64,000 nt of DNA. It comes from a cyanobacterium endosymbiont of Epithemia clementina EcSB (GTDB taxonomy: Bacteria; Cyanobacteriota; Cyanobacteriia; Cyanobacteriales; Microcystaceae). The stretch's first letter is position 1, and each line of letters starts with the position of its first letter. The notes beneath the pieces are model-generated. The model was given only the letters and a program-made list of their open reading frames with translations. It was not told the origin of the DNA and did no database searches. Shown here in pieces: positions 1-64,000 of the stretch. The translations under genes were made by a program, and so were the position numbers. The DNA lies in NCBI RefSeq assembly GCF_029919255.1, contig NZ_CP123991.1:427110-491109 (forward strand), written 5' to 3'.

Positions 1-55
1 CTTTGTTATTGATGCGTCTTGCTTTTGGTAGTGGTATTTGTAGATTTGGGATGTT

Positions 56-104
56 CTGCGCAGTTAAAGTTAATTCTTGTCCCGAATTAACTTTAACTGC
101 GCAG
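56..104. repeat. Perfect inverted repeat, 21-bp arms, 7-nt loop
   Basis: Arms at 56-76 and 84-104 are exact reverse complements; the loop is TTGTCCC. No U-tract follows on either strand, so it is not a textbook intrinsic terminator, although it could end a gene located before the window. Confidence 0.9.
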
Positions 105-282
105 AGGAAATAGTTCAAACTGAAGGAACTAATTGTCATCAATAAAAAGTAAAAGTTAATTGTAAGTAGGTAGGCTAAAGTACTGCTAGGTTTATGGTTA
201 AATAGAAGTACGCATTGATAATTTACGTTAAATACGGTCTGCCTGGAATAGATAAAGTAATCATAATAATAATCGGATAAAC

Positions 283-411
283 TCAAAATTGCTCAATTAT
301 CTCTAGGCTTTCAACCAACTGAATTCCCCCTTTTTTGATTGAAACTCGTAAATTTTTAGCTATTCCTATAATTAAATCTAACTCTTGGTCATGAGGTAAA
401 TTTATAAACAT
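283..411 (-). CDS. Small ORF of 42 aa, possibly a remnant
   Basis: A minus-strand frame opens with ATG at 411 and closes with TGA at 283-285. The composition is protein-like: it starts MFINLPHDQELDLIIGIA and ends with a leucine/isoleucine/glutamate-rich helix. I do not recognise a family. It may be the 3' end of a longer decayed gene rather than an expressed small protein, because the flanks are degenerate and no clear ribosome-binding site precedes the ATG. Confidence 0.25.
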   Translation of the reverse strand: MFINLPHDQELDLIIGIAKNLRVSIKKGGIQLVESLEIIEQF

Positions 412-720
412 CTTGGACGAACAATTGTCTCTTAAATATTAAACTTCAATAATCGAATATCAAGTATAAAAGTCTGAATGACACTTAGCTATCAGCCTCT
501 TCCTGAAAATTTAGAAAACCATTTCCCAATTTTAGAGCAACCCCACCATACCACTTTTATGCTCTTTATTTTTAGCGATTATTTTATGTGTTAAGAAACA
601 CCATATTTAAGTCTATTTGTAAATAATTAACTTCTACTTAAAACAAATTCCCTATGGTCTCTCTAGGTTTAAGCAGTTTATATCAATCTGCTCAAACTCG
701 ATAGTGTTTGAAACTACAGT

Positions 721-849
721 GAGCAAAATATTGCCGCTCTAGCATGGGACTTTGGAGTAACTGAGGTGCAGTACTGTTCCATTGATTACGTCGAAAGATA
801 CAAAGGTCAACCTTACCTCCAACCTAGACATTCATGTATTGTTTTATAG
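721..849 (+). pseudogene. Unidentified coding remnant
   Basis: A 42-codon plus-strand frame beginning EQNIAALAWDFGVTEVQYC has the amino-acid texture of real protein but no start codon, is preceded in frame by TGA, and ends at TAG 847-849. Downstream frames show further short protein-like bits with stops. I could not assign a family. Confidence 0.3.
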
Positions 850-1481
850 TTGCCTTAACTTTCAAAGACAGAAAATTTTACAAACTCTCAAATACTTAAA
901 ACTGGGAGTAAAAAAATTGCTTGGTGTTTATGATCAAAACTGCGTTCCTTGAATTAAGCGATTAAAGCTTGTCATTAACATTCACTATTATGAAGCTAAG
1001 GTAATGGAGATTGTCCGCTGATCGTACCTATCAACTGATCAAGTTTGTGTAGCACAAAAGCTGGAATGGATCCCTCCCTCGAAATACTCTTATAGAAGAG
1101 AATTGCCTTCGTTGACTACGAAAATCTAGTATAAACCTATGTTTACTTGATTCAGGTACATGCTTCTAGATCAATAAATTTAATCCAATGTGGCTATGAA
1201 CTGTTTTATAGCTGGAACCAAGCAGTGACACTAAAAAGAATCTTCAAGGGAAGAGTTATCAGACTGTGCGCAAATTAAAAGAGCATTAGGGTAGAGTTTA
1301 CTAAGAAACCCCCTCAAAAATCATAAATTTTTGAGAAAAACAATAAGTTTTACTAAATTAAGATCGCTATACTCATAATCTTGTACTTAGTTACAAATTA
1401 ACTAATGAACATAGGAAACAGGGAACATTTCGATACACTCAATGTTATACTCAGTCTTTTAAAGAGTAACCCTAAAAACAG

Positions 1482-3308
1482 TTATTTTTTATTTTTAAAA
1501 TGAGCTTCCATGACCTGACGCACCATGGGGGCAGCTACCGACCCTCCACCCCCGCCGGAATGTTCAGCAAAAGCCACCACTACAATTTCTGGTTTATTAT
1601 AGGGAGCATATCCCCCAAACCAGGCATGTACCTTCCCTGGAGGAGCTTCTGCAGTACCAGTTTTTCCTGCCACAGGTGGTAAGTTTGGCGTATTCAAGGC
1701 TTTTCCGGTTCCACTTGACACAACTTCCCGTAGTCCTTGTTTCAAGGTCGTAATAGTACTAGGTTTAAGATTCATAGACGTTCGCCATTTACTCACATCC
1801 CCGTCTCCTTTCAAAAAATGGGGTTTGACTCGATAACCACCATTAGCAGGGACGGCAAACATGATGGCTACTTGTAGGGGAGTTGCCTGAGTAAACCCTT
1901 GGCCAATAGACATATTTACCGTGTCTCCATCAGTCCATCCCCAACTGTAATTTTTTCGTTTCCAGGTATCATCGGCAATTAACCCTCGTGCCTCTTCTTC
2001 TAACTCAATGCCGGTTTTGTCTCCAAAACCATAGTTACGCGCCCATTTGATTAAGTTTGGACCTCCTACTCCGCGGCCGATTTGTCCATGAAAAGTATTA
2101 CTACTCCAGGCCATCGCTCGAACATAGCCCATCGGTCCAAATCCAGCCCGATTCCACTCCCCAAAAGCCGTCCCCCCAACATTGAGGTAGGCGAAGGTAT
2201 TCAAAACTGTATTGGGGGGATATTTCTCTGTTTCCATTCCGGCAGTCGCCGTGACTATTTTAAAAATAGAGGCAGGAGGAAATCCCCGTAAGGCTCGATT
2301 AACAAAAGGGTCTCCTTGACGACGCCATTTCTCCCAAGTTTCAGGCGTAATTTGGCTAGAAAATACATTGGGGTTGAAGCGTGGATAACTAACCATAGCC
2401 AAAACTCCCCCGTCTCTTGGATCTATAGCGACGATAGCCCCTTTACGTTGACCTAGAGCAGCTTCTGCGGCTTTCTGTACGTCTAAATCTAGAGTGAGAG
2501 TAACATCTTTTCCCGCCTTCCCAATTTTTTGTCCCAAAACTTTTACTACTTTTCCTCCGCCGTCTACTTCTAGCTCTAAGCCTCCCCATTCCCCTCGTAA
2601 TTGTTGTTCATAAGCCGCTTCTACCCCCATTTTACCTACAGTATCTCCTAGACGGTATCCTTCGGAACGACGTTTAGATAATTGTTCAGCATTAAGTTCT
2701 CCAGTGTATCCTAAGACATGAGCTGCTAGATCTTGGTTAGGATAGTTTCGTACACTTTCGATATCGACTTCAAGTCCGTTAAGTTCACTTTTAAACTCTT
2801 CTAGTGCAGTAATTTGAGCAGGGTTAAGACTACGGGCTATACGGATAAGAGTGGGGGAATTATACCCTGCTTGTTTAATCTTTCGTTCAATATTGTCTTC
2901 TGGAATAGATAAAAGTTGGGATAGGTAGCGTAAATTTTCTTCCCAGTTAGATTCTTTGATGACAACAGGCCAAAGATAGGCAGCATGAGTTAAGCGGGTT
3001 GAGGCTAAGACTCTACCTTTGCGGTCAAAAATATTGCCTCTTACAGGAGGTTTAGGAATGATGCGAATACGATTATTTTCGGCTTTTTCCCGGTAAACTT
3101 CTCCTTCCAACAGTTGTAGATAGACAAGACGTGACCCAATCGCCCCTAATAGAATTAAACTAATTAGGATCATAATTAGCCAAGGCTGACGTTTTTGCCC
3201 AATAGTACGATTGGTTTTATTTTGTCTTGTATTGTAAAAACCATGACCATCACCAAACATTGGTGTTTGCCATTTGGACTGAGAGTGGGAAGAATCGGTA
3301 AGCCGCAT
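1482..3308 (-). CDS. mrdA: Penicillin-binding protein 2 (peptidoglycan transpeptidase)
   Basis: A 608-aa class B PBP that cross-links septal or lateral-wall peptidoglycan on the outer face of the inner membrane. A cytoplasmic N-terminus of about 40 residues is followed by one membrane segment (about 43-66), a PBP-dimerisation/pedestal domain (about 85-260) and a transpeptidase domain. All three active-site motifs are present: SIFK at 347-350 (nucleophile Ser347), SSN at 402-404 and KTGTAE from 549. Length and order fit PBP2/MrdA of cyanobacteria, and the start is ATG. The gene stands alone between decayed regions and looks fully intact. The symbol is by family; PBP2 against PBP3/FtsI was decided by the N-terminal region and the YLQLLEGE segment after the anchor. 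Confidence 0.93.
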   Translation of the reverse strand: MRLTDSSHSQSKWQTPMFGDGHGFYNTRQNKTNRTIGQKRQPWLIMILISLILLGAIGSRLVYLQLLEGEVYREKAENNRIRIIPKPPVRGNIFDRKGRVLASTRLTHAAYLWPVVIKESNWEENLRYLSQLLSIPEDNIERKIKQAGYNSPTLIRIARSLNPAQITALEEFKSELNGLEVDIESVRNYPNQDLAAHVLGYTGELNAEQLSKRRSEGYRLGDTVGKMGVEAAYEQQLRGEWGGLELEVDGGGKVVKVLGQKIGKAGKDVTLTLDLDVQKAAEAALGQRKGAIVAIDPRDGGVLAMVSYPRFNPNVFSSQITPETWEKWRRQGDPFVNRALRGFPPASIFKIVTATAGMETEKYPPNTVLNTFAYLNVGGTAFGEWNRAGFGPMGYVRAMAWSSNTFHGQIGRGVGGPNLIKWARNYGFGDKTGIELEEEARGLIADDTWKRKNYSWGWTDGDTVNMSIGQGFTQATPLQVAIMFAVPANGGYRVKPHFLKGDGDVSKWRTSMNLKPSTITTLKQGLREVVSSGTGKALNTPNLPPVAGKTGTAEAPPGKVHAWFGGYAPYNKPEIVVVAFAEHSGGGGGSVAAPMVRQVMEAHFKNKK

Positions 3309-3412
3309 ATTGTCTATTCAAGAATTATCAACGTACTAGGATAGCTTTTTTAACACTATTATTTTTAGTATAGAAGTGTTGAACTTGATTAAAAACCCCT
3401 AAACTATAATCT

Positions 3413-3493
3413 ATGACTAATACTAATTCTCTACTTCCTTATTTACCAGAAGGCTTTTATAAAAAGTTTAAAGTTCCTGATAATCATTGGTAA
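3413..3493 (+). pseudogene. 5' remnant of an unidentified gene
   Basis: ATG at 3413 opens a 26-codon frame, MTNTNSLLPYLPEGFYKKF and onward, that looks like the N-terminus of a real protein but stops at 3491-3493. Further protein-like segments continue downstream in shifted frames to about 3650. The family is not established; a PLP-dependent decarboxylase was considered on weak resemblance only. Confidence 0.25.
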
Positions 3494-4296
3494 AACTTAC
3501 GCCGGAGTGGTAAAAGTCTTCTTATGTTTATCATTTAAGCTTACTCTAAAATTAGAGTTTTTGATATAGACATGTTAATTCGTAGATATACCTTAATTAT
3601 TACATCTCTACAACAGTCAAGATAGAAGATTACGTTAATTGAACGGGTAGTTTTAGGTAAAAGTGCACACTTATAGAATATTTACCGTTATATATTATAT
3701 ATATTTAAACATTAAATTTACTATCAAAAACGAAATGAGAAGAAGAAATCTTAATAAAGTATAAATATACTATGATTTAACTTATCAAGGCTATAAACTT
3801 TGGGTGAGAGACACACTTAATATTAAATTAATCATGTTTTTTTAAAAAAAACTCAAAAATAAGTTTATCAAATCAGGAATAACTTTACCAAAAAATATCT
3901 AGTTTTCCCAGCTAATATTCGTACTTACATGGTTACTATTTACACTAATTGAACATAATTAAAACTTGTTTATTTATAAAATAAATAATATTTTCTCTGT
4001 TTATTTAACGAGCAAGGCAAGAAACAAAAACAAGATAATTTATTTATCATTTGGAAGTTATGCTCAATTTTTTACTTATACAAAAAACAGAGTACTTAGT
4101 ATTTATTGACTATTTATTTAAAAAATAAGTCTTAGTATTTCATTATTTCTTAATAAACAAAATACGATTACTATTTAAGTAGTAAAAATACTCATATAGT
4201 AATCTAATTTTGAGTAATTTATCTTTTTTTACTCACTATTCTAGAAGTGCTTTAAAAAACTATGATAATTTTTTTATCAAAAAAGTCTAAGTATTC

Positions 4297-4345
4297 ATTT
4301 TTTATTCTAAAAGTTTTTATTTTAAAAACTTTTAGAATAAAAAAT
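4297..4345. repeat. Perfect inverted repeat, 23-bp arms, 3-nt loop
   Basis: Arms 4297-4319 and 4323-4345 pair without mismatch; the stem is almost wholly A/T. It lies 11 bp from a second, unrelated perfect palindrome in the middle of a gene desert. Confidence 0.9.
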
Positions 4346-4356
4346 ATTTTGAGATC

Positions 4357-4404
4357 AATATGTAAAACAACTTATTTTTTTATAAATAAGTTGTTTTACA
4401 TATT
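4357..4404. repeat. Perfect inverted repeat, 21-bp arms, 6-nt loop
   Basis: Arms 4357-4377 and 4384-4404 are exact reverse complements. The sequence is unrelated to the neighbouring palindrome at 4297-4345. Confidence 0.9.
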
Positions 4405-4760
4405 TGCTATATCAAATTAATGAGTCAATGAATAGTCTTTTAAGACTATAAAAATATACTGACGTTATAAACTATTACAATTTTTACCTAAAGAATAAAT
4501 ACTTTATTGATATGAATAATTTACTGTTTTATTTGAATTTTATATGTTCAATTATCTCTTTTAAAGAAATTAGATTAACTATTCGGTTAAAAATTAATTT
4601 TTAATAGCAAAATTATAATTATTGTTTAAATACTTGGTAATATAGACTGGGGGATATTGTCAAGAATAATAAAATACAAAAGTTTGTAGTTAAAGCTTTA
4701 GCTTTGATGAAATAAAAATTTTAATGTCCAAAAGAATTGTCATAAATTAAGCTGTATTTT

Positions 4761-4801
4761 TTTACGTATACTTGTCTTAAATTAAGACAAGTATACGTAA
4801 A
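4761..4801. repeat. Perfect palindrome, 20-bp arms, 1-nt centre
   Basis: Arms 4761-4780 and 4782-4801 flank a single A. With no loop, the structure would extrude as a cruciform rather than form a stable RNA tetraloop. Confidence 0.9.
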
Positions 4802-6436
4802 GTCCACGAAGATATAACACATAGATTAAAATTAAATAATCTTTTTCAATCAATATCTAAATTCTAGAATTTCATATTCAAAATTTAGTGAAAATTATCA
4901 TCTACTTTAAGTATTTTTAAGAAAATTTATTTTATGAAAGTCTGATAAATATTTAAAAAATCTACAGATTTTAATAAATGTAATCTTTACAGTTATTATT
5001 TTTTGTATGTAGTTGAGAGAAGATTGTAATTGTTTTAAATCTTTACTTAAACTACAAGGATAGTTTTTTTTATTCATGTTTTAGTTTATTTTTTCAATGC
5101 TTCTTCCCAGTTTAATATGATTTCTTTCTAAACTACATCAATAGTACTATATAATCTCTTATCTTCTAGAGTTTATCAAATTTTTTCTATTTTTATAAAC
5201 AAAAAAAAAAGCAACTTTTTTTGCTATTGCAGTGAATAATAAGTTTTTTAATAAAAAATAATTGTTAAAAGTCATAGTTGTTAGGCTTTTATAATTGACA
5301 TCTATTTTTGTAGAGAAAGATTATTGTTATTCTTTTTTTATGGCTATGACGGCTATCCTTAAAATTTAAGTTAGTAATCACCAATAATTAAAAATATTTT
5401 AGCTAGTGTTTCTAACAAGGCAATAATATAGACCAACAAGTGCACTTAGTTTGATCAACTCTTGATTATTCAATCTTTTTTTAAATTTCTTACTGTTGTA
5501 TCAAGAGTATTGATGTTTTTTGATAATTTTCTTTTATTTTCCTGACAGAGGATTTATTAAAAATTGAACATCAATAACAATATTATTATTTTCTTTAAGT
5601 TCAGAGCAAGAGTCAGAATAAAAATTAATTTTGTTAACTTCACTATTACTAATACTAAATATTATATTTTAATTTTTTTTTAGTTACTGTTCTTTACACT
5701 GCTCTCTAAAATTTATATTTGCCAATATTTGAACCTTGGTAAATCGCTAGAAATAATGATGAAATTTTTTATGTAAAGTACTACTATATTTTTTTATAAC
5801 TATTCTTGCTTGGCATTTACTTCTGATTAGTGAGACAATTGTTTATTGAACAATAAAACCGCAACTTAAACACAACTAGTCTGTGATTAGATCACAAATT
5901 TCAAGTTAAAAAGTCTAGTACAACATAGTATAAACTTTTAAAAAACTTTATTTTTTTGATTTTTTTAAACTAACTAAATATCAATTTACTACTTATTTTT
6001 TACTAGTATTAACTGTTAAAACAACTTGCCAGGCTAGATCTAGCTTAGACTAGAACCTAGTTAATAATAGATATTAAACAATTATCAAAAATAAAAATTT
6101 TATAGCTTAAAAAGCAAAAGATTAATTATCTAAAGCAAATATTTATATTTTTATTTAAAATAAATAACATCATCTAAAAAAACTAAAATAACAATAATAT
6201 AGATGTTTAAAGTATTTAAAATAATTTAATTAAAAGTAGATAAATATTTAGATTAATTTTTAAGAAATCAAAGAAAATAAAATATTATATAATATATATA
6301 TATTAAAAGCTAATGCTTGCTTATTAAGCAATAAAAAAATAAACTTAAGAAGTCTAAGTATTTTTAAAATAGTTGTCAAATTTTTAATAGTAGTACAATT
6401 AAATTAACCTTGATTAATTTTAACTTCCTAATTTTA

Positions 6437-6479
6437 AATAGTATTAAAATCTGAATAAGTTTTCTATTTTAATACTATT
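6437..6479. repeat. Perfect inverted repeat, 14-bp arms, 15-nt loop
   Basis: Arms 6437-6450 and 6466-6479 match exactly; AT-rich. No gene is nearby. Confidence 0.75.
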
Positions 6480-7186
6480 CATTATTCTTCTATAACAAAA
6501 AAATGGTACAGTAGACACTATCCAATTTTTAATAAAAATTGATTTACAGACAGATTGATATAGTCTTTTAGAAGAAGAATTTACGAACAAGTAAAGATAT
6601 TTTTAACCATTAAATATGTATAATAATCTCATTAACTTACTCATGAGTTTTATTTATTCCATATGAAAGTAATTACTAACACAAAAAAGCTGAACAAAAA
6701 TAATTTAAATTCTTCTTTATTAGACGATTTGCCATAATTACATTAATTAGGTAGTAAGGTACTTATCACAGTACAATTCCCAATTATGGACAATTTAAAA
6801 AATTGAACAGGTTGTTACTTAAGTATTGTATAAAGATAATGTGCCATAATTTATGTAGAGATTACTAAATGGATTAACCTTCCTAGAAAATAAATTTAAA
6901 TATTAGGATACTATGTTAGATTGGAAAATCTAAAAAATACTGAATTATTTCAATATTTTTAAACAAAAAATCTTTAAAAAAGACCTTAACTAAAGACTTT
7001 AGATAGATTTATTTGTAAGTAGTTAAACTATAATTTCGTTTTAAATAAATTATCAGTCATTAATAAATGATAAAATCAATACTAATAAAATCAAAATATA
7101 TTTGTATTTGTTTTTAACATTAACAATTTCCTCAAGTTTTGTTAATATATTAAACTGAATATTACTGCTATTTTCCAATTGTCCTA

Positions 7187-7322
7187 TTAAATTACGCGTT
7201 CGTAATTTGCCCTGTTATTTATAGCAATAAGCGGTTGATAATCTAAAACTGTAGCTAGCCATACTACACTATAGCCAGAGTGCTGAATAAATTGAGCAAC
7301 TTTTGGATAAAATTCGTTAGAC
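7187..7322 (-). pseudogene. C-terminal remnant of an unidentified protein
   Basis: A 44-codon minus-strand frame beginning SNEFYPKVAQFIQHSGYS and ending at TAA 7187-7189 reads as convincing protein, but it has no start codon. The would-be upstream part is occupied by the divergent glycosyltransferase start. It looks like the surviving tail of a decayed gene. Family not recognised. Confidence 0.35.
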
Positions 7323-7356
7323 TATTAACTACACCCTATTCCCAGAAAAAAAAGCT

Positions 7357-8289
7357 GTGTTTTTTAGCGTTGTTATTCCTACCTATAATCGGAAACCTAT
7401 CCTGGAAAAGTGCCTAAGAGCCTTAGAAAATCAACAATTAACTGATGATAAAGTAAGTAAATATGAAGTTATCTTAGTTGACGATGGCTCGACAGATAAT
7501 ACCCTAGAATGGCTAGCAGAAAATACTGCAGAGTTCCCTCATGTGCGTCTCTTTATTCAAAATCATCTTGGTCCTGCCGCAGCGAGAAATTTAGGGATAG
7601 AAAAAGCCCAAGGTGATACAATTATCTTCATTGATAGTGATCTGGTTGTAACTGGGACATTTATTCAGTCCCATGCGAATGCTTTAATTACAGGAGAAAA
7701 AGAATTAGGAAACAATAAACTATTTACTTACGGTGCGGTGATTAACACTTGTAACTTTGATAATCCTACCTCAGAACCTTATAAAATAACCGATTTTTCT
7801 GCAGCCTATTTTGCCACAGGCAATGTAGCCATTGCCCGTAAATGGTTAGAAAAAGTGGGAGTTTTCGATACGAGATTCCAACTTTACGGATGGGAAGATT
7901 TAGAATTAGGGGTGCGACTCAAACAACTAGGATTAAAATTAATTAAGTGTCCCAAAGCAGTTGGTTACCATTGGCATCCATCTTTTAATTTAGATCAAAT
8001 ACCTAGCCTAATCGACAGAGAAATTCAACGGGGAAAGATGGGAATTCTTTTCTACCAGAAACATCCCACCTGGGAGGTTAGATTGATGATTCAAATGACT
8101 TGGTTACATCGTTTGTTATGGGGATTTTTATCTTTAGGAGGTAGTCTTAATGAACGCACGCTTGCACCTGTTTTACAGTGGTTAATTGATCAAGGAAAAC
8201 CGCAACTAGCCCTAGAAGTCGCTCGAATATTTCTGAATTGGTATAATGTCCGCGGAGTTTATACTGCTTATCGAGAATTACAAACCTAA
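7357..8289 (+). CDS. Family 2 glycosyltransferase
   Basis: A 310-aa GT-A fold glycosyltransferase transferring a sugar from a nucleotide-sugar donor; substrate unknown. The N-terminus carries the classic SVVIPTYNR strand. The nucleotide-binding segment VILVDDGSTDNT lies around residues 38-50 and FIDSDLVV, which includes the metal-binding DxD-type acidic motif, around 90-97. A C-terminal GWEDLELGVRL segment (about 185-195) matches the galactosyltransferase-like ED motif. There is no membrane span, so it is probably cytosolic or peripheral. The start is GTG at 7357 with no obvious Shine-Dalgarno site. It is chosen because it sits immediately before the conserved first strand. The gene is monocistronic, flanked by decayed sequence. 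Confidence 0.85.
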   Translation: MFFSVVIPTYNRKPILEKCLRALENQQLTDDKVSKYEVILVDDGSTDNTLEWLAENTAEFPHVRLFIQNHLGPAAARNLGIEKAQGDTIIFIDSDLVVTGTFIQSHANALITGEKELGNNKLFTYGAVINTCNFDNPTSEPYKITDFSAAYFATGNVAIARKWLEKVGVFDTRFQLYGWEDLELGVRLKQLGLKLIKCPKAVGYHWHPSFNLDQIPSLIDREIQRGKMGILFYQKHPTWEVRLMIQMTWLHRLLWGFLSLGGSLNERTLAPVLQWLIDQGKPQLALEVARIFLNWYNVRGVYTAYRELQT

Positions 8290-8602
8290 ATGGTATATAC
8301 AGCTTATAAATTTCAGGCAAATTCCTCATCTAAATATAGCCATCGAGGCGAAGCTTAGGACAGACTTATGTGTCTTCTGCCTTCTGTCTTCTTCATTTTG
8401 GATAAACAATTTTAAAGCCAATATGAAAACTTTCGTTACAAATAGGCTGATGGAAAGGTCGATGTCCGAAGATCATGGAAATATTAACAGCCATTGTCAA
8501 AGTTTGTTGAAAACTAGGCTGTTCCAGAAATGATAACTTATTGATTTAGGTGAAACTTCTGGGCATATTGGAAATCAATTACCCCTAATTTTGGAGACAA
8601 TA
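8290..8602. other. Intergenic, no gene seen
   Basis: About 310 bp between the glycosyltransferase and the coiled-coil gene. Frames here are open for short distances but show no recognisable protein. The promoter of the downstream gene presumably lies in the last 100 bp. Confidence 0.5.
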
Positions 8603-9688
8603 ATGAGTATTGCTATTGGCATTTTTGTAGGTTTAATTATCGGAGGAGTTATCGGTATTTTTCTATCAACCTCCTCCAAGGAGCGCAAACTCGAAGCTCA
8701 ATTAGAAAGAAGTACAAAGGCTCTAAAGGAAGCTGAAGCACTTCAGCAACAACAAGCACAAGAAATAAAACAACTACGGCAATCTCCATCACAGATGCAA
8801 GAGATTGAACAATCTTATCAAGTTCAACTTGAGGCACTCGAGCAGTCTTATCAAGAACAATCAGAAGAACTGTTTCACGCTAAAACTAAACTAACTGAAT
8901 TGGAACAGAACGAACGACAAATCCAAGAAATTCGACAAACTTATCAAACTCAACTTGAGGCACTCGAACAAACCTATAAAGCCCAACTTCAAGAAACGCT
9001 ACAACAAGTCCAAAAGTTTGCTCCAGTCTCGGAAACTAATCAGGCACACATCCAACAAATTGAGCAAACTTATCAAACTCAACTGCAAGAACAGCAACAA
9101 GCTCATCAGCAAGCTATTAACGAGTTAGAAAAAGCCCATGACGAAGGAAACTTGGACTTAGACGAGTGGAAGAACCAAGAGACTTCTGACGCCCTAAACT
9201 CGGGAAGTTTATTAGAAGGAGTCGTATCAGCCTCTGATACCGAGGGATTGCGGCCCATAGAGGAACTGCCAGACTTTCCTGAAATGAATCCTGATAACTT
9301 ATCAGAAGACTTCATCCATAAAACCACTGAAGCTCTATCATTAGAGCAGAGTGGAGAAGAAACTAAAAAAAGGGTCTCTAACTTGTTTCAACAAAAAAAA
9401 TATGACGATCTAGACTTTTTTGAGATGTTACCTACTGATGAAGAAACGACCGAAGACTTATTGGAAACTTTCACGAAAGACAAAAACAATCCTTATGTCG
9501 ATTTCTTTGAGTCAGAAACCAAAGAGACAACCCGGGACTCTGACGAAATTTTTTCTAGTTTTATAGATACAGAAGAGTCTGAGGAAAACTCAACGAATCT
9601 GCTACAAACAGATAATGAAAACAAGTCTCAACAAAACAATCTGTTTAAGCAGGCTAACGACAATAATCAGAATGACCTAATCAAATGA
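8603..9688 (+). CDS. Membrane-anchored coiled-coil protein, glutamine-rich
   Basis: A 361-aa protein of unknown function. An N-terminal hydrophobic glycine-rich segment (about 2-24) anchors it in the membrane. A long Gln/Glu/Leu coiled coil follows (about 30-175), containing three copies of a degenerate unit of the form IxQxYQxQLEALEQxY. The C-terminal half is acidic, Asp/Glu/Ser/Thr-rich and probably disordered, with repeated DFFE/FFES patches. An ATG at 8603 is preferred over an upstream in-frame TTG at 8591 because GGAG at 8593-8596 is well spaced from it. Proteins of this layout are common uncharacterised cyanobacterial envelope or scaffold proteins. A terminator follows at 9799-9826. Confidence 0.8.
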   Translation: MSIAIGIFVGLIIGGVIGIFLSTSSKERKLEAQLERSTKALKEAEALQQQQAQEIKQLRQSPSQMQEIEQSYQVQLEALEQSYQEQSEELFHAKTKLTELEQNERQIQEIRQTYQTQLEALEQTYKAQLQETLQQVQKFAPVSETNQAHIQQIEQTYQTQLQEQQQAHQQAINELEKAHDEGNLDLDEWKNQETSDALNSGSLLEGVVSASDTEGLRPIEELPDFPEMNPDNLSEDFIHKTTEALSLEQSGEETKKRVSNLFQQKKYDDLDFFEMLPTDEETTEDLLETFTKDKNNPYVDFFESETKETTRDSDEIFSSFIDTEESEENSTNLLQTDNENKSQQNNLFKQANDNNQNDLIK

Positions 9689-10033
9689 CAATAACCTCAC
9701 AAGTGATGAGAAATCGGAGTAAGATTATAATTTTGAAGAAATTCTAAAATCTTCGATAACAGACTCCCGTTCCTAGATATTTGTTATAGATATTTCATTC
9801 CCAGGAGAAAGTTTCTGGGATTTTTTGCTCATCAGGAAACTGATAATAAAACTTTTTCAAGATATTTATTGGCAATCTAACGAATTAACGTTATGATTAA
9901 CCAGTCATAATTGTGCTTAAAGTTGTCCTCAACTAACTCAAAAAAATAACATTTCAAGCCTAGCGCGTTTAAGATAGACTGCCTCACTAGACAATTACTC
10001 TTCCTCAAGGCTTAGGGTCTAGGATTCAAACAC
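9689..10033. other. Intergenic with terminator and promoter region
   Basis: Contains the rho-independent terminator at 9799-9826 and presumably the promoter of the downstream phosphatase. No other coding signal was seen. Confidence 0.5.
9799..9826 (+). terminator. Rho-independent terminator after the coiled-coil gene
   Basis: The stem TCCCAG/CTGGGA (9799-9804 with 9815-9820), extendable by a few A/T and wobble pairs, is followed at once by TTTTTT (9821-9826). It is correctly placed about 110 bp after the stop of the plus-strand gene. Confidence 0.7.
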
Positions 10034-11485
10034 TTGATACTCTCGATACTTTTACCATCTGATGTCATTACTGCTGTGCCTATTCACCGCCAGCCTCCTT
10101 TTGCTCAAAATACACCAACCTGTGGTCTCAAAACCGATACCACTCCTGTTTTTGCACTGAAAGAACTTGTTGCCAATCTTTATCGAGAACAAAACAAAAT
10201 TCAAAACTTATTAAGTTCCCTAGGGTTTGCCCTACGAAGTTTTAATAATCTCAATCAGTTTTTAGAACTCACCCCTTTGATGACAGCACGGGTCACTGAT
10301 GCTGATGGGAGTGCCTTAATTCTCTATAAAGCAAATGGTCAAGTCTCTTTAGAACAGTTACATTGTCAAAATCATCAGATCGAGTCGGAGATTCAAGAAG
10401 TTCTGACTCGCGTAATTAATCAGGCTAACAGTAACGCCTCAGTTACCCGCACCCTGGCGGTTTCCTTAGATGAACAAATTCGCCATGGAATGGGGACAAA
10501 AATTCGTCTGTATAACACGCCAATTTTAGTCAAAAATATAGAACGGGGGCGGCTTTACGTTTTTAGTACTAATCCTCAATATATTTGGACCCAAACCCGA
10601 CGAAGATTACTCCAATTGGTAGCGGATCAAACTGCTGTTGCTATTGCTAATAATGAATTAACGGTAGAATTACGTTCTAAAGAACGACAGGATCGCGAAC
10701 TGGAAATTGCTTCTGACATTCAATTACGTTTACTGCCACGCAAATACCCAAGTATTCACGGCGTAAAGTTAGCTGCTCATTGTCAAACTGCTAACCGAGT
10801 TGGAGGTGACTACTATGACTTTATCCCGACTAACTATGATCAACTCCTTCAAGATCAAGACAGCCAAGGGCAAGCATTAGCTCATTGCGTTCCTTGGAGT
10901 ATTGTTATTGGAGACGTAATGGGAAAAGGAGTTCCTGCCGGGTTGATTATGACTATGACGAGAGGAATGCTTAGGGCAGAGGTATTAAACCGTAACTCCC
11001 CTGGACAAATCCTCCAACACCTCAACCGAGTAATGTACGCCGATTTAGAGAACTCTAATCGGTTTGTAACACTTTTTTATTCGGAGTATGATCCCAAAAC
11101 TTGTATTCTCTCTTTTAGTAATGCAGCCCACAACCCTCCTCTGCGGTGGCAGTACGCTACACAAGAGATCGAACGACTCGACACCGAAGGAATGTTAATT
11201 GGATTAGATCCAAATTCTGAATATGGGGATGGACAGGTTCAGTTAACTCCAGGAGATATTGTCCTTTATTACACCGACGGACTAACTGATGCGGTTAACC
11301 TAAAAGGTGATCGCTTCAATGAAGACAATTTGATTGTTGCCTTCCAAGCGGCTTGTCACGAATGTGATAGTCCCCAGAGCATTCTCAATTATTTATTTAA
11401 AGCGGTTGAGCAGTTTATTGGGACAGGAAATAATAACAGTGATGATATGACTTTGGTCGTCATGCAGGTGGAATTATTGGAGTAA
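10034..11485 (+). CDS. GAF-PP2C (RsbU/SpoIIE-type) serine phosphatase
   Basis: A 483-aa signalling phosphatase. An N-terminal GAF-like sensory region (about 45-215) is followed by a PP2C-type catalytic domain (about 240-480). The metal-binding acidic motifs are all present: GGDYYDF, VIGDVMGKG, YYTDGLTDA and NNSDDMTLVV. In other bacteria such enzymes dephosphorylate anti-sigma-factor antagonists in partner-switching cascades; the partner here is unknown. The longest frame begins with TTG at 10034. An in-frame GTG at 10076, just before PIHRQPPFAQ, is an equally likely start. A short terminator hairpin follows the stop. It appears intact, so at least some signalling survives in this eroding genome. 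Confidence 0.88.
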   Translation: MILSILLPSDVITAVPIHRQPPFAQNTPTCGLKTDTTPVFALKELVANLYREQNKIQNLLSSLGFALRSFNNLNQFLELTPLMTARVTDADGSALILYKANGQVSLEQLHCQNHQIESEIQEVLTRVINQANSNASVTRTLAVSLDEQIRHGMGTKIRLYNTPILVKNIERGRLYVFSTNPQYIWTQTRRRLLQLVADQTAVAIANNELTVELRSKERQDRELEIASDIQLRLLPRKYPSIHGVKLAAHCQTANRVGGDYYDFIPTNYDQLLQDQDSQGQALAHCVPWSIVIGDVMGKGVPAGLIMTMTRGMLRAEVLNRNSPGQILQHLNRVMYADLENSNRFVTLFYSEYDPKTCILSFSNAAHNPPLRWQYATQEIERLDTEGMLIGLDPNSEYGDGQVQLTPGDIVLYYTDGLTDAVNLKGDRFNEDNLIVAFQAACHECDSPQSILNYLFKAVEQFIGTGNNNSDDMTLVVMQVELLE

Positions 11486-11486
11486 G

Positions 11487-11507
11487 TCCTATTTATAGGA
11501 AATTTTT
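11487..11507 (+). terminator. Putative terminator after the PP2C phosphatase gene
   Basis: TCCTA/TAGGA stem (11487-11500) with a TTTA-type loop, followed by AATTTTT. It starts 2 bp after the TAA at 11483-11485. The stem is short, so strength is uncertain. Confidence 0.55.
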
Positions 11508-12631
11508 CTGTAGTACTGCTTGAACTAACTATAAATCTGGGAATAATAGCTCTGTTTGCTTGGCATAATAGTTTGTCCCTGGCTACACACCAATTAGTTG
11601 GTCCAACGTGAATTTGACAGAAATTAACGGAGAAATTACGGAGCAATAACTCTATCCTAGAGAATAAAATTTATTGGGCTTTTATATTTTGGATATAACA
11701 TTTCGTCTTGATACTTGCCTGGGTATTGTTTGACCTGGATCGCTTCTATCAAAAAGCAATGAATTATTTGCTTTCAAGTTAACTCTAAACGATATAGATA
11801 ACTATAAATTTATGCTTTAATTTAAACAAAAGTTAATTGGCAAATTTCTTGGAGACTGAGGATATATTGCTCCAGAGCTCTCTATGATAGCTCTATCAAC
11901 AAATACTTTAAATAATTAAATAAAGCGAAAGTTAGTTAAACTGATTGATGAAATTTTACTTCACAAGTATTTTTTAACTGGAATAATTAACGATTAACTC
12001 AAAAATATATCTCAGATTTAATTTTAGAGAAATTGAAGTATTTGGACCTATTTTATAAACTCTTTTGCTTAACTTACAGCTTCATACCCAATTATCATAT
12101 TTACCTTCTCTCTATCAATAGTTACAAGGTAAATATGCCTTCACACGTTGCTATTTTAATACGACTATTGTGATCTTAATTATTGACAGTTACTATTCTA
12201 AATAATCGTTAAACTTGTCGTGTTTTGATTTTAGATATTGAAAATAACAACTGTGTTTTTAAATCTCGTCCAACTCAATGTGAGTTAGACTGTCTCGTAC
12301 CTCAAAATGCTTTGAACTCTCTGAATAATATTCAGAGAGTTCAAAGCATTTTAGAAAAATTTTATTAAGTAGAGTCGAGTTTAAACTTTGGATATTGAAT
12401 TTGTTCTAGGATCTAGATTTAGAATCTTTACTGGTTGTTACACTCTTTATTTTCAGTCAACTGTCGATAGTAAACTAATGGCTGACTAATGATGACGGAT
12501 AATTATATAAAGAATATCTTTTTCGAATCAGTGAAGTACAACACATTAAGTTCAAAATTTATGACCCATCAGGGTTGAACTTATTTACTTCTGACAACAA
12601 TTTTTTATTTTTGCTATCTAGGGGGTAGACT
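11508..12631. other. 1.1-kb region with one long palindrome
   Basis: No convincing gene or named relic. The only structure is the 24-bp-arm palindrome at 12304-12352. The last 100 bp presumably carries the argH promoter; GGGGG at 12621-12625 may act as the argH ribosome-binding site. Confidence 0.5.
12304..12352. repeat. Perfect palindrome, 24-bp arms, 1-nt centre
   Basis: Arms 12304-12327 and 12329-12352 are exact reverse complements around a single A. It lies 280 bp upstream of argH and 800 bp after the previous plus-strand gene, so it does not sit at an existing gene end. Confidence 0.92.
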
Positions 12632-14029
12632 GTGACCAAACAAAAAAAGTGGAGTGAGCGCTTTGAAGGCAATCTTCATCCTTCCATTGTTCGATTTAAC
12701 GCCAGTATTGGCTTTGATATCAAGTTACTTGAATACGATTTAACAGGTTCGATTGCCCATGCCAAAATGTTAGCCCATACAGGAATTATTGCTGAGAGTG
12801 AAGCACAACAATTAGTACAAGGACTAGAAAAAATTCGTCAAGAACATCATAATGGAGAATTTACCCCTGGAATTGACCAAGAAGACGTTCATTTGGCGAT
12901 AGAAAGACGTTTAACAGACATTGTGGGGGATGTCGGCAAAAAACTTCACACAGCTAGATCGCGTAATGATCAAGTAGGGACTGATATTCGTCTTTATCTA
13001 CGAGATCAAATTAGTCAAATTCGGAGTCAATTACGAGATTTTCAACAAGTTTTACTCGATCATTCTCAAAATCATATAGAAACCCTTATTCCAGGTTATA
13101 CTCATCTACAACGGGCACAACCGATCAGTTTAGCTCACCACTTATTAGCTTATTTCGAGATGGCACAACGAGACTGGGAACGGTTGGGAGAAATTTACGC
13201 TAGGACAAATATTTCCCCCTTAGGATGTGGTGCATTGGCAGGAACAACATTTCCCATTGATCGCCATTACAGTGCTAAACTATTGGAATTTGAAGGGATT
13301 TATGGCAATAGTTTGGACGGAGTGAGTGATCGCGATTTTGCCATCGAGTTTCTCAATGCTGCTAGTTTAATTATGGTTCATCTTAGCCGTCTAAGTGAAG
13401 AAATAATTCTTTGGGCTTCCCATGAATTTAAGTTCATCAGCCTTACCGATAGCTGCGCCACGGGGTCAAGTATTATGCCCCAAAAGAAAAATCCTGATGT
13501 TCCCGAATTAGTCCGAGGAAAAGCTGGACGAGTCTTTGGCCATTTACAAGGAATGCTAGTTTTAATGAAAGGGTTGCCTTTAGCTTACAATAAGGATCTC
13601 CAAGAAGACAAAGAAGGAATTTTTGATGGAGTAGCAACGGTTAAAAGCTGTTTAGAAGCTATGACGATTTTGTTAGGGGAAGGAATTGAGTTTCATCAAG
13701 AACGTTTAGCCCAAGCAGTAGCCGAGGACTTTTCCAATGCGACGGATGTGGCTGATTATTTAGCTGTCCGCGGGATTCCTTTTCGGGAGGCTTATAACTT
13801 AGTAGGAAAGGTAGTTAAAACTAGTCTAGCATCGGGTAAGCTTCTTAAGGACTTATCTCTAGAAGAATGGCAAGCCTTACATCCTTTGTTTGAGGCTGAT
13901 ATTTACGAGGTAATCACTCCCAAACAGGTGGTAGCAGTTCGTAATAGCTACGGTGGAACTGGTTTTAACCAAATTCGCCAAGCTATTGCAAGGGCGAAAG
14001 CACAAATAGAGTCTTCCCAATTAAACTAA
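12632..14029 (+). CDS. argH: Argininosuccinate lyase
   Basis: A 465-aa enzyme cleaving argininosuccinate to arginine and fumarate, the last step of arginine synthesis, as a cytosolic homotetramer. It carries the fumarase/aspartase superfamily signature [12 protein letters not shown] at 278-289, including the flexible-loop catalytic serine, and the [10 protein letters not shown] segment with His158. [12 protein letters not shown] (108-119) is the substrate-binding region. Length is typical. The start is GTG at 12632 preceded by a G-rich site (12621-12625); no upstream ATG is in frame. The gene is solitary and looks intact, so arginine synthesis is retained. Confidence 0.95.
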
Positions 14030-14428
14030 GATTTTAGTTTTATCTTTTGTTTTTATAAGTTAGTTGCGGCGACATATTAAAACCATCATGAGAGTTACAC
14101 CTCATTTTCTTGCCCCGTCACCTAAGCAACGATTATTCTTATTCTTTCTGATGAACGGATTGTCTTTAAGCAACTAAGGGGTACAAGATCGTGAAGACTC
14201 TCTAGAGGACTTGTGGACTGGGGAGAAGAGATCCTAATAACAATCAACGGGAATTGTTAAGATAAAACGGCTCTAAATTGTTATAAATTCGCTGTTTAGT
14301 CTGGATTTATTCTCCTCCTAATCAAAATTCTAAAATTCGTTTCTATATGTCGAAGCAGATGTGCTCAGAACTTTAGAGATTAACGATCTCTATAAAAATT
14401 AAAGCATTTGATCACGTCTTTCCTTGAA

Positions 14429-14460
14429 TAATCTCATTCATAATATTATGAATGAGATTA
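14429..14460. repeat. Perfect palindrome, 16-bp arms, no loop
   Basis: Positions 14429-14444 and 14445-14460 are exact reverse complements with no spacer. A cruciform-type palindrome in a noncoding region. Confidence 0.9.
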
Positions 14461-14539
14461 AAAGATTATTTACGAGGATTGGTGACCTTAGCTTAAAATA
14501 AAAAAAAATACAAGTTACCGAAATCTATCCTATTAGATA

Positions 14540-14740
14540 CCTCGGGAGAGGGAATGGAGTACAGACAACAGTAAAAATTTAAGTTGGAATTAGAGTCTGT
14601 TGGAACTGTTCAGTTTCCTCTCTTAATCAGTCAGTGTAAAATTTCCACCTTTTTACAGCAAGTAGTGTTGACAGTGAGTTCAATCCCTTGTCATATACCT
14701 TTCGGGATTTCCCGTTACTCGTTGCCTCAGTAGCGGATTT
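14540..14740. repeat. Diverged noncoding repeat, copy 1
   Basis: Shares an ordered series of matching blocks with 51095-51250 in the same orientation. A near-identical AGTAAAAATTT is followed by (G)ATTAGA(G/A)TCT(G/A)TTGGAACT, then a pyrimidine-rich TTTCCT block, then ACAGTG(A/G)GTT and a CCC run. Neither copy is open for translation. Its nature is unknown: a decayed mobile element, an old regulatory RNA, or a duplicated intergenic region. Confidence 0.5.
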
Positions 14741-16695
14741 AAATTTAATTAGGGAGCTCATAATAACGGCAGTGGGTAAATCAGCGAATTCTATCTTTAT
14801 CGGTTACTAAATCAATCGTTTTATTAAGACTTTTCTAATTTTATAGACTTTTATAATTTCATATTTTTAAAATTTACAAATATTTTTTTTGTTTTAAAAA
14901 CAGTTTTTAATGAAGTTAAAATAAGGTAAATATATATAGACATAAGTATAAAATATGCCCCTATTTATTCGATAAAATTAAATATTTTATCATTATTTAA
15001 CCTGATTAATTATTCATTATAATTTAAGTCTTTAGCTACAGTTGTGGCATGAATATTTTTATATTAGGAGTATTTTTTTATTTGTCCATTATTAAAAAGC
15101 AAAAGTAGCTAAACAATTTAATGTAGTAAATACTCCAATTAACGTTATCTTTTTATATAAATTATTGAGACATTTTCTATAAACTCATTATTATTTAGTT
15201 GTTTTTTACACAGTAACTAGTAATGACTAGATGACTCCGATTTTGTAAAGAAAAACTAGGTCTGACAGTGTAGTTTCTTTAAGTCTTGTCTAAGATTTTT
15301 GTTTCAAAGTTTACACTCTATCTATAGTAAGCTGTAAAGACATGAAGTATTTTTTGTATTAAGTTAAGTTTTTGGATTAGACGACATATAACAGAAATGT
15401 TAACTATAACACCTATTTTTCCTTGTAAGTAAGTACTCAGTTTTTGTCGATAACATCGCTAATCAAAGAAAATTTTTCTCGATTATAAAGAAATAATTTT
15501 ACAATTTTTATTACTTCTTAAGGTCTAAGGAGACAATTGATAAAACTATAACTAATTTGAAAATACCATGTCAGTTTTAAGTTTATTTAGTGGTCTTGTT
15601 GTGAGCTTTTCCAATTCCAATAAAAATATTTATATAGTGCGATTTCATTCTTAATTAAAACTATTTTTTATTATTTTTATTCCATTTTATCTAGATACTA
15701 TCTATCAATCTTTTTTGTGTCTATCAATTTTCATTAACAACTTAATTAGAGATTGTTTTTTTAGTCTTTTTTACATAAAAGTTCGATAGCTATTGTTTTT
15801 ATATAGATCAACAGCTTTTGTAAAAGTATTGGCTGTCTTTATAAGATTTTATTTAACAAATAAATCTGTTTTTGTGATCCCTTTTAAAAAACTATTACTA
15901 GTCTTTTTGCTGAGTAAAAGGTAATAAATAAATTTTACATATTTTTATGTTACTATTTTTTTTGAAAAAAAATATAGTAAGCACATGTCTCAATGATTTT
16001 ATTTTAATACTCTACTACTTAAAACTCTCCACTAATATCTGTTTCTAAACTGTCTTTATCAAAAGTTTGCACAGAGGTTAGATAGACTCAACTATGGATT
16101 CTAGATTTGGGATGTAAAGTCAATAGAATATCGATCTAAACTTGGGATAATTACTCAAACTTTAAACAAATTGAGGATATTACGTTACTCATCAAACAGT
16201 CTCATCGTGAGTGTTTATACTGATATTGGAGTTGTACTAAATTGTTTAAAAAGTAAGTATCTGCTAACATCCAATATGAACCAGGATGTCTTGCTTCTGA
16301 TTTCATCAAACTGCAGTTAAATATTCTTAATTCTAAATCAAAGACAGTGAGTATCTAGTAACTTTAATCGTTCATATAGTCTTGTTTTGATCAAAAATTT
16401 TCTTTATAAGAAATCAAACAAACAACAGTTTTTTTATATTTAGTTTGTGAATTTAATTTTTTTTATAGGGAAAAGAAGAAAGATAAATTAAGGTCATATT
16501 TATATGATAAGGTTATTAGTTTACTTATTCAAAATACTATATTTTTTTTTGAAAATAACCGTTTAATTTAAAATTAATAAAATACTAGACGGATGGCACA
16601 ATATTAAGTTTAAGGTTACTATTGCAGCTTTTTATACACACTAGAAATATCTAATTTAGATACTATTTAAATTTGCAATTAGTTGTTCAAGACTA

Positions 16696-17979
16696 TTAAT
16701 CATTAATCTTTAATTCTCCTTGCAAAAAATGGATAAATTGTCGAGCAGTTCGTCCTGAACGTCCATTTTGCTTCATTGCCCATTGTTTTGCCCTAAATTC
16801 TAATTCTTCTTGCGGCAAGTCAAGTCTTATTTGTTGAGCTAGATAATTAACAATTGTGAGGTACTTTTCTTGATTTGCCGGTTCAAAAGTTAAAGTTAAA
16901 CCAAAGCGATCACTAAAAGATAATTTTTCTTGTACAGTATCCCAAGCATGGACTTCATCGAAATCACTAAGTTGGGGGCGATCACCAACAAATTCTCTAA
17001 TTAAATGTTTCCTATTAGAAGTAGCATAAACTACAACATTGTCAGCTCTAGCAGTCACACTTCCTTCTAAAACAACTTTTAATGATTTAAAAGTATCGTC
17101 GTCTTCCTCAAAAGATAAATCATCAACAAAAACAATGAATTTTTGAGGATAATTCCTTAATTTATCGAGTATCCAAGGCAAATGATTTAACTGAGATTTA
17201 CTTACTTCGACCAATCTCAATCCCTTGCTACTATATTTATTTAATAATCCCTTAATTAAAGAAGACTTACCCGAGCCCCGACTCCCATATAATAAAACAT
17301 TAAGAGCAGTACAACCAGCCAATAGAATTTCTGTGTTTTTAATTAATGTTTCCTTTTGTGGATCATAACCAACAATCTCAGTTAATTGAATTGGATCTGG
17401 ATTATTAATTCCTATTAATTGTTTTCTTTCCCATTTTAACACCTTATATTTAGCGATAATACCTGTTCCTTCTTGATTATAATAGTCAGCTAATTCTTCT
17501 ATTGTGTCTTGCCAATTATTAGATCGATGTAAAAAAGTATTATCAATATTTTCTAATTCCCAGACTACAGGAATATAGTCTATTAATGTGGATTTTTTTA
17601 CCCATTTAGCAATTTGTTGAGTCGTACAATTATAAATAATCTGTAAAATGCTCAGATCATGTTTGACTGCATCAATCAAAGATTTAGGTAACTCTTGAAA
17701 AGGAATTGATTGTACCTGCTGACTAAAAGGATTTTCATTTAGTAAAATCTCACTAATTAAGTAATCTTGCCAACTTTTTCCTGTTCTTGCTAAAGCGTTA
17801 AAAAAATTTCCATAAGCTTTTAAAGATTCTAAATTTAAGGTTTGTTTATCTCTAGAGTAGATGGAATATAACAGGCAAATAAAAGTTTGACCAACTTCAC
17901 TTTTAAAAATTGATTGATAAAGAAGTAAGGATGATATTTTAGGGTAGAGAAAATCATCAAACTGTTTTAACTGATTCAT
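16696..17979 (-). CDS. DUF815 family AAA+ ATPase
   Basis: A 427-aa predicted ATPase. The N-terminal half (1-190) is helical and uncharacterised. The C-terminal DUF815 P-loop domain carries Walker A GSRGSGKSS (about 232-240), Walker B FIVFVDDLSF (about 283-292) and an arginine-rich C-terminal lid with NGRSGRTARQF. The family is widespread in bacteria but its substrate is unknown. The start is ATG at 17979. Upstream lies a plus-oriented terminator-like hairpin (18037-18059), and beyond it two glycosyltransferase pseudogenes. The gene appears intact while its neighbours have decayed, which suggests continued selection. Confidence 0.88.
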   Translation of the reverse strand: MNQLKQFDDFLYPKISSLLLYQSIFKSEVGQTFICLLYSIYSRDKQTLNLESLKAYGNFFNALARTGKSWQDYLISEILLNENPFSQQVQSIPFQELPKSLIDAVKHDLSILQIIYNCTTQQIAKWVKKSTLIDYIPVVWELENIDNTFLHRSNNWQDTIEELADYYNQEGTGIIAKYKVLKWERKQLIGINNPDPIQLTEIVGYDPQKETLIKNTEILLAGCTALNVLLYGSRGSGKSSLIKGLLNKYSSKGLRLVEVSKSQLNHLPWILDKLRNYPQKFIVFVDDLSFEEDDDTFKSLKVVLEGSVTARADNVVVYATSNRKHLIREFVGDRPQLSDFDEVHAWDTVQEKLSFSDRFGLTLTFEPANQEKYLTIVNYLAQQIRLDLPQEELEFRAKQWAMKQNGRSGRTARQFIHFLQGELKIND

Positions 17980-18036
17980 TGAGTTGACTATGGACTGTTT
18001 CCTGCAAATTTAAAAGTAAATATCTGTGAATAAGTC

Positions 18037-18059
18037 CTCCTAATAAATAGGAGTTTTTT
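18037..18059 (+). terminator. Orphan terminator-like hairpin
   Basis: CTCCTA/TAGGAG stem (18037-18042 with 18048-18053), 5-nt loop, followed by TTTTTT. It is oriented to end plus-strand transcription, yet no plus-strand gene survives upstream. Read on the minus strand it would lie in the 5' leader of the DUF815 gene. Confidence 0.5.
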
Positions 18060-18126
18060 AATCTCTTTCTGTTCTAATCCACTCAGATTGAAGACTTAGT
18101 GCAAATTCCAACTATAGAGGAATTTT

Positions 18127-19135
18127 TCACAGCAGATATAATGGGATTGTTGATAATGCTAAAGCGGAAATATCTTTACGTGCAAAGTTAGCCCAACCAC
18201 TCAAAATACCTACTCTTAACAAGATACCTTTTATGGTCAATATTATCAACGGCAGCCAGAAAATACCTATAAATCCAGTGATTAATAGTATTATTATACT
18301 CCCTGTCCACGAAACTACTAATAATGACAACGGGAGAACACTAAGTTCTAAAGTTAGGACAAATAAATCAAAACGTGGACTATTGCGCCCTTAATTAATC
18401 GAGGAACTTGACTTAAAATAGTTTGAAGACGACCATGTTCTCAACGAGTTCTTTAAGTTTTTGCAGTGTGTGTGACTTTGTTCAGTAAGAATACCTATTA
18501 CTTGAGCACTAGGACAGAACAGAGGAGAAGCTCCTGCTAGAGCTAAATCGATCTCTAACTGCATATCTTCCACAAGATTGCCATTAGTCAAAGATGTTTT
18601 TTGAATAAAAAACTAAGGGAAAGCTATTTCTGTTCTTCCTAATAAGTAGGGAAGTACTAAAAGAAATAAACTCGCAAAACGAACCTTATTTTTTATCAAA
18701 AGCTAATTTAGAGATGGTATCTTTAGCACTGGGATTAGCAGATATTGTTAATAGATAAAGAGCTTGGATATGCTTCATTGTTAGTGATGCTTTTTAAGTT
18801 ACTTTTTGAATACTTTCCAATTTTAAATAACAATCTACATCCACAAAATAACAACATCTAACAGTGCCTTTTAAATGACGTTTAGTCCATAGTTAAGAGC
18901 ACACCACTTGCCCCATTTTTCATTATCTTGTCGTTCAATTACCATTACTCTATGTTTACGATAAATTTCAGCTGTATTATTGGTACAATAATCAACAAGG
19001 ATAATGACTTTATCAGGATTATTAAATTGATTCAATATAGATTGAAAAATATTTTCAATACTCTTCGCTTCATTATCAGCTGGAATTAAAACCTTTAAAC
19101 TAAGTTCGGATGTAACTTGTTAGTTCACCTCATTT
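18127..19135 (-). pseudogene. Family 2 glycosyltransferase pseudogene
   Basis: Successive minus-strand fragments, in order, reconstruct a membrane glycosyltransferase. The N-terminal catalytic strands appear around 18900-19110 (LVDYCTNNTAEIYRKH, then VMVIERQDNEKWGK). The acceptor part follows at 18480-18590 (NLVEDMQLEIDLALAGASPL) with a relic of the RW-type motif near 18430. The C-terminal membrane segments with GWANFARKDIS lie at 18127-18330. The pieces are separated by stops and frameshifts, so no full-length product is possible. The fold and membrane tail are those of a processive or lipid-linked sugar transferase. A second glycosyltransferase pseudogene lies just upstream, so a polysaccharide locus has probably died. 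Confidence 0.75.
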
Positions 19136-19222
19136 GATAGTAAAAAATAGCTAAATAACATTATAAAAATAATACGAAATAAGGAATTAATAAAATCAAA
19201 TAAAGAACTAAGAATAAGGTTG

Positions 19223-19690
19223 CTAAAATAAAATTAATATGGGAGAAAATAGGTAAACAGATCTAAATAATTGATGTAACTTCTGTGCTTCTTGAGTTGC
19301 GTTGTGTTGTTGTACCATTCGTTTAGCCTCTATTATTCCCATTTCTTCTAATCGAGAGACAGGAGTTTCTAGGACAGTTTTCATTGCTATCACTAAGGCT
19401 TCTACCGATCCTGCAGGAATTAACCATCCTGAGTCTTCAGGTACAACAAATTCAGTAATCTCCGTCACGTAAGTACTAATAACTAGCCGACTTAAGGCTA
19501 TACTTTCTATAATAACAACAGGTAATTCTTTTGTAAACCTCGATCAAATCATTACTTGAGACGCAAGAATATGCTGTTGTACTTGTGCTTGAATTGATTG
19601 ACTAAATAAGCAATTTTCATGCTGGAAAATATTTACACTAACCTTGATCTCTCGTTTTAAATCTAATTGTCTTTACTTCAGGATACAATG
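19223..19690 (-). pseudogene. Family 1 glycosyltransferase pseudogene, C-terminal part
   Basis: The last 81-codon open frame (19223-19468) reads VVPEDSGWLIPAGSVEALV followed by a helical tail, the typical C-terminal Rossmann half of a GT-B enzyme. Upstream on the same strand, in shifted frames, are TKELPVVIIESIALSRLV (the EGLPVVIMEAMALGRPV donor-binding motif, with the catalytic glutamate relic) and QQHILASQVM. Stops and frameshifts interrupt it, and the N-terminal domain is unrecognisable beyond about 19700. Confidence 0.75.
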
Positions 19691-20730
19691 ACATCTACTA
19701 AAGTTTACAGCTTATTTCTAACCAAAAGATACTTATAAAGTTAAAATAAATATTTATTTGTCTAACTTGTACGTGGATACATATTAGACAATTAACAGAT
19801 ACTTTTATCGATGGATAACATAGATGAATTTACCAAAAAGTTTGGATTTAAGTCATTTATTTAGTGTTTCTAATGGAGCAATATCCAGTCTATTCTAGAT
19901 TAGATCTCCTACAGCTTTTGAAGCAACAGTGTAGGAACAATTTTTCACCATAGTTAAACCCTATTAATTTTTGTGTAGTAATTGTAGCTACGATTCAGAA
20001 CCGGCGGCTAGGCTTGGTAATTAGCTGGGGTAAAGGTTAAAGTGTTGATTGCTTGTGATGCTTAAGGAGTTCTTTTGGGGAGTAATTTTACTATTAATCG
20101 AGTTAGTCATGATGAGTTGACTCATTAGAGTCTAGATTTCTTAGGAAAAGTAAATAAAAATTTCTATGCTAATCCACTAATAAAACATTTAGATTTATGG
20201 CGATTACCCCAAACGATTATGGGTTGAAAAGCTCAAACAATAGTTAACCAAAGAAAATTTTAATATTATTGTTCGTTAAATAATGTTGTTGTCTACTTAT
20301 TAATTTAGTTAAATTAAAAGATATTTTATTGTCTTTAAATTTCTAATAACTGTCACAATTTCAGTGAAATTTTTGGTACTCTCCGCATTCATCAATTTGA
20401 CTATAATTACAGTCGTTAAGATAAGTTAAATTTTAGCATTTTTATAAAAAAAGTATATGACTGAATCCATAACCTCATCCTTTCATTAACCATCGAAAAC
20501 CTAAAACTAGCTTTTATACTGTAATTCAAGATTCTTTTGCTACTTTTGATCATTCTCCTAATTGAGATCATCTAGAAACTGTGAAGGTTAAAAATTTTTC
20601 AATAAAGTTAGTTTACATGATTTTCCTATTAAAAATATTTTTTATTGTTGTCAGGTACACTATTAAGTTGTCATTTTTTTCTGAAGTTAAATATAATTGA
20701 AATTAATTATTCTCTTAATTGCTATCTATA
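19691..20730. other. Decayed sequence, nothing identifiable
   Basis: Probably includes the vanished 5' half of the family 1 glycosyltransferase. Short protein-like fragments occur but none can be assigned, and no RNA gene or repeat was seen. Confidence 0.45.
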
Positions 20731-21594
20731 TTAGACTTCCAGATTTAATGCTTCCATTACTGCATATTGACTCATATTTTTATAAACTTGTTGTAGATGC
20801 TGTTGGGCGACTCGTGCTTCTTCATAAGTTAAAGTAATTCTTCCTAAAATATTTAACACTGTTTGATCATCAGACAAAGGAACAATAACGATTAGTGAGG
20901 AATCCAATCCTCCCTTATACTGCCAAAATTTAGTAAGGTCCAAAGTTTTAGATTCTTCTAGTTGGTGATTTGATTTTTTTGTTATCTCTGTTAAGCCATC
21001 CTTATTTTTCATTAATTTTTGGCCTTTATGTTGATTAAGTTTCTGAAGGCGTAACTGACGTAAAGCGTCAAGAATTTGCTCTTTTGTTCGTCCTCTTAAT
21101 TTAAAGATTGTAAAAGGATCTTCACTAAAATACTCAGCTAACTGATAATAAACTGCCCCAATATGTTTGCAAGGGTTGGCCTTATCGGGACAACTACAAT
21201 AAGCATTAATATCTGACAAGGTAAAAGGAAAGACACTAAGTCCATTATCAATAAAAACTTCTTCAATATTTTCTGGCATTTTTCCGGCTAACAATTGAGC
21301 TGAAAAAATTGCTTTTTTAGATAAACTTTGAATAATATAATCCCAATCTTCATCAATAAAAGGAACTAGTGAAAGTGATACTTGATATGGATTAGTATCA
21401 CTACCTTGAACTTTTGCAAATACCTTTGCCTCTTTAAATTCAATACTTAAAATTTTTCCTTCTCTTACATAAATCCTCGCCCTTTCTAATCGTTTCTTAA
21501 ATCTATAAGAATCCAGTAATTCCAACCAACGTTCTACCCACCATTCTTTTTGAGAAAAAGTTGCGTCACCGTTTGATAAATTAGGATTGGTCAT
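20731..21594 (-). CDS. SWIM zinc-finger domain protein
   Basis: A 287-aa protein with a SWIM zinc-binding motif, CSCPDKANPCKHIGAVYY (about 133-150), of the CxC-x(n)-CxH type, in the middle of the chain. SWIM domains are inferred to bind DNA or proteins; in many bacteria such genes neighbour an SNF2/RapA-like helicase, which is not seen here. The protein begins about 14 bp after the stop of the VanY-like peptidase gene on the same strand, suggesting co-transcription. The start is ATG at 21594 with AAGG about 8 bp before it. The sequence appears intact. Confidence 0.85.
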   Translation of the reverse strand: MTNPNLSNGDATFSQKEWWVERWLELLDSYRFKKRLERARIYVREGKILSIEFKEAKVFAKVQGSDTNPYQVSLSLVPFIDEDWDYIIQSLSKKAIFSAQLLAGKMPENIEEVFIDNGLSVFPFTLSDINAYCSCPDKANPCKHIGAVYYQLAEYFSEDPFTIFKLRGRTKEQILDALRQLRLQKLNQHKGQKLMKNKDGLTEITKKSNHQLEESKTLDLTKFWQYKGGLDSSLIVIVPLSDDQTVLNILGRITLTYEEARVAQQHLQQVYKNMSQYAVMEALNLEV

Positions 21595-21608
21595 AGTTTT
21601 ATTGCCTT

Positions 21609-22376
21609 TTAGTTAGAAGAGGTTTGTTGTAAATTTCTAGCCCTATAAAAAGTCTCTAAACTTTCTTGATCTCCCACATATCGCCAGTGCCAGGGTTCAT
21701 AACTAATGCCTTGGTGGTTATCAGGCGGAAAAGACAGCTCAAAACTGTACTTAGCAGCATTATTTTTTAGCCAGCTAAAAGCGACTGTTTTCTCGAAATC
21801 ATGGCTTAAATGGGTAGCAGGAGTTTTAGCATCGCCAATATCTACTGCATATCCAGTATGGTGTTCACTGTAGTTAGGGGGTGCACTCACTTCAGCACGT
21901 TCACTAGGATTTTGGTTCCGTTGCCGTTGGATTTCAAAAAATAAGTAATTTTGTTCAGAAACTGTCCTAAATCCTGAAATAGGAGTCAGAATAACACCCT
22001 GATATCGAGCTGCCTTTTGCATCTCTATAAATTGCTCAGCTGCATTATGGCGCAATCGGACGCGTCCGTCAGAAGTAATTGCTTTTAATTTTGAGATGGG
22101 AGCTTGTTTATATTCTAAATGTCCAAGAACATTTTCTAATGGCTCTGGAGAAGGATTAACCACTGGAATCGATTTGGGGGCAGGAGAAAGTTTAACCGAG
22201 GTTGCAGAAGATGAGGATGTGGTTGATGGTGAGGACACTAGACGCATGAAGAAAGCTCCCCCTAAAATTAGGATGGGCCCTATTCCTAGGATGCTTCGCA
22301 TTAACAATCTTCGTTTTGATTGTATTTTGGCTTGACTGATAGAAGTTTCCCTTAAAGCTTCTGGAATATCATTCAT
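21609..22376 (-). CDS. VanY-like D-alanyl-D-alanine carboxypeptidase (M15 family)
   Basis: A 255-aa membrane-anchored zinc peptidase expected to trim the terminal D-Ala of peptidoglycan stem peptides in the periplasm. One membrane segment (about 25-47) is followed by a Ser/Pro-rich linker (50-80) and the M15B domain. Zinc-ligand motifs are visible: SEHHTGYAVDIGD (His and Asp ligands, about 170-182) and EPWHWRYVG (catalytic Glu and third His). The start is ATG at 22376. It is followed closely by the SWIM protein gene. With PBP2 and the L,D-transpeptidase, it shows active wall remodelling. Confidence 0.9.
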   Translation of the reverse strand: MNDIPEALRETSISQAKIQSKRRLLMRSILGIGPILILGGAFFMRLVSSPSTTSSSSATSVKLSPAPKSIPVVNPSPEPLENVLGHLEYKQAPISKLKAITSDGRVRLRHNAAEQFIEMQKAARYQGVILTPISGFRTVSEQNYLFFEIQRQRNQNPSERAEVSAPPNYSEHHTGYAVDIGDAKTPATHLSHDFEKTVAFSWLKNNAAKYSFELSFPPDNHQGISYEPWHWRYVGDQESLETFYRARNLQQTSSN

Positions 22377-22837
22377 GTCATGATCGTATGATTAATAGTT
22401 CATTGAACATTGTTGATGTATTATCGTTTTTTGTCTACTCTCACATTTGCCAATTTTCTAGGAATTTTCAATTCGGTATAGCATATTGACAACAATGAGT
22501 AAATCTGTCGATCATAATCTTATTCAGTCCCTCAATAAATGGCGGATAGTTTTATTGAACATTTGGTTGAGTTCTTTCTGTTATTAGTTCGAATTGAGAA
22601 ACCCCTATATTAAGAAATATTAACTTTAGAAAAAATCACTGTTTCTTTGTCTCTATAGTTAACTTTAAATTTTCCTGACTGCTTATAAAAAAATTTATTG
22701 ATAAAAATCAAGTAAAATATTCAATAAAAAGCAAAAAAACAATTAATATATCTGTTTATCTAAACTATTCATGAGGAAAAGTTGAGCATTTGAGTACAGT
22801 TTTTAGAAACAATTGAATCTATTCCCATTTTTCAACT
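22377..22837. other. Intergenic region before the amidase pseudogene
   Basis: Holds the promoter region of the VanY-like/SWIM pair and a short plus-strand frame at 22495-22587 (30 codons, starting MSKSVDHNLIQSLNKW), which may be a fragment of an unidentified gene. Nothing else recognised. Confidence 0.4.
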
Positions 22838-24110
22838 ATGAACATCCTTGATTTCGAGGCTGTTTCTCTAGCTAACTTCATTGAATCCGACAAAATAACA
22901 GCTAGAAATACCATCACTTAAGTTCTAAAAATATTGAGTAACACAATCTCAATTTAAATTATTTTACGATAGGCTTTATTAAGCAATCTTTGTCTGAGAT
23001 GAAACATATCAGTTCTCAAATTTATTGGGGATAAAATCCAGGAATGTTAGCGGGAGTTGCTTATGTTTTTAACAAATAATTTGATTTTACTGAAGTTCCT
23101 AACCTTAGCTGGTTCAAAGATTAATGTAAAAAATATATCAGCAACTAAAGACCCAATCACTATTACTAACTTTTTCAAAGTTAGTAATAGTGATTGGGTC
23201 TTTGAACATCGATGAATATACTTATGGTTTTGTTATCAAAAACAGCCATTATAAAGCTAGTATTAACTCTCATAATTTAACCTATATTGCTAAGAAATCT
23301 ATAGATAGATTAGCCCATCCGTTGCCGTTGAATCAGTTTTTATCAGTCTAGGCTCATATACTAATGGAGCAGTTAAATTTCTGCGGCTTTATGTGAGGTT
23401 TCGCTGTAAAAATAAACTTGTGAACGATTATTAGGAGCAAAAACAATTTGAAGTTTTTGCTGATTCTGTCTAAAACATTACAGTTGTATTCGATAGTTTA
23501 CAAGGAAAGATTAAGAGATATACAGTTTATCCTAATCCTATACTAGAGTTCTGTCAATAAATATCAAGAATAGGAATTGGCGAATTTAAAATTGCTATCT
23601 CAGAGAGCTTTTTCAAAAAAATAAATTAGAAGTCTTTTTAGTTGTCAAATAAATTACTAATGTTTCAGATTTTTTTAAAAATATCTACTTTTTTAAATTT
23701 GAGAGAGCCAAAGCAACTGCTAGTTTCTTATTTCTTTGGAAGGGTCTAACCTAGATTTGGATAAATTGCGATCTTGTACTCAATATTTCAACCCCGCTGC
23801 GTGTATTCATTATTGTAGCACGGGCGTTTATTTCAACTTTTTAGTCTTGATATTAAGTGTTTTTAAGGATGTTGAGGTGATTATTACACCTACAACCCCT
23901 TGTGTAGCCTCGCTATTAAGACAAGAAACAATGATAATTCATTTCTTATAAATTATCATTAGCTCCAATTTTAGAGCGATTTACTCAACCCCTATTTTTT
24001 ATTAGATTACCTGTATTATTATTTTTAGTTTCATGGACTAATCAATTACTTTTGAGGGGTCAATTGATTGCTGCACCCTATTAAAGCTCTTCCATAAAAT
24101 GGATTGCTTA
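22838..24110 (+). pseudogene. AtzE-like amidase pseudogene
   Basis: Relic of an amidase-signature family hydrolase. In order on the plus strand: an ATG and N-terminus (22838), LAGVAYVFNK and VPNLAGSKINVKN (matching the LAGVPFAVKN / TLAGSKIN region with the catalytic-lysine loop, about 23047-23130), NIDEYTYGF (about 23210), SLGSYTNGAVK (the DTNGSIR serine region), DVEVIITPTTPCVASLL (about 23873-23920) and GQLIAAPY (about 24060). Multiple stops, frameshifts and a lost active-site serine region make it nonfunctional. A perfect palindrome (23147-23203) sits inside it. The true tRNA amidotransferase gatA is a separate intact gene at 36365-37813. Confidence 0.8.
23147..23203. repeat. Perfect inverted repeat, 27-bp arms, 3-nt loop, inside the amidase pseudogene
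   Basis: Arms 23147-23173 and 23177-23203 are exact reverse complements; the loop is TTC. The left arm still reads as the ancestral coding sequence (SATKDPITITNFF, matching the family's PATQDATxxTxL). The right arm replaces the codons for the conserved KAGAVLVGAL and shortens them by about 5 nt, after which homology resumes at NIDEYTYGF. Confidence 0.93.
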
Positions 24111-24367
24111 ATCTCTGCAATAGAAATTAATGCAAATAGAATACATTTAAGATTAGTAAATCTTAGAGCTATTAACTATAATTTAATCTGATATTTATCC
24201 AGCAAAGAAATCAGTAAATAAATACAAATATAAGCAATGTTAAAAAGATAAAATCTTGTCATTGTAAGCAATAAAAAATAATCAAAGTATTTTTGTTACA
24301 AGGTTGATTGAGAATCAAATAAATGGGGAAATAAAATATTTTAATCATCCCCTGCATTTTTAGATAA

Positions 24368-25759
24368 TTATTCGAAAGCTACTCCATCTTGACGGGCTGC
24401 GCGACAAACCGCCTCCGCAACTGCTTGATAAACCCTTTCATCAAACACTGAAGGGATAATATATTCACGTTCAAGTTGGCTAATATCAACCAAAGACGCT
24501 ATCGCCTTAGCTGCTTCTAAACACATATGCTCAGTGATAGTTTTAGCGTGACAATCTAAGGCTCCACGAAAGATTCCAGGAAAGGCTAACACATTGTTAA
24601 TTTGGTTGGGATAATCACTACGTCCAGTGGCTACAACTGCTACATCATCACTCATTAATTCTGGTTGAATTTCTGGGATGGGGTTGGCCATGGCAAACAC
24701 AATTGGCTCACTAGCCATGGATTTGACCATTTCTAGTGTCACTACCCCTGGCGCGCTCACGCCCAAGAATACATCAGCCCCCTGCATGGCATCTACTAAA
24801 GAGCCACTGGTATTAACGGCAAATTCCTGTTTTTGAGGGTTTAAATCAGTGCGGGAATGGGAGACAAGTCCTTTGGAATCACATAACCAAATAGTAGTGG
24901 CTCCAGCAGTGCGTAATAAAGCTGCGATCGCTACTCCTGCAGCTCCAGCCCCATTAATCACAATTCGTACTGTTTCTAGGGACTTTTGGACTATTTTTAG
25001 GGCATTAATTAATGCCGCTAGACTGACAATAGCCGTTCCATGTTGATCGTCATGAAAAACGGGAATATCTAATTCTTGTCGCAGCCGCCGTTCAATTTCA
25101 AAACAACGAGGGGCAGCAATATCTTCTAAGTTGATCCCTCCAAACACTGGAGCAATGCGTTTAACAGTTTCAATAATTTCTTCAGTTTCCTGGGTGGCCA
25201 AACAGATGGGAAAAGCATCAACATCAGCAAATTCTTTAAATAACATGGCTTTTCCTTCCATGACAGGGAGGGCAGCTTCTGGACCTAAATTCCCTAATCC
25301 TAGGACTGCACTTCCATCAGTAACAACTGCGACGGTATTTTGCTTAATGGTCAAGTTAAACACTTGAGAGTGATCGCGGGCGATAGCGTTACAAATACGT
25401 CCAACCCCTGGAGTATAAGCCATAGCCAACTCAGCTTTGGATTTTATGGAAATACGACTGGTGACCATAATTTTTCCCTTGCTGTGGAGCTCAAAAGTGC
25501 GATCAGAGACTTTGAGGATTTTAACGTTAGGAATTTCTCGAACTGCTGCTACAATTTCCTCCGCGTGTCTTTCACTCGAAGCATCTACCGTAATTTCCCT
25601 TTGGGTAATTGCACGAGTATGTTCAAGTAAAGAAATTTCTCCAAAACTCCCTCCTGCTCCGGCTATTGCCTGAGTAACGTTGGAAAAAGTTCCTGCTATG
25701 TTGGGAAGTTCAATAGTTAACGAGATACTATAACTTGGATTGGGATTGAGATTTGCCAT
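24368..25759 (-). CDS. Malic enzyme with N-terminal ACT domain
   Basis: A 463-aa oxidative decarboxylase converting malate to pyruvate and CO2 with NAD(P)+ reduction; it supplies reductant in the cytosol. The N-terminal ACT domain (about 8-85) is an amino-acid-type regulatory module typical of one cyanobacterial/firmicute branch. The malic domain has AYTPGVGRICNAIA and LGNLGPEAALPVMEGKA, and the catalytic-lysine/metal region GGINLEDIAAPRCFEIE with HDDQHGTA. The NAD-binding GAGAAGVAIAALL lies at about 265-277. The start is ATG at 25759. It contains one HIP1 octamer (24924-24931). It lies upstream of the transhydrogenase operon's end; both enzymes bear on NADPH supply. Confidence 0.93.
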   Translation of the reverse strand: MANLNPNPSYSISLTIELPNIAGTFSNVTQAIAGAGGSFGEISLLEHTRAITQREITVDASSERHAEEIVAAVREIPNVKILKVSDRTFELHSKGKIMVTSRISIKSKAELAMAYTPGVGRICNAIARDHSQVFNLTIKQNTVAVVTDGSAVLGLGNLGPEAALPVMEGKAMLFKEFADVDAFPICLATQETEEIIETVKRIAPVFGGINLEDIAAPRCFEIERRLRQELDIPVFHDDQHGTAIVSLAALINALKIVQKSLETVRIVINGAGAAGVAIAALLRTAGATTIWLCDSKGLVSHSRTDLNPQKQEFAVNTSGSLVDAMQGADVFLGVSAPGVVTLEMVKSMASEPIVFAMANPIPEIQPELMSDDVAVVATGRSDYPNQINNVLAFPGIFRGALDCHAKTITEHMCLEAAKAIASLVDISQLEREYIIPSVFDERVYQAVAEAVCRAARQDGVAFE

Positions 25760-26083
25760 ATTTAGAAGAGGTTAGGGGTTACGAGTTATGAGGCAGAAGC
25801 CAGAAAGACCAGTGTACTAGGTACAGTTTTAGGAAACATATTTCAAGACAACGATCATGGATTGTAAGTTAATGAGACGACCTCTTCTTTCAAGAAGAAC
25901 ATAGTTAACTCATAATTTGGAGAAACATAAAAAATTATTTGCGTTACATTAAATCAAATTACTGTTAAAGATCTATCTTCAACTTATTTATTTTTCTCTA
26001 TCAGCTATTTTTTTGTTCATGAAATGCAGTGAACAGTCCCCAGATCAGAAGGGAACAACTGTTCACCAATCAACAAAAACAGT
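25760..26083. other. Intergenic region between pntB and the malic enzyme gene
   Basis: Promoter side of the malic enzyme gene and 3' side of pntB. A 9-bp inverted repeat (26029-26037 with 26058-26066, GTGAACAGT/ACTGTTCAC) may be part of the pntB terminator. No gene seen. Confidence 0.5.
26029..26066 (-). terminator. Possible terminator hairpin after pntB
   Basis: GTGAACAGT (26029-26037) pairs with ACTGTTCAC (26058-26066), with inner CCC/GGG pairing possible. It lies 18 bp past the pntB stop on the minus strand. The downstream A/T run comes late, so termination efficiency is doubtful. Confidence 0.45.
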
Positions 26084-27514
26084 TTATAGTTGCTTCACCT
26101 GAGCAACTAACTGGGATAGCATGTCTTGCGCGTTGCCAAAAAGCATCATGGTTTTGTCTTCGTAGAAGAGTTGATTATCTACACCAGCAAATCCAGTGCT
26201 AAGACCTCGCTTAATGACGATAGTATGATGGGCTTTGTCTACTTCGAGGATAGGCATTCCGAAAATGGGACTGTTCTGATCGCTTTTGGCAGCAGGATTA
26301 ACCACATCATTCGCCCCGATTACCAAGGCAACATCGACAGTATCAAATTCAGGGTTAATGTCTTCCATATCATAAAGTTGATTGTACGGGACATTTGCTT
26401 CAGCTAACAGCACGTTCATGTGACCAGGCATTCTTCCGGCAACAGGATGAATGGCGTATTTAACTTCTACACCCATTTTTTCAAGTTGATTAGCCAATTC
26501 GCGCACAGTGTGTTGTGCTTGCGCTACTGCCATTCCATAACCAGGAACAATTACTACGGAACGGGCGTATCCTAACATCATTGCTCCTTCTTCAGGATCA
26601 ATGGAGTGAACAGTTTTATCAGCTGTTTCCCCAGAACTTTCACCAGTAACAGTGCTTGTACCACCGAATGCGCCAAAGAGAACGCTTAAAAGGGAACGGT
26701 TCATGGCTTTACACATGATTTCCGTTAAAATAATCCCTGAAGCTCCTACTAACGCCCCTGCAACTATAAGCATATTGTTCATTAAAATAAACCCCGCAGC
26801 ACTAGCAGCTAAACCAGAGAAGGAGTTTAAGAGAGAGATAACCACGGGCATATCACCACCCCCAATGGGGAGCACAAATAATACCCCAAAGATGAGTGAG
26901 ACCAAGACCAATCCCAAGAAAATAGTGATGTTGGTGGGATCTAAAAAAAGATAAACACTACCGAAAATAAAGCTAAGGAATAGCAGGAGATTAAATGGCT
27001 GTTGTAAGGGAAAGGTAATAGGAGAACCACTGACTAACCCTTGTAATTTCCCAAAAGCTAGTAAACTTCCAGTTAGGGTAATACCGCCAATGAAAACCCC
27101 TAAAATTGCCACGATAGTCGCGTCAACCGGGATAGTCTCCCCAACTTCCAATAACCGCCAAAATTCTCCAACGGCAATTAAGGCACTGGCTGCTCCCCCC
27201 AACCCGTTAAAAATACCTACCATTTGGGGCATAGCTGTCATAGCAACTTTTTGGGCAGTAATTCCCCCGATAAGGGAACCAATTACCACACTAATTAAAA
27301 TCATTTGATAGTTAACCACTGACTGATTAATCATGGTGGCAACAATAGCCAACAGCATTCCGACTGAAGCAATAATGTTACCCCGACGGGCAGTTGCCGG
27401 AGATCCCAGTTGTTTTAACCCTATAATAAAAAGGGCGGCGGCGGTTAAATAGGCCAATTCAATACCAGTAGTTAATCCTGACAGAATATCCTTAGATAAG
27501 GTGGTATCGTTCAC
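26084..27514 (-). CDS. pntB: NAD(P) transhydrogenase subunit beta
   Basis: A 476-aa proton-translocating transhydrogenase subunit: the membrane half (about nine hydrophobic segments, residues 10-280) and the NADP(H)-binding dIII domain (about 300-476). dIII features are visible: VIVPGYGMAVAQAQH (nucleotide loop), GRMPGHMNVLLAEA, VVNPAAKSDQNSPIFGMP and KRGLSTGFAGVDN. With PntA it drives NADPH formation from NADH using the proton gradient. The start is GTG at 27514, 6 bp after the pntA2 stop, consistent with one operon. It fits a cell that needs NADPH and reduced ferredoxin for nitrogen fixation. Confidence 0.95.
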   Translation of the reverse strand: MNDTTLSKDILSGLTTGIELAYLTAAALFIIGLKQLGSPATARRGNIIASVGMLLAIVATMINQSVVNYQMILISVVIGSLIGGITAQKVAMTAMPQMVGIFNGLGGAASALIAVGEFWRLLEVGETIPVDATIVAILGVFIGGITLTGSLLAFGKLQGLVSGSPITFPLQQPFNLLLFLSFIFGSVYLFLDPTNITIFLGLVLVSLIFGVLFVLPIGGGDMPVVISLLNSFSGLAASAAGFILMNNMLIVAGALVGASGIILTEIMCKAMNRSLLSVLFGAFGGTSTVTGESSGETADKTVHSIDPEEGAMMLGYARSVVIVPGYGMAVAQAQHTVRELANQLEKMGVEVKYAIHPVAGRMPGHMNVLLAEANVPYNQLYDMEDINPEFDTVDVALVIGANDVVNPAAKSDQNSPIFGMPILEVDKAHHTIVIKRGLSTGFAGVDNQLFYEDKTMMLFGNAQDMLSQLVAQVKQL

Positions 27515-27520
27515 AGTTAT

Positions 27521-27808
27521 CTATGCTCCCTTCTTTTTAAACATCTGCAACATACGGTCAGTCACTAAAAAACCACCCACAACGTTAATGGTAGCGAGGA
27601 CAACGGCAATTAAGCCCAAAACAACAGTAAGACTCCACTCTTTAGGACCAGAAATCAATAACGCCCCAACAACAGCAATACCTGAAATTGCATTAGCCCC
27701 TGACATTAGAGGAGTATGCAGAGTGGGGGGAACTTTATTAATTACCTCAAACCCGACAAATGAGGCTAAAACGAATACCACTAAACCAACCAACAGTCCA
27801 GTTGTCAT
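27521..27808 (-). CDS. pntA2: NAD(P) transhydrogenase subunit alpha, part 2 (membrane)
   Basis: A 95-aa membrane protein equal to the C-terminal transmembrane part of PntA, encoded separately as in cyanobacteria and Rhodospirillum. Three hydrophobic helices are visible, and the N-terminus MTTGLLVGLVVFVLASFVGF is typical. An in-frame GTG exists 12 bp upstream, but ATG at 27808 is preferred, with GGAG about 11 bp before it. Middle gene of pntA-pntA2-pntB; its stop is 6 bp from the pntB start. Confidence 0.9.
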   Translation of the reverse strand: MTTGLLVGLVVFVLASFVGFEVINKVPPTLHTPLMSGANAISGIAVVGALLISGPKEWSLTVVLGLIAVVLATINVVGGFLVTDRMLQMFKKKGA

Positions 27809-27915
27809 AAATAATTTCACTCCTAAGCAGGATTCAGGATTACGATGTTGAGATAAAAAAACTCTAAACTTGATCTGTTAAAATTGTCGCTTTTTTCCTT
27901 CCCGATAGGCTAATT

Positions 27916-29073
27916 TTAGGCTTTTACAAAACTAGATAGAGCTTCTTTTACTTTGGGATGGCGCAATTGTCCTTCGTGAGTGACACAAGCTCCATCAATT
28001 ATGTCATCGTCGAAATTCAACTGCATTACTCCGTCTTTAACCAGGTATTTCACAAATGTCAAGAGATTCTTTGCATAAACTTGGCTGGCATCAACGGGAA
28101 GACTAGATGGTAAGTTCAAGGGACCAATCACATGAACTCCGTTGTAACAAACATTTTTTCCAGGTTCAGTACAAGCGCAGTTACCTCCACGATCAGCCGC
28201 AATATCGACAATAACCGAGCCTACTTTCATTTCTGCGACCATTTCCTCAGAAACGATAAGGGGAGCTCGTTTTCCTTGAACTTGAGCAGTTGTGATCACT
28301 ACATCGGACTTTTTAACATGCTCAGTTAATACCTGACGGATAAGTTCTTGGGTATTTTGGGTGACTTCTTTGGCATAACCCCCTGTGGTAGTAGTATTTT
28401 CCTGTATAGGAATTTCCACAAATTTAGCTCCAACACTTTGTACTTCCTCTTTGACGGCGGGACGAATATCAAACGCTTCTACTAAAGCTCCTAAACGACG
28501 TGCAGTGGCGATGGCTTGTAGTCCGGCAACTCCTGCCCCAATCACTAAAACTTTGGCGGGCGGAATGGTTCCGGCCGCTGTTGTCATCATTGGAAACATT
28601 CGTGGCAGAGAAGCTGAAGCGATTAGAACAGATTTATAACCGGCAATATTTGCTTGAGACGACAAAGCATCCATACTTTGAGCGCGACTAGTACGAGGGA
28701 TTAACTCCATGCTAAAGGCAGTGATTTGACGCTGTGCCAATTCTTGAATTTTTTCTGGGTTTCCCAGGGGATCAAGAAAACTGATTATCTTAGCTCCTGA
28801 TTTAAGCCAATCCATTTCCATTTTTCCATGCTGTTCCCCTGGAGGAGCAACTTTGAGGAGGATATCTGCTTTTCCCCATAATTGTTCTGGAGAACTAATG
28901 ATCTGTGCTCCGGCTGCTGTATATTCAGCATCGGTAAAATGACCTCCGAGTCCTGCCCCCGATTGAACTAATACTTCAAACCCTAATTTGATAAAACGAG
29001 CGACGGTATCGGGAACTAGAGCTACTCGCAATTCTCCTATTTCACTTTCCTTGGGAACAGCAATTTTGATCAT
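27916..29073 (-). CDS. pntA: NAD(P) transhydrogenase subunit alpha, part 1
   Basis: A 385-aa soluble NAD(H)-binding dI subunit, homologous to alanine dehydrogenase. It begins MIKIAVPKESEIGELRVAL at 29073, supported by a strong AAGGAAGG Shine-Dalgarno site 8 bp upstream; the open frame continues a further 51 codons upstream but with basic, non-family sequence. The NAD-binding motif VIGAGVAGLQAIATARRLGA is at about 177-196. RQDQ-loop equivalents and TTAQVQGKRAPLIV are present. First gene of the operon, 107 bp before pntA2. Intact. Confidence 0.93.
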   Translation of the reverse strand: MIKIAVPKESEIGELRVALVPDTVARFIKLGFEVLVQSGAGLGGHFTDAEYTAAGAQIISSPEQLWGKADILLKVAPPGEQHGKMEMDWLKSGAKIISFLDPLGNPEKIQELAQRQITAFSMELIPRTSRAQSMDALSSQANIAGYKSVLIASASLPRMFPMMTTAAGTIPPAKVLVIGAGVAGLQAIATARRLGALVEAFDIRPAVKEEVQSVGAKFVEIPIQENTTTTGGYAKEVTQNTQELIRQVLTEHVKKSDVVITTAQVQGKRAPLIVSEEMVAEMKVGSVIVDIAADRGGNCACTEPGKNVCYNGVHVIGPLNLPSSLPVDASQVYAKNLLTFVKYLVKDGVMQLNFDDDIIDGACVTHEGQLRHPKVKEALSSFVKA

Positions 29074-29282
29074 GCTTAACCTTCCTTCTATACTGTTATC
29101 GGTTAAAAAGGGCGTTGCTAGTATTTTGAGGGTTATCTCTTGGTTAAGAGCAAACCTTAAACCCTTCTTCTTTTTTGAAGACTTTTGCTTCATAAAGTCT
29201 AGCAAAACTTGATTCTTGTTTTCCAATCAATTTAAGTAATCACACTTTGATTTCAGTATTAAATAAACTTTAATTTTGGTTT

Positions 29283-29312
29283 TATCTGTATAGATTACCA
29301 TCTATACAGATA
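29283..29312. repeat. Perfect inverted repeat, 13-bp arms, 4-nt loop
   Basis: Arms 29283-29295 and 29300-29312; loop TACC. Located between divergent genes, with no U-tract. Operator or relic terminator; undecided. Confidence 0.8.
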
Positions 29313-29459
29313 GGTGTAACTATAACTTGATGATTTGAGCCAATATTTTTTTCTCATTAGAATAAATCTGTAATTAAATTTAATAAATGCAAACTAATTA
29401 ATTTAATTTTTTCCAGAAAAAGCTACATTCCTTGTTGTTTATTCACAATAAAACAAGTA

Positions 29460-29489
29460 TAAATCAATAACTTAAAAGTTATTGATTTA
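29460..29489. repeat. Perfect inverted repeat, 14-bp arms, 2-nt loop
   Basis: Arms 29460-29473 and 29476-29489 around AA. It lies about 165 bp upstream of modA, in a divergent promoter region. Confidence 0.8.
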
Positions 29490-29655
29490 AGCAAGATATG
29501 TTATTATTGATTTTAAAGGCAAAGATTACTTAGTCTTCATAAAAAGTAATTTTTTTGCTAAATTCTTTTAAAGAAGAAATACTATTTTCTACTTTTTTTG
29601 TTCTCAAACACATAACTTGTCAAGTTAATTATTTTAGGAGATTAAAAAATAAATT

Positions 29656-30429
29656 ATGATCATAAATAGAAGAAAATTTATAGCTTTTAACTTGGCAATT
29701 TTGACGACGGCTTGTACAAACAAAAAACAACATAAAATTGATTTAACTATCTCAGCTGCATCTAGTGTTCAAGATGCAATGAAAGATATTCGAGTCCTTT
29801 ATCGAAAGGAAACCCCAAATGTTAATATTAACTATAATTTCGGTTCTTCTGGTTCGTTGCAGCAACAAATTGAACAGGGTGCGCCAACTGATGTTTTTCT
29901 TTCTGCAGCTCCTAAACAGATGAATGCTCTGCAAAGAAAAAAGCTATTGTTAACAGAAACTCGACAAGATTTACTAAAAAATAGAATTGTTTTAATTACT
30001 CTTAAAGAGACAGTTAATAATGTAACTTTTAATAACTTAAACAAGGCTGAGTTTAAAAAAGTTGCTTTAGGAGACCCAGCCAGTGTTCCTGCCGGACAGT
30101 ATGGAAAAGAAGTTTTAAGTTCCTTAGAACTATACAAAAAAATTGATTCTAAGTTAGTTTTCGGAAAAAATACCCGTCAGATTTTATTTTATGTAGAGAC
30201 AGGTAATGTTGATGCAGGATTAGTTTATGAAACTGATGTCAGAGTTTCTGATAAAGTTAAAATAGTAGATATAGCTCCTGAAAGTTATCATTCTCCAATT
30301 ATTTATCCTATTTCTGTCATTAGACAGAGCAAACATCCAGAAGAAGCTAAAAAGTTCACAGAGTTTCTTTTTAGTGAGAAAGTAAAAAATGTTTTTAAGA
30401 ATTATGGATTTAGCTTAGTTAAAGATTAA
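29656..30429 (+). CDS. modA: Molybdate ABC transporter substrate-binding protein
   Basis: A 257-aa periplasmic lipoprotein that captures molybdate (or tungstate) for ModBC. The N-terminus has a basic stretch, a short hydrophobic region and the lipobox LTTAC (Cys20). Binding-site motifs follow: ISAASSVQDAM (about 32-42), NYNFGSSGSLQQQIEQGAPTDV and LGDPASVPAGQYGKEVL, then the GNVDAGLVYETDV segment. ATG at 29656 has AGGAG about 16 bp before it. No modB or modC follows in this window; the next gene is convergent. Molybdate uptake is consistent with a Mo-nitrogenase user. Confidence 0.93.
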   Translation: MIINRRKFIAFNLAILTTACTNKKQHKIDLTISAASSVQDAMKDIRVLYRKETPNVNINYNFGSSGSLQQQIEQGAPTDVFLSAAPKQMNALQRKKLLLTETRQDLLKNRIVLITLKETVNNVTFNNLNKAEFKKVALGDPASVPAGQYGKEVLSSLELYKKIDSKLVFGKNTRQILFYVETGNVDAGLVYETDVRVSDKVKIVDIAPESYHSPIIYPISVIRQSKHPEEAKKFTEFLFSEKVKNVFKNYGFSLVKD

Positions 30430-30456
30430 AGCAATGAGAAATCGATAAATCTTTTC

Positions 30457-31443
30457 CTAATCTAGGGTTTGCCAAACGATTTGAAGAAGTTCCTCTAATC
30501 TCGTTCGTGTTACTGCAGAAATAGTGATAATTGGGGATGAATTAAGATTTCCCAATTCTGTTTTAATGGTTTGAATAGTTTCTTCATCTGCCGCATCTAC
30601 TTTATTAAGAGCAATAATCTGGGGCCGATCGCTTAATCCTCTACCATAAGCGTTTAATTCTTCTTGAATAATCTGATAATCAGCGATCGGATCGATAGAA
30701 GTTACATCTACTAAATGCAATAACAGACGAGTTCGTTCAATATGACGCAAAAATTCATGTCCTAACCCGACTCCTTCATGAGCCCCTTCAATTAACCCTG
30801 GAATGTCCGCAAATACTGTCCCGTCTCCTGTAGGTTTACGCACCACTCCTAAATTGGGAACCAGAGTAGTAAAAGGATAGTCAGCAATTTTAGGACGTGC
30901 TGCCGACAATGCAGCCATCAAGGTAGATTTCCCTGCATTAGGTAAGCCGATAATCCCCACTTCGGCTAGTAATTTTAGTTCGAGACGCAACCAGCGATGT
31001 TCTCCTGGGAGTCCATCGAGAGCATAGTCAGGGGCACGATTTTGGTTACTGAGGAAGTGTTTATTGCCCAATCCTCCCTTACCTCCAGCCACTACACAGA
31101 GTATTTGTCCCTTTTCTATCAAATCTCCCAAAATTTCTTCTGTTTCCAGATCGTAGATAATAGTTCCACAGGGAACTTCTATTATACAATTTTTGCCATT
31201 AGCTCCTGTGCGGTTGCTAGGTCCGCCTCGCTTCCCATCATCGGCCTTAAAATTACGTGAATAAGAGAAGTCCAGTAAAGTTTGTAAGTTTGAATTGGCT
31301 ACGAGAATAACTGAGCCTCCCCATCCCCCATTACCTCCTGCCGGTCCTCCAGCAGGAACATATTTTTCTCGTCGGAAGGCAACTATACCATCCCCTCCTT
31401 TGCCTGCTTCAACTTCAATCTCAGCGCGATCAATAAATTGCAT
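30457..31443 (-). CDS. obg: GTPase Obg/CgtA
   Basis: A 328-aa essential GTPase associated with the large ribosomal subunit and stress signalling. The glycine-rich Obg fold (1-158) has [20 protein letters not shown]. The G domain has G1 GLPNAGKST (about 167-175), G3 [20 protein letters not shown] and G4 NKVD. It lacks the C-terminal OCT extension of some Firmicutes, as is usual in cyanobacteria. ATG at 31443. Convergent with modA, 27 bp between stops. Confidence 0.95.
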
Positions 31444-31529
31444 AAAAATTATCGTTGTAAGTTCTTATCTGTACCCTTCTTAAGGGTCAACACCCGTCGA
31501 CCCCTATCTAAGTTTATCGTTTACTTTTT

Positions 31530-32228
31530 TTAAACGTACTCTGAAATATCCTCTTTACAATCATCAGACAAATAGCATAAAGCACGAAAACGCAACCCGA
31601 CTAATTGTTCATAGAGGGGGTTAAGCTTACATAAAGCAGGAATATGAACAATTTTATGTCCAAAAAGCTTAACGTCTCGCTCAAAGGGACATTGAGAAGG
31701 GACCATTTTACAAATAAATCTAGCAAGGCGAGGGTCATTAATATCCATTCCATCGAGCCAATCCTTGAGGGGATGTAGGAGATCGGGATGGGGATGAGGA
31801 GGACTTGATAAAGAAACAGCTGCCCCGTCAGCCTGTGCTTGTGAGTGTTCGTTCAGAGAACTGCACAAGGTATGTTCTAGGGATTTGAGGGCTTCTACCT
31901 TGAGCCCTAAAGCATCGCTAAACTGATGCAATAACTCAGCTTCGGGGGGGGAGTAAATTCCATCGGCAATTGCCACTAAAACGGCAGTTCTTAAGAAATT
32001 TTCGGCAGTATTTTCGTCAGGACCTAGTGCTCTGGCTAATTTTTTAGGAGTGATCGCTTTGAAAGCTACATCCGTTATATTGTCTAAAGCTAAATCATGA
32101 GTGAGTTGAGAGATTAAATCTTGTTCTTCGGGATCATAATGCCCGTCAGCCCAGGCAATAGTTAGTAAACCTCGTAACCAAGCAGAAATTTGAGTTTCAG
32201 TGTAAGAAGATTGAGCAACGCCAGCCAT
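31530..32228 (-). CDS. TerB-like plus Mo-dependent nitrogenase C-terminal domain protein
   Basis: A 232-aa protein with two parts. Residues about 10-135 are a TerB-like helical domain with the acidic metal-type motif WADGHYDPEEQDLI and its second half-repeat VAIADGIYSPPEAELL. Residues about 150-228 match the Mo_nitro_C family: PLKDWLDGMDINDPRLARFI, then CPFERDV and the Cys-containing ALCKLNPLYEQLV. Genes of this kind occur in cyanobacteria, including diazotrophs; biochemical role unknown. ATG at 32228. Its survival here alongside modA is consistent with a nitrogen-fixing ancestry. Confidence 0.82.
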   Translation of the reverse strand: MAGVAQSSYTETQISAWLRGLLTIAWADGHYDPEEQDLISQLTHDLALDNITDVAFKAITPKKLARALGPDENTAENFLRTAVLVAIADGIYSPPEAELLHQFSDALGLKVEALKSLEHTLCSSLNEHSQAQADGAAVSLSSPPHPHPDLLHPLKDWLDGMDINDPRLARFICKMVPSQCPFERDVKLFGHKIVHIPALCKLNPLYEQLVGLRFRALCYLSDDCKEDISEYV

Positions 32229-32339
32229 AATAATATTCTAACTAAACACATTAAGCGAGGGATAGAGACAATTAATTGCACGATGAACAATTAGTTTTTT
32301 CTATCTCCCTCCCTTACGAGTTTAACTTTGCGCGTCACC

Positions 32340-32939
32340 CTATGGTTGAACAATCACCGGAATTCCTTTATCTACCAATTTAAATAAAGCTTTTACATCA
32401 GCATTTCTCATCCGAACACAACCGTGAGAAACTGCTTGACCTATCAAATGTTCCCCAGGGGTTCCATGAAACCCAATATAATCCTTTCCGTTCGTCCAAA
32501 AGCCGATCCAACGTTCTCCGAGGGGACTGTTTGGCCCCGGCGCACTTATTTTCCCGTTCCAAGGATTTTCCCATTTTGGGTTTTTTATCATTTGAGTGAT
32601 TTCAAATTTCCCTTGTGGGGTTTCCCACCCTTTTTTACCGATCGCTACTAGATAACTAGCTAACAGTTGATCATCTTGATAGGCGTAAACCTTACGCTCT
32701 TTTAATTTCAGTACTAAGCGCGTTGCTAATACTTTAATTTCTACCGGAGTTGTTTTGTCCATTGGGCTAGCTTCTTCTAAAATAGCTGGCGTAATGGAAA
32801 AAGTAGAGGTTTTTGTAGTTTCTGCCTTTGACAGTGCAGCTCCTTCATCTGCACCGACCTGCTTATTGATTAGGGAGGCAGGTATAAAAAGACTCCCACC
32901 AGCTAAGGCCAATGATATTGAAAGTTGTTTAAACTTCAT
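32340..32939 (-). CDS. L,D-transpeptidase (YkuD family)
   Basis: A 199-aa exported enzyme that makes L,D cross-links in peptidoglycan or attaches proteins to it. An N-terminal signal sequence (MKFKQLSISLALAGGSLFIP, from ATG 32939) is preferred over an ATG 39 bp upstream because it puts the hydrophobic core at the N-terminus. The YkuD domain occupies about 70-199. The catalytic motif HGTPGEHLIGQAVSHGCVRM contains the His and the nucleophilic Cys in SHGCVR near residue 174. Length is normal for a minimal YkuD protein. Confidence 0.9.
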   Translation of the reverse strand: MKFKQLSISLALAGGSLFIPASLINKQVGADEGAALSKAETTKTSTFSITPAILEEASPMDKTTPVEIKVLATRLVLKLKERKVYAYQDDQLLASYLVAIGKKGWETPQGKFEITQMIKNPKWENPWNGKISAPGPNSPLGERWIGFWTNGKDYIGFHGTPGEHLIGQAVSHGCVRMRNADVKALFKLVDKGIPVIVQP

Positions 32940-33599
32940 TGTTTTTATGTAAACCACCAATAGTTGGTTTATAGGCAATAATCGTACTAGCTAACCAGTA
33001 TTCTAGAAGATATCTCAGACAATAAAATCTAAATTGAATATTATTTTTCCATAGTTTTTTCTTGATGTTTCAAACTCCACTTCACCTGTCCATCTCCTAA
33101 GTGCGGTTTAACAATTGCGGTAATTCATGCCGTCCTAATTCCGTCATTCCGTAGACTTTTAAGAGAACGAGCAACGCAGAAATGGTGTCAATGATTTAGT
33201 TAGTAACTTCGCCTGTTGACTCCAAGGCAATATTCGTAATAAAAATTAAAGTTTTTGCTTCTCTAGTCGCTGATCTAACCATAGCCAATAGTTAATATTT
33301 AGCCAAGTTAGCTGTTAAATAATAAAAATTTAGTAAATATTGATAGAGAGCATATATAGGGAGTATAAATAGATATTGGTGGTATCGATCTAGTAAGAAC
33401 AGCCTCTGATATTCGTGCAATAAAAAGCCTTTTATTGGTTTTATTTTAGCTAAATCTAGTTTCTTTCAAAATTCAGGATAAACGACGAAACAATAAAGTC
33501 TATCTGATTGAACAGATATACAGCATGGATTTTTCTTGATAAAACATAGTACAATAACGGCCGTTACAGAAAATTCCGGTGTGAGAGTTAATTTAAATA
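32940..33599. other. Intergenic region with a minus-strand relic
   Basis: Promoter region of the L,D-transpeptidase and of the porin, with a decayed fragment at 33070-33290. No intact gene. Confidence 0.5.
33070..33290 (-). pseudogene. Unidentified minus-strand gene relic
   Basis: Reading the minus strand from about 33290 gives WLDQRLEKQKL, a stop, then LLRILPWSQQAKLLTKSL and, in another frame, GMNYRNC and TGEVEFETSRK. This is real-protein texture broken by stops and a frameshift. Family not recognised. Confidence 0.3.
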
Positions 33600-35555
33600 A
33601 TGTTAAAGATTCAAAACATAGTCCAACTTCCCCTGGTCATCCTAGGAATTATGATAATAATTCCATCTAATTCCCAGGCTTCGTCTTCACCTAATTCATC
33701 TAATTCCCAGGCTTCGTCTTCACCTAATTCATCTAATTCCCAGGTTTCCTCTTTACCTAATTCATCTAATTCCCAGGCTTCGTTTTTACTTAATTCATCT
33801 AATTCCCAGGTTTCCTCTTTACCTAATTCATCTAATTCCCAGGCTTCGTTTTTACTTAATTCATCTAATTCCCAGGTTTCCTCTTTACCTAATTCATCTA
33901 ATTCCCGGACTTCGTTTTTACCTAATTCATCTAATTCCCAGACTTCGTTTTCACGTAATTCCCAGAATCCGCCTTTACCCAAGTTTCCCGACAAGAACTT
34001 AAGACTACTAAAATCAAGGGATGGTTTACTAAATACGGTTAGTACTCGTGAGGAACAACAAACGCGAATTACTAATGTTGCGGACTTAAGAGATGTTTCC
34101 CCAGAAAATTGGGCTTATGACGCACTAAATTCCTTGAGAACGAAATATAATTGCTTTACGGGGTATCCTGATCTCACTTTGAAAGGAAACAAGAATCTAT
34201 CCCGTGATGAACTTGTTAGTGCAATGGATTCCTGTTTACAAGCCATTGAGAAATTATCGAATGTAAATTCTGCAGTTACAAGACAGGATATAGAAAAATT
34301 AAAGAGGATGATACAAGAGTATGAGTCGGAAATTGCGGCTTTAGGAGCAAGAACGTACAATTCAGAATCACGGGTAGCATTTGTTGAAAATCATCAATTT
34401 TCCGTTACCAGTCATTTCAGTGGTGAAATGATCACAGGTTTAACGGGGGTCTTTCAGGGAGAGAAAAACGAAGGTACTGAAGACATCTTTAAGGTAACTA
34501 ACATCGGGCATCGGGGACGACTGAAATTCAATACCACTTTTGATGGGAATGACTCACTATATATCCGTTTCACAACAGGGACTGCACCAGATTATTCTGA
34601 CATTGCAGATACATTTGAAGGGAAATCAAGCTTTACACACCCTGATGAGAGTGATTTAGCTGTACAACTGATCATCTATAGTTTTGCACTTGCAGAAAAT
34701 GTGCGGATGTTTGTTGAGCCAGTTGGAGGTGCTTTTGATGACTTCGTTCCCACCCTGAATTTCCTTGATGGGGATGCGGCGTTTGGTTCAATATCTGCAT
34801 TTGGTACTCGTAACCCTGTTTATTATATGCCCGGGGGGCCAGGGATTGGTTTTCGAGGGCGAATTTTTAATGTGTTTGAATGGAGTGGAGGTTATTTAGC
34901 CAAGGATGGTGAGAGTCCTCGTTTAGGTGCAGGGATGTTTAATGGTCCCTATGGTGTGATGGGACAATTGGCTTATGAACCCCATGACGATTTTAAAATA
35001 GCGTTTACCTATTTGCATGGACATAACAATCTTGATTCAGGAACTGGTACTCAACGTTCTAATATGTACAAGTTTCTTGAGAAAACTTTTGAACACTTTG
35101 ACGGTTCCCTTGACACGATTAATAACTCCTACAGAGTGGAATTTAGTTGGCATCTGAATGAGAAAATTGTCGTAGGTGCTTGGGGAGGCTTTACGACAAC
35201 CAGAACCTTAGGGGCGATTAATTTAGGAAAAGATTTAGAACCCATAGGCAGAGGACAACAAAGGACGTGGAACTGGGCGGGAAATGTTAGTTTTCCTGAT
35301 CTTTTTGTTGAAGGAGATACCGCCGGATTTATCATTGGGATGGAACCTTGGGTTGCTGAGTCCAATCTTAAATTCCCTAACGGGTTAAGAAATAATGACC
35401 GCAATAGTTCTTTTCATGTGGAGGCAATTTATCAATTTCCGCTCAATAATTATATTACAGTAACCCCTGGCGTAGTTTATATTAGTGCCCCCGATTTTAG
35501 CCACAGCAATAAGGGTTTAGTCATTGGAACGATTCGCACAACTTTCACTTTCTAA
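33600..35555 (+). CDS. SLH-domain OprB-type outer-membrane porin
   Basis: A 651-aa cyanobacterial porin thought to pass ions and small solutes across the outer membrane. Signal peptide about 1-28. An unusual serine/asparagine-rich tract of nine 11-residue repeats follows (residues 23-121). A single SLH domain (about 165-215: DVSPENWAYDALNSLRTKYN, FTGYPD, LSRDELVSAMDSCL) attaches to peptidoglycan. A short coiled coil (about 215-245) leads into the carbohydrate-selective-porin beta-barrel (about 250-651). The barrel ends IGTIRTTFTF, with the terminal aromatic residue typical of outer-membrane proteins. ATG at 33600. A perfect hairpin (35681-35718) lies after the stop. Confidence 0.9.
   Translation: MLKIQNIVQLPLVILGIMIIIPSNSQASSSPNSSNSQASSSPNSSNSQVSSLPNSSNSQASFLLNSSNSQVSSLPNSSNSQASFLLNSSNSQVSSLPNSSNSRTSFLPNSSNSQTSFSRNSQNPPLPKFPDKNLRLLKSRDGLLNTVSTREEQQTRITNVADLRDVSPENWAYDALNSLRTKYNCFTGYPDLTLKGNKNLSRDELVSAMDSCLQAIEKLSNVNSAVTRQDIEKLKRMIQEYESEIAALGARTYNSESRVAFVENHQFSVTSHFSGEMITGLTGVFQGEKNEGTEDIFKVTNIGHRGRLKFNTTFDGNDSLYIRFTTGTAPDYSDIADTFEGKSSFTHPDESDLAVQLIIYSFALAENVRMFVEPVGGAFDDFVPTLNFLDGDAAFGSISAFGTRNPVYYMPGGPGIGFRGRIFNVFEWSGGYLAKDGESPRLGAGMFNGPYGVMGQLAYEPHDDFKIAFTYLHGHNNLDSGTGTQRSNMYKFLEKTFEHFDGSLDTINNSYRVEFSWHLNEKIVVGAWGGFTTTRTLGAINLGKDLEPIGRGQQRTWNWAGNVSFPDLFVEGDTAGFIIGMEPWVAESNLKFPNGLRNNDRNSSFHVEAIYQFPLNNYITVTPGVVYISAPDFSHSNKGLVIGTIRTTFTF
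33666..33962 (+). repeat. 33-bp tandem repeat, nine copies, within the porin gene
   Basis: Nine in-frame units of 33 bp encode SNSQ(A/V)S(S/F)(S/L)(P/L)NS. Units 3-7 alternate between two variants, so there is a 66-bp higher-order repeat, pointing to recent unequal exchange or slippage. The repeats sit between the signal peptide and the SLH domain. Because no unit contains a stop on the opposite strand, a 127-codon antisense frame (33611-33994) is also open. Confidence 0.93.
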
Positions 35556-36364
35556 TTATTGTAGATAATTTACCCATACCAATCCTTCTTGTAAAGAGAA
35601 AACTCAAAACAAAAACTAAAACTGAATTGTTATTGACGTTTTAAAGGTCTTGTAATTAGGGTAATTTTAGTTTCTGACAGTTAACTAGCCATTAACAATA
35701 ATGTTAATGGCTAGTTAAGCTATGTTAAGATCTAGCAAGCTTTTGTTATCCTAAGTTCGGTAGAGCTAGAATGATTGCTGTTGTCTATTCTTTCCTCTTT
35801 ACCGTGTTTTTAGTTTTGTCTGCGTTTAAAATTTTGTAAATACTACAGTATTTTATCAATTTCGATTGACTTATGATTCACAAAAAAAACGCTATCAGTT
35901 TTGATATATTCCCCATAGTCAACCATAAAAATAAAGAATTCTAGACTTTGCAATGTTGTGCGAAACCAAGGTCATAACTAATGTTTTCAGCATTACTATG
36001 TACATAGTATAAAATGCGATAACTGTTTAAATTAGTAGATATCCACAATCGATAGATGTGTTACTTTTCAATATTTATAATCAGTATATTTAACCCAAAA
36101 TACTAATAATCTAATCCTAGTTTTCGAGAAGTATAATTCACCTAACAGTAGAGAACAAAAATTGATTGCTCTTCTCAAATTACCAACCTTAAATAAGTAG
36201 CAAGATAGGCGATATTTATTTTGACTGGTTCCAGTCCACTGACTATCTATCTTTAAAGATAATTAATAATTCTGTCTCAAAAGTCTCCTATAAATAATTA
36301 ATTTATAATTAATAGTTCTTATTGAAGATGTATATTTTATCAGCTATAAAAGACTGATTATTTA
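35556..36364. other. Intergenic, one hairpin
   Basis: Apart from the hairpin at 35681-35718, no gene, RNA or repeat is recognisable in this AT-rich 0.8-kb stretch. Confidence 0.55.
35681..35718 (+). terminator. Hairpin after the porin gene, 17-bp perfect arms
   Basis: Arms 35681-35697 and 35702-35718 with loop ATAA, 126 bp after the porin stop. A plausible terminator by position, but there is no U-tract after it; the stem is far longer than needed. Confidence 0.55.
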
Positions 36365-37813
36365 CTATTTTAACGTTGGTTTTTGATTATGCCAATCAGT
36401 GACTTGTTCATAAGCGTAACCAACTTGAAATAGTTTCCCCTCTTCTAAAACATTTCCAATTAACTGTAAGCCAATAGGTAAACCATTTTTATCGAAACCA
36501 CAAGGAATACTCATTCCTGGAAGTCCGGCTAGATTAACAGGAATTGTCGTTAAGTCAGACAAATACATACTCAAGGGATCATCGATTTTTTCGCCTGCCT
36601 TAAATGCTGTGGTCGGAGACGTAGGACAAACTAAAACATCAACGGTTCCAAAAGCTTCATTAAAATCCTGTTTAATTAAAGTGCGAACTTTTTGCGCTTT
36701 TAAATAAAAAGCATCATAGTAACCGGCAGACAACGCATAGGTTCCAATCATAATGCGTCTTTTAACTTCAGGACCAAAGCCTTTAGCACGGGTTTTAGTG
36801 TACATTTCCAACAGGTTTTCTGCTTCTTCTCGAATACCGTATTTAACCGCATCGTAACGAGCTAAATTAGCTGATGCTTCTGAGGGCGCAATAATATAAT
36901 AGGCAGGTAAACCATAGCGAAAATGAGGACAAGAAACCCTCTTAACTTTTGCTCCCAATGCTTTTAATTGATCAATAGCGCTATTAACAGTTTTAGCAAC
37001 CACAAGATCTAACCCTTCTTCAAAGGTTTCTTCAATAATACCAACTGTTAACCCTTTTAAACTTTTTTTAAGAAAAGAAGTGTAATCGGGAATAGGAATA
37101 TTGAGACTGGTAGAATCTTTAGTATCATGTCCTGCGATCGCTCCCAATAAAATCGCTGCATCTTCGACACTTGTTGACAACGGACCGATTTGATCCAAGG
37201 ATGATCCATAGGCAATTAGCCCAAACCGTGAGACTAGTCCATAAGTCGGTTTCAATCCGACGACGCCGCACAAAGAGGCCGGTTGGCGGATAGAGCCTCC
37301 CGTATCCGAGCCTAGGGCAACGACGCACTCATCAGCTGCCACAGCTGCTGCAGACCCGCCAGAGGAACCACCTGGAATCCGTTCGAGATCCCAAGGGTTA
37401 GCAGTGACTTGATAACTAGAGTTTTCTGTAGAACTTCCCATGGCAAACTCATCTAAGTTCGTTTTTCCTACCATAATTGCCCCAATTTCCTGCAATTTAC
37501 GAGTAACAGTAGATTCGTAGGGAGGAATAAAATTTTCTAATATTCTTGAGGCACAAGTGGTAGGAATACCTGCAGTACAAAGATTATCCTTTATACCGAT
37601 AGGAATGCCTGCTAACAGTCCAATTTCTTCTTTGGCGGCAATTTTTTTATCTACTGCTTGGGCGGTTTCTAAAGCGCGATTGGCGGTGACACAGAGAAAA
37701 CTCTTCACCTTGGGCTCTACCACCTTGATGCGTTCTAATACTTCTATAGTAATTTCGACAGCAGAACGTTCTTTAGTGATTAATTGTTTATGTAGTTCGC
37801 GGATAGATGTCAT
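36365..37813 (-). CDS. gatA: Asp-tRNA(Asn)/Glu-tRNA(Gln) amidotransferase subunit A
   Basis: A 482-aa amidase subunit of GatCAB; it releases ammonia from glutamine for transamidation of mischarged Glu-tRNA(Gln). The catalytic triad of the amidase-signature family is present: Lys75 (GIPIGIKDN), cis-Ser150 ([14 protein letters not shown]) and Ser174 ([11 protein letters not shown]). Length is standard. ATG at 37813. It contains a HIP1 octamer (37134-37141). gatB and gatC are not adjacent, as is common in cyanobacteria. Confidence 0.96.
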
Positions 37814-39163
37814 ACAGTATAACCTAATATGCTTTGAATGGGATAACTTAACACTCCAACGGTTCAGATAATACTAGCACTTAATGCTATCATTTTTTAG
37901 GCAATAAGTCACTGATAATTGACAATTAAAAGGATAATTTAATTAATAATAAGTATAGATTAATAATTAAGTCTAGATTTTCTAGTCTAGCCGAGTTAAT
38001 GTCATAACAAACAGTACAGTAATGTTAAATTAGATGACTTTGACTACTATCTGAGAACAAAAAAATTCTATGATAGATGCTACATTTTTTAGCGTGAACT
38101 CACCCATAATACTACCCACAATATTTTTTATTTTTAACTTTGTTATTTCATTGTTATTCTTGAAGAGAATACTATATTGTTTTATTTTTTTCTTGAAAAA
38201 TTAATTGCGAAGTTTTTAGTATATGCTTTTTATATATTCTATAAGTCCGTCATTTTTTTGATAAAAGCAATATTAGTTTCTTTTATTAAAGTTAGCTAAT
38301 TTGCGTTTTTTATCTGTGTAAAGATGTAATATTTTCACTACTTTTTATTTTTATATATTTAAAATTACCATGGTAAATGGTAACAGAATAAAAATTCTTA
38401 TCGAACTTATAATCTAGATTTAACTAGTAAATACCAAGTCAATACAATTCAGAGTTAAAAGTAAAAAAAAATAACTAATAGTCCTGACATATAGTCAAAT
38501 TTTTCTCAAAACTGTTCTAAATTTATCTTTTTTAAGATTGGTATATTTTTGAGAGAACTGGTGATGTTTTATACACCCAATTAATTTAACTTTTGTTTTT
38601 TTACTTAAATCTTTTTTATTTTCAAGTAAAACATACTGACTCCTGTTTGATCGCTACATGATTTTTGATTTTTGACTAGCTTCTTAAGCTATTTACCCTC
38701 TCATTTAAGTTGTTTTTACAATTATCTCATTGAGTATTAAGTTTTTTGAGTATTAAGTTTTTTCATCACATGAAGCCTATCTATTACTACCTTAGTTTAT
38801 GAAATTTTATTGAGCAACAACGTTTATATAGAGTTTAGTTGATGCAAAAACTAAGAACAACAAATTAATTAGTTACTAATATTTTTTTAAAATGTTATCA
38901 ATATTGATATTAATTTTGTTATCATTACTGCCTGCTTTTACTAAAAGTTATAATACTAACCTAGTTTAATGATTAACTAGTTTTAAAATTGGATGTTTGA
39001 CAGTTACATTTGCGGTTTAATATATTATTAAATAACCAATAGTAACTACGATTTTATATTTAAATTATTCTTTTATCTCTGAGGGATATATTTATTTTCT
39101 TAAATTAGTTATTTAACCCAAATGCTAAATATTCTAATCATAGATTAATTAATCTTATATATA
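37814..39163. other. 1.35-kb AT-rich gap, nothing identifiable
   Basis: No open frame, named relic or strong hairpin seen. A short direct repeat (GAGTATTAAGTTTTTT, twice at about 38730-38765) and poly-A/T runs are the only structure. Confidence 0.5.
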
Positions 39164-40558
39164 TTAAACTGCTTCTCCCCCTACCATAACCTCTTTAATC
39201 CGTAGACTTGGTCCCCCACAACCAACGGCTAGACCACTTTGTCCTCCTTTACCACAGCCTCCTGATTCATCCCAATAAAAATCATCCCCGATCGCCTCAA
39301 TATTACCTAGTGTTTTAAACACATTCCCTGATAAAGTCACATCTCTGACAGGCTCAGCTAGCTTTCCATTCCGAATCATCCAAGCTTCCCCTGCACTAAA
39401 AGTAAACATCTCCCCATTTGTCATTCCCCCTAACCAATTTTTGGCATAAATCCCCTCTTGAATATCCGTGAATAAATCTTCTACTGGAGTTTCTCCGCGT
39501 TCGATCCAAGTGTTTGTCATTCGTACTAAAGGAGGATAATGATAGTTCAAACAACGGGCATTTCCAGTAGGCCGTTCGTTTAATTTTCCGGCGGTTTCCC
39601 GTGAATGTAACCGTCCAACCAAAATCCCATTATGAATTAATTGAGTTTTGGTTGCAGGAACTCCTTCATCATCATAAAAATAACTCCCTCTGTGGCCTTG
39701 GGGAGCAGCCCCATCAAAAATTTGCAGAATCTCAGGGCCAAATCGTCTCCCCATACTCATCAACTCTAAAAGCTCGGGATTGTCGTATAACATATCCGCT
39801 TCAGAAAGGTGGCCAAATGCCTCATGAACAAACAAACCTGTAAGAACAGGGTCGACTACAACTGTATAGTTATTTCCTTTCACAGGAGGCAAAACCAGAG
39901 CATTCAGCGCGCGTTGGGCTGCTCCCTGTATCTGTTGCTCCAAACCTATCAAATCTTCATACCCCCGACGAGATCCTATGGTTTCCCGTCCTGTTTGTAA
40001 GGTTTCGCCACTTCTAGCCGTAGCTGAAAACCGCATTTCCAAATCTGCCCAAGACTGTTTAATCAATGTACCTTCAGAGGTAGCCAAAAAAATTTTTTGG
40101 CTACTATCCTTATAGCTGACTGAGGTAGTCGTAATTTGGTTACTCAAACTGCAGAGGATTGCGTTGTAATGGTCACACAGGGCTTTTTTTTGTGCTAAGG
40201 GAATCTGACGAGGATCAGTTCCGGTTAAAGGTAACTGACAGTCAGTCTGGACGGATTCAATGGGAGCTAATTGAGTTTTCTCATCCCCCACCAAACGTGC
40301 TGCTGCGACCGCCTCTTCCACTCGCTGGTTTAGAGTTGATAATTCATTAAAGGTGGCAAAACCCCATCCCCCTCTGTAACAGGCTCTGACTTGACCTCCA
40401 CTGGCAATACCTTCACTCAGAGTGTCTATTTTATTTCCTCGCAATATAATATTTGTCTCTTCAGAGTATTCGACCCGGATTGCTAAAAAATCCACGTTAT
40501 CGCGGTAACGGGAAATGATTTCTGTTAGTTGATTTTTGTAGGTGCTAATCTCATTCAT
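39164..40558 (-). CDS. tldD: TldD-family metalloprotease
   Basis: A 464-aa subunit of the TldD/PmbA (TldE) type zinc protease that degrades unfolded peptides and, in other bacteria, matures modified peptides. The metal/catalytic motif HEAFGH (in VLTGLFVHEAFGHLSEADML, about 253-258) marks it as the catalytic TldD-type chain rather than TldE. The glycine-rich C-terminus (GGCGKGGQSGLAVGCGGP) is typical. ATG at 40558. The partner subunit is not in the window. Intact. Confidence 0.9.
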   Translation of the reverse strand: MNEISTYKNQLTEIISRYRDNVDFLAIRVEYSEETNIILRGNKIDTLSEGIASGGQVRACYRGGWGFATFNELSTLNQRVEEAVAAARLVGDEKTQLAPIESVQTDCQLPLTGTDPRQIPLAQKKALCDHYNAILCSLSNQITTTSVSYKDSSQKIFLATSEGTLIKQSWADLEMRFSATARSGETLQTGRETIGSRRGYEDLIGLEQQIQGAAQRALNALVLPPVKGNNYTVVVDPVLTGLFVHEAFGHLSEADMLYDNPELLELMSMGRRFGPEILQIFDGAAPQGHRGSYFYDDEGVPATKTQLIHNGILVGRLHSRETAGKLNERPTGNARCLNYHYPPLVRMTNTWIERGETPVEDLFTDIQEGIYAKNWLGGMTNGEMFTFSAGEAWMIRNGKLAEPVRDVTLSGNVFKTLGNIEAIGDDFYWDESGGCGKGGQSGLAVGCGGPSLRIKEVMVGGEAV

Positions 40559-41142
40559 ATAGGCAGTCGTAGCTAGTTTTGATTTACGTTTCTTTTAGTT
40601 TAAAGGATAAATGGAGAGTGGAGGACGCGAGGAGAAATAACCTTTTTTTAGAAAAAGTAAAATTCGCGATTTTAAGATGATCATGAGTAAAATTAGTTGC
40701 TATTTTACGTTAATTATACTCTTTGTCGTGGAAATATCATGGTAAGTTGTTAATCAATTAATTACTGTCTTAGCCTTCAGTATCAAATTTTTACTACAAA
40801 ACAGATACAGTTATTGAATACTATTGTCATAACCCTACTTTTTTTTATAAGTATCAATCTCTAACATAACCTTTTTTATGGTTAGTACTTGGAGATTATG
40901 ACTAACCTTTGAATAACTTTATTCTTTCTGTATGCTGGATACTTTAGATATTCTTTATATAAAGAAATAGGATAGTTAATAGTATATAAGTACTTATTTT
41001 TTAAAAAATAAATTACTGTTACTTATTACGCTCAAATTTTATCTTGTGTTAGTAAATGATATATTTTAGCTATTTATACTTAATTAAGATTATTTAAGTA
41101 ATTTTTATCAAAAAAATTGTTGTATATTTTCTATTGTCACAG

Positions 41143-41190
41143 AGTTATCCTTAAGAGGTTTAATAAATATCAATCCTCTTAAGGATAACT
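41143..41190. repeat. Perfect inverted repeat, 16-bp arms, 16-nt loop
   Basis: Arms 41143-41158 and 41175-41190 match exactly. No neighbouring intact gene. Confidence 0.85.
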
Positions 41191-41659
41191 TAAATGAGTT
41201 AAAGTATCTACATACTACTGTCAATTTATTTTTGTGCTAAAGAGTAAATAGATAAGAAAGTAGATTTCATTGCAAATATTAGCTTAAATCTAAATTTGAA
41301 GCTAATTGTTTTATGTAGACAATTATTATTTTTTACTCAGGAGTAATAATTTCTGAATCAAATTGGAAAAATTACTTTTTTAAAACACTGATAATATTTT
41401 ATATTACTACTATCTTATCAGCATAAGATAAATAATATTATTAAACTAATAGTTACGGAAACAAATTAGTTAGGATATTGCCATAGTCTTTAAGTTAGTC
41501 CTCCAAAATAAGCTTGCTGTAGCTTAATAATAGAAACAGTTAACGTAATAATAATTATTATGCTAACTTTAGCCTTTTATTTATTATCTTTGATAATTGA
41601 TTATCTCCCATGTTAACGTAGCTTACGAAGGGGATAGAATCGACACTTATTAAGTTATT

Positions 41660-42035
41660 AGGATTTATGCATTGAAGCAAAACAGTCTAATATTGTAGAA
41701 CACTTTCTAGAAGAAGATAACAATGCCATTCTACAAGAACTAAGTACTCATTTGTACAAAAAAATAAGTGTTAAAAGTAATATACCTCCTATGCATTATT
41801 TAGTCCAAAAACTTAAATTAACATGAAGAAAATCTTGAATCTCTTGAAAGCTTACAGAAATAGAGGTCTTTCTCGGATAAGGGAATATTTGACTAGACTT
41901 GGATCACTTAAATTTTTAGACCTAGTTGTAACTGACAAAATTGAAGTTTATCTAGCCATGGCTCGTTACTGTACTAGAGCAACTAAAGAAAAACGAGCTT
42001 ACTGGAAAGTTCTAATAGTCGAGGAAAAATACTAG
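41660..42035 (+). pseudogene. Unidentified frameshifted gene
   Basis: One frame from about 41670 reads IEAKQSNIVEHFLEEDNNAI and continues to LVQKLKLT-stop at 41823. In a second frame the sequence carries on to TAG 42033-42035 with LTRLGSLKFLDLVVTDKIEV and MARYCTRATKEKRAYWK. Both halves look like genuine protein and probably formed one gene with a frameshift near 41822. An ATG at 41823 could start a 70-aa product. I do not recognise the family. Confidence 0.4.
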
Positions 42036-42205
42036 GTTAAGGGGTTGAGTTAAATTTAACTCTACTTTTCGTAGCAATACATCTACTAGATGATTACAAG
42101 TTTGCACTTCGTCATAGTCATGACGATCAATAATGGTTCCATCGTGAGCTTTAAAGGTATCAACTTGAGCTTTGATAATCTGAAAGGTTTTTTTATTACA
42201 GGAAA
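42013..42205 (-). pseudogene. Unidentified minus-strand relic
   Basis: The minus strand from about 42205 reads NKKTFQIIKAQVDTFKAHD, GTIIDRHDYDEVQTCNHL and VDVLLRKVELNLTQPL without stop for about 60 codons, but no start codon is visible. It overlaps the 3' end of the plus-strand relic, so the two genes probably converged. Family not recognised. Confidence 0.4.
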
Positions 42206-42384
42206 TATAGGGTAAATAAAAGCGATATTATGAATAATAAAGCGGTTTTTTTCAGAAAACTTGAAAAGTTATAATTGTTAGTTTTTGGTGTTAAACATTA
42301 ATATTAGTTATTAATTAAAATTCGGATAGCCCCTTTTAATAGCTGATAATTATCCAATGCAGATATTGTTTGGGTAAGCAATTT

Positions 42385-42451
42385 ATATTTCTATATTTAG
42401 AGTTAAAGATTAGCAAAATTTACTAATCTTTAACTCTAAATATAGAAATAT
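42385..42451. repeat. Perfect inverted repeat, 29-bp arms, 9-nt loop
   Basis: Arms 42385-42413 and 42423-42451 are exact reverse complements, the longest stem in the window. It lies between two minus-strand relics, 97 bp past the end of 42548-42722. Confidence 0.93.
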
Positions 42452-42547
42452 TAGTTTTATGTCTTATATATAAGACTTGTATATGTACTTGTTTTTTCTG
42501 ATTTACTAATAACTAAGCCAACAGCTTTAAAAGCTTTTAAATAAAAT

Positions 42548-42722
42548 TAATTCATTGGCAATAGATAAATAGAGATAGTATTTATTCTATCTGTAAACAG
42601 AATATCTGAAGAGTCATCATTGTTAAAATTTACACTCTTTAGTAATTTTATAGTTTCATTATTACGACATATTTTAAAGATACTATCTTTTCGTAATTTA
42701 TCTTCAGGAAGAACATAAATTC
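42548..42722 (-). pseudogene. C-terminal relic of an unidentified protein
   Basis: A 57-codon minus-strand frame, YVLPEDKLRKDSIFKICRNN and onward to DSSDILFTDRINTISIYLLP, ends at TAA 42548-42550. No start codon or upstream continuation is recognisable. The palindrome at 42385-42451 lies just beyond, where its terminator would be expected. Confidence 0.35.
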
Positions 42723-43589
42723 AATAAAGCTATTTTTCTTTCTAAACTCGAAAAAAATATTTTTGTTATCGCTTAAAGCGTAAGCATCTGACTGTAAGTA
42801 TCTGACCATAATACTAACTGCTACTAGATAAATAGTAACTACTTATTGTATTATTTTTTTTAATTTTAATTTTTTTTATTCGGAAACGATAATCATTAAA
42901 TAATATTTATCTTAAAAAGGTAAATATAGAAGATCTTTGTTTTTTAAATTTTGATAAAACTATAAATATTATCTTTGGAAATTAATCAGTTCTTTTATTC
43001 AAAAAATAGTTTTTCATGTATTCCTATAATAAAGTCATGAATAGAAAATAAACATAATTAAATTTAAGTTTCATTAAAAAAAATAGTTAGATTTTCAAGC
43101 AATCTCTTAAACGGTGAATTCACTAAAATTAATGTAAATACTTTATCCACATATCTATATTTTTTCTGGCAAAGAATTCCTGATTTAAGTTTTTGGGCTT
43201 TCAACACAATTTTATCCCTACTCTGACGGTTATAAAAAGACCATCTTCCCCCTTGTTTCTCAAATCTATGTTATCTCGGATAGGTTTTTCTCGACTTTTA
43301 GCTTTCTTTCTTTAGCTAACTTTAAACCATTTAAGTGTTTTATAGAGAAAAAACAGTAAATTCTTTCAACCACTGCTGAGAGGTGAGTTACAACTATTCT
43401 TTTAAAATAAGAGCTATAATTCATCTGCCTTAGCTCTCAGTTCACTTGTGATCGTTAAGACCATCTATGCTTCTTATTTTTTATAATCCTAAGTTTTTGG
43501 CTGTAAAATTAGCATGACTTCAATTATTCAAAGTATTTCATTGCATCCACTTATTTTATAAGCTCATTCTAAAACTTATAAACTCGTTT

Positions 43590-44395
43590 ACAATCTATGT
43601 AATCACTCATCTTTTGCTTATAAATATCATTAGAATGGGGAATTAATTTTAATGCCACTTCGAGGGATAGATTGAAAAGTAATTTTAGTTTTTGCATAGC
43701 AAGTTTCTATTTCAATAATTTATTGATGTTTTTTTCTGTAACTTACCTCAGACAGTTTCATTGATTTGAATTTCTAAAATTGTTTCAGGTTTCCACCATC
43801 CTGGATAATAATGAGAGTAAACTTTAATTTCAGCCTATTTTTTTACCCTTAATTAAGTCCTATTTCTTTTACTTTATAGATCACCTCCGTATCTAGAGCT
43901 AGGAAAATTATTTCTAGTAAGACTCAAATATCAACCCCAAAACGAGACATCATCTCACCTCTTTACCCAGGAACATGCATTTTTAACTCTTTGATATTTC
44001 TTATAGAATTAACTTCTGTTTTAAACTATCCCCCATTTGTGCCACCATGTTGCCAAGAGGGAAATTAATCACATTAAAATCAGCACAAAGCCTGTGCATA
44101 ACTTCGAGTCCGCTCGCATGATACAGCCAAGAACTCTATTGTTGAGAATTTAACCCGAAAGGCATAGACTCCTCAAACCCTAAAACTAGATTGTTGCCTA
44201 TGTGCCTATGTAATAATGACTTGCTGTAAATCTACATTCAACGGGATCTTTTTGTACCGCATCGGGAACCTATAACCCTGCTACAATTTCTATCCCTACA
44301 TAGGCAATAGGCAGCAATCGTAAACTGTCTTTTATTATATCCAAAACTCGATTGCGAACTGTTCAAGCTCTCCAAAATTGTATGGAGAGACTTAG
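43590..44395 (-). pseudogene. TRAP transporter solute-binding protein (DctP-like) pseudogene
   Basis: Minus-strand fragments in order: IEIVAGL and VPDAVQKDPVECRFTASHYY (about 44220-44320), ESMPFGLNSQQ then SSWLYHASGLEVMHRLCADF and NVINFPLGNMVAQMG (about 44030-44180), IKELKMHVPG then RGEMMSRFGVDI and FLALDTE (about 43880-44000), and YYPGWWKPETILEIQINET (about 43755-43815). These follow the conserved order of periplasmic TRAP receptors (LKMRIPGLGGEV, YYPGWWEPG). Stops and frameshifts abolish function. The membrane subunits are not seen, so the transporter has been lost. Confidence 0.78.
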
Positions 44396-44752
44396 TCCAA
44401 CTTGTAGCAACTTTCACTAAAAACGTAAGCTATTCCTTATTACTTCTCCTAAGCTAGATTGAACATTACAACAATTGAGAATCATAGTAGTGACAGTTTC
44501 TAATCCGACATTACTAAATAGAAAATCTGCGTTTCGTTATATATGGATAAAATATTAAGGTTTTTCTGACAGAATTATTCTTTAGTTATAGTTATCTACT
44601 GTGTCAAAGTTTATATTAAATTATAAGTCTCCTAACCAGATTAAACGAAAGGTTAGTATCGTCTAGCAACAGGGTTTTGTTGATTAACTTATCCTGAAAT
44701 TTCTGTTAAAATGGTTTGAACATATAACTCAACTTTTGTTAAAAACACTCTT

Positions 44753-46255
44753 ATGTTTAATTGGTTTTCCCGTCAAGTTGAAACGTCTGCTAAATCTCCA
44801 GAATCAAAACCTGTTGAAGAAAAAACTCCTTCTGATTCTTCACAAACCCAAAAACAAATCCCAGAACAAACATCCCAGTCCAGTCAAGAGGATTATTTGA
44901 CTTGGGCTAAGTTAGCTTATAAAAACATTCAACAGCGCAAGGGAGAGTCTCAATCAGAAAAAACTCCAGAAACGCTTGAAACTGAAGCTGATTTACAACA
45001 AGAAAAAACAAAAAAAACTGAGAATTCAAAAACTCCTAAGACTCCAGCCTCAGAAGTCTTTGAGGAATTCGTTCCCATCAAGGTAACTACTACCATTGAA
45101 ACTCCTAAACCCTCAGCACAAGAAGTTGGGGAAGAACCTGCTTCTATTGAAGAAAAAACTACGCCTGTTTGGATGCATAAATCTGATCGACTAGAAATCC
45201 TTAAGGAAACAGCGATAGAGACAGAAAAGGGAGAAGAATCAGGGTTAGCCTTTGATGAAGAATTTGTCTGGTCAGTCAAAGTTCTTGCGGCTCAAGGCCG
45301 TGCACCTAAAGATATTTCTGCCGAAGAGATCAGCTGGTTAAAACGACTGCGTCAAGGACTCGGTAAAACCCGTCGAGGGTTAGTTAATAAACTTAAAGCG
45401 GTTGTTGGTCAAGGCCCCCTCAACCAGGATGCGGTGACAGAAATTGAAGCTCTGTTGCTACAAGCGGACGTAGGGTTAGAAGCTACTGACCATATTATTA
45501 CAAGTTTACAAAGTAGACTTCGCGAAGAGACATTACCCCCCGAACAGGCGATTGCCTATCTTAAAGAAATTCTACGCGATATTCTTGATGCTCCCTTAAA
45601 ACAGATAAAGAATCCAGGGTTTGCTCCTCAAAAAGATACCCTCAATATTTGGTTAATGACAGGGGTTAATGGTGCTGGGAAAACAACCACCATTGGAAAA
45701 CTCGCCCATTTATCTAAACAATCCGGTTATAGCTGTATAATTGCGGCAGCCGATACTTTTCGAGCAGCAGCCGTGGAACAGGTAAAAGTATGGGGACACA
45801 GGAGTAATACTCTAGTAATTGCCAACCCAGGCAAAAATACTGATCCGGCGGCAGTAGTGTTTGACAGCATTGCAGCTGCCCAATCTCGCAAGACAGAACT
45901 CTTGTTGGTGGATACGGCAGGACGGTTACAAAATAAAAAGAATCTGATGGAAGAATTGTCTAAAATTAGACGAATTATTGACAAAAAAGCTCCTAATGCC
46001 CAAGTTGAAGCTTTACTAGTTCTTGATGCTACTTTAGGACAGAATGGACTACGCCAAGCTGAAGTTTTTTCACAATCAGCTAACTTAACGGGAGTAGTTT
46101 TAACTAAGTTAGATGGAACCGCTAAAGGTGGAGTAGCTTTGGCTGTTTCTCAAAAACTTAATTTACCTATTCGTTTTATAAGTGCAGGAGAAGAAATTGA
46201 AGACTTACGGCCTTTTTCTAGTTACGAATTTGTTGAAGCTTTACTCAATGCTTAA
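44753..46255 (+). CDS. ftsY: Signal recognition particle receptor FtsY
   Basis: A 500-aa SRP receptor GTPase that docks ribosome-SRP complexes at the membrane. The acidic, low-complexity A domain (1-190, rich in Glu/Lys/Ser/Pro/Thr) is long, as in other cyanobacteria. The N domain (about 200-290) is followed by the G domain: G1 GVNGAGKTTTIGKLAH (about 304-319), DTFRAAAVEQ, G3 DTAGRLQNK and G4 TKLDGTAKGG, and the closing GAL-type IRFISAGEEIEDLRPF. ATG at 44753. Monocistronic between two decayed regions. Confidence 0.95.
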   Translation: MFNWFSRQVETSAKSPESKPVEEKTPSDSSQTQKQIPEQTSQSSQEDYLTWAKLAYKNIQQRKGESQSEKTPETLETEADLQQEKTKKTENSKTPKTPASEVFEEFVPIKVTTTIETPKPSAQEVGEEPASIEEKTTPVWMHKSDRLEILKETAIETEKGEESGLAFDEEFVWSVKVLAAQGRAPKDISAEEISWLKRLRQGLGKTRRGLVNKLKAVVGQGPLNQDAVTEIEALLLQADVGLEATDHIITSLQSRLREETLPPEQAIAYLKEILRDILDAPLKQIKNPGFAPQKDTLNIWLMTGVNGAGKTTTIGKLAHLSKQSGYSCIIAAADTFRAAAVEQVKVWGHRSNTLVIANPGKNTDPAAVVFDSIAAAQSRKTELLLVDTAGRLQNKKNLMEELSKIRRIIDKKAPNAQVEALLVLDATLGQNGLRQAEVFSQSANLTGVVLTKLDGTAKGGVALAVSQKLNLPIRFISAGEEIEDLRPFSSYEFVEALLNA

Positions 46256-46744
46256 CATCTCCAAAGATTTTAGTCCTTAGATAAGCATTGTTAACATATT
46301 TTTGTTGATTGAACTTCAGTAATTACTTGCAAGTTAATTGCCTGTATAAAATATTCCAATAGGATAAATTTCTAAAAAATTACTCATGTTGTTAGAACAT
46401 ATAACTATATACAATTATACAATTGCAAGATTAATAGTGTTTCTAATTTTAATTTTTTTAAAAAAAGTCATAAACTATTAACAGTTAATAATAGATTAAA
46501 CAATAAAACTACACACAGGATTGGCAATGTGGTTCTCTTTATTAAGAAAATTTTAATGATAACAGAATACTTTTTCTAGTAGCATTGCTTTCGATCTGAT
46601 TTAAAAAGGTAAAATTAAGAATCAAGCTGATGTAATGTATCAATTTGATTCTGGATTATATTCAGATAGTTTTATTTCCTGGATATACAAAATATAAAAA
46701 AATAAAACCTTTATTAAAATTGCTAGTCCTGATACTTATATAGA

Positions 46745-46781
46745 AATTCCTGTTAATAAACAGGGTTTATTAACAGGAATT
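46745..46781. repeat. Perfect inverted repeat, 17-bp arms, 3-nt loop
   Basis: Arms 46745-46761 and 46765-46781; loop AGG. About 490 bp after ftsY, too far to be its natural terminator. Confidence 0.85.
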
Positions 46782-46801
46782 AAGACAATTTATATCTCTG
46801 T

Positions 46802-46834
46802 AATATTGACTATTTTTGTAATATAGTCAATATT
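46802..46834. repeat. Perfect inverted repeat, 12-bp arms, 9-nt loop
   Basis: Arms 46802-46813 and 46823-46834. Only 20 bp from the preceding palindrome and unrelated to it in sequence. Confidence 0.75.
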
Positions 46835-46891
46835 GATAATTCTAGCGAACTGGTAATATAAAATTGAATAGTAAATTGTCAAGTCAATTAA

Positions 46892-46930
46892 TTTTGTAGT
46901 TTAAAATAAACTTTATTTTAAACTACAAAA
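46892..46930. repeat. Perfect palindrome, 19-bp arms, 1-nt centre
   Basis: Arms 46892-46910 and 46912-46930 around a single C. It lies just beyond the 3' end of the relic at 46950-47058 and may mark that lost gene's end. Confidence 0.88.
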
Positions 46931-46949
46931 ACTCTCCTTTTAATCAACT

Positions 46950-47058
46950 TCAATTTATTATTAGTACTTTTTCTCGTTCCCAAAGTTGTCCCTTAGTAAA
47001 GATAGACAATAAATTCTTTAATCCAACTTCTAGCCTAATTCTTTCACCTTTATATTGC
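46950..47058 (-). pseudogene. Unidentified minus-strand relic
   Basis: Minus-strand frame GERIRLEVGLKNLLSIFTKG then QLWEREKVLIIN, ending at TGA 46950-46952. It reads as true protein but lacks a start. Family not recognised. Confidence 0.35.
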
Positions 47059-47326
47059 TACAATAAATAAGTTTTTTGACACTGATTAGTTAAGTTTAAT
47101 AGTCCTAATATTCAGTCTTAATTTTTATTAAAAATTTTAAAAAAGTTTAAAGGACAAAAAAACACACATTTAGAGGCCGAAATAGATATATGTTATTTCA
47201 ATTTTTCTGAGTAGGATAGAACTATAAATAGTCATATATTTATACATTGATCAAACTATTTACAAAAGAAACTTTATGGCATTAAGTACCAAAAGTAAAT
47301 ACAAAATAATTAAGTTTAATTTATTC

Positions 47327-47445
47327 TGACAATCGACCTTTCCAAGGAGTAGTAGAAAATATTAATTACAAAATTAAATTGATTATACAGATAAGCTTAT
47401 GGCTGAACTAACTTTGATACTCTTAGAAGAGTTTTATTAAGCTAG
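47327..47445 (+). mobile_element. Remnant of an ISL3-like transposase gene
   Basis: The plus-strand sequence encodes RPFQGVVENINYKIKLII and, one frame over, AYG-stop-TNFDTLRRVLLS. This matches the conserved C-terminal motif of IS204/IS1001/IS1096/IS1165 (ISL3) transposases, of the form SGVVEGINNKIKLIKRxxYGFRNFxxFRxRxL. A frameshift and stops interrupt it. Terminal inverted repeats and the rest of the element were not found. Confidence 0.5.
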
Positions 47446-47536
47446 TATTTCTCCATATGAACTTATTGCATCTAATTTAGGAGAGCTTTATTGACTAGTA
47501 TCTTCTGAGTCAAAGTGAAAAGTTAGAGTTAAAAAA

Positions 47537-49036
47537 TCAAGGCAACCATTGAGGATGAAATCCGATTAGAGGTAATTCTTTCAGTTCCACTTGAGTATTC
47601 GAAGTATTCTGTATTGGTGGAATCAGTAGCCATAATTGTCCACCGATAATTGCTTCTCCTGAATTACTAGTTAATTTATTATTAAAAAGGGGATTGTCAC
47701 TAGTTATAACCTGATCAAATACAAGAGCTAAACCGTCGGGAGATAAACTAATTTTTATGTCCTGATTACCGGATAAAGTTGCCAAAGGTACCATCGCTCC
47801 TTTTTTAAGATCAAACTTAGCAAAATAAGGTTGTTCTTTATATTCGTTAGTATTTACCAATTCGGTTAGTAAACAATAAAGAATAGTTCCCTTTAAATTA
47901 AACTGACAATCAATAATAGATCCTTGAGTTGTTAGGAGTTCTTTTTGTACCCCTTGATTATTCACATAAAAAAGTGATCTCATGTAACGCAAATTAGCAT
48001 CATCTGTATTAAAATCTACCATAGCTGCCGCTGAACCATTAGGAGCAAAATTGAGTAATTGACCGAATTTTGGTAAAAAATCCAAGGGTTCAGCTCGAGG
48101 TTCTAAGGGTAAAATTCCAATTCCTTCTCCTCTAGCTACTGCTAACGTTTGACTATCAGGAGTAATGGAAAACTCCCCCCCCGTTACTTTTAACCGTTCC
48201 GGTTTGTCCCCAGATTTCAGCATCCATAGGTCGAAATCTGCCGGATTGTGGCGGTTAATTCGTTGTATTACAATGATTTTGCCATTATCTGACAAATCAA
48301 ATTGGTTATTTTGATAGTCTTCATTATCAAGTATCAGTTCTATTTTCCCTGGTTGGTTAGCCTTGGGGTTGTCCACCCCATTATCAACTCCTGTTGTCAC
48401 CTTATACAGTTGCAATTCTCGTAATCCCTCAATTCCTCGCCCTTGAGGTGCAGCAGAAAAGAGGATGTGGTTACCTTGTGGATAAAATTCAAAGTCAATG
48501 ACAACTAGCTCTCCAGGAGTCAGAATTCGCTTATTCTGTCGAGTTAAATTATAAAAAATTAGTCTTCCTTCTTCTTCCCCTTGAGTTCCAATGTAAGCTA
48601 AAGCGCGATCGCGACTTTCAAACTCTCCCAGAAATGGTTCCATTACTTCCCCCGGTTGTCCTTGTTGTCTAAACCGTTCCCTGGCTCCAGAAAGATGGAT
48701 TTGATAGGTTTGTCCGTAAGGAACTGGATTTTTTAAGGTGTAAGCCAGTCGTCGTCCAGCCCAACTAAATTTACCAGGAACAGGAGGATCAATCACTAAA
48801 TTCTTTTCGACACTAACGGTATCCATCGGACGATCAAAGGTTAAAATAAATGCTCGATCTTTTGCCCCAATCTGCTTATCTTGCCATGTCAAACTTTTTA
48901 CTCGAGGTCCTTTTCTTAAAAAACATTGACTTCCACAGTTTTTTTCTCCTATGACAGAACCTCCAATTACAAACATTAAAGCTGCCATTATAAATAAAGA
49001 AATTTTGTCAATAGGTCGCAATGCTAGCTTCTTCAT
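47537..49036 (-). CDS. Exported Ig-like/beta-propeller protein of unknown function
   Basis: A 499-aa envelope protein. ATG at 49036 is followed by a hydrophobic anchor or signal segment (about 12-32). An Ig-like domain comes next (about 45-140, FILTFDRPMDTVSVEKNLVI to PYGQTYQIHLSGA, as in SbsA-type Ig domains). A C-terminal region (about 150-495) has TolB-like beta-propeller strands such as LSPDGLALVFDQ and ITPDSQTLAVARG. The longer frame begins with TTG at 49057, which I consider less likely. It is 54 bp downstream of the TIGR03943-type gene on the same strand, so possibly in one operon with the permease pair. Confidence 0.75.
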   Translation of the reverse strand: MKKLALRPIDKISLFIMAALMFVIGGSVIGEKNCGSQCFLRKGPRVKSLTWQDKQIGAKDRAFILTFDRPMDTVSVEKNLVIDPPVPGKFSWAGRRLAYTLKNPVPYGQTYQIHLSGARERFRQQGQPGEVMEPFLGEFESRDRALAYIGTQGEEEGRLIFYNLTRQNKRILTPGELVVIDFEFYPQGNHILFSAAPQGRGIEGLRELQLYKVTTGVDNGVDNPKANQPGKIELILDNEDYQNNQFDLSDNGKIIVIQRINRHNPADFDLWMLKSGDKPERLKVTGGEFSITPDSQTLAVARGEGIGILPLEPRAEPLDFLPKFGQLLNFAPNGSAAAMVDFNTDDANLRYMRSLFYVNNQGVQKELLTTQGSIIDCQFNLKGTILYCLLTELVNTNEYKEQPYFAKFDLKKGAMVPLATLSGNQDIKISLSPDGLALVFDQVITSDNPLFNNKLTSNSGEAIIGGQLWLLIPPIQNTSNTQVELKELPLIGFHPQWLP

Positions 49037-49089
49037 AAGAACATGGTCAAACAACAATTAACTTCTTCTCAAAAAAATTGTAATTCAGT

Positions 49090-49908
49090 TTAATATTCAT
49101 AAGGAGAATCAGGAGTTGGAATGGTCTTAATAGACGTAGCTTCTAACACCAATTGACGTTTTTCTGTAGGGGTCTCTTTCATGGTTTGCGTATCAACTTT
49201 GAGAGTTTCTGTCATCATTAGTGCTTCTACTTCTAACCAAGTATCAGGAGGATAAGCACTACGATCACCCTCTAATTTTAAAGGCAACCCTACCGGATAA
49301 GCATCTACTGCACAACAAGTAATAATAAAACGACTTAGAAAAATATAATTGTTAGGTAGAATGGGGGAGTGAACTACAAATCCTGTGACTTTGGCCTTTT
49401 GTCCTTCATAGGCATCAGGTTCAGGATAAGCATTCAAGGTACGAATCCATTCTATGAGAGATCTTTCCTCTGGTTTCAAAGTAGCTCTAAAGGTTTGGGT
49501 TGGGGTTTGGGTAATGGGTAAAGACTCAGAAATTCCCCTTTGTAGTGCCATTTGACTGTTGAAAATGGTTGGAGGAATCACCAGTCCAGCGATCGCTGTA
49601 ACAATTAACAAACCACTGCTCCACCCAGGGGGAAATAAAGTAATATGTTGAACGGACTCAAAATCTACTAAATTAGTGGTTTTTATGCGTGTATTTTTGA
49701 TTAATTGCGAGGTTTTGAGCCCAGTTAGCACCAAGAGAATAATGCTGGTGACAAAAACCAGCCAAAAGTAATTAGGGTGAATCAATAACTTTAACTGACC
49801 AGTTACCCAATATTTAAACAATAAAATTGCCCAAGACAGTAAGGCTAAAACATCTAACCCTGGTAGAAGACATTTTAGGAAAGATTGTAATTTTGAAAGA
49901 AAAGTCAT
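49090..49908 (-). CDS. TIGR03943/DUF1980-type membrane protein, permease partner
   Basis: A 272-aa protein with hydrophobic helices at about 15-35, 43-60 and 95-112 and a periplasmic C-terminal domain containing YEGQKAKVTGFVVHSP and RFIITCCAVDAYPVGLPL, the hallmark CC motif of this family. In many bacteria it is encoded next to a DUF318-type permease, as here (the permease stop is 41 bp upstream). Substrate unknown; a role in metal or small-molecule export is only inferred from the family name and context. A HIP1 octamer lies at 49589-49596. Confidence 0.85.
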   Translation of the reverse strand: MTFLSKLQSFLKCLLPGLDVLALLSWAILLFKYWVTGQLKLLIHPNYFWLVFVTSIILLVLTGLKTSQLIKNTRIKTTNLVDFESVQHITLFPPGWSSGLLIVTAIAGLVIPPTIFNSQMALQRGISESLPITQTPTQTFRATLKPEERSLIEWIRTLNAYPEPDAYEGQKAKVTGFVVHSPILPNNYIFLSRFIITCCAVDAYPVGLPLKLEGDRSAYPPDTWLEVEALMMTETLKVDTQTMKETPTEKRQLVLEATSIKTIPTPDSPYEY

Positions 49909-49949
49909 TATTATAATTTAGTATTACCTGATTAGGCACTGCTTTTATT

Positions 49950-50990
49950 TTAGAAGAAATAACTATGATATAAGGCTAGGATAAAGGTTAATTGAGCAAT
50001 TAAGACAAATAAATAAATCAACATTCTGGGTTTAAAGATTGAAAGCATCAAGCCAATTGCTTTAATATCAATCATGGGGCCAAAGACCAAAAACGCTAGC
50101 AAAGAACTTGTCGTAAAGGTGGACGCAAAGGAAAGGGCAAAAAAGGAATCTACTGTTGAACAAATAGACACAATTGCCGCTAAGAGCATCATAGCTATGA
50201 TAGAACTAATGGTTCCTCGACCTAAGTTAAGAATAATTTCACGGGGAACAAAGACCTGTAAACAAGCAGCAATCGCACTCCCTAAAATCAACATTCCTCC
50301 CAATTCTCTTAATTCTTGTATGACATTATCCAAAACTAATTTAAGTCGTTGGTTTGAGTTTGGAGTCAGGTTTGTGGATAAGGGAATAGCAGAAGCAGCC
50401 ATTCCCTCGATTGATAGAGGTCTTCCTGGTTTATCAAGTAAAAAAGTTCCTGACTGCAGTAGTGTTGGGCCATCTTGACGAAAACCTTCTTGAGTTAACA
50501 AATTTCTTTTACTTGTCTGATGGCGTAATCGAGTAACTCGTTGGGCTAAAAATGGTTGCAACAGAGGACGGGAATCTTTTTCGACGCTGAAAACACAGCC
50601 CATGATCACAGCAATGGTTAAGGAAAATACAATCCGAAAAACGACAATTTCTGGTTGTGCCCGAAAAGCTACCCAGGTTGACCAAACAACAACAGGGTTA
50701 ATGGTCGGGGCAGCTAATAAAAAACTAATAGCTGCCGAGGTAGGTATTCCCTGCATCAACAGTCGTCGCGCTACTGGAACGTTTCCACATTCACACACAG
50801 GAAATAAAAAACCAATACAACTGCCGGCTAATGCTCCTAAAAAAGGGTTTTTAGGCAATGTTTCGATTAATTTTTCCTTATCAATCAATAGCAGTAGACT
50901 ACTTGATAATAATACCCCTAATAAAAGAAAGGGAAAAGCTTCTATCAGCAGGCTAAGAAATAATGTGAAGGCGTTATACAGTTGACCCAT
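49950..50990 (-). CDS. Predicted permease (DUF318 family)
   Basis: A 346-aa polytopic inner-membrane protein with about eight hydrophobic segments. FLFPVCECGNVPVARRLLMQ (about 60-78) carries the conserved Cys-x-Cys-Gly-x-x-Pro motif of this permease family, and the second half repeats the fold (VSICSTVDSFFALSFAS and FGPMIDIKAIGLML). Related ArsP proteins export organoarsenicals, but the substrate here is unknown. ATG at 50990. First gene of a probable three-gene operon with the TIGR03943-type and Ig-like proteins. Confidence 0.87.
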   Translation of the reverse strand: MGQLYNAFTLFLSLLIEAFPFLLLGVLLSSSLLLLIDKEKLIETLPKNPFLGALAGSCIGFLFPVCECGNVPVARRLLMQGIPTSAAISFLLAAPTINPVVVWSTWVAFRAQPEIVVFRIVFSLTIAVIMGCVFSVEKDSRPLLQPFLAQRVTRLRHQTSKRNLLTQEGFRQDGPTLLQSGTFLLDKPGRPLSIEGMAASAIPLSTNLTPNSNQRLKLVLDNVIQELRELGGMLILGSAIAACLQVFVPREIILNLGRGTISSIIAMMLLAAIVSICSTVDSFFALSFASTFTTSSLLAFLVFGPMIDIKAIGLMLSIFKPRMLIYLFVLIAQLTFILALYHSYFF

Positions 50991-51355
50991 TATCAGTGAT
51001 TTGAGGATTTTTTTAGGCTTAACTTATCCTAAACCTTAACGGATATCAGTACCTCTACAAAAATTAAAGTTACTACAATTTTAAAATTATCTCCCTTCGG
51101 CAGAGGAAACTTCAGATCAGGCAACGGATAATAGTAAAAATTTGACTTATGATTAGAATCTATTGGAACTATTTCCTTTCCTTTCCCAACCGATGGGTTT
51201 AAGATCTCTGTCTCTTGGGAACAAGCATTTACAGTGGGTTAACCCCCCCGGTGCAAGCCTTTCAGCACTCTCTGTTGTCTGTTCCCTTGATTAATTGATT
51301 ATGGAAACCTGTACCGCACAAATTCACAGTTTAATGTTGGTAAAATATTAATCCC
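50991..51355. other. Intergenic region before the permease operon
   Basis: Contains the second copy of a diverged noncoding repeat (51095-51250) and the permease promoter region. I checked for a cobalamin riboswitch because of the nearby cobalamin genes and did not find its conserved core. Confidence 0.5.
51095..51250. repeat. Diverged noncoding repeat, copy 2
   Basis: Homologous in ordered blocks to 14540-14740, same orientation. Here it lies in the leader of the permease operon (minus-strand transcription), which raises the chance that one copy is a regulatory element. Confidence 0.5.
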
Positions 51356-52615
51356 CTACATTCTTTCCCTCATCGAGGCCGCCCGTAATAGCATAATAGG
51401 ATTTAAGGGAGAAAAGCGGGTTAAATTACCGGCGGAGACAGAACGGGAAACTTGTAGGTTTAATAGCTGATAATCCCAGGATCTTTTCTTAAACCAGTCT
51501 ATAGCAATGGCTAAGTTTTCCAATGTTGCTAATACCATGACTAAGATTCCACCCTCAGCCAACTTATCTTTACAGACTTCTAAAATTGGAATAATGTCTC
51601 CCCCACTTCCTCCCATAAAAATGCGATGCGGTCGGGGTAAATTAGCTAAAATATCTGGGGCTTTTCCATGAATGGGAACAACATTAAAAGCTTTAAGACG
51701 CTGGCGATTTTTTTGAATCAATGCAATTCCGACTGCTGTTTTTTCTAGAGCATAGATCTTAGAATTAGGACATAATCTAGCAATTTCAACGGATACAGAC
51801 CCTGTTCCTGCACCAACATCCCAAACAATTTGTTTATTCTGTAAGGATAATTCTCCCAGAATGCTAATGCGAATTTCTCGTTTTGTAATCAATCCTGGTC
51901 TATCTTTAAAAGTAGAAAATACATGATCCGGCAAGCCGAATAAAGGTAATTCATTAAAATCAATTTCTAAAAAGTTATTTAAAGGCTTTCGTAAAACAAC
52001 AACAATATTAAGAGATGCAAATACATCAGGATTTTTTTCTGCCAATTCCTTAGCAGAGAAAGACTGTATCTTTTCAGTATAATCTCCTAAATTTTCACAA
52101 ACCCAAAATTCATAATGATAAGGTAAATTAAAACTAAGATAAAGACGAGCAATTACTGATGGATTATTGTTGTAATCTGTCAAAATAGCAATCTTGTCGA
52201 CTCCTTGTTTAAATAGGGGAATTAAGTTATCTATCTCTCGACCGTGACCACTAATAATTTTAGTGTCTTGCCAGGGAATTTTTAGGCGATTAAATACCAA
52301 TTGTATACTACTTATATGGGGATAAAACTTTAAATCTTTTACGGGAAAATACTCTACTAATAATCGTCCAAAACCAAAAAAAAATGGATCTCCACTAACT
52401 AAGATAACAATATAATTGTGATTGTCTTTTTCCTTATTAATCTTTTCGATAGCTTCAAGTAAGTCCTTTATAACTATAATTTCAGCAGTATGGTTAGGAA
52501 AGTAGCTTAAGTGCCGTTTACTTCCAACTAGTAATGTAGCTTTATTTACAATTTCTTGGACTGGTTTAGTTAGTCCTATTGCTCCATCTAAACCAATTCC
52601 TATTACTTTAATCAT
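51356..52615 (-). CDS. cobL: Precorrin-6Y C5,15-methyltransferase (decarboxylating)
   Basis: A 419-aa bifunctional CbiE-CbiT fusion of cobalamin (B12 or pseudo-B12) synthesis. It methylates precorrin-6B at C5 and C15 and removes the acetate side-chain carboxylate. The N-terminal CbiE tetrapyrrole methylase (about 1-200) has VIGIGLDGA, VSGDPFFFGFGRLL and SGHGREI; the C-terminal CbiT SAM domain (about 230-400) has WDVGAGTGSVSVEIARL. ATG at 52615 is preferred over an upstream TTG. It lies 30 bp after cbiC on the same strand, forming a two-gene operon. Confidence 0.92.
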   Translation of the reverse strand: MIKVIGIGLDGAIGLTKPVQEIVNKATLLVGSKRHLSYFPNHTAEIIVIKDLLEAIEKINKEKDNHNYIVILVSGDPFFFGFGRLLVEYFPVKDLKFYPHISSIQLVFNRLKIPWQDTKIISGHGREIDNLIPLFKQGVDKIAILTDYNNNPSVIARLYLSFNLPYHYEFWVCENLGDYTEKIQSFSAKELAEKNPDVFASLNIVVVLRKPLNNFLEIDFNELPLFGLPDHVFSTFKDRPGLITKREIRISILGELSLQNKQIVWDVGAGTGSVSVEIARLCPNSKIYALEKTAVGIALIQKNRQRLKAFNVVPIHGKAPDILANLPRPHRIFMGGSGGDIIPILEVCKDKLAEGGILVMVLATLENLAIAIDWFKKRSWDYQLLNLQVSRSVSAGNLTRFSPLNPIMLLRAASMRERM

Positions 52616-52644
52616 AATCAAATCAAAAAGTATGGGTCATCTAT

Positions 52645-53265
52645 TTATTGACTATTTTGTTGATATGCCAATATCAATAAAGTATTGAGAATAGCAGAAG
52701 CAACTGTTGATCCTCCTTTACGACCTTCAACTCTAATCTGAGGAATGCTAGTTTTAGCTAATATTTCTTTTGAGTGAATTACAGAAACAAAACCTACAGG
52801 GCAACCAATAATCAAGGTTGGTTTAACTTTAGAAGTGATCAACTCTTTACACAAAGCGATTAAAGCAGTGGGGGCATTTCCAATTACATAAATAGCTTGA
52901 GGATATTGGTTAAAACAATTTAATAATCCAGTTTCGGTACGAGTTTTTCCAGGTAGGGCATCGTTGACTTGTTCTATAGCAGCAATAATAGGATTTTGAA
53001 ACGTTTTATTAACTAAAGTAGAGATTCCTTGTTTAACCATTGTAACATCAGTTACAATCACCCTTTTTTCGGGCAAGGATTTCATGGCTTGAGTAATTGC
53101 ATCAGGACTAAATTTAAGTAAATCAATAAAATCAAAATCTGCCGTAGAATGGATAACACGACGAGCGATTGCGTATTCAAATTCATTAAGGCTATGATCT
53201 CCAATTTCACGATCAATAATCGCAAAACTTTCTTCAACAATTGGATGATTAAATTGTTGACTCAT
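52645..53265 (-). CDS. cobH: Precorrin-8X methylmutase
   Basis: A 206-aa enzyme (CobH/CbiC) that shifts the C11 methyl group to C12, yielding hydrogenobyrinate or cobyrinate. Motifs visible: HPIVEESFAIIDREIGDHSL, ERRVIHSTADFD-like ARRVIHSTADFDF with the catalytic His, VTDVTMVKQGI and GCPVGFVSVIHSKEIL with GRKGGSTVASAILN. ATG at 53265; GGAGG lies 12 bp upstream. An in-frame TTG three codons earlier sits only 3 bp from the GGAGG and is less likely. Paired with cobL; other cobalamin genes are elsewhere. Confidence 0.92.
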   Translation of the reverse strand: MSQQFNHPIVEESFAIIDREIGDHSLNEFEYAIARRVIHSTADFDFIDLLKFSPDAITQAMKSLPEKRVIVTDVTMVKQGISTLVNKTFQNPIIAAIEQVNDALPGKTRTETGLLNCFNQYPQAIYVIGNAPTALIALCKELITSKVKPTLIIGCPVGFVSVIHSKEILAKTSIPQIRVEGRKGGSTVASAILNTLLILAYQQNSQ

Positions 53266-53784
53266 TTTTAACAAAAACCTCCATCAAAGAATAGGTAATA
53301 AGAAATTTATTGTAAATTGTTTAGGAGTTCTATCGAATAGAACCATTATGGATAGATTGCTCAAAAGACTACTAGAAAAGACTTGATGAATATCTATAAA
53401 AGAAAGAAAAATCCGTTTCTCTGATACTGATACTACCGGAGAGTTCATTTTATTTTCTTATTATCTATCTGTTATTAAGCTTATAAAGAAAGTATCCCTG
53501 GAAGCAGCTAAAATAGACCTTAAAAGGTTGGTGAGTAACGAGGAAATAGCTTCGATGTCTGTTTTGGGGTTATCTCATCACCGTTGCCTTGATGACTATT
53601 CTCTTAATGGAAACGGAGTTTGAGATTATTTATGATGTTTCCGTGTTTTCTACTCCTAATACCTATGTTGCTATGGCTAAAACTAAGTATATTGCTATTA
53701 AAACTCTCACAATACAGAGAACTTCTCTATATGCATCCATGACACAATAGTTGAAGCTAACTAACTACTGAACAGGAATAGTTT
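53266..53784. other. Intergenic, nothing named
   Basis: About 500 bp between cobH and natG. One frame near 53585-53690 reads like protein (VFSTPNTYVAMAKTKYIAIK) but is short and unassigned. No sign of the natH/natA genes that follow natG in other cyanobacteria. Confidence 0.45.
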
Positions 53785-54957
53785 TTAACGTTCTTTAAGC
53801 CGTACGGTTGCGTTAAGTCGGTTCATCGCTGTAGATATAATCAAATTAAAAACTAGATAAGTTACCATAACGACCAACAACATTTCTACTGCCTTTCCAG
53901 TTTGGTTAGAAACAGTATTAGCAACAGCATAAATATCATTGTAGCCAATAGCAACCGCTAAACTAGAATTTTTAGCTAAATTAAGAAATTCACTCGTTAA
54001 TGGCGGAATCATAACTCGTAATGCTTGGGGAAAAATTACTAAACGCATTACTAAACTTGGGTTAAACCCTAATGCTTTAGCTGCCTCCCATTGTCCTGTA
54101 GACACTGATTGAATCCCGGACCTAACGATCTCAGCAATAAAGGCTGCCGTATAAAAAGTTAATCCCAATAACAATGTAGTAAATTCAGGGGACAAATTTA
54201 ATCCCCCTTGAATGAGATTAATGTCACTGTTATATCGAGGCAATTGCCAATTAATGCCAAAGATAAAGGTTAATGAAACAAGGATTAATATCCCTAGCAG
54301 TAGTCCTTGGTAAGTTCGTTCTTTTTTTCCAAATTTAACTATAATTTGATTTCGCTTACGCCAAACTAATCCAGCTAAAAAACTATTAAAGACAATAAAT
54401 ACCAGAACTAAGAAAGTTTGTAAATTGCCTAAAGGACGAGGAAGATAAATTCCTTGATTAGAAAAGAAAATTAACCCCCAAAAACTACCAGGCTCATAAA
54501 TTTTAGGAAATTTTAAAAAAACGGCAAAATACCAAAAAAATAATTGTAATAGTAAAGGAGTGTTTCGTAAAGTTTCTACGTAAATTGAAGCCATTTTACG
54601 GACTAACCAATTATCAGAGATTCTTCCTAATCCGACAGTAATACCGACAATAAAAGCTAAAATAATACCACTGATCATTACTCTTAGAGAATTGAGTAAC
54701 CCTACTAAAATTGCCCTGCCGTAGGAATCAGTAGAACTATAGGGAATCAAAGAGTCAGAAATACTAAAAGATGCCGTTCGATCAGAATCAATTAAAAAAA
54801 ATAATCCAAAATTTAATCCTAATCGTTTAAAATTGTTAATTAAATTATTACCCAAAGTCAGTATAGTTAGTCCTATTATTAGGACAATAAATACCTGAAA
54901 TAAAGTTTTAAGAAAACGAGAGTCTCGCCATAAAGGTATTTTTTCTTTGTCAATCAT
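53785..54957 (-). CDS. natG: Amino-acid ABC transporter permease (NatG/BztB type)
   Basis: A 390-aa inner-membrane permease of the His/Glu/Gln/Arg transporter family. Eight or so hydrophobic helices are visible. The large first half, with the SFSISDSLIPYSSTDSYGRA region, is characteristic of BztB/NatG. The EAA loop FTAAFIAEIVRSGIQSVSTG plus GQWEAAKALGFNPSLVMRLV, which contacts the ATPase, is intact (about 268-305). ATG at 54957. It follows natF after a 144-bp gap. The matching second permease and ATPase are absent from this window. Confidence 0.9.
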   Translation of the reverse strand: MIDKEKIPLWRDSRFLKTLFQVFIVLIIGLTILTLGNNLINNFKRLGLNFGLFFLIDSDRTASFSISDSLIPYSSTDSYGRAILVGLLNSLRVMISGIILAFIVGITVGLGRISDNWLVRKMASIYVETLRNTPLLLQLFFWYFAVFLKFPKIYEPGSFWGLIFFSNQGIYLPRPLGNLQTFLVLVFIVFNSFLAGLVWRKRNQIIVKFGKKERTYQGLLLGILILVSLTFIFGINWQLPRYNSDINLIQGGLNLSPEFTTLLLGLTFYTAAFIAEIVRSGIQSVSTGQWEAAKALGFNPSLVMRLVIFPQALRVMIPPLTSEFLNLAKNSSLAVAIGYNDIYAVANTVSNQTGKAVEMLLVVMVTYLVFNLIISTAMNRLNATVRLKER

Positions 54958-55101
54958 CTTAGTTAGTGATTAGTAATTAATAGTGAATAGTTTTAAAGTT
55001 ACTAGTAGCTTTCAAACATAGTACTTCATACTTAGGAAGTTAACAGTAAAACAGCTTTGACATCAGCTATTAAGTATTGACCCTTAACTATACACAACAC
55101 C

Positions 55102-56190
55102 TTATCGAAACGGTGGAGAATAAAGCAAACCGCCATCAGTCCAAAGTTTATTAAGTCCTCGATCTAATTTCAATGGTTTACCAATGTTTCGTTCATAAAT
55201 TTCGCTGTAATTCCCTACATGCTTAATAATACGGAAAGCAAAATTATTAGGTAATCCCATATCCTCACCTAATTTATCATCCAACCCTAAAAACCTTCTA
55301 ATATTAGGGTCTTCACTAGATTCAAAGGTTCCTATATTTTCGGACATAATGCCAAATTCCTCTGCTTGCATAGTAGCGAAAGTAATCCATTTCACTGCAT
55401 CAAACCAATTGGAATCTCCATCGGCGACAACTGGACTAAGTGGTTCTTTAGACATAAAAACCCCTAGCATAACATGATTATCCTTTTGAGGGAAAACAGA
55501 ACGACGGGCTACTAGTTGAGACAGATCTGAAGTAACCGCCTCGCAGCGACCTTCTTGATAGGCGGCATAAAGAGCGTCCACATCATCAGAAATAACGGAA
55601 TTATAGTTTTCTACTCCCCGTTTACGCATCTGATCAGCTAAATTCTGTTCTGTAGTAGTTCCGGCTAAAACACAAATTGATTTAGCTTCCAAATCTTCTA
55701 ATTTAGTTGCCCCACTTGCTTTAGTCACCATGATTCCTTGACCATCATAAAAAACTATAGGGGCAAATGCCACACCTACTGAGGTATCTCGACTCACTGT
55801 CCAGCTGGTATTGCGATTGAGAACATCTACTTCCCCTGCCTGGACAGCCGTAAAGCGCTCTTGTGCGCTAAGCTTACGGTATTCAACTTTGGAAGGATCA
55901 TCAAACAAAGCTGCTGCGATCGCTCGACAGATGTCTACATCCAAACCAGAATATTGCCCATTTTCATCGACAAAGCTAAACCCTGGAACTTCTCCATTGA
56001 CTCCACAGATTAGGTTTCCTCGTTCTTTAACCATTGCTAGACGACTTCTATTAGGATCTGTTTTTCCTTTCTCGGTAGTGGTTTGAGTAAGCCTTTGATT
56101 GTCTCCACAAGCAGTTAAGGGAACCACTGAACATAAAGTTGCCAAAACTAAGGACAGCCATTTAGCCATAAACCAGGTTTGCTTAGACAT
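55102..56190 (-). CDS. natF: Amino-acid ABC transporter substrate-binding lipoprotein (NatF/BztA type)
   Basis: A 362-aa periplasmic receptor for neutral or acidic amino acids. A lipoprotein signal (LATLCSVVPLTAC, Cys about 28) is followed by a type 2 periplasmic-binding fold: LICGVNGEVPGFSFVDENGQ, GLDVDICRAIAAALF, NRNTSWTVSRDTSVGV and CVLAGTTTEQNLADQM. ATG at 56190; no strong Shine-Dalgarno site. A HIP1 octamer lies at 55916-55923. Amino-acid import would suit a host-associated cell. Confidence 0.92.
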   Translation of the reverse strand: MSKQTWFMAKWLSLVLATLCSVVPLTACGDNQRLTQTTTEKGKTDPNRSRLAMVKERGNLICGVNGEVPGFSFVDENGQYSGLDVDICRAIAAALFDDPSKVEYRKLSAQERFTAVQAGEVDVLNRNTSWTVSRDTSVGVAFAPIVFYDGQGIMVTKASGATKLEDLEAKSICVLAGTTTEQNLADQMRKRGVENYNSVISDDVDALYAAYQEGRCEAVTSDLSQLVARRSVFPQKDNHVMLGVFMSKEPLSPVVADGDSNWFDAVKWITFATMQAEEFGIMSENIGTFESSEDPNIRRFLGLDDKLGEDMGLPNNFAFRIIKHVGNYSEIYERNIGKPLKLDRGLNKLWTDGGLLYSPPFR

Positions 56191-56279
56191 TTTTTACTTC
56201 TAAGATTGATGTTATATATCGATATTAAATTATCGCTTAAAAAGATTTAAAAAAACCTTCAGCTTTTTGCTAAATCAGA

Positions 56280-57060
56280 TTTAGAGTAATTCAACGGTAA
56301 TGTCACAGTAAGGATTGTTCTTTGACTCAAGCTACTTTTTCTGGTGATCTGTCTTTGATAATTTTTGACAATCGCTTCAACAATAAGTAATCCTAAACTA
56401 GATTCTCTTGAATTTCGATGAATATGGGACCGGTTAAGACGATAGAAACGGTCAAATAGATGAGTTACAATGATTTTAGGATGCCTTTACTATAGCAACT
56501 TGTAGGCGAACAAGGCGGTCGCGCTTGATTGATTGTGGTCTCACTTTTATTGATGCTTTGGTTTTCTTGACGTTGGTCATATCTTTTTTTTTATCTAAGT
56601 TGCGCTAAAAATAAAAGATCACTGACCATATTTCCTAACTGTTGAGTCAAGCATCCTACTACTTTAAGCTGTCGCTGTGATTTGCTTCAAAATAAGCTAA
56701 GGTCATCTTTACATTAGTTCGAATGGTGGCGATGGGGCTTCTCAAGTTATGAGACACATCGACAGCAGGTTAAAATCATTCAGTACTTTAGGTAAGATTT
56801 CCTGATGGGGCTTACAGCCAGTCTTAACAGAAACTTAAATAATAGTCTCTGCAATCATAATCGATACCTAATTACCGGATGGCTTTAATAACCTCAAACT
56901 AGGAATAGTTGACCGTTAGATATCCTAAGACATAGCGATCACGATTAGTCTTTTAAGTAATTTCTTCTGAAGATGCGAGCTCCTCCCATACGTGTTTCAG
57001 GGAACTGTCAATACAGTCTATTAGTGTAAATTCTAACGCAGAAAAAGACTCCTGTTGCAA
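56280..57060 (-). pseudogene. Sensor histidine kinase pseudogene
   Basis: Minus-strand pieces in order: NRDRYVLGYLTVNYS (about 56930), AVDVSHNLRSPIATIRTNVK (the H-box, with the phospho-accepting His, about 56700-56770), RQLKVVGCLTQQLGNMVSDLLF in a shifted frame (about 56600-56680), FDRFYRLNRSHIHRN and LGLLIVEAIVKNYQ (about 56340-56450), and RTILTVTLPLNYS (about 56285). These are the dimerisation and HATPase regions of a membrane sensor kinase. The central ATP-binding N and G1 boxes are missing or broken by stops. Confidence 0.75.
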
Positions 57061-57166
57061 ACAGTAATAACAGGATGGCTTTCACAACAGTATGTTTCAG
57101 CTTGCTAAACGAGTGCTTTTCTTTTTATATTTTTAAATAATTAAACAGACGTGTACCTCTTAGTCT

Positions 57167-57296
57167 AGCTGCGACAAAATCACAATAAAAAAGCTAATTT
57201 TCTAACTTTACAAAGTATTTAAGAATTTAAGTGCTTGACCTTTTAATAGTTTCAAAACTCATTAGCTCCTAATTTATTAAACTCGGTTTAGAAGAG
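57167..57296. repeat. Diverged repeat, copy 1 (cf. 61104-61276)
   Basis: Two matching blocks in the same order and orientation as in 61104-61276: AGCTGCGACAAAATCA (57167-57195 with 61104-61134) and a 52-nt block (57245-57296 with 61225-61276) with 39 of 52 positions identical by my count. Both copies lie directly 3' of a minus-strand gene. Confidence 0.55.
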
Positions 57297-57362
57297 TTCT
57301 ATTTAGCTAATTAGGGATTGGGAATCAAAGTTCATTCTTTTTAAAAAAATGAAATTATTTCT

Positions 57363-57830
57363 CTATTTTTCTTGCTGGATCTTAACCATAGCATTTTGTA
57401 TTTGTTGTTTTAAAGTTTTGTCTCCTTGTGCTTTTTGGGTCATTATATTAAACTTACTAGCGGTTAATCCACCTTCTTTAGCAATAGTTTTAGAACTATT
57501 ACAAAAATCAACTGCGATTTTTTGTACTTCGCTAGGTAACTTTCTAAAACTCTTAGGGCTATTGCAAGCAATTTCTGGGGGTAAATCATCAATAATATCT
57601 TCAATTTTTTGATATGCGATTTGACGCTGAGATTCTATAGTTAACACAGTTCTAGCATAATTAACAATATCGGTATCAGTGATCTCCGAAGTTGACGACG
57701 GATCTTGTCGAGAAAAGGTAGGGACAATATTACATCCGTGGAGGATACCGATAAGTGCTAGTAAACTAGCCATTAAAGAACGAGTCAATGTTCTGTTCAA
57801 ATTCAATAGGGAACAGTGAATAAACACCAT
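57363..57830 (-). CDS. DUF4168-like exported protein
   Basis: A 155-aa protein with a hydrophobic N-terminal export segment (about 18-35, LMASLLALIGILHGC, possibly a lipobox Cys). A helical domain follows with the pattern VNYARTVLTIESQRQIAYQK and a C-terminal FNIMTQKAQGDKTLKQQIQN, as in the DUF4168 family of bacterial secreted proteins of unknown function. ATG at 57830; an internal ATG (MASLLALIG) is an alternative start. It faces away from rsmH. Confidence 0.7.
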   Translation of the reverse strand: MVFIHCSLLNLNRTLTRSLMASLLALIGILHGCNIVPTFSRQDPSSTSEITDTDIVNYARTVLTIESQRQIAYQKIEDIIDDLPPEIACNSPKSFRKLPSEVQKIAVDFCNSSKTIAKEGGLTASKFNIMTQKAQGDKTLKQQIQNAMVKIQQEK

Positions 57831-58016
57831 GCGCGCTAACCGTCAAGTATATAATACTATTGAAATCTCCGCCCGAGTTTCTTCTTTTTCTGAATTATCT
57901 GAATTATTTTAAGCATTATAAGTTCCTGTGATCTCCAAGGGGAACTTAGACTACATTGTTCATAATTTCTCCTGTCCCTAGCAATCTGTGTGATTCTCAA
58001 TTATTTATCCTTTTCT

Positions 58017-58952
58017 ATGACTTACTTAAATAATCCTGCTTCGACAACTTTTACCAACATTCAAGAGACTTCATTTATCCATATTCCTGTTTTATCGCAA
58101 GAAGTCATTGCTGGATTAAAAATTCGTCCGGAAGGACATTATTTAGACGCAACAGTGGGAAGTGGTGGACATAGTCTCTTAATTTTAAATGCCTTTCGAG
58201 ATGTACGGATAACTGGTATTGATCGCGATCAACAGGCGATTGCAGCAGCTACTGGCAAGTTAGAAAAATTTGGTCGAGAACGAGTTCGGTTGTGGCAAGG
58301 AAATTTTGCTGATTATCCAGGAAAAAAAGCAGAGTTTTCGGGTATTATCACCGACTTGGGGGTCAGTTCTCCCCAATTTGATCTTCCTGAACGGGGGTTT
58401 AGTTTTCGTCATGAAGCTTCTCTGGATATGCGGATGGATCAAAACCAGTTTCTGACGGCGGCTAAAATTATTAATCATTGGGACGAAAAGTCTCTAGTTG
58501 AACTTTTTTTTCATTATGGAGAAGAACGGCGATCACGACTTATTGCTAGGCGCATCGTACAGCAAAGGCCATTTCGTACAACTACCCAACTAGCCCAGGC
58601 TATTGCTGACACAGTTCCTCCTAAATATCGTTATGGACGTATTCATCCCGCTACTCGTGTTTTTCAAGCATTACGAATTGCAGTGAATGAGGAACTTGTG
58701 TCTTTAGAAAGATTTTTAGATCGGGCTCCCCAGTGGCTAAAACCTGGAGGACGGTTCGGAATCATTAGTTTTCATAGTCTCGAAGATCGTATTGTAAAGC
58801 ATCGTTTTCGTGACTCTTCAACGTTGATAGTAGTTACTAAAAAACCAATTACTTCTCAACCTCAAGAGAAAGCTAGAAATCACCGTTCTCGTTCAGCTAA
58901 ACTCCGATTTTCTGAACGGATGAAAGATTTAGAAGATGGAAAAAAAGATTAA
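58017..58952 (+). CDS. rsmH: 16S rRNA (cytosine-1402-N4)-methyltransferase
   Basis: A 311-aa SAM-dependent methyltransferase (RsmH/MraW) that modifies C1402 of 16S rRNA at the P site. Motifs: [13 protein letters not shown] (N-terminus), [14 protein letters not shown] (SAM motif I), [40 protein letters not shown] and [16 protein letters not shown]. An in-frame GTG at 57990 would add nine residues; ATG at 58017 is preferred. Convergent with kaiC, 97 bp between stops. Confidence 0.94.
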
Positions 58953-59049
58953 GCTGTTCGTTATCTGAACTTATAATTTTGACTGTGAGAAAGATTTTGT
59001 CCTTAAATCTCCAATAAACGATTCAAATACATAACAGCTTAATCATTAA

Positions 59050-60612
59050 CTACTCATCAAGAGATTTATCTTTAACTCCGCGAACAATACGGGAAAATTC
59101 ATTTTTTTCATCAATGGTAATTCGAGTAGGAGAACCACTGATAATGCCTTCGTAATTACGAAATGAACCCTGAATTCTTGGACCACCTTGATCAATAATG
59201 TATTCTCGAATCCCTTTATCATGCCAGGACCCTCGCATTTTAAAGACATTAATTGCTCTAGACATTTCCCCTCTAATTTCTACATATTGCAGCATGAGAA
59301 TAGTATCAGTAATGGTAGAAATATGAGATTCTGTAATAGAATGAGAACCCATAAATTGATCAGTTGTGTTGGTAAAAAACCCTGTGATCTCTTCTTGTTT
59401 CGCGTAACCTGTTACCCCAATCACAAACTGACGAAAGGCGTTATTAGTAACTCCTCTTGCTAATGCTGAGAGAGAATCAATGGCAATTCGTGACGGTTTA
59501 AATTCAGAAATTTCTGATTTAATGATCTGTAGATGATCCTCTAATCCAGCAGATTCTGGATAGCTACATAATAATTTTAGTAATCCCTTCTGTTCCATTT
59601 CTTCAAAATCAATTCCCCAGGAAAAAGCATTCCGAGATAGTTGGGCACGTGACTCTTCGTAAGCAAATAAAATTGACCTTTCTCCTTGACGACAACCTTC
59701 TTCCAAAAACTTACTTACCAGCAAAGTTTTACCAGTTCCTGTTGCTCCAGTTGCCAGAATAATTGAGTCTTTAAAAAAGCCTCCTCCACACATTTCATCA
59801 AGAGTTTTAATGCCCGAAGAAGCTCGAGCATTTGAAGAACGCTGAGTAAGTCGCATAGCTCCTAACGGAAAAATATTAATTCCATCATTAGTAATGGTGA
59901 AAGGATACTCTCCTTTCATATGGGTTGTCCCGCGCAATTTAAGGATTTCGGCTGTTCTTCGACGACGTTCTCCTTCTAAAACATTTCGTAAAATGACCAC
60001 ATTATCAGAAACGAATTCTTCTACCCCAAAACGAGCGATCTGCCCGTATTCCTCCACCCGTTCTGTAGTCATAATTGAAGTAACCCCTAGAAGTTTTAAC
60101 CGTGCTACCAAACGGAAAATCTCTCGACGTACCACGGAGGCTGCATCGTATTGTTGAAAAACTGCCGTTACTGAGTCGATAGAAACAAGTTTTGCTTTAT
60201 ACTTATGAATTGCATACTGAATGCGTTCAATTAGGGCCGATAAATCAAAACTTCCTACTACTTCTTGTCCATCAGGATCAGGTGAAGCATCAAGAATAAA
60301 TAGTTGACCCTTATCAATAATTTCTTGTAAATCCCAACCAAAACTATAGGCATTTTGAATAACGTCTGCCGGCGATTCCTCAAAGGTTACAAATAATCCC
60401 GGATAATCAAAATATTTAATCCCATGATATAGAAATTGAATTGCTAGTAAAGTTTTACCAGTTCCTGATGTTCCACTCACCAAGGTAGTTCTTCCAATAG
60501 GAAGTCCGCCATGGCTAATTTCATCAAACCCTTCAATCATAGTCCGAATCTTACGGACTCCTTTGGGAGGTAGTTTTTCTGATGTTTGCCCGTTAGGAAG
60601 CGGTTCATTCAT
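59050..60612 (-). CDS. kaiC: Circadian clock ATPase/kinase KaiC
   Basis: A 520-aa central oscillator protein forming a double-ring hexamer that autophosphorylates and autodephosphorylates over the day. Two RecA-like halves: CI with Walker A GTSGTGKT (47-54) and catalytic Glu pair E78-E79, and CII with GATGTGKT (289-296) and E319-E320. The phosphorylation pair is present as S432-T433 within SHSITESHISTITDT, equivalent to S431/T432 of Synechococcus elongatus. The C-terminal A-loop and tail follow. ATG at 60612. Third gene of kaiA-kaiB-kaiC; the gap to kaiB is 107 bp. All key residues are intact. Confidence 0.97.
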   Translation of the reverse strand: MNEPLPNGQTSEKLPPKGVRKIRTMIEGFDEISHGGLPIGRTTLVSGTSGTGKTLLAIQFLYHGIKYFDYPGLFVTFEESPADVIQNAYSFGWDLQEIIDKGQLFILDASPDPDGQEVVGSFDLSALIERIQYAIHKYKAKLVSIDSVTAVFQQYDAASVVRREIFRLVARLKLLGVTSIMTTERVEEYGQIARFGVEEFVSDNVVILRNVLEGERRRRTAEILKLRGTTHMKGEYPFTITNDGINIFPLGAMRLTQRSSNARASSGIKTLDEMCGGGFFKDSIILATGATGTGKTLLVSKFLEEGCRQGERSILFAYEESRAQLSRNAFSWGIDFEEMEQKGLLKLLCSYPESAGLEDHLQIIKSEISEFKPSRIAIDSLSALARGVTNNAFRQFVIGVTGYAKQEEITGFFTNTTDQFMGSHSITESHISTITDTILMLQYVEIRGEMSRAINVFKMRGSWHDKGIREYIIDQGGPRIQGSFRNYEGIISGSPTRITIDEKNEFSRIVRGVKDKSLDE

Positions 60613-60719
60613 TGTTGATTTATTGACTCTTCTTATTAAAGATTAACGATAACTTAAGTTAAGATGTAAAGATATGCAAGTTTGTCTTAATATATTAGCA
60701 AACAACATGGATATTCTTT

Positions 60720-61034
60720 TTACGAATTATCTTCTCTTTCTTTGATTTCTTCATAAAGAAGATCTAAGCCAATAAGAACTTTTTCTCTATCTGAAAGATC
60801 TCCTATGATCTTACGAACAGGGGGGGGTAGAATTTTAGCTAAGGTTGGGGTTGCTAAAATCTTATCTTCCTCAGCTAATCGAGGGTTTTTTAGAACATCA
60901 ATAACTTTGAGGGCATAAACTCCTCTAAATTCATCCTCGAGAATATTTTTGAGCATTTTTAAAGCTTTGACAGAGTTAGTGGTATTGCCTGCCACATAAA
61001 GCTTAAGAACATAAGTTTTTTTGAAGTTTATCAT
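60720..61034 (-). CDS. kaiB: Circadian clock protein KaiB
   Basis: A 104-aa fold-switching, thioredoxin-like clock protein that binds KaiC CI at night and sequesters KaiA. The sequence [19 protein letters not shown] to [20 protein letters not shown] is the canonical KaiB core, including the cis-proline region and the acidic C-terminus. ATG at 61034. Between kaiA and kaiC; likely co-transcribed with kaiC from a promoter in 61035-61342. Confidence 0.97.
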
Positions 61035-61342
61035 CGGCTAAAGATCAGAATATTTTGAGATCAAGAATATTGTTTAAAAATATTTTTTGGTCTTTCGTAG
61101 CCCAGCTGCGATAAAACCATAATTAACAAAAGCTTAAAGTTTTATTTGACAAGGCTTCCAAGACTTAAAAAACTTTTTTTTAACAAAAAGCAGAGTTTTT
61201 ATTGTCACACAATGCAGTCAAAATAAAAGTTTCAGAAGTTATTAGCAACTAATTTATCATACTTAATCTGGAAGAGCCAATTTTTTTATTTATCACAAAG
61301 TTTAGGATAGCAACAATGCCTTAATTTGTTTTGTAAAATAAA
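61035..61342. other. kaiA-kaiB intergenic region (kaiBC promoter region)
   Basis: The 308 bp upstream of kaiBC would carry its promoter by analogy with other kai loci. Most of it (61104-61276) is a diverged copy of sequence at 57167-57296. No consensus promoter element could be fixed with confidence. Confidence 0.5.
61104..61276. repeat. Diverged repeat, copy 2, upstream of kaiBC
   Basis: Partner of 57167-57296: matching AGCTGCGATAAAACCA block and a 52-nt block at 61225-61276, separated by a longer spacer. Not coding in any frame. Confidence 0.55.
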
Positions 61343-62227
61343 TCAAACATAAAGATTTTCCCTGGGAACTGAGCGGCGATACATTTCTCCCAGATGCGCC
61401 AAAATATCAATGATAGTTAAGCGGTAATCTAAAAGAATTTCATCACTGCGGCCTTCTATTTTAAGCTGCTGAGAAAATTCATCGATTAACTCCATATGAA
61501 TTTCTAAAACTTTAGAAATTGCAATATCAGAAAAAAAAGCTTTATTTACAAATTGATCAATAAATTGGTTAATTTCAGTCTCATTACTAAAGTAATTAAG
61601 AATAATTTTTCGATATTCTTCAGTTAAATGCTTTATAAGTTCTTCTTGTTGCGTTTCAGAAAAATTTCGAAAAAAATGTCTGGGGTTTCTCTTATAAAAC
61701 ACCCCTAAATAGCCCAGTCTTTCCTTAAGCTTTTCTGCCAACCGACGTTGTTGCAAGAGCAGAAAACTTAACTGTTTATCAGAAACCAAGACTTCGGGCA
61801 AGGAAACTGGACTTTTCACTAAAGAACAACTTGGCCCCAAACGTAAAAACTGTGCAATGGCTAGCTCAAGAGATTTCTCAATATTATCCAAGGTAGTCAC
61901 TGGCTGTCTTACCTCCGCACTATGATAGAGGCACGTTAGGGCTCCAACTGTTTCTGGCAGAGCCTCTGGATCTAACTCTGGTTCAATAATAACCACCGGA
62001 AGTATGGTTCCTTGCTCGTAAAGTTGATTAAATAAAGGGGAGACTGTAGTATCTCGGAAAATAACTAGACAGTCAATTTGCACGTCATGACTGTTTACTA
62101 AGTTGAGCAGCTCCTGAGAAGAGTCAACTAGTTGAATAGAGTAGGATTTACCGCTCAGAATATTCGTCAAATTCTTGGCAATGCGGTGATCTCTGATATA
62201 GAGAAAAATTGATAATCTAGATTGCAA
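61343..62227 (-). CDS. kaiA: Circadian clock protein KaiA, full length
   Basis: A 294-aa activator of KaiC autophosphorylation. The N-terminal pseudo-receiver domain (about 1-135) begins MQSRLSIFLYIRDHRIAKNL, and the C-terminal KaiC-binding four-helix domain (about 175-285) includes RLGYLGVFYKRNPRHFFRNF and DILAHLGEMYRRSVPRENL. Full length distinguishes it from the short KaiA of Nostocales. The only suitable start is TTG at 62225-62227, with no upstream in-frame ATG close by; this may be a natural weak start or a mutated ATG. 308 bp before kaiB. Confidence 0.95.
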   Translation of the reverse strand: MQSRLSIFLYIRDHRIAKNLTNILSGKSYSIQLVDSSQELLNLVNSHDVQIDCLVIFRDTTVSPLFNQLYEQGTILPVVIIEPELDPEALPETVGALTCLYHSAEVRQPVTTLDNIEKSLELAIAQFLRLGPSCSLVKSPVSLPEVLVSDKQLSFLLLQQRRLAEKLKERLGYLGVFYKRNPRHFFRNFSETQQEELIKHLTEEYRKIILNYFSNETEINQFIDQFVNKAFFSDIAISKVLEIHMELIDEFSQQLKIEGRSDEILLDYRLTIIDILAHLGEMYRRSVPRENLYV

Positions 62228-62654
62228 GGTTTTAATATTAAGAACTAGGTCACTAGAGAATTATTAAAGAACAAACTGAAGAGTATCAGCAACTCCTTCC
62301 CATAAAAGTTAACACAAATACTTTCAGATCAGATAATTCAGGGTCTTGGACTAAACTTTCTCAAGAAAAATCAAGCACTCACTTACAAGTTTACTATTAT
62401 CAATTCTTCGTGATCAAGATAGCGCTACATTTTATAGCAGGTAAGCTTAAATAAGCCTACTACTAAAAAATAGTTAAAGAATAATAGTTGCTAGATACTA
62501 ACTTAGCCTAAAAATTAGTTAAAAAAATTTAAAAATCAAGAACTTTGAGAGTTAACTGGCGATAAACAAATACTCCCAAACGAGGACAAGAACCCAAGTT
62601 TTATATGTAAATGTAAAAAACAAAGCCAAAATAATTGCAGAATAGGTAAGATAT

Positions 62655-62699
62655 TTGAATAATCCAATCATAAATTATCTTTATGATTGGATTATTCAA
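62655..62699. repeat. Perfect inverted repeat, 20-bp arms, 5-nt loop
   Basis: Arms 62655-62674 and 62680-62699; loop TTATC. About 430 bp upstream of kaiA, not at a gene end. Confidence 0.9.
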
Positions 62700-63021
62700 G
62701 TAAAGGAAAGAAAAGATCAAATCTATTGAATAGCCTTTATAAAAGGATGAACGTACTTTCTAATAACCAAGAATCATCTTTCTTCTTTTTTTTAAAAAAA
62801 AGTTCAATAAACTCTTAGAATCATTCGTTATTTTTTAAAATTTAGGATCGAATAAAACTTGAAAAATAAAAATAAATCTTCAGTATTTAGTTTTTTAAAA
62901 TGAATATAATTGTAGAGAATAGTTGATTTTTTTAAAATAAGTACTACGATAGCGATCAAAATATTTTGTGTTTAACTCTAATTTTTTTTAAAAAAAAGAA
63001 ATAAAAAAATACTTGAGCAAA

Positions 63022-63065
63022 AAATATTATATTATTTTATGTAGAGAGAAAATAATATAATATTT
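63022..63065. repeat. Perfect inverted repeat, 17-bp arms, 10-nt loop
   Basis: Arms 63022-63038 and 63049-63065, entirely A/T. Confidence 0.85.
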
Positions 63066-63361
63066 AATTCTTATAAAAACAAGTTTTACTAGTAATTAAG
63101 TAATTGTATAAATATCTTTTAAAAAGTTAAATGTGCTTTTTATCCATGAGTTTGCGAGAAATTTTTTTATTTTTTACTTGTTGAAATTAACTTAAATGTT
63201 AAGAACAATTATAGAAATAATTGTTGAATATAAATCTGCCTAAACATGAAATATTTTTAACTGAGTTTGATAAATTAGTAGCTAACGACTTTCAAGACTC
63301 TCATTTCAACTGTATTGAACAAGTTCAAAAACTGAATTTTTATAGAGCTCAAGTTTGTAAA

Positions 63362-63396
63362 AGCTATGAAGTCTTGCTTTGCAAGACTTCATAGCT
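63362..63396. repeat. Perfect inverted repeat, 16-bp arms, 3-nt loop
   Basis: Arms 63362-63377 and 63381-63396 with loop TTT and a comparatively GC-rich stem. Followed by TGGTTT, not a U-tract. 170 bp before the next start codon. Confidence 0.88.
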
Positions 63397-63566
63397 GGTT
63401 TAGATAAGCCATAAGTTTTTGTACTAAAAAATTTTTGTAAACTTATTCTAAGAATTGTAATCATTTGTAATTTCTAAGTCTTTAAAGACTACTAATCAAG
63501 GCAAGATTTAAAATGAAGGATAGAGATACCTGTCTTGTATTCGGACAGAATCACCCCCGTTAGGCC

Positions 63567-64000
63567 GATGCTGACCCTAAAACAATTCCTGCACCCTGTC
63601 CCGATTTGTCAATCTTCTATCACCATTGAAGAGATTACTACCCTATTTCGCTCAGGGAACTATGAGCAGGTAGTAATGGTAGATTGTGACCAAAAGCCAT
63701 TAGGCATGGTCTCTAGCCATTATTTTCTTTCATTACTCCTACAACAGTCTTTTGAGGCTATGCCTTCATTGTCTAGGTTTTCTGAAAACAGTACTCAAGT
63801 ATCTCAATCGTTGACGCTAAATGACCTGGAGAATTTGTTAACTCCTTTAGTACTTATTCCTTATGACCTAAAAGTCATAGATTTTTCTGCTTATTTACAA
63901 GACAAGAACGTTGACCCAAGGACTTCTCCTACCTATGGACTTGTGAATGATAGTGGAAACTTTCAGGGACTTTTCGATAGCCGAAAAATGCTAAAAGCTT
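63567..64000 (+). CDS. N-terminal part of a CBS-like signalling protein (runs off the window)
   Basis: ATG at 63567 opens a frame that stays open to the last base (144 codons and two bases). It begins MLTLKQFLHPVPICQSSITI and continues EEITTLFRSGNYEQVVMVD, QKPLGMVSSHYFLSLLL and later SPTYGLVNDSGNFQGLFDSR. This layout, with two modules of a value plus PLGMVS / GLVNDSGNFQGL strands, resembles the CBS-like input region at the head of cyanobacterial sensor histidine kinases. The catalytic part lies beyond the window, so the enzyme type is inference. GC and codon use are like the intact genes here. Confidence 0.7.

Follow-up and report, generated by a model that had tools for sequence, protein, structure and literature searches.

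The window analysed here, a stretch of 64,000 nucleotides, lies in the genome of the cyanobacterial endosymbiont of Epithemia clementina (G000; 3.07 Mb, single contig) and carries the remains of an AtzE-type amidase gene, recognised as three TIGR02715 pieces at G000:C1:450296-451232, two of which contain stops. The syntenic counterparts are an intact gene in the relative G001 (G001:C5:66780-68117) and pseudogene pieces in the sister genome G005 (G005:C1:438962-440103), which was taken as the cyanobacterial endosymbiont of Rhopalodia gibberula (NZ_AP018341.1). Deletions of 35, 26 and 30 nt with respect to G001 are common to the window pseudogene and to G005, which places the death of the gene before the split of the two lineages. 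G002 and G003, which we take to be the symbionts of Epithemia turgida and E. pelagica respectively, returned no match over the pseudogene when searched with a 3.7-kb stretch of the window, and a plasmid search using the pseudogene as query returned nothing.

Inside the dead gene, positions 23147-23203 form a perfect inverted repeat whose two 27-bp arms are exact reverse complements (27 of 27 pairs) separated by the loop TTC, thus confirming the palindrome reported in a preliminary description of this DNA. The left arm reads ATKDPITITNF, and homology to the family restarts at NIDEYTYGF, as had been described, in a different reading frame. Composition predicts about 6e-10 repeats of this kind per 64 kb, and no repeat with arms of at least 16 bp occurred in three order-1 Markov copies of the 400-kb G000 sample that contains the window. 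Folding of the segment as single-stranded DNA returned -27.2 kcal/mol (z -13.4), for a 27-bp stem with 30% G+C. Rfam and tRNA scans across the window gave no matches. Table 1 collects the features of the locus and the other palindromes of the window.

Table 1. The AtzE-type pseudogene, its palindrome and further palindromes in the window (positions in the window; decimal values are identities).
Feature	Position	Strand	Remarks
AtzE-type amidase pseudogene with palindrome	22838..24140 (approximate limits, from alignment)	+	TIGR02715 pieces; syntenic intact gene in G001, pseudogene in G005
Left arm (template), mostly ancestral	23147..23173	+	ungapped against G005 (0.85, flanks 0.84) and G001 (21/27)
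3-nt loop TTC	23174..23176	.	
Right arm, derived, exact reverse complement of left arm	23177..23203	+	occupies the site of the relatives' AGA-I/V-L-I/V-G-A; identity to G005 0.70 (two gaps); 2 nt shorter than in both G005 and G001
22-bp palindrome, same kind, right arm derived	55..105	.	left arm 0.95, right arm 0.68 to G005 (item 27)
23-bp perfect palindrome	4297..4345	.	only a loose anchor, in G005 (item 28)
21-bp perfect palindrome	4357..4404	.	no anchor in sisters (item 29)
20-bp perfect palindrome	4761..4801	.	no anchor (item 30)
24-bp palindrome	12304..12352	.	left arm 0.58, right arm 0.79 to G005 (item 31)
16-bp perfect palindrome, no loop	14429..14460	.	loose anchor (item 32)
17-bp perfect palindrome	35681..35718	.	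no anchor (item 35)
38-bp, 92% palindrome with 29-bp perfect stretch; longest listed in the window	42380..42456	.	no flank anchor in sister samples (item 36)
17-bp perfect palindrome	46745..46781	.	loose G005 anchor (item 37)
19-bp perfect palindrome	46892..46930	.	loose G005 anchor (item 38)
23-bp, 96% palindrome with 20-bp perfect stretch	62652..62702	.	no anchor (item 39)
17-bp perfect palindrome	63022..63065	.	no anchor (item 40)
16-bp perfect palindrome	63362..63396	.	no anchor (item 41)

The preliminary description had attributed the palindrome to a template switch, a reading that would fail if relatives carried the same palindrome in an intact gene or if the left arm did not align with the family. 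Comparison with the relatives gave the opposite result on both points. The flanks align, in synteny, to G005 and G001 on both sides, and the palindrome is missing from the G005 pseudogene and from the intact G001 gene, as well as from all 15 intact AtzE loci (the G001 gene, L006, being one of them), whose best perfect repeat in the homologous segment ranges from 0 to 6 bp. All 15 loci encode at this stretch L-x-x-AG(A/G)-I/V-L-I/V-G-A/S/T-L/T-NMDEYAYGF. The left arm has retained the family sequence with ordinary divergence, since its identity to G005 is at the level of the flanks and its alignment to G001 is likewise free of gaps. The right arm requires two 1-nt gaps to reach its lower identity to G005. 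It had been described as a copy of the left arm written over the original codons; it is indeed the exact reverse complement, and the identity of 0.70 that it keeps to G005 means that it is not wholly foreign. Measured between common anchors, the segment is 31 nt long in the window and 33 in both G005 and G001, a frame-shifting loss of 2 nt and not of about 5 as first estimated.

A pairwise reading of the two arms showed that 19 of the 27 pairs are complementary already in the G005 segment, with two bulges, compared with 27 of 27 in the window. With respect to G005, the change is confined to the right side in five pairs and to the left side in one, affects both sides in two, and is compensated in one. 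Numbering from the outside, the outermost pair changed in the right arm is the first when G005 is the reference and the third when G001 is, which places the outer switch-back point at the arm edge within 2 bp; the initial proposal that both switch points lie at the arm edges is thus borne out for the outer one. At left-arm pairs 7 and 11 the derived base corresponds to the right-hand state found in G001, and a right-to-left correction may have taken place here earlier. In its best DNA fold, the G005 segment forms an imperfect hairpin around the axis of the palindrome, composed of 12 inner pairs with two bulges and 5 outer pairs; this fold is not significant on its own (z of -1.09, 29 of 200 shuffles folding equally well), and the G001 segment folds otherwise, without a same-axis hairpin. 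As the sister sequence can fold imperfectly on the same axis, correction of a quasipalindrome is likelier than copying over unrelated codons.

These data very probably identify 23147-23203 as a scar left by template switching, probably at an imperfect hairpin that was already in place. The absence from relatives, the left-arm homology, the segment length and the repetition of the pattern at other sites are observations; the polymerase steps and the acting strand are inferred. As a strand was synthesised across the pseudogene, its growing 3' end would pair back by way of the inner imperfect stem, either to the arm just made or to the sister strand, would copy that arm outwards and, close to the outer edge, would go back to the template that it had left. 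In this way the right arm would be turned into the perfect complement of the left one with a net loss of 2 nt. Template switching as originally suggested is supported, and its intra-strand form is indistinguishable at this locus from an inter-strand one.

The event was recent: the G005 lineage lacks it, and the gene that it struck had been dead since before the split. It is not what killed the AtzE-type gene. The absence of mismatches in 54 sites returned a mean age of about 0.019 substitutions per site, equivalent to roughly 13% of the period that has passed since the lineages parted (95% bound near 40%), on the assumption of neutral, clock-like decay and of 0.14 per lineage. As the host gene was already dead, there is no need to invoke selection.

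The focal event is one of many, mostly located in non-coding and pseudogene DNA, which makes up nearly half of these reduced genomes. Among 76 G000 palindromes with arms of at least 14 bp, both flanks were anchored in G005 for 50, in G002 for 36 and in G003 for 8, and 26 could be tightly aligned to G005 and/or G002, the remaining 50 falling outside the arm comparison. A sister palindrome of at least 14 bp was present in 4 of these 26 (items 1, 50, 55 and 59), the other 22 reaching at most 9 bp; in a wider set with arms of at least 9 bp, conservation in G005 with the same loop length was found for 8 of 98 anchored G000 repeats, and for 1 of 22 at arms of at least 16 bp. The arm test was carried out on 23 palindromes, including item 59, which was compared with G002 though palindromic in G005. 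The length change did not exceed 2 nt in 14 of them, and the derived arm appeared to be the right one in 7 and the left one in 4, and was undecided in 12. Divergence was concentrated in one arm beyond chance with moderate significance (sum 60 vs 44.8, sd 7.4, p 0.03, n=23). The sister segments (n=35) folded better than 400 random non-coding windows (mean z -1.63 vs -0.26, p 4e-5), several of the strongest-folding ones being partly conserved palindromes.

Two further footprints point in the same direction. Among the 6 conserved repeats with a loop of at least 3 nt, 2 have the loop exactly inverted between G000 and G005 (arms 20/19 and 9/10); at L046 (G000:C1:304508 / G005:C1:299693) the two genomes have in common a 20-bp palindrome whose 6-nt loop is exactly inverted. 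An intact ORF of 476 aa (L063 10165-11595, G000:C1 near 650802), presumably DUF4912-like, has four adjacent residues rewritten from ELAR to DHSQ without change in length. The motif reads CDELAREWY in G005 and G001, CDELTREWY in G003, CDESVREWY in G006, CEEFAFEWY in G004 and CDDHSQEWY in G000, and the altered codons sit in an arm complementing the conserved stretch for VSDRD. The G002 counterpart is in pieces, with stops.

The palindrome load was then evaluated as the number of perfect repeats with arms of at least 16 bp and loops of at most 12 in a 400-kb sample per genome. The reduced genomes (2.5-3.1 Mb) gave 61 (G000), 31 (G005), 45 (G002) and 50 (G003), the larger relatives G001 and G006 gave 1 and 3, and Markov copies none. 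Per 100 kb of non-coding DNA these values correspond to 32.4, 16.4, 23.0 and 31.7 for G000, G005, G002 and G003 vs 1.2 and 2.6 for G001 and G006. In 79 loci of other cyanobacteria the density at 16 bp was 5.0 per 100 kb non-coding, so that the excess of the four reduced genomes over cyanobacteria at large is approximately three- to sixfold. At arms of at least 20 bp, 3 repeats were found in the 1.4 Mb of the 79 background loci, compared with 30 (G000), 13 (G005), 22 (G002) and 26 (G003) per 400 kb. One Oscillatoria princeps contig (L234) held 5 of the 20 background repeats of at least 16 bp in the 79 loci. Palindrome density is uneven, as L175, which covers 21.6 kb of the R. gibberula symbiont, has no repeat of 14 bp or more. 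G013 and G021, which are UCYN-A-sized and which we take to be UCYN-A, showed 3 repeats of at least 20 bp in a small sample of 60 kb.

Repeats with 20-bp arms and 0, 1, 2 and 3 mismatches numbered 30, 13, 18 and 16 in G000, 13, 7, 13 and 16 in G005, 22, 14, 17 and 26 in G002, and 26, 21, 16 and 28 in G003. Constant birth followed by neutral decay predicts such a flat series, from which G000 departs by an excess at 0. On the constant-birth model, and counting all arms of at least 20 bp as non-coding, one such arm would be born per approximately 150-350 non-coding substitutions.

Other origins of the focal palindrome were considered in the light of these data. Independent point mutations might have made the arms complementary by chance, and the 19 pairs already matching in G005, with two gaps, reduce the number of changes required. 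Nevertheless, eight pairs and two bulges would all have been fixed and none broken, and likewise at dozens of sites, while two larger relatives contain 1 and 3 such repeats against 31-61, making this origin very improbable. Equally hard to sustain is an RNA hairpin, such as a transcription terminator, built or kept by selection. The hairpin is strong and a minority of the palindromes lie close to gene ends, but the focal one stands within a pseudogene, and neither G005 nor G001 has it. Moreover, of the 61 palindromes of the G000 sample with arms of at least 16 bp, 8 adjoin a T-run and 7 follow an ORF end at no more than 100 bp, the mean arm GC (0.234) is lower than that of non-coding DNA (0.290), and the counts with 1, 2 and 3 mismatches are roughly level, as expected from birth and neutral decay. 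An intrinsic terminator has a G+C-rich stem followed by a T-run 3' of a gene; the focal stem is low in G+C and lies in a pseudogene.

Insertion of a mobile palindromic element of the MITE or REP type is still less credible. Bacteria do have such elements, and G149, an order-level relative, contains a recurring 28-bp core at four sampled places; the focal segment, however, is 2 nt shorter than in the relatives, so that nothing was inserted. The 76 G000 palindromes include a single similar pair, and 8 of the 76, the focal one not among them, have a similar stretch elsewhere in the 400-kb sample to which this copy search was applied, the whole genome having been searched only with the 3.7-kb window stretch. 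The focal palindrome was accordingly rejected as a MITE or REP-type element, with no second copy in the 400-kb sample and no gain in length. Finally, amplification can generate inverted chimeras, but a fold-back artefact of sequencing or assembly is barely conceivable here, as synteny with G005 continues on both flanks, the excess is present in four genome assemblies and some palindromes recur at the same sister position with compensating changes (items 50, 55 and 59).

The genes that might underlie the load were also examined. RNase HII was scored by PF01351, TIGR00729 being a poor model for the bacterial enzyme (above cut-off in 4 of 14 controls). PF01351 was absent from G000, G002, G003 and G005 and present in the larger G001, G004 and G006, of which G001 and G006, not G004, are covered by the palindrome samples; it was also absent from the UCYN-A-sized G013 and G021. 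In genomes without RNase HII of this size class, palindromes of 39, 23 and 21 bp were noted at L171:16822, L174:13368 and L170:7900. Of 386 genomes taken from the phylum, 377 have the enzyme, and further genomes lacking it, outside the palindrome samples, are G029, G179, G358 and the less complete G067 and G084. SbcD, RecJ, PolA and RNase HI each occur in 7 of 7 genomes of the genus. As xseA is found in G001 alone (1 of 7), it does not separate the large from the small genomes.

Elhai 2026, in the portion of the article used here, reports RNase HII as absent from all endosymbionts studied and RNase HI as retained (PMC12903740). In yeast, the relevant section of PMC3820800 describes an increase in quasipalindrome mutations upon loss of RNase H2, only under high transcription and with a requirement for RNase H1. 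The lack of RNase HII in the symbionts fits the yeast data. The RNase HII losses seen are few independent events. RNase HII loss as sole cause is weakened by G149, which lacks the gene and shows no clear burst. In 120 kb, of which 27.5 kb is non-coding, it has 3 repeats of at least 16 bp, giving 10.9 per 100 kb non-coding; two of the three are copies of one recurring element, and without them the single remaining repeat is under the background of 5.0 per 100 kb. Its congener G034, which has RNase HII, gave 0 repeats in 20 kb, a sample too small to compare. The 28-bp palindromic core of G149 was seen at L263:9232, L264:15370, L265:2425 and L266:1762, and looks like a repeat element and not like separate births. 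The load may equally well stem from relaxed constraint in pseudogene DNA rich in A+T. We therefore put forward only tentatively, and regard as rather unlikely, a standing template-switch mutator phenotype due to RNase HII loss in the diatom spheroid-body symbionts, perhaps also in the nitroplast lineage, which would write long palindromes (about one arm of at least 20 bp per 150-350 non-coding point substitutions) and occasionally rewrite several adjacent residues of living proteins.

The focal scar is a clean natural case, of known polarity, of a mutation templated by a hairpin with 27-bp arms. Given the load of such scars in the four related reduced genomes, the birth of palindromes can be counted as a class of mutation during genome reduction, and a specific mutation signature can be connected, in a testable way, with the loss of a repair enzyme. 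The finding is also a warning for annotators that such hairpins should not be taken for terminators or regulatory RNAs. The template-switch mechanism is known, and the richness of endosymbionts in inverted repeats is already in print in the survey PMC10434271, the part of which considered here assigns to endosymbionts 28 of the 200 most repeat-rich genomes and 1% of the 200 poorest. Our literature searches found no description of the lineage-wide palindrome load in these symbionts, and the word 'palindrom' does not occur in the main text of the symbiont genome papers PMC12903740 and PMC5638926.

With that survey our data have in common the high inverted-repeat frequency in endosymbionts; as far as the consulted part of the survey goes, it differs in counting repeats per kb with neither orthologue comparison nor mechanism. 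The closest likeness is to the quasipalindrome template switch of the Ripley model, which the sections used of PMC7202029 and PMC3820800 present for E. coli and yeast reporters: an imperfect repeat is perfected, the other arm templates the changes and synthesis returns to the original template. Unlike those reporters, the present case concerns 27-bp arms in the natural sequence of a reduced genome and is known from sequence comparison. Genes of Saccharomyces cerevisiae changed by template switching, in the excerpted account of PMC8604942, similarly show arm homogenisation, exact loop inversions and replacement of several adjacent coding residues, whereas the symbiont events fall mostly in decaying non-coding DNA and the excess of long arms is lineage-wide. 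As in the template-switch origin of RNA hairpins (PMC8794818, in part), a single event can yield a perfect hairpin; in contrast with those cases, no RNA function is indicated for 23147-23203. Finally, the mitochondria of Nematomorpha, as outlined in the extract used of PMC6649704, likewise belong to a lineage strikingly rich in perfect inverted repeats, in which arm conversion is suspected, but their palindromes reach 284 bp and lie in coding genes, and for them a template-switch origin is merely proposed.
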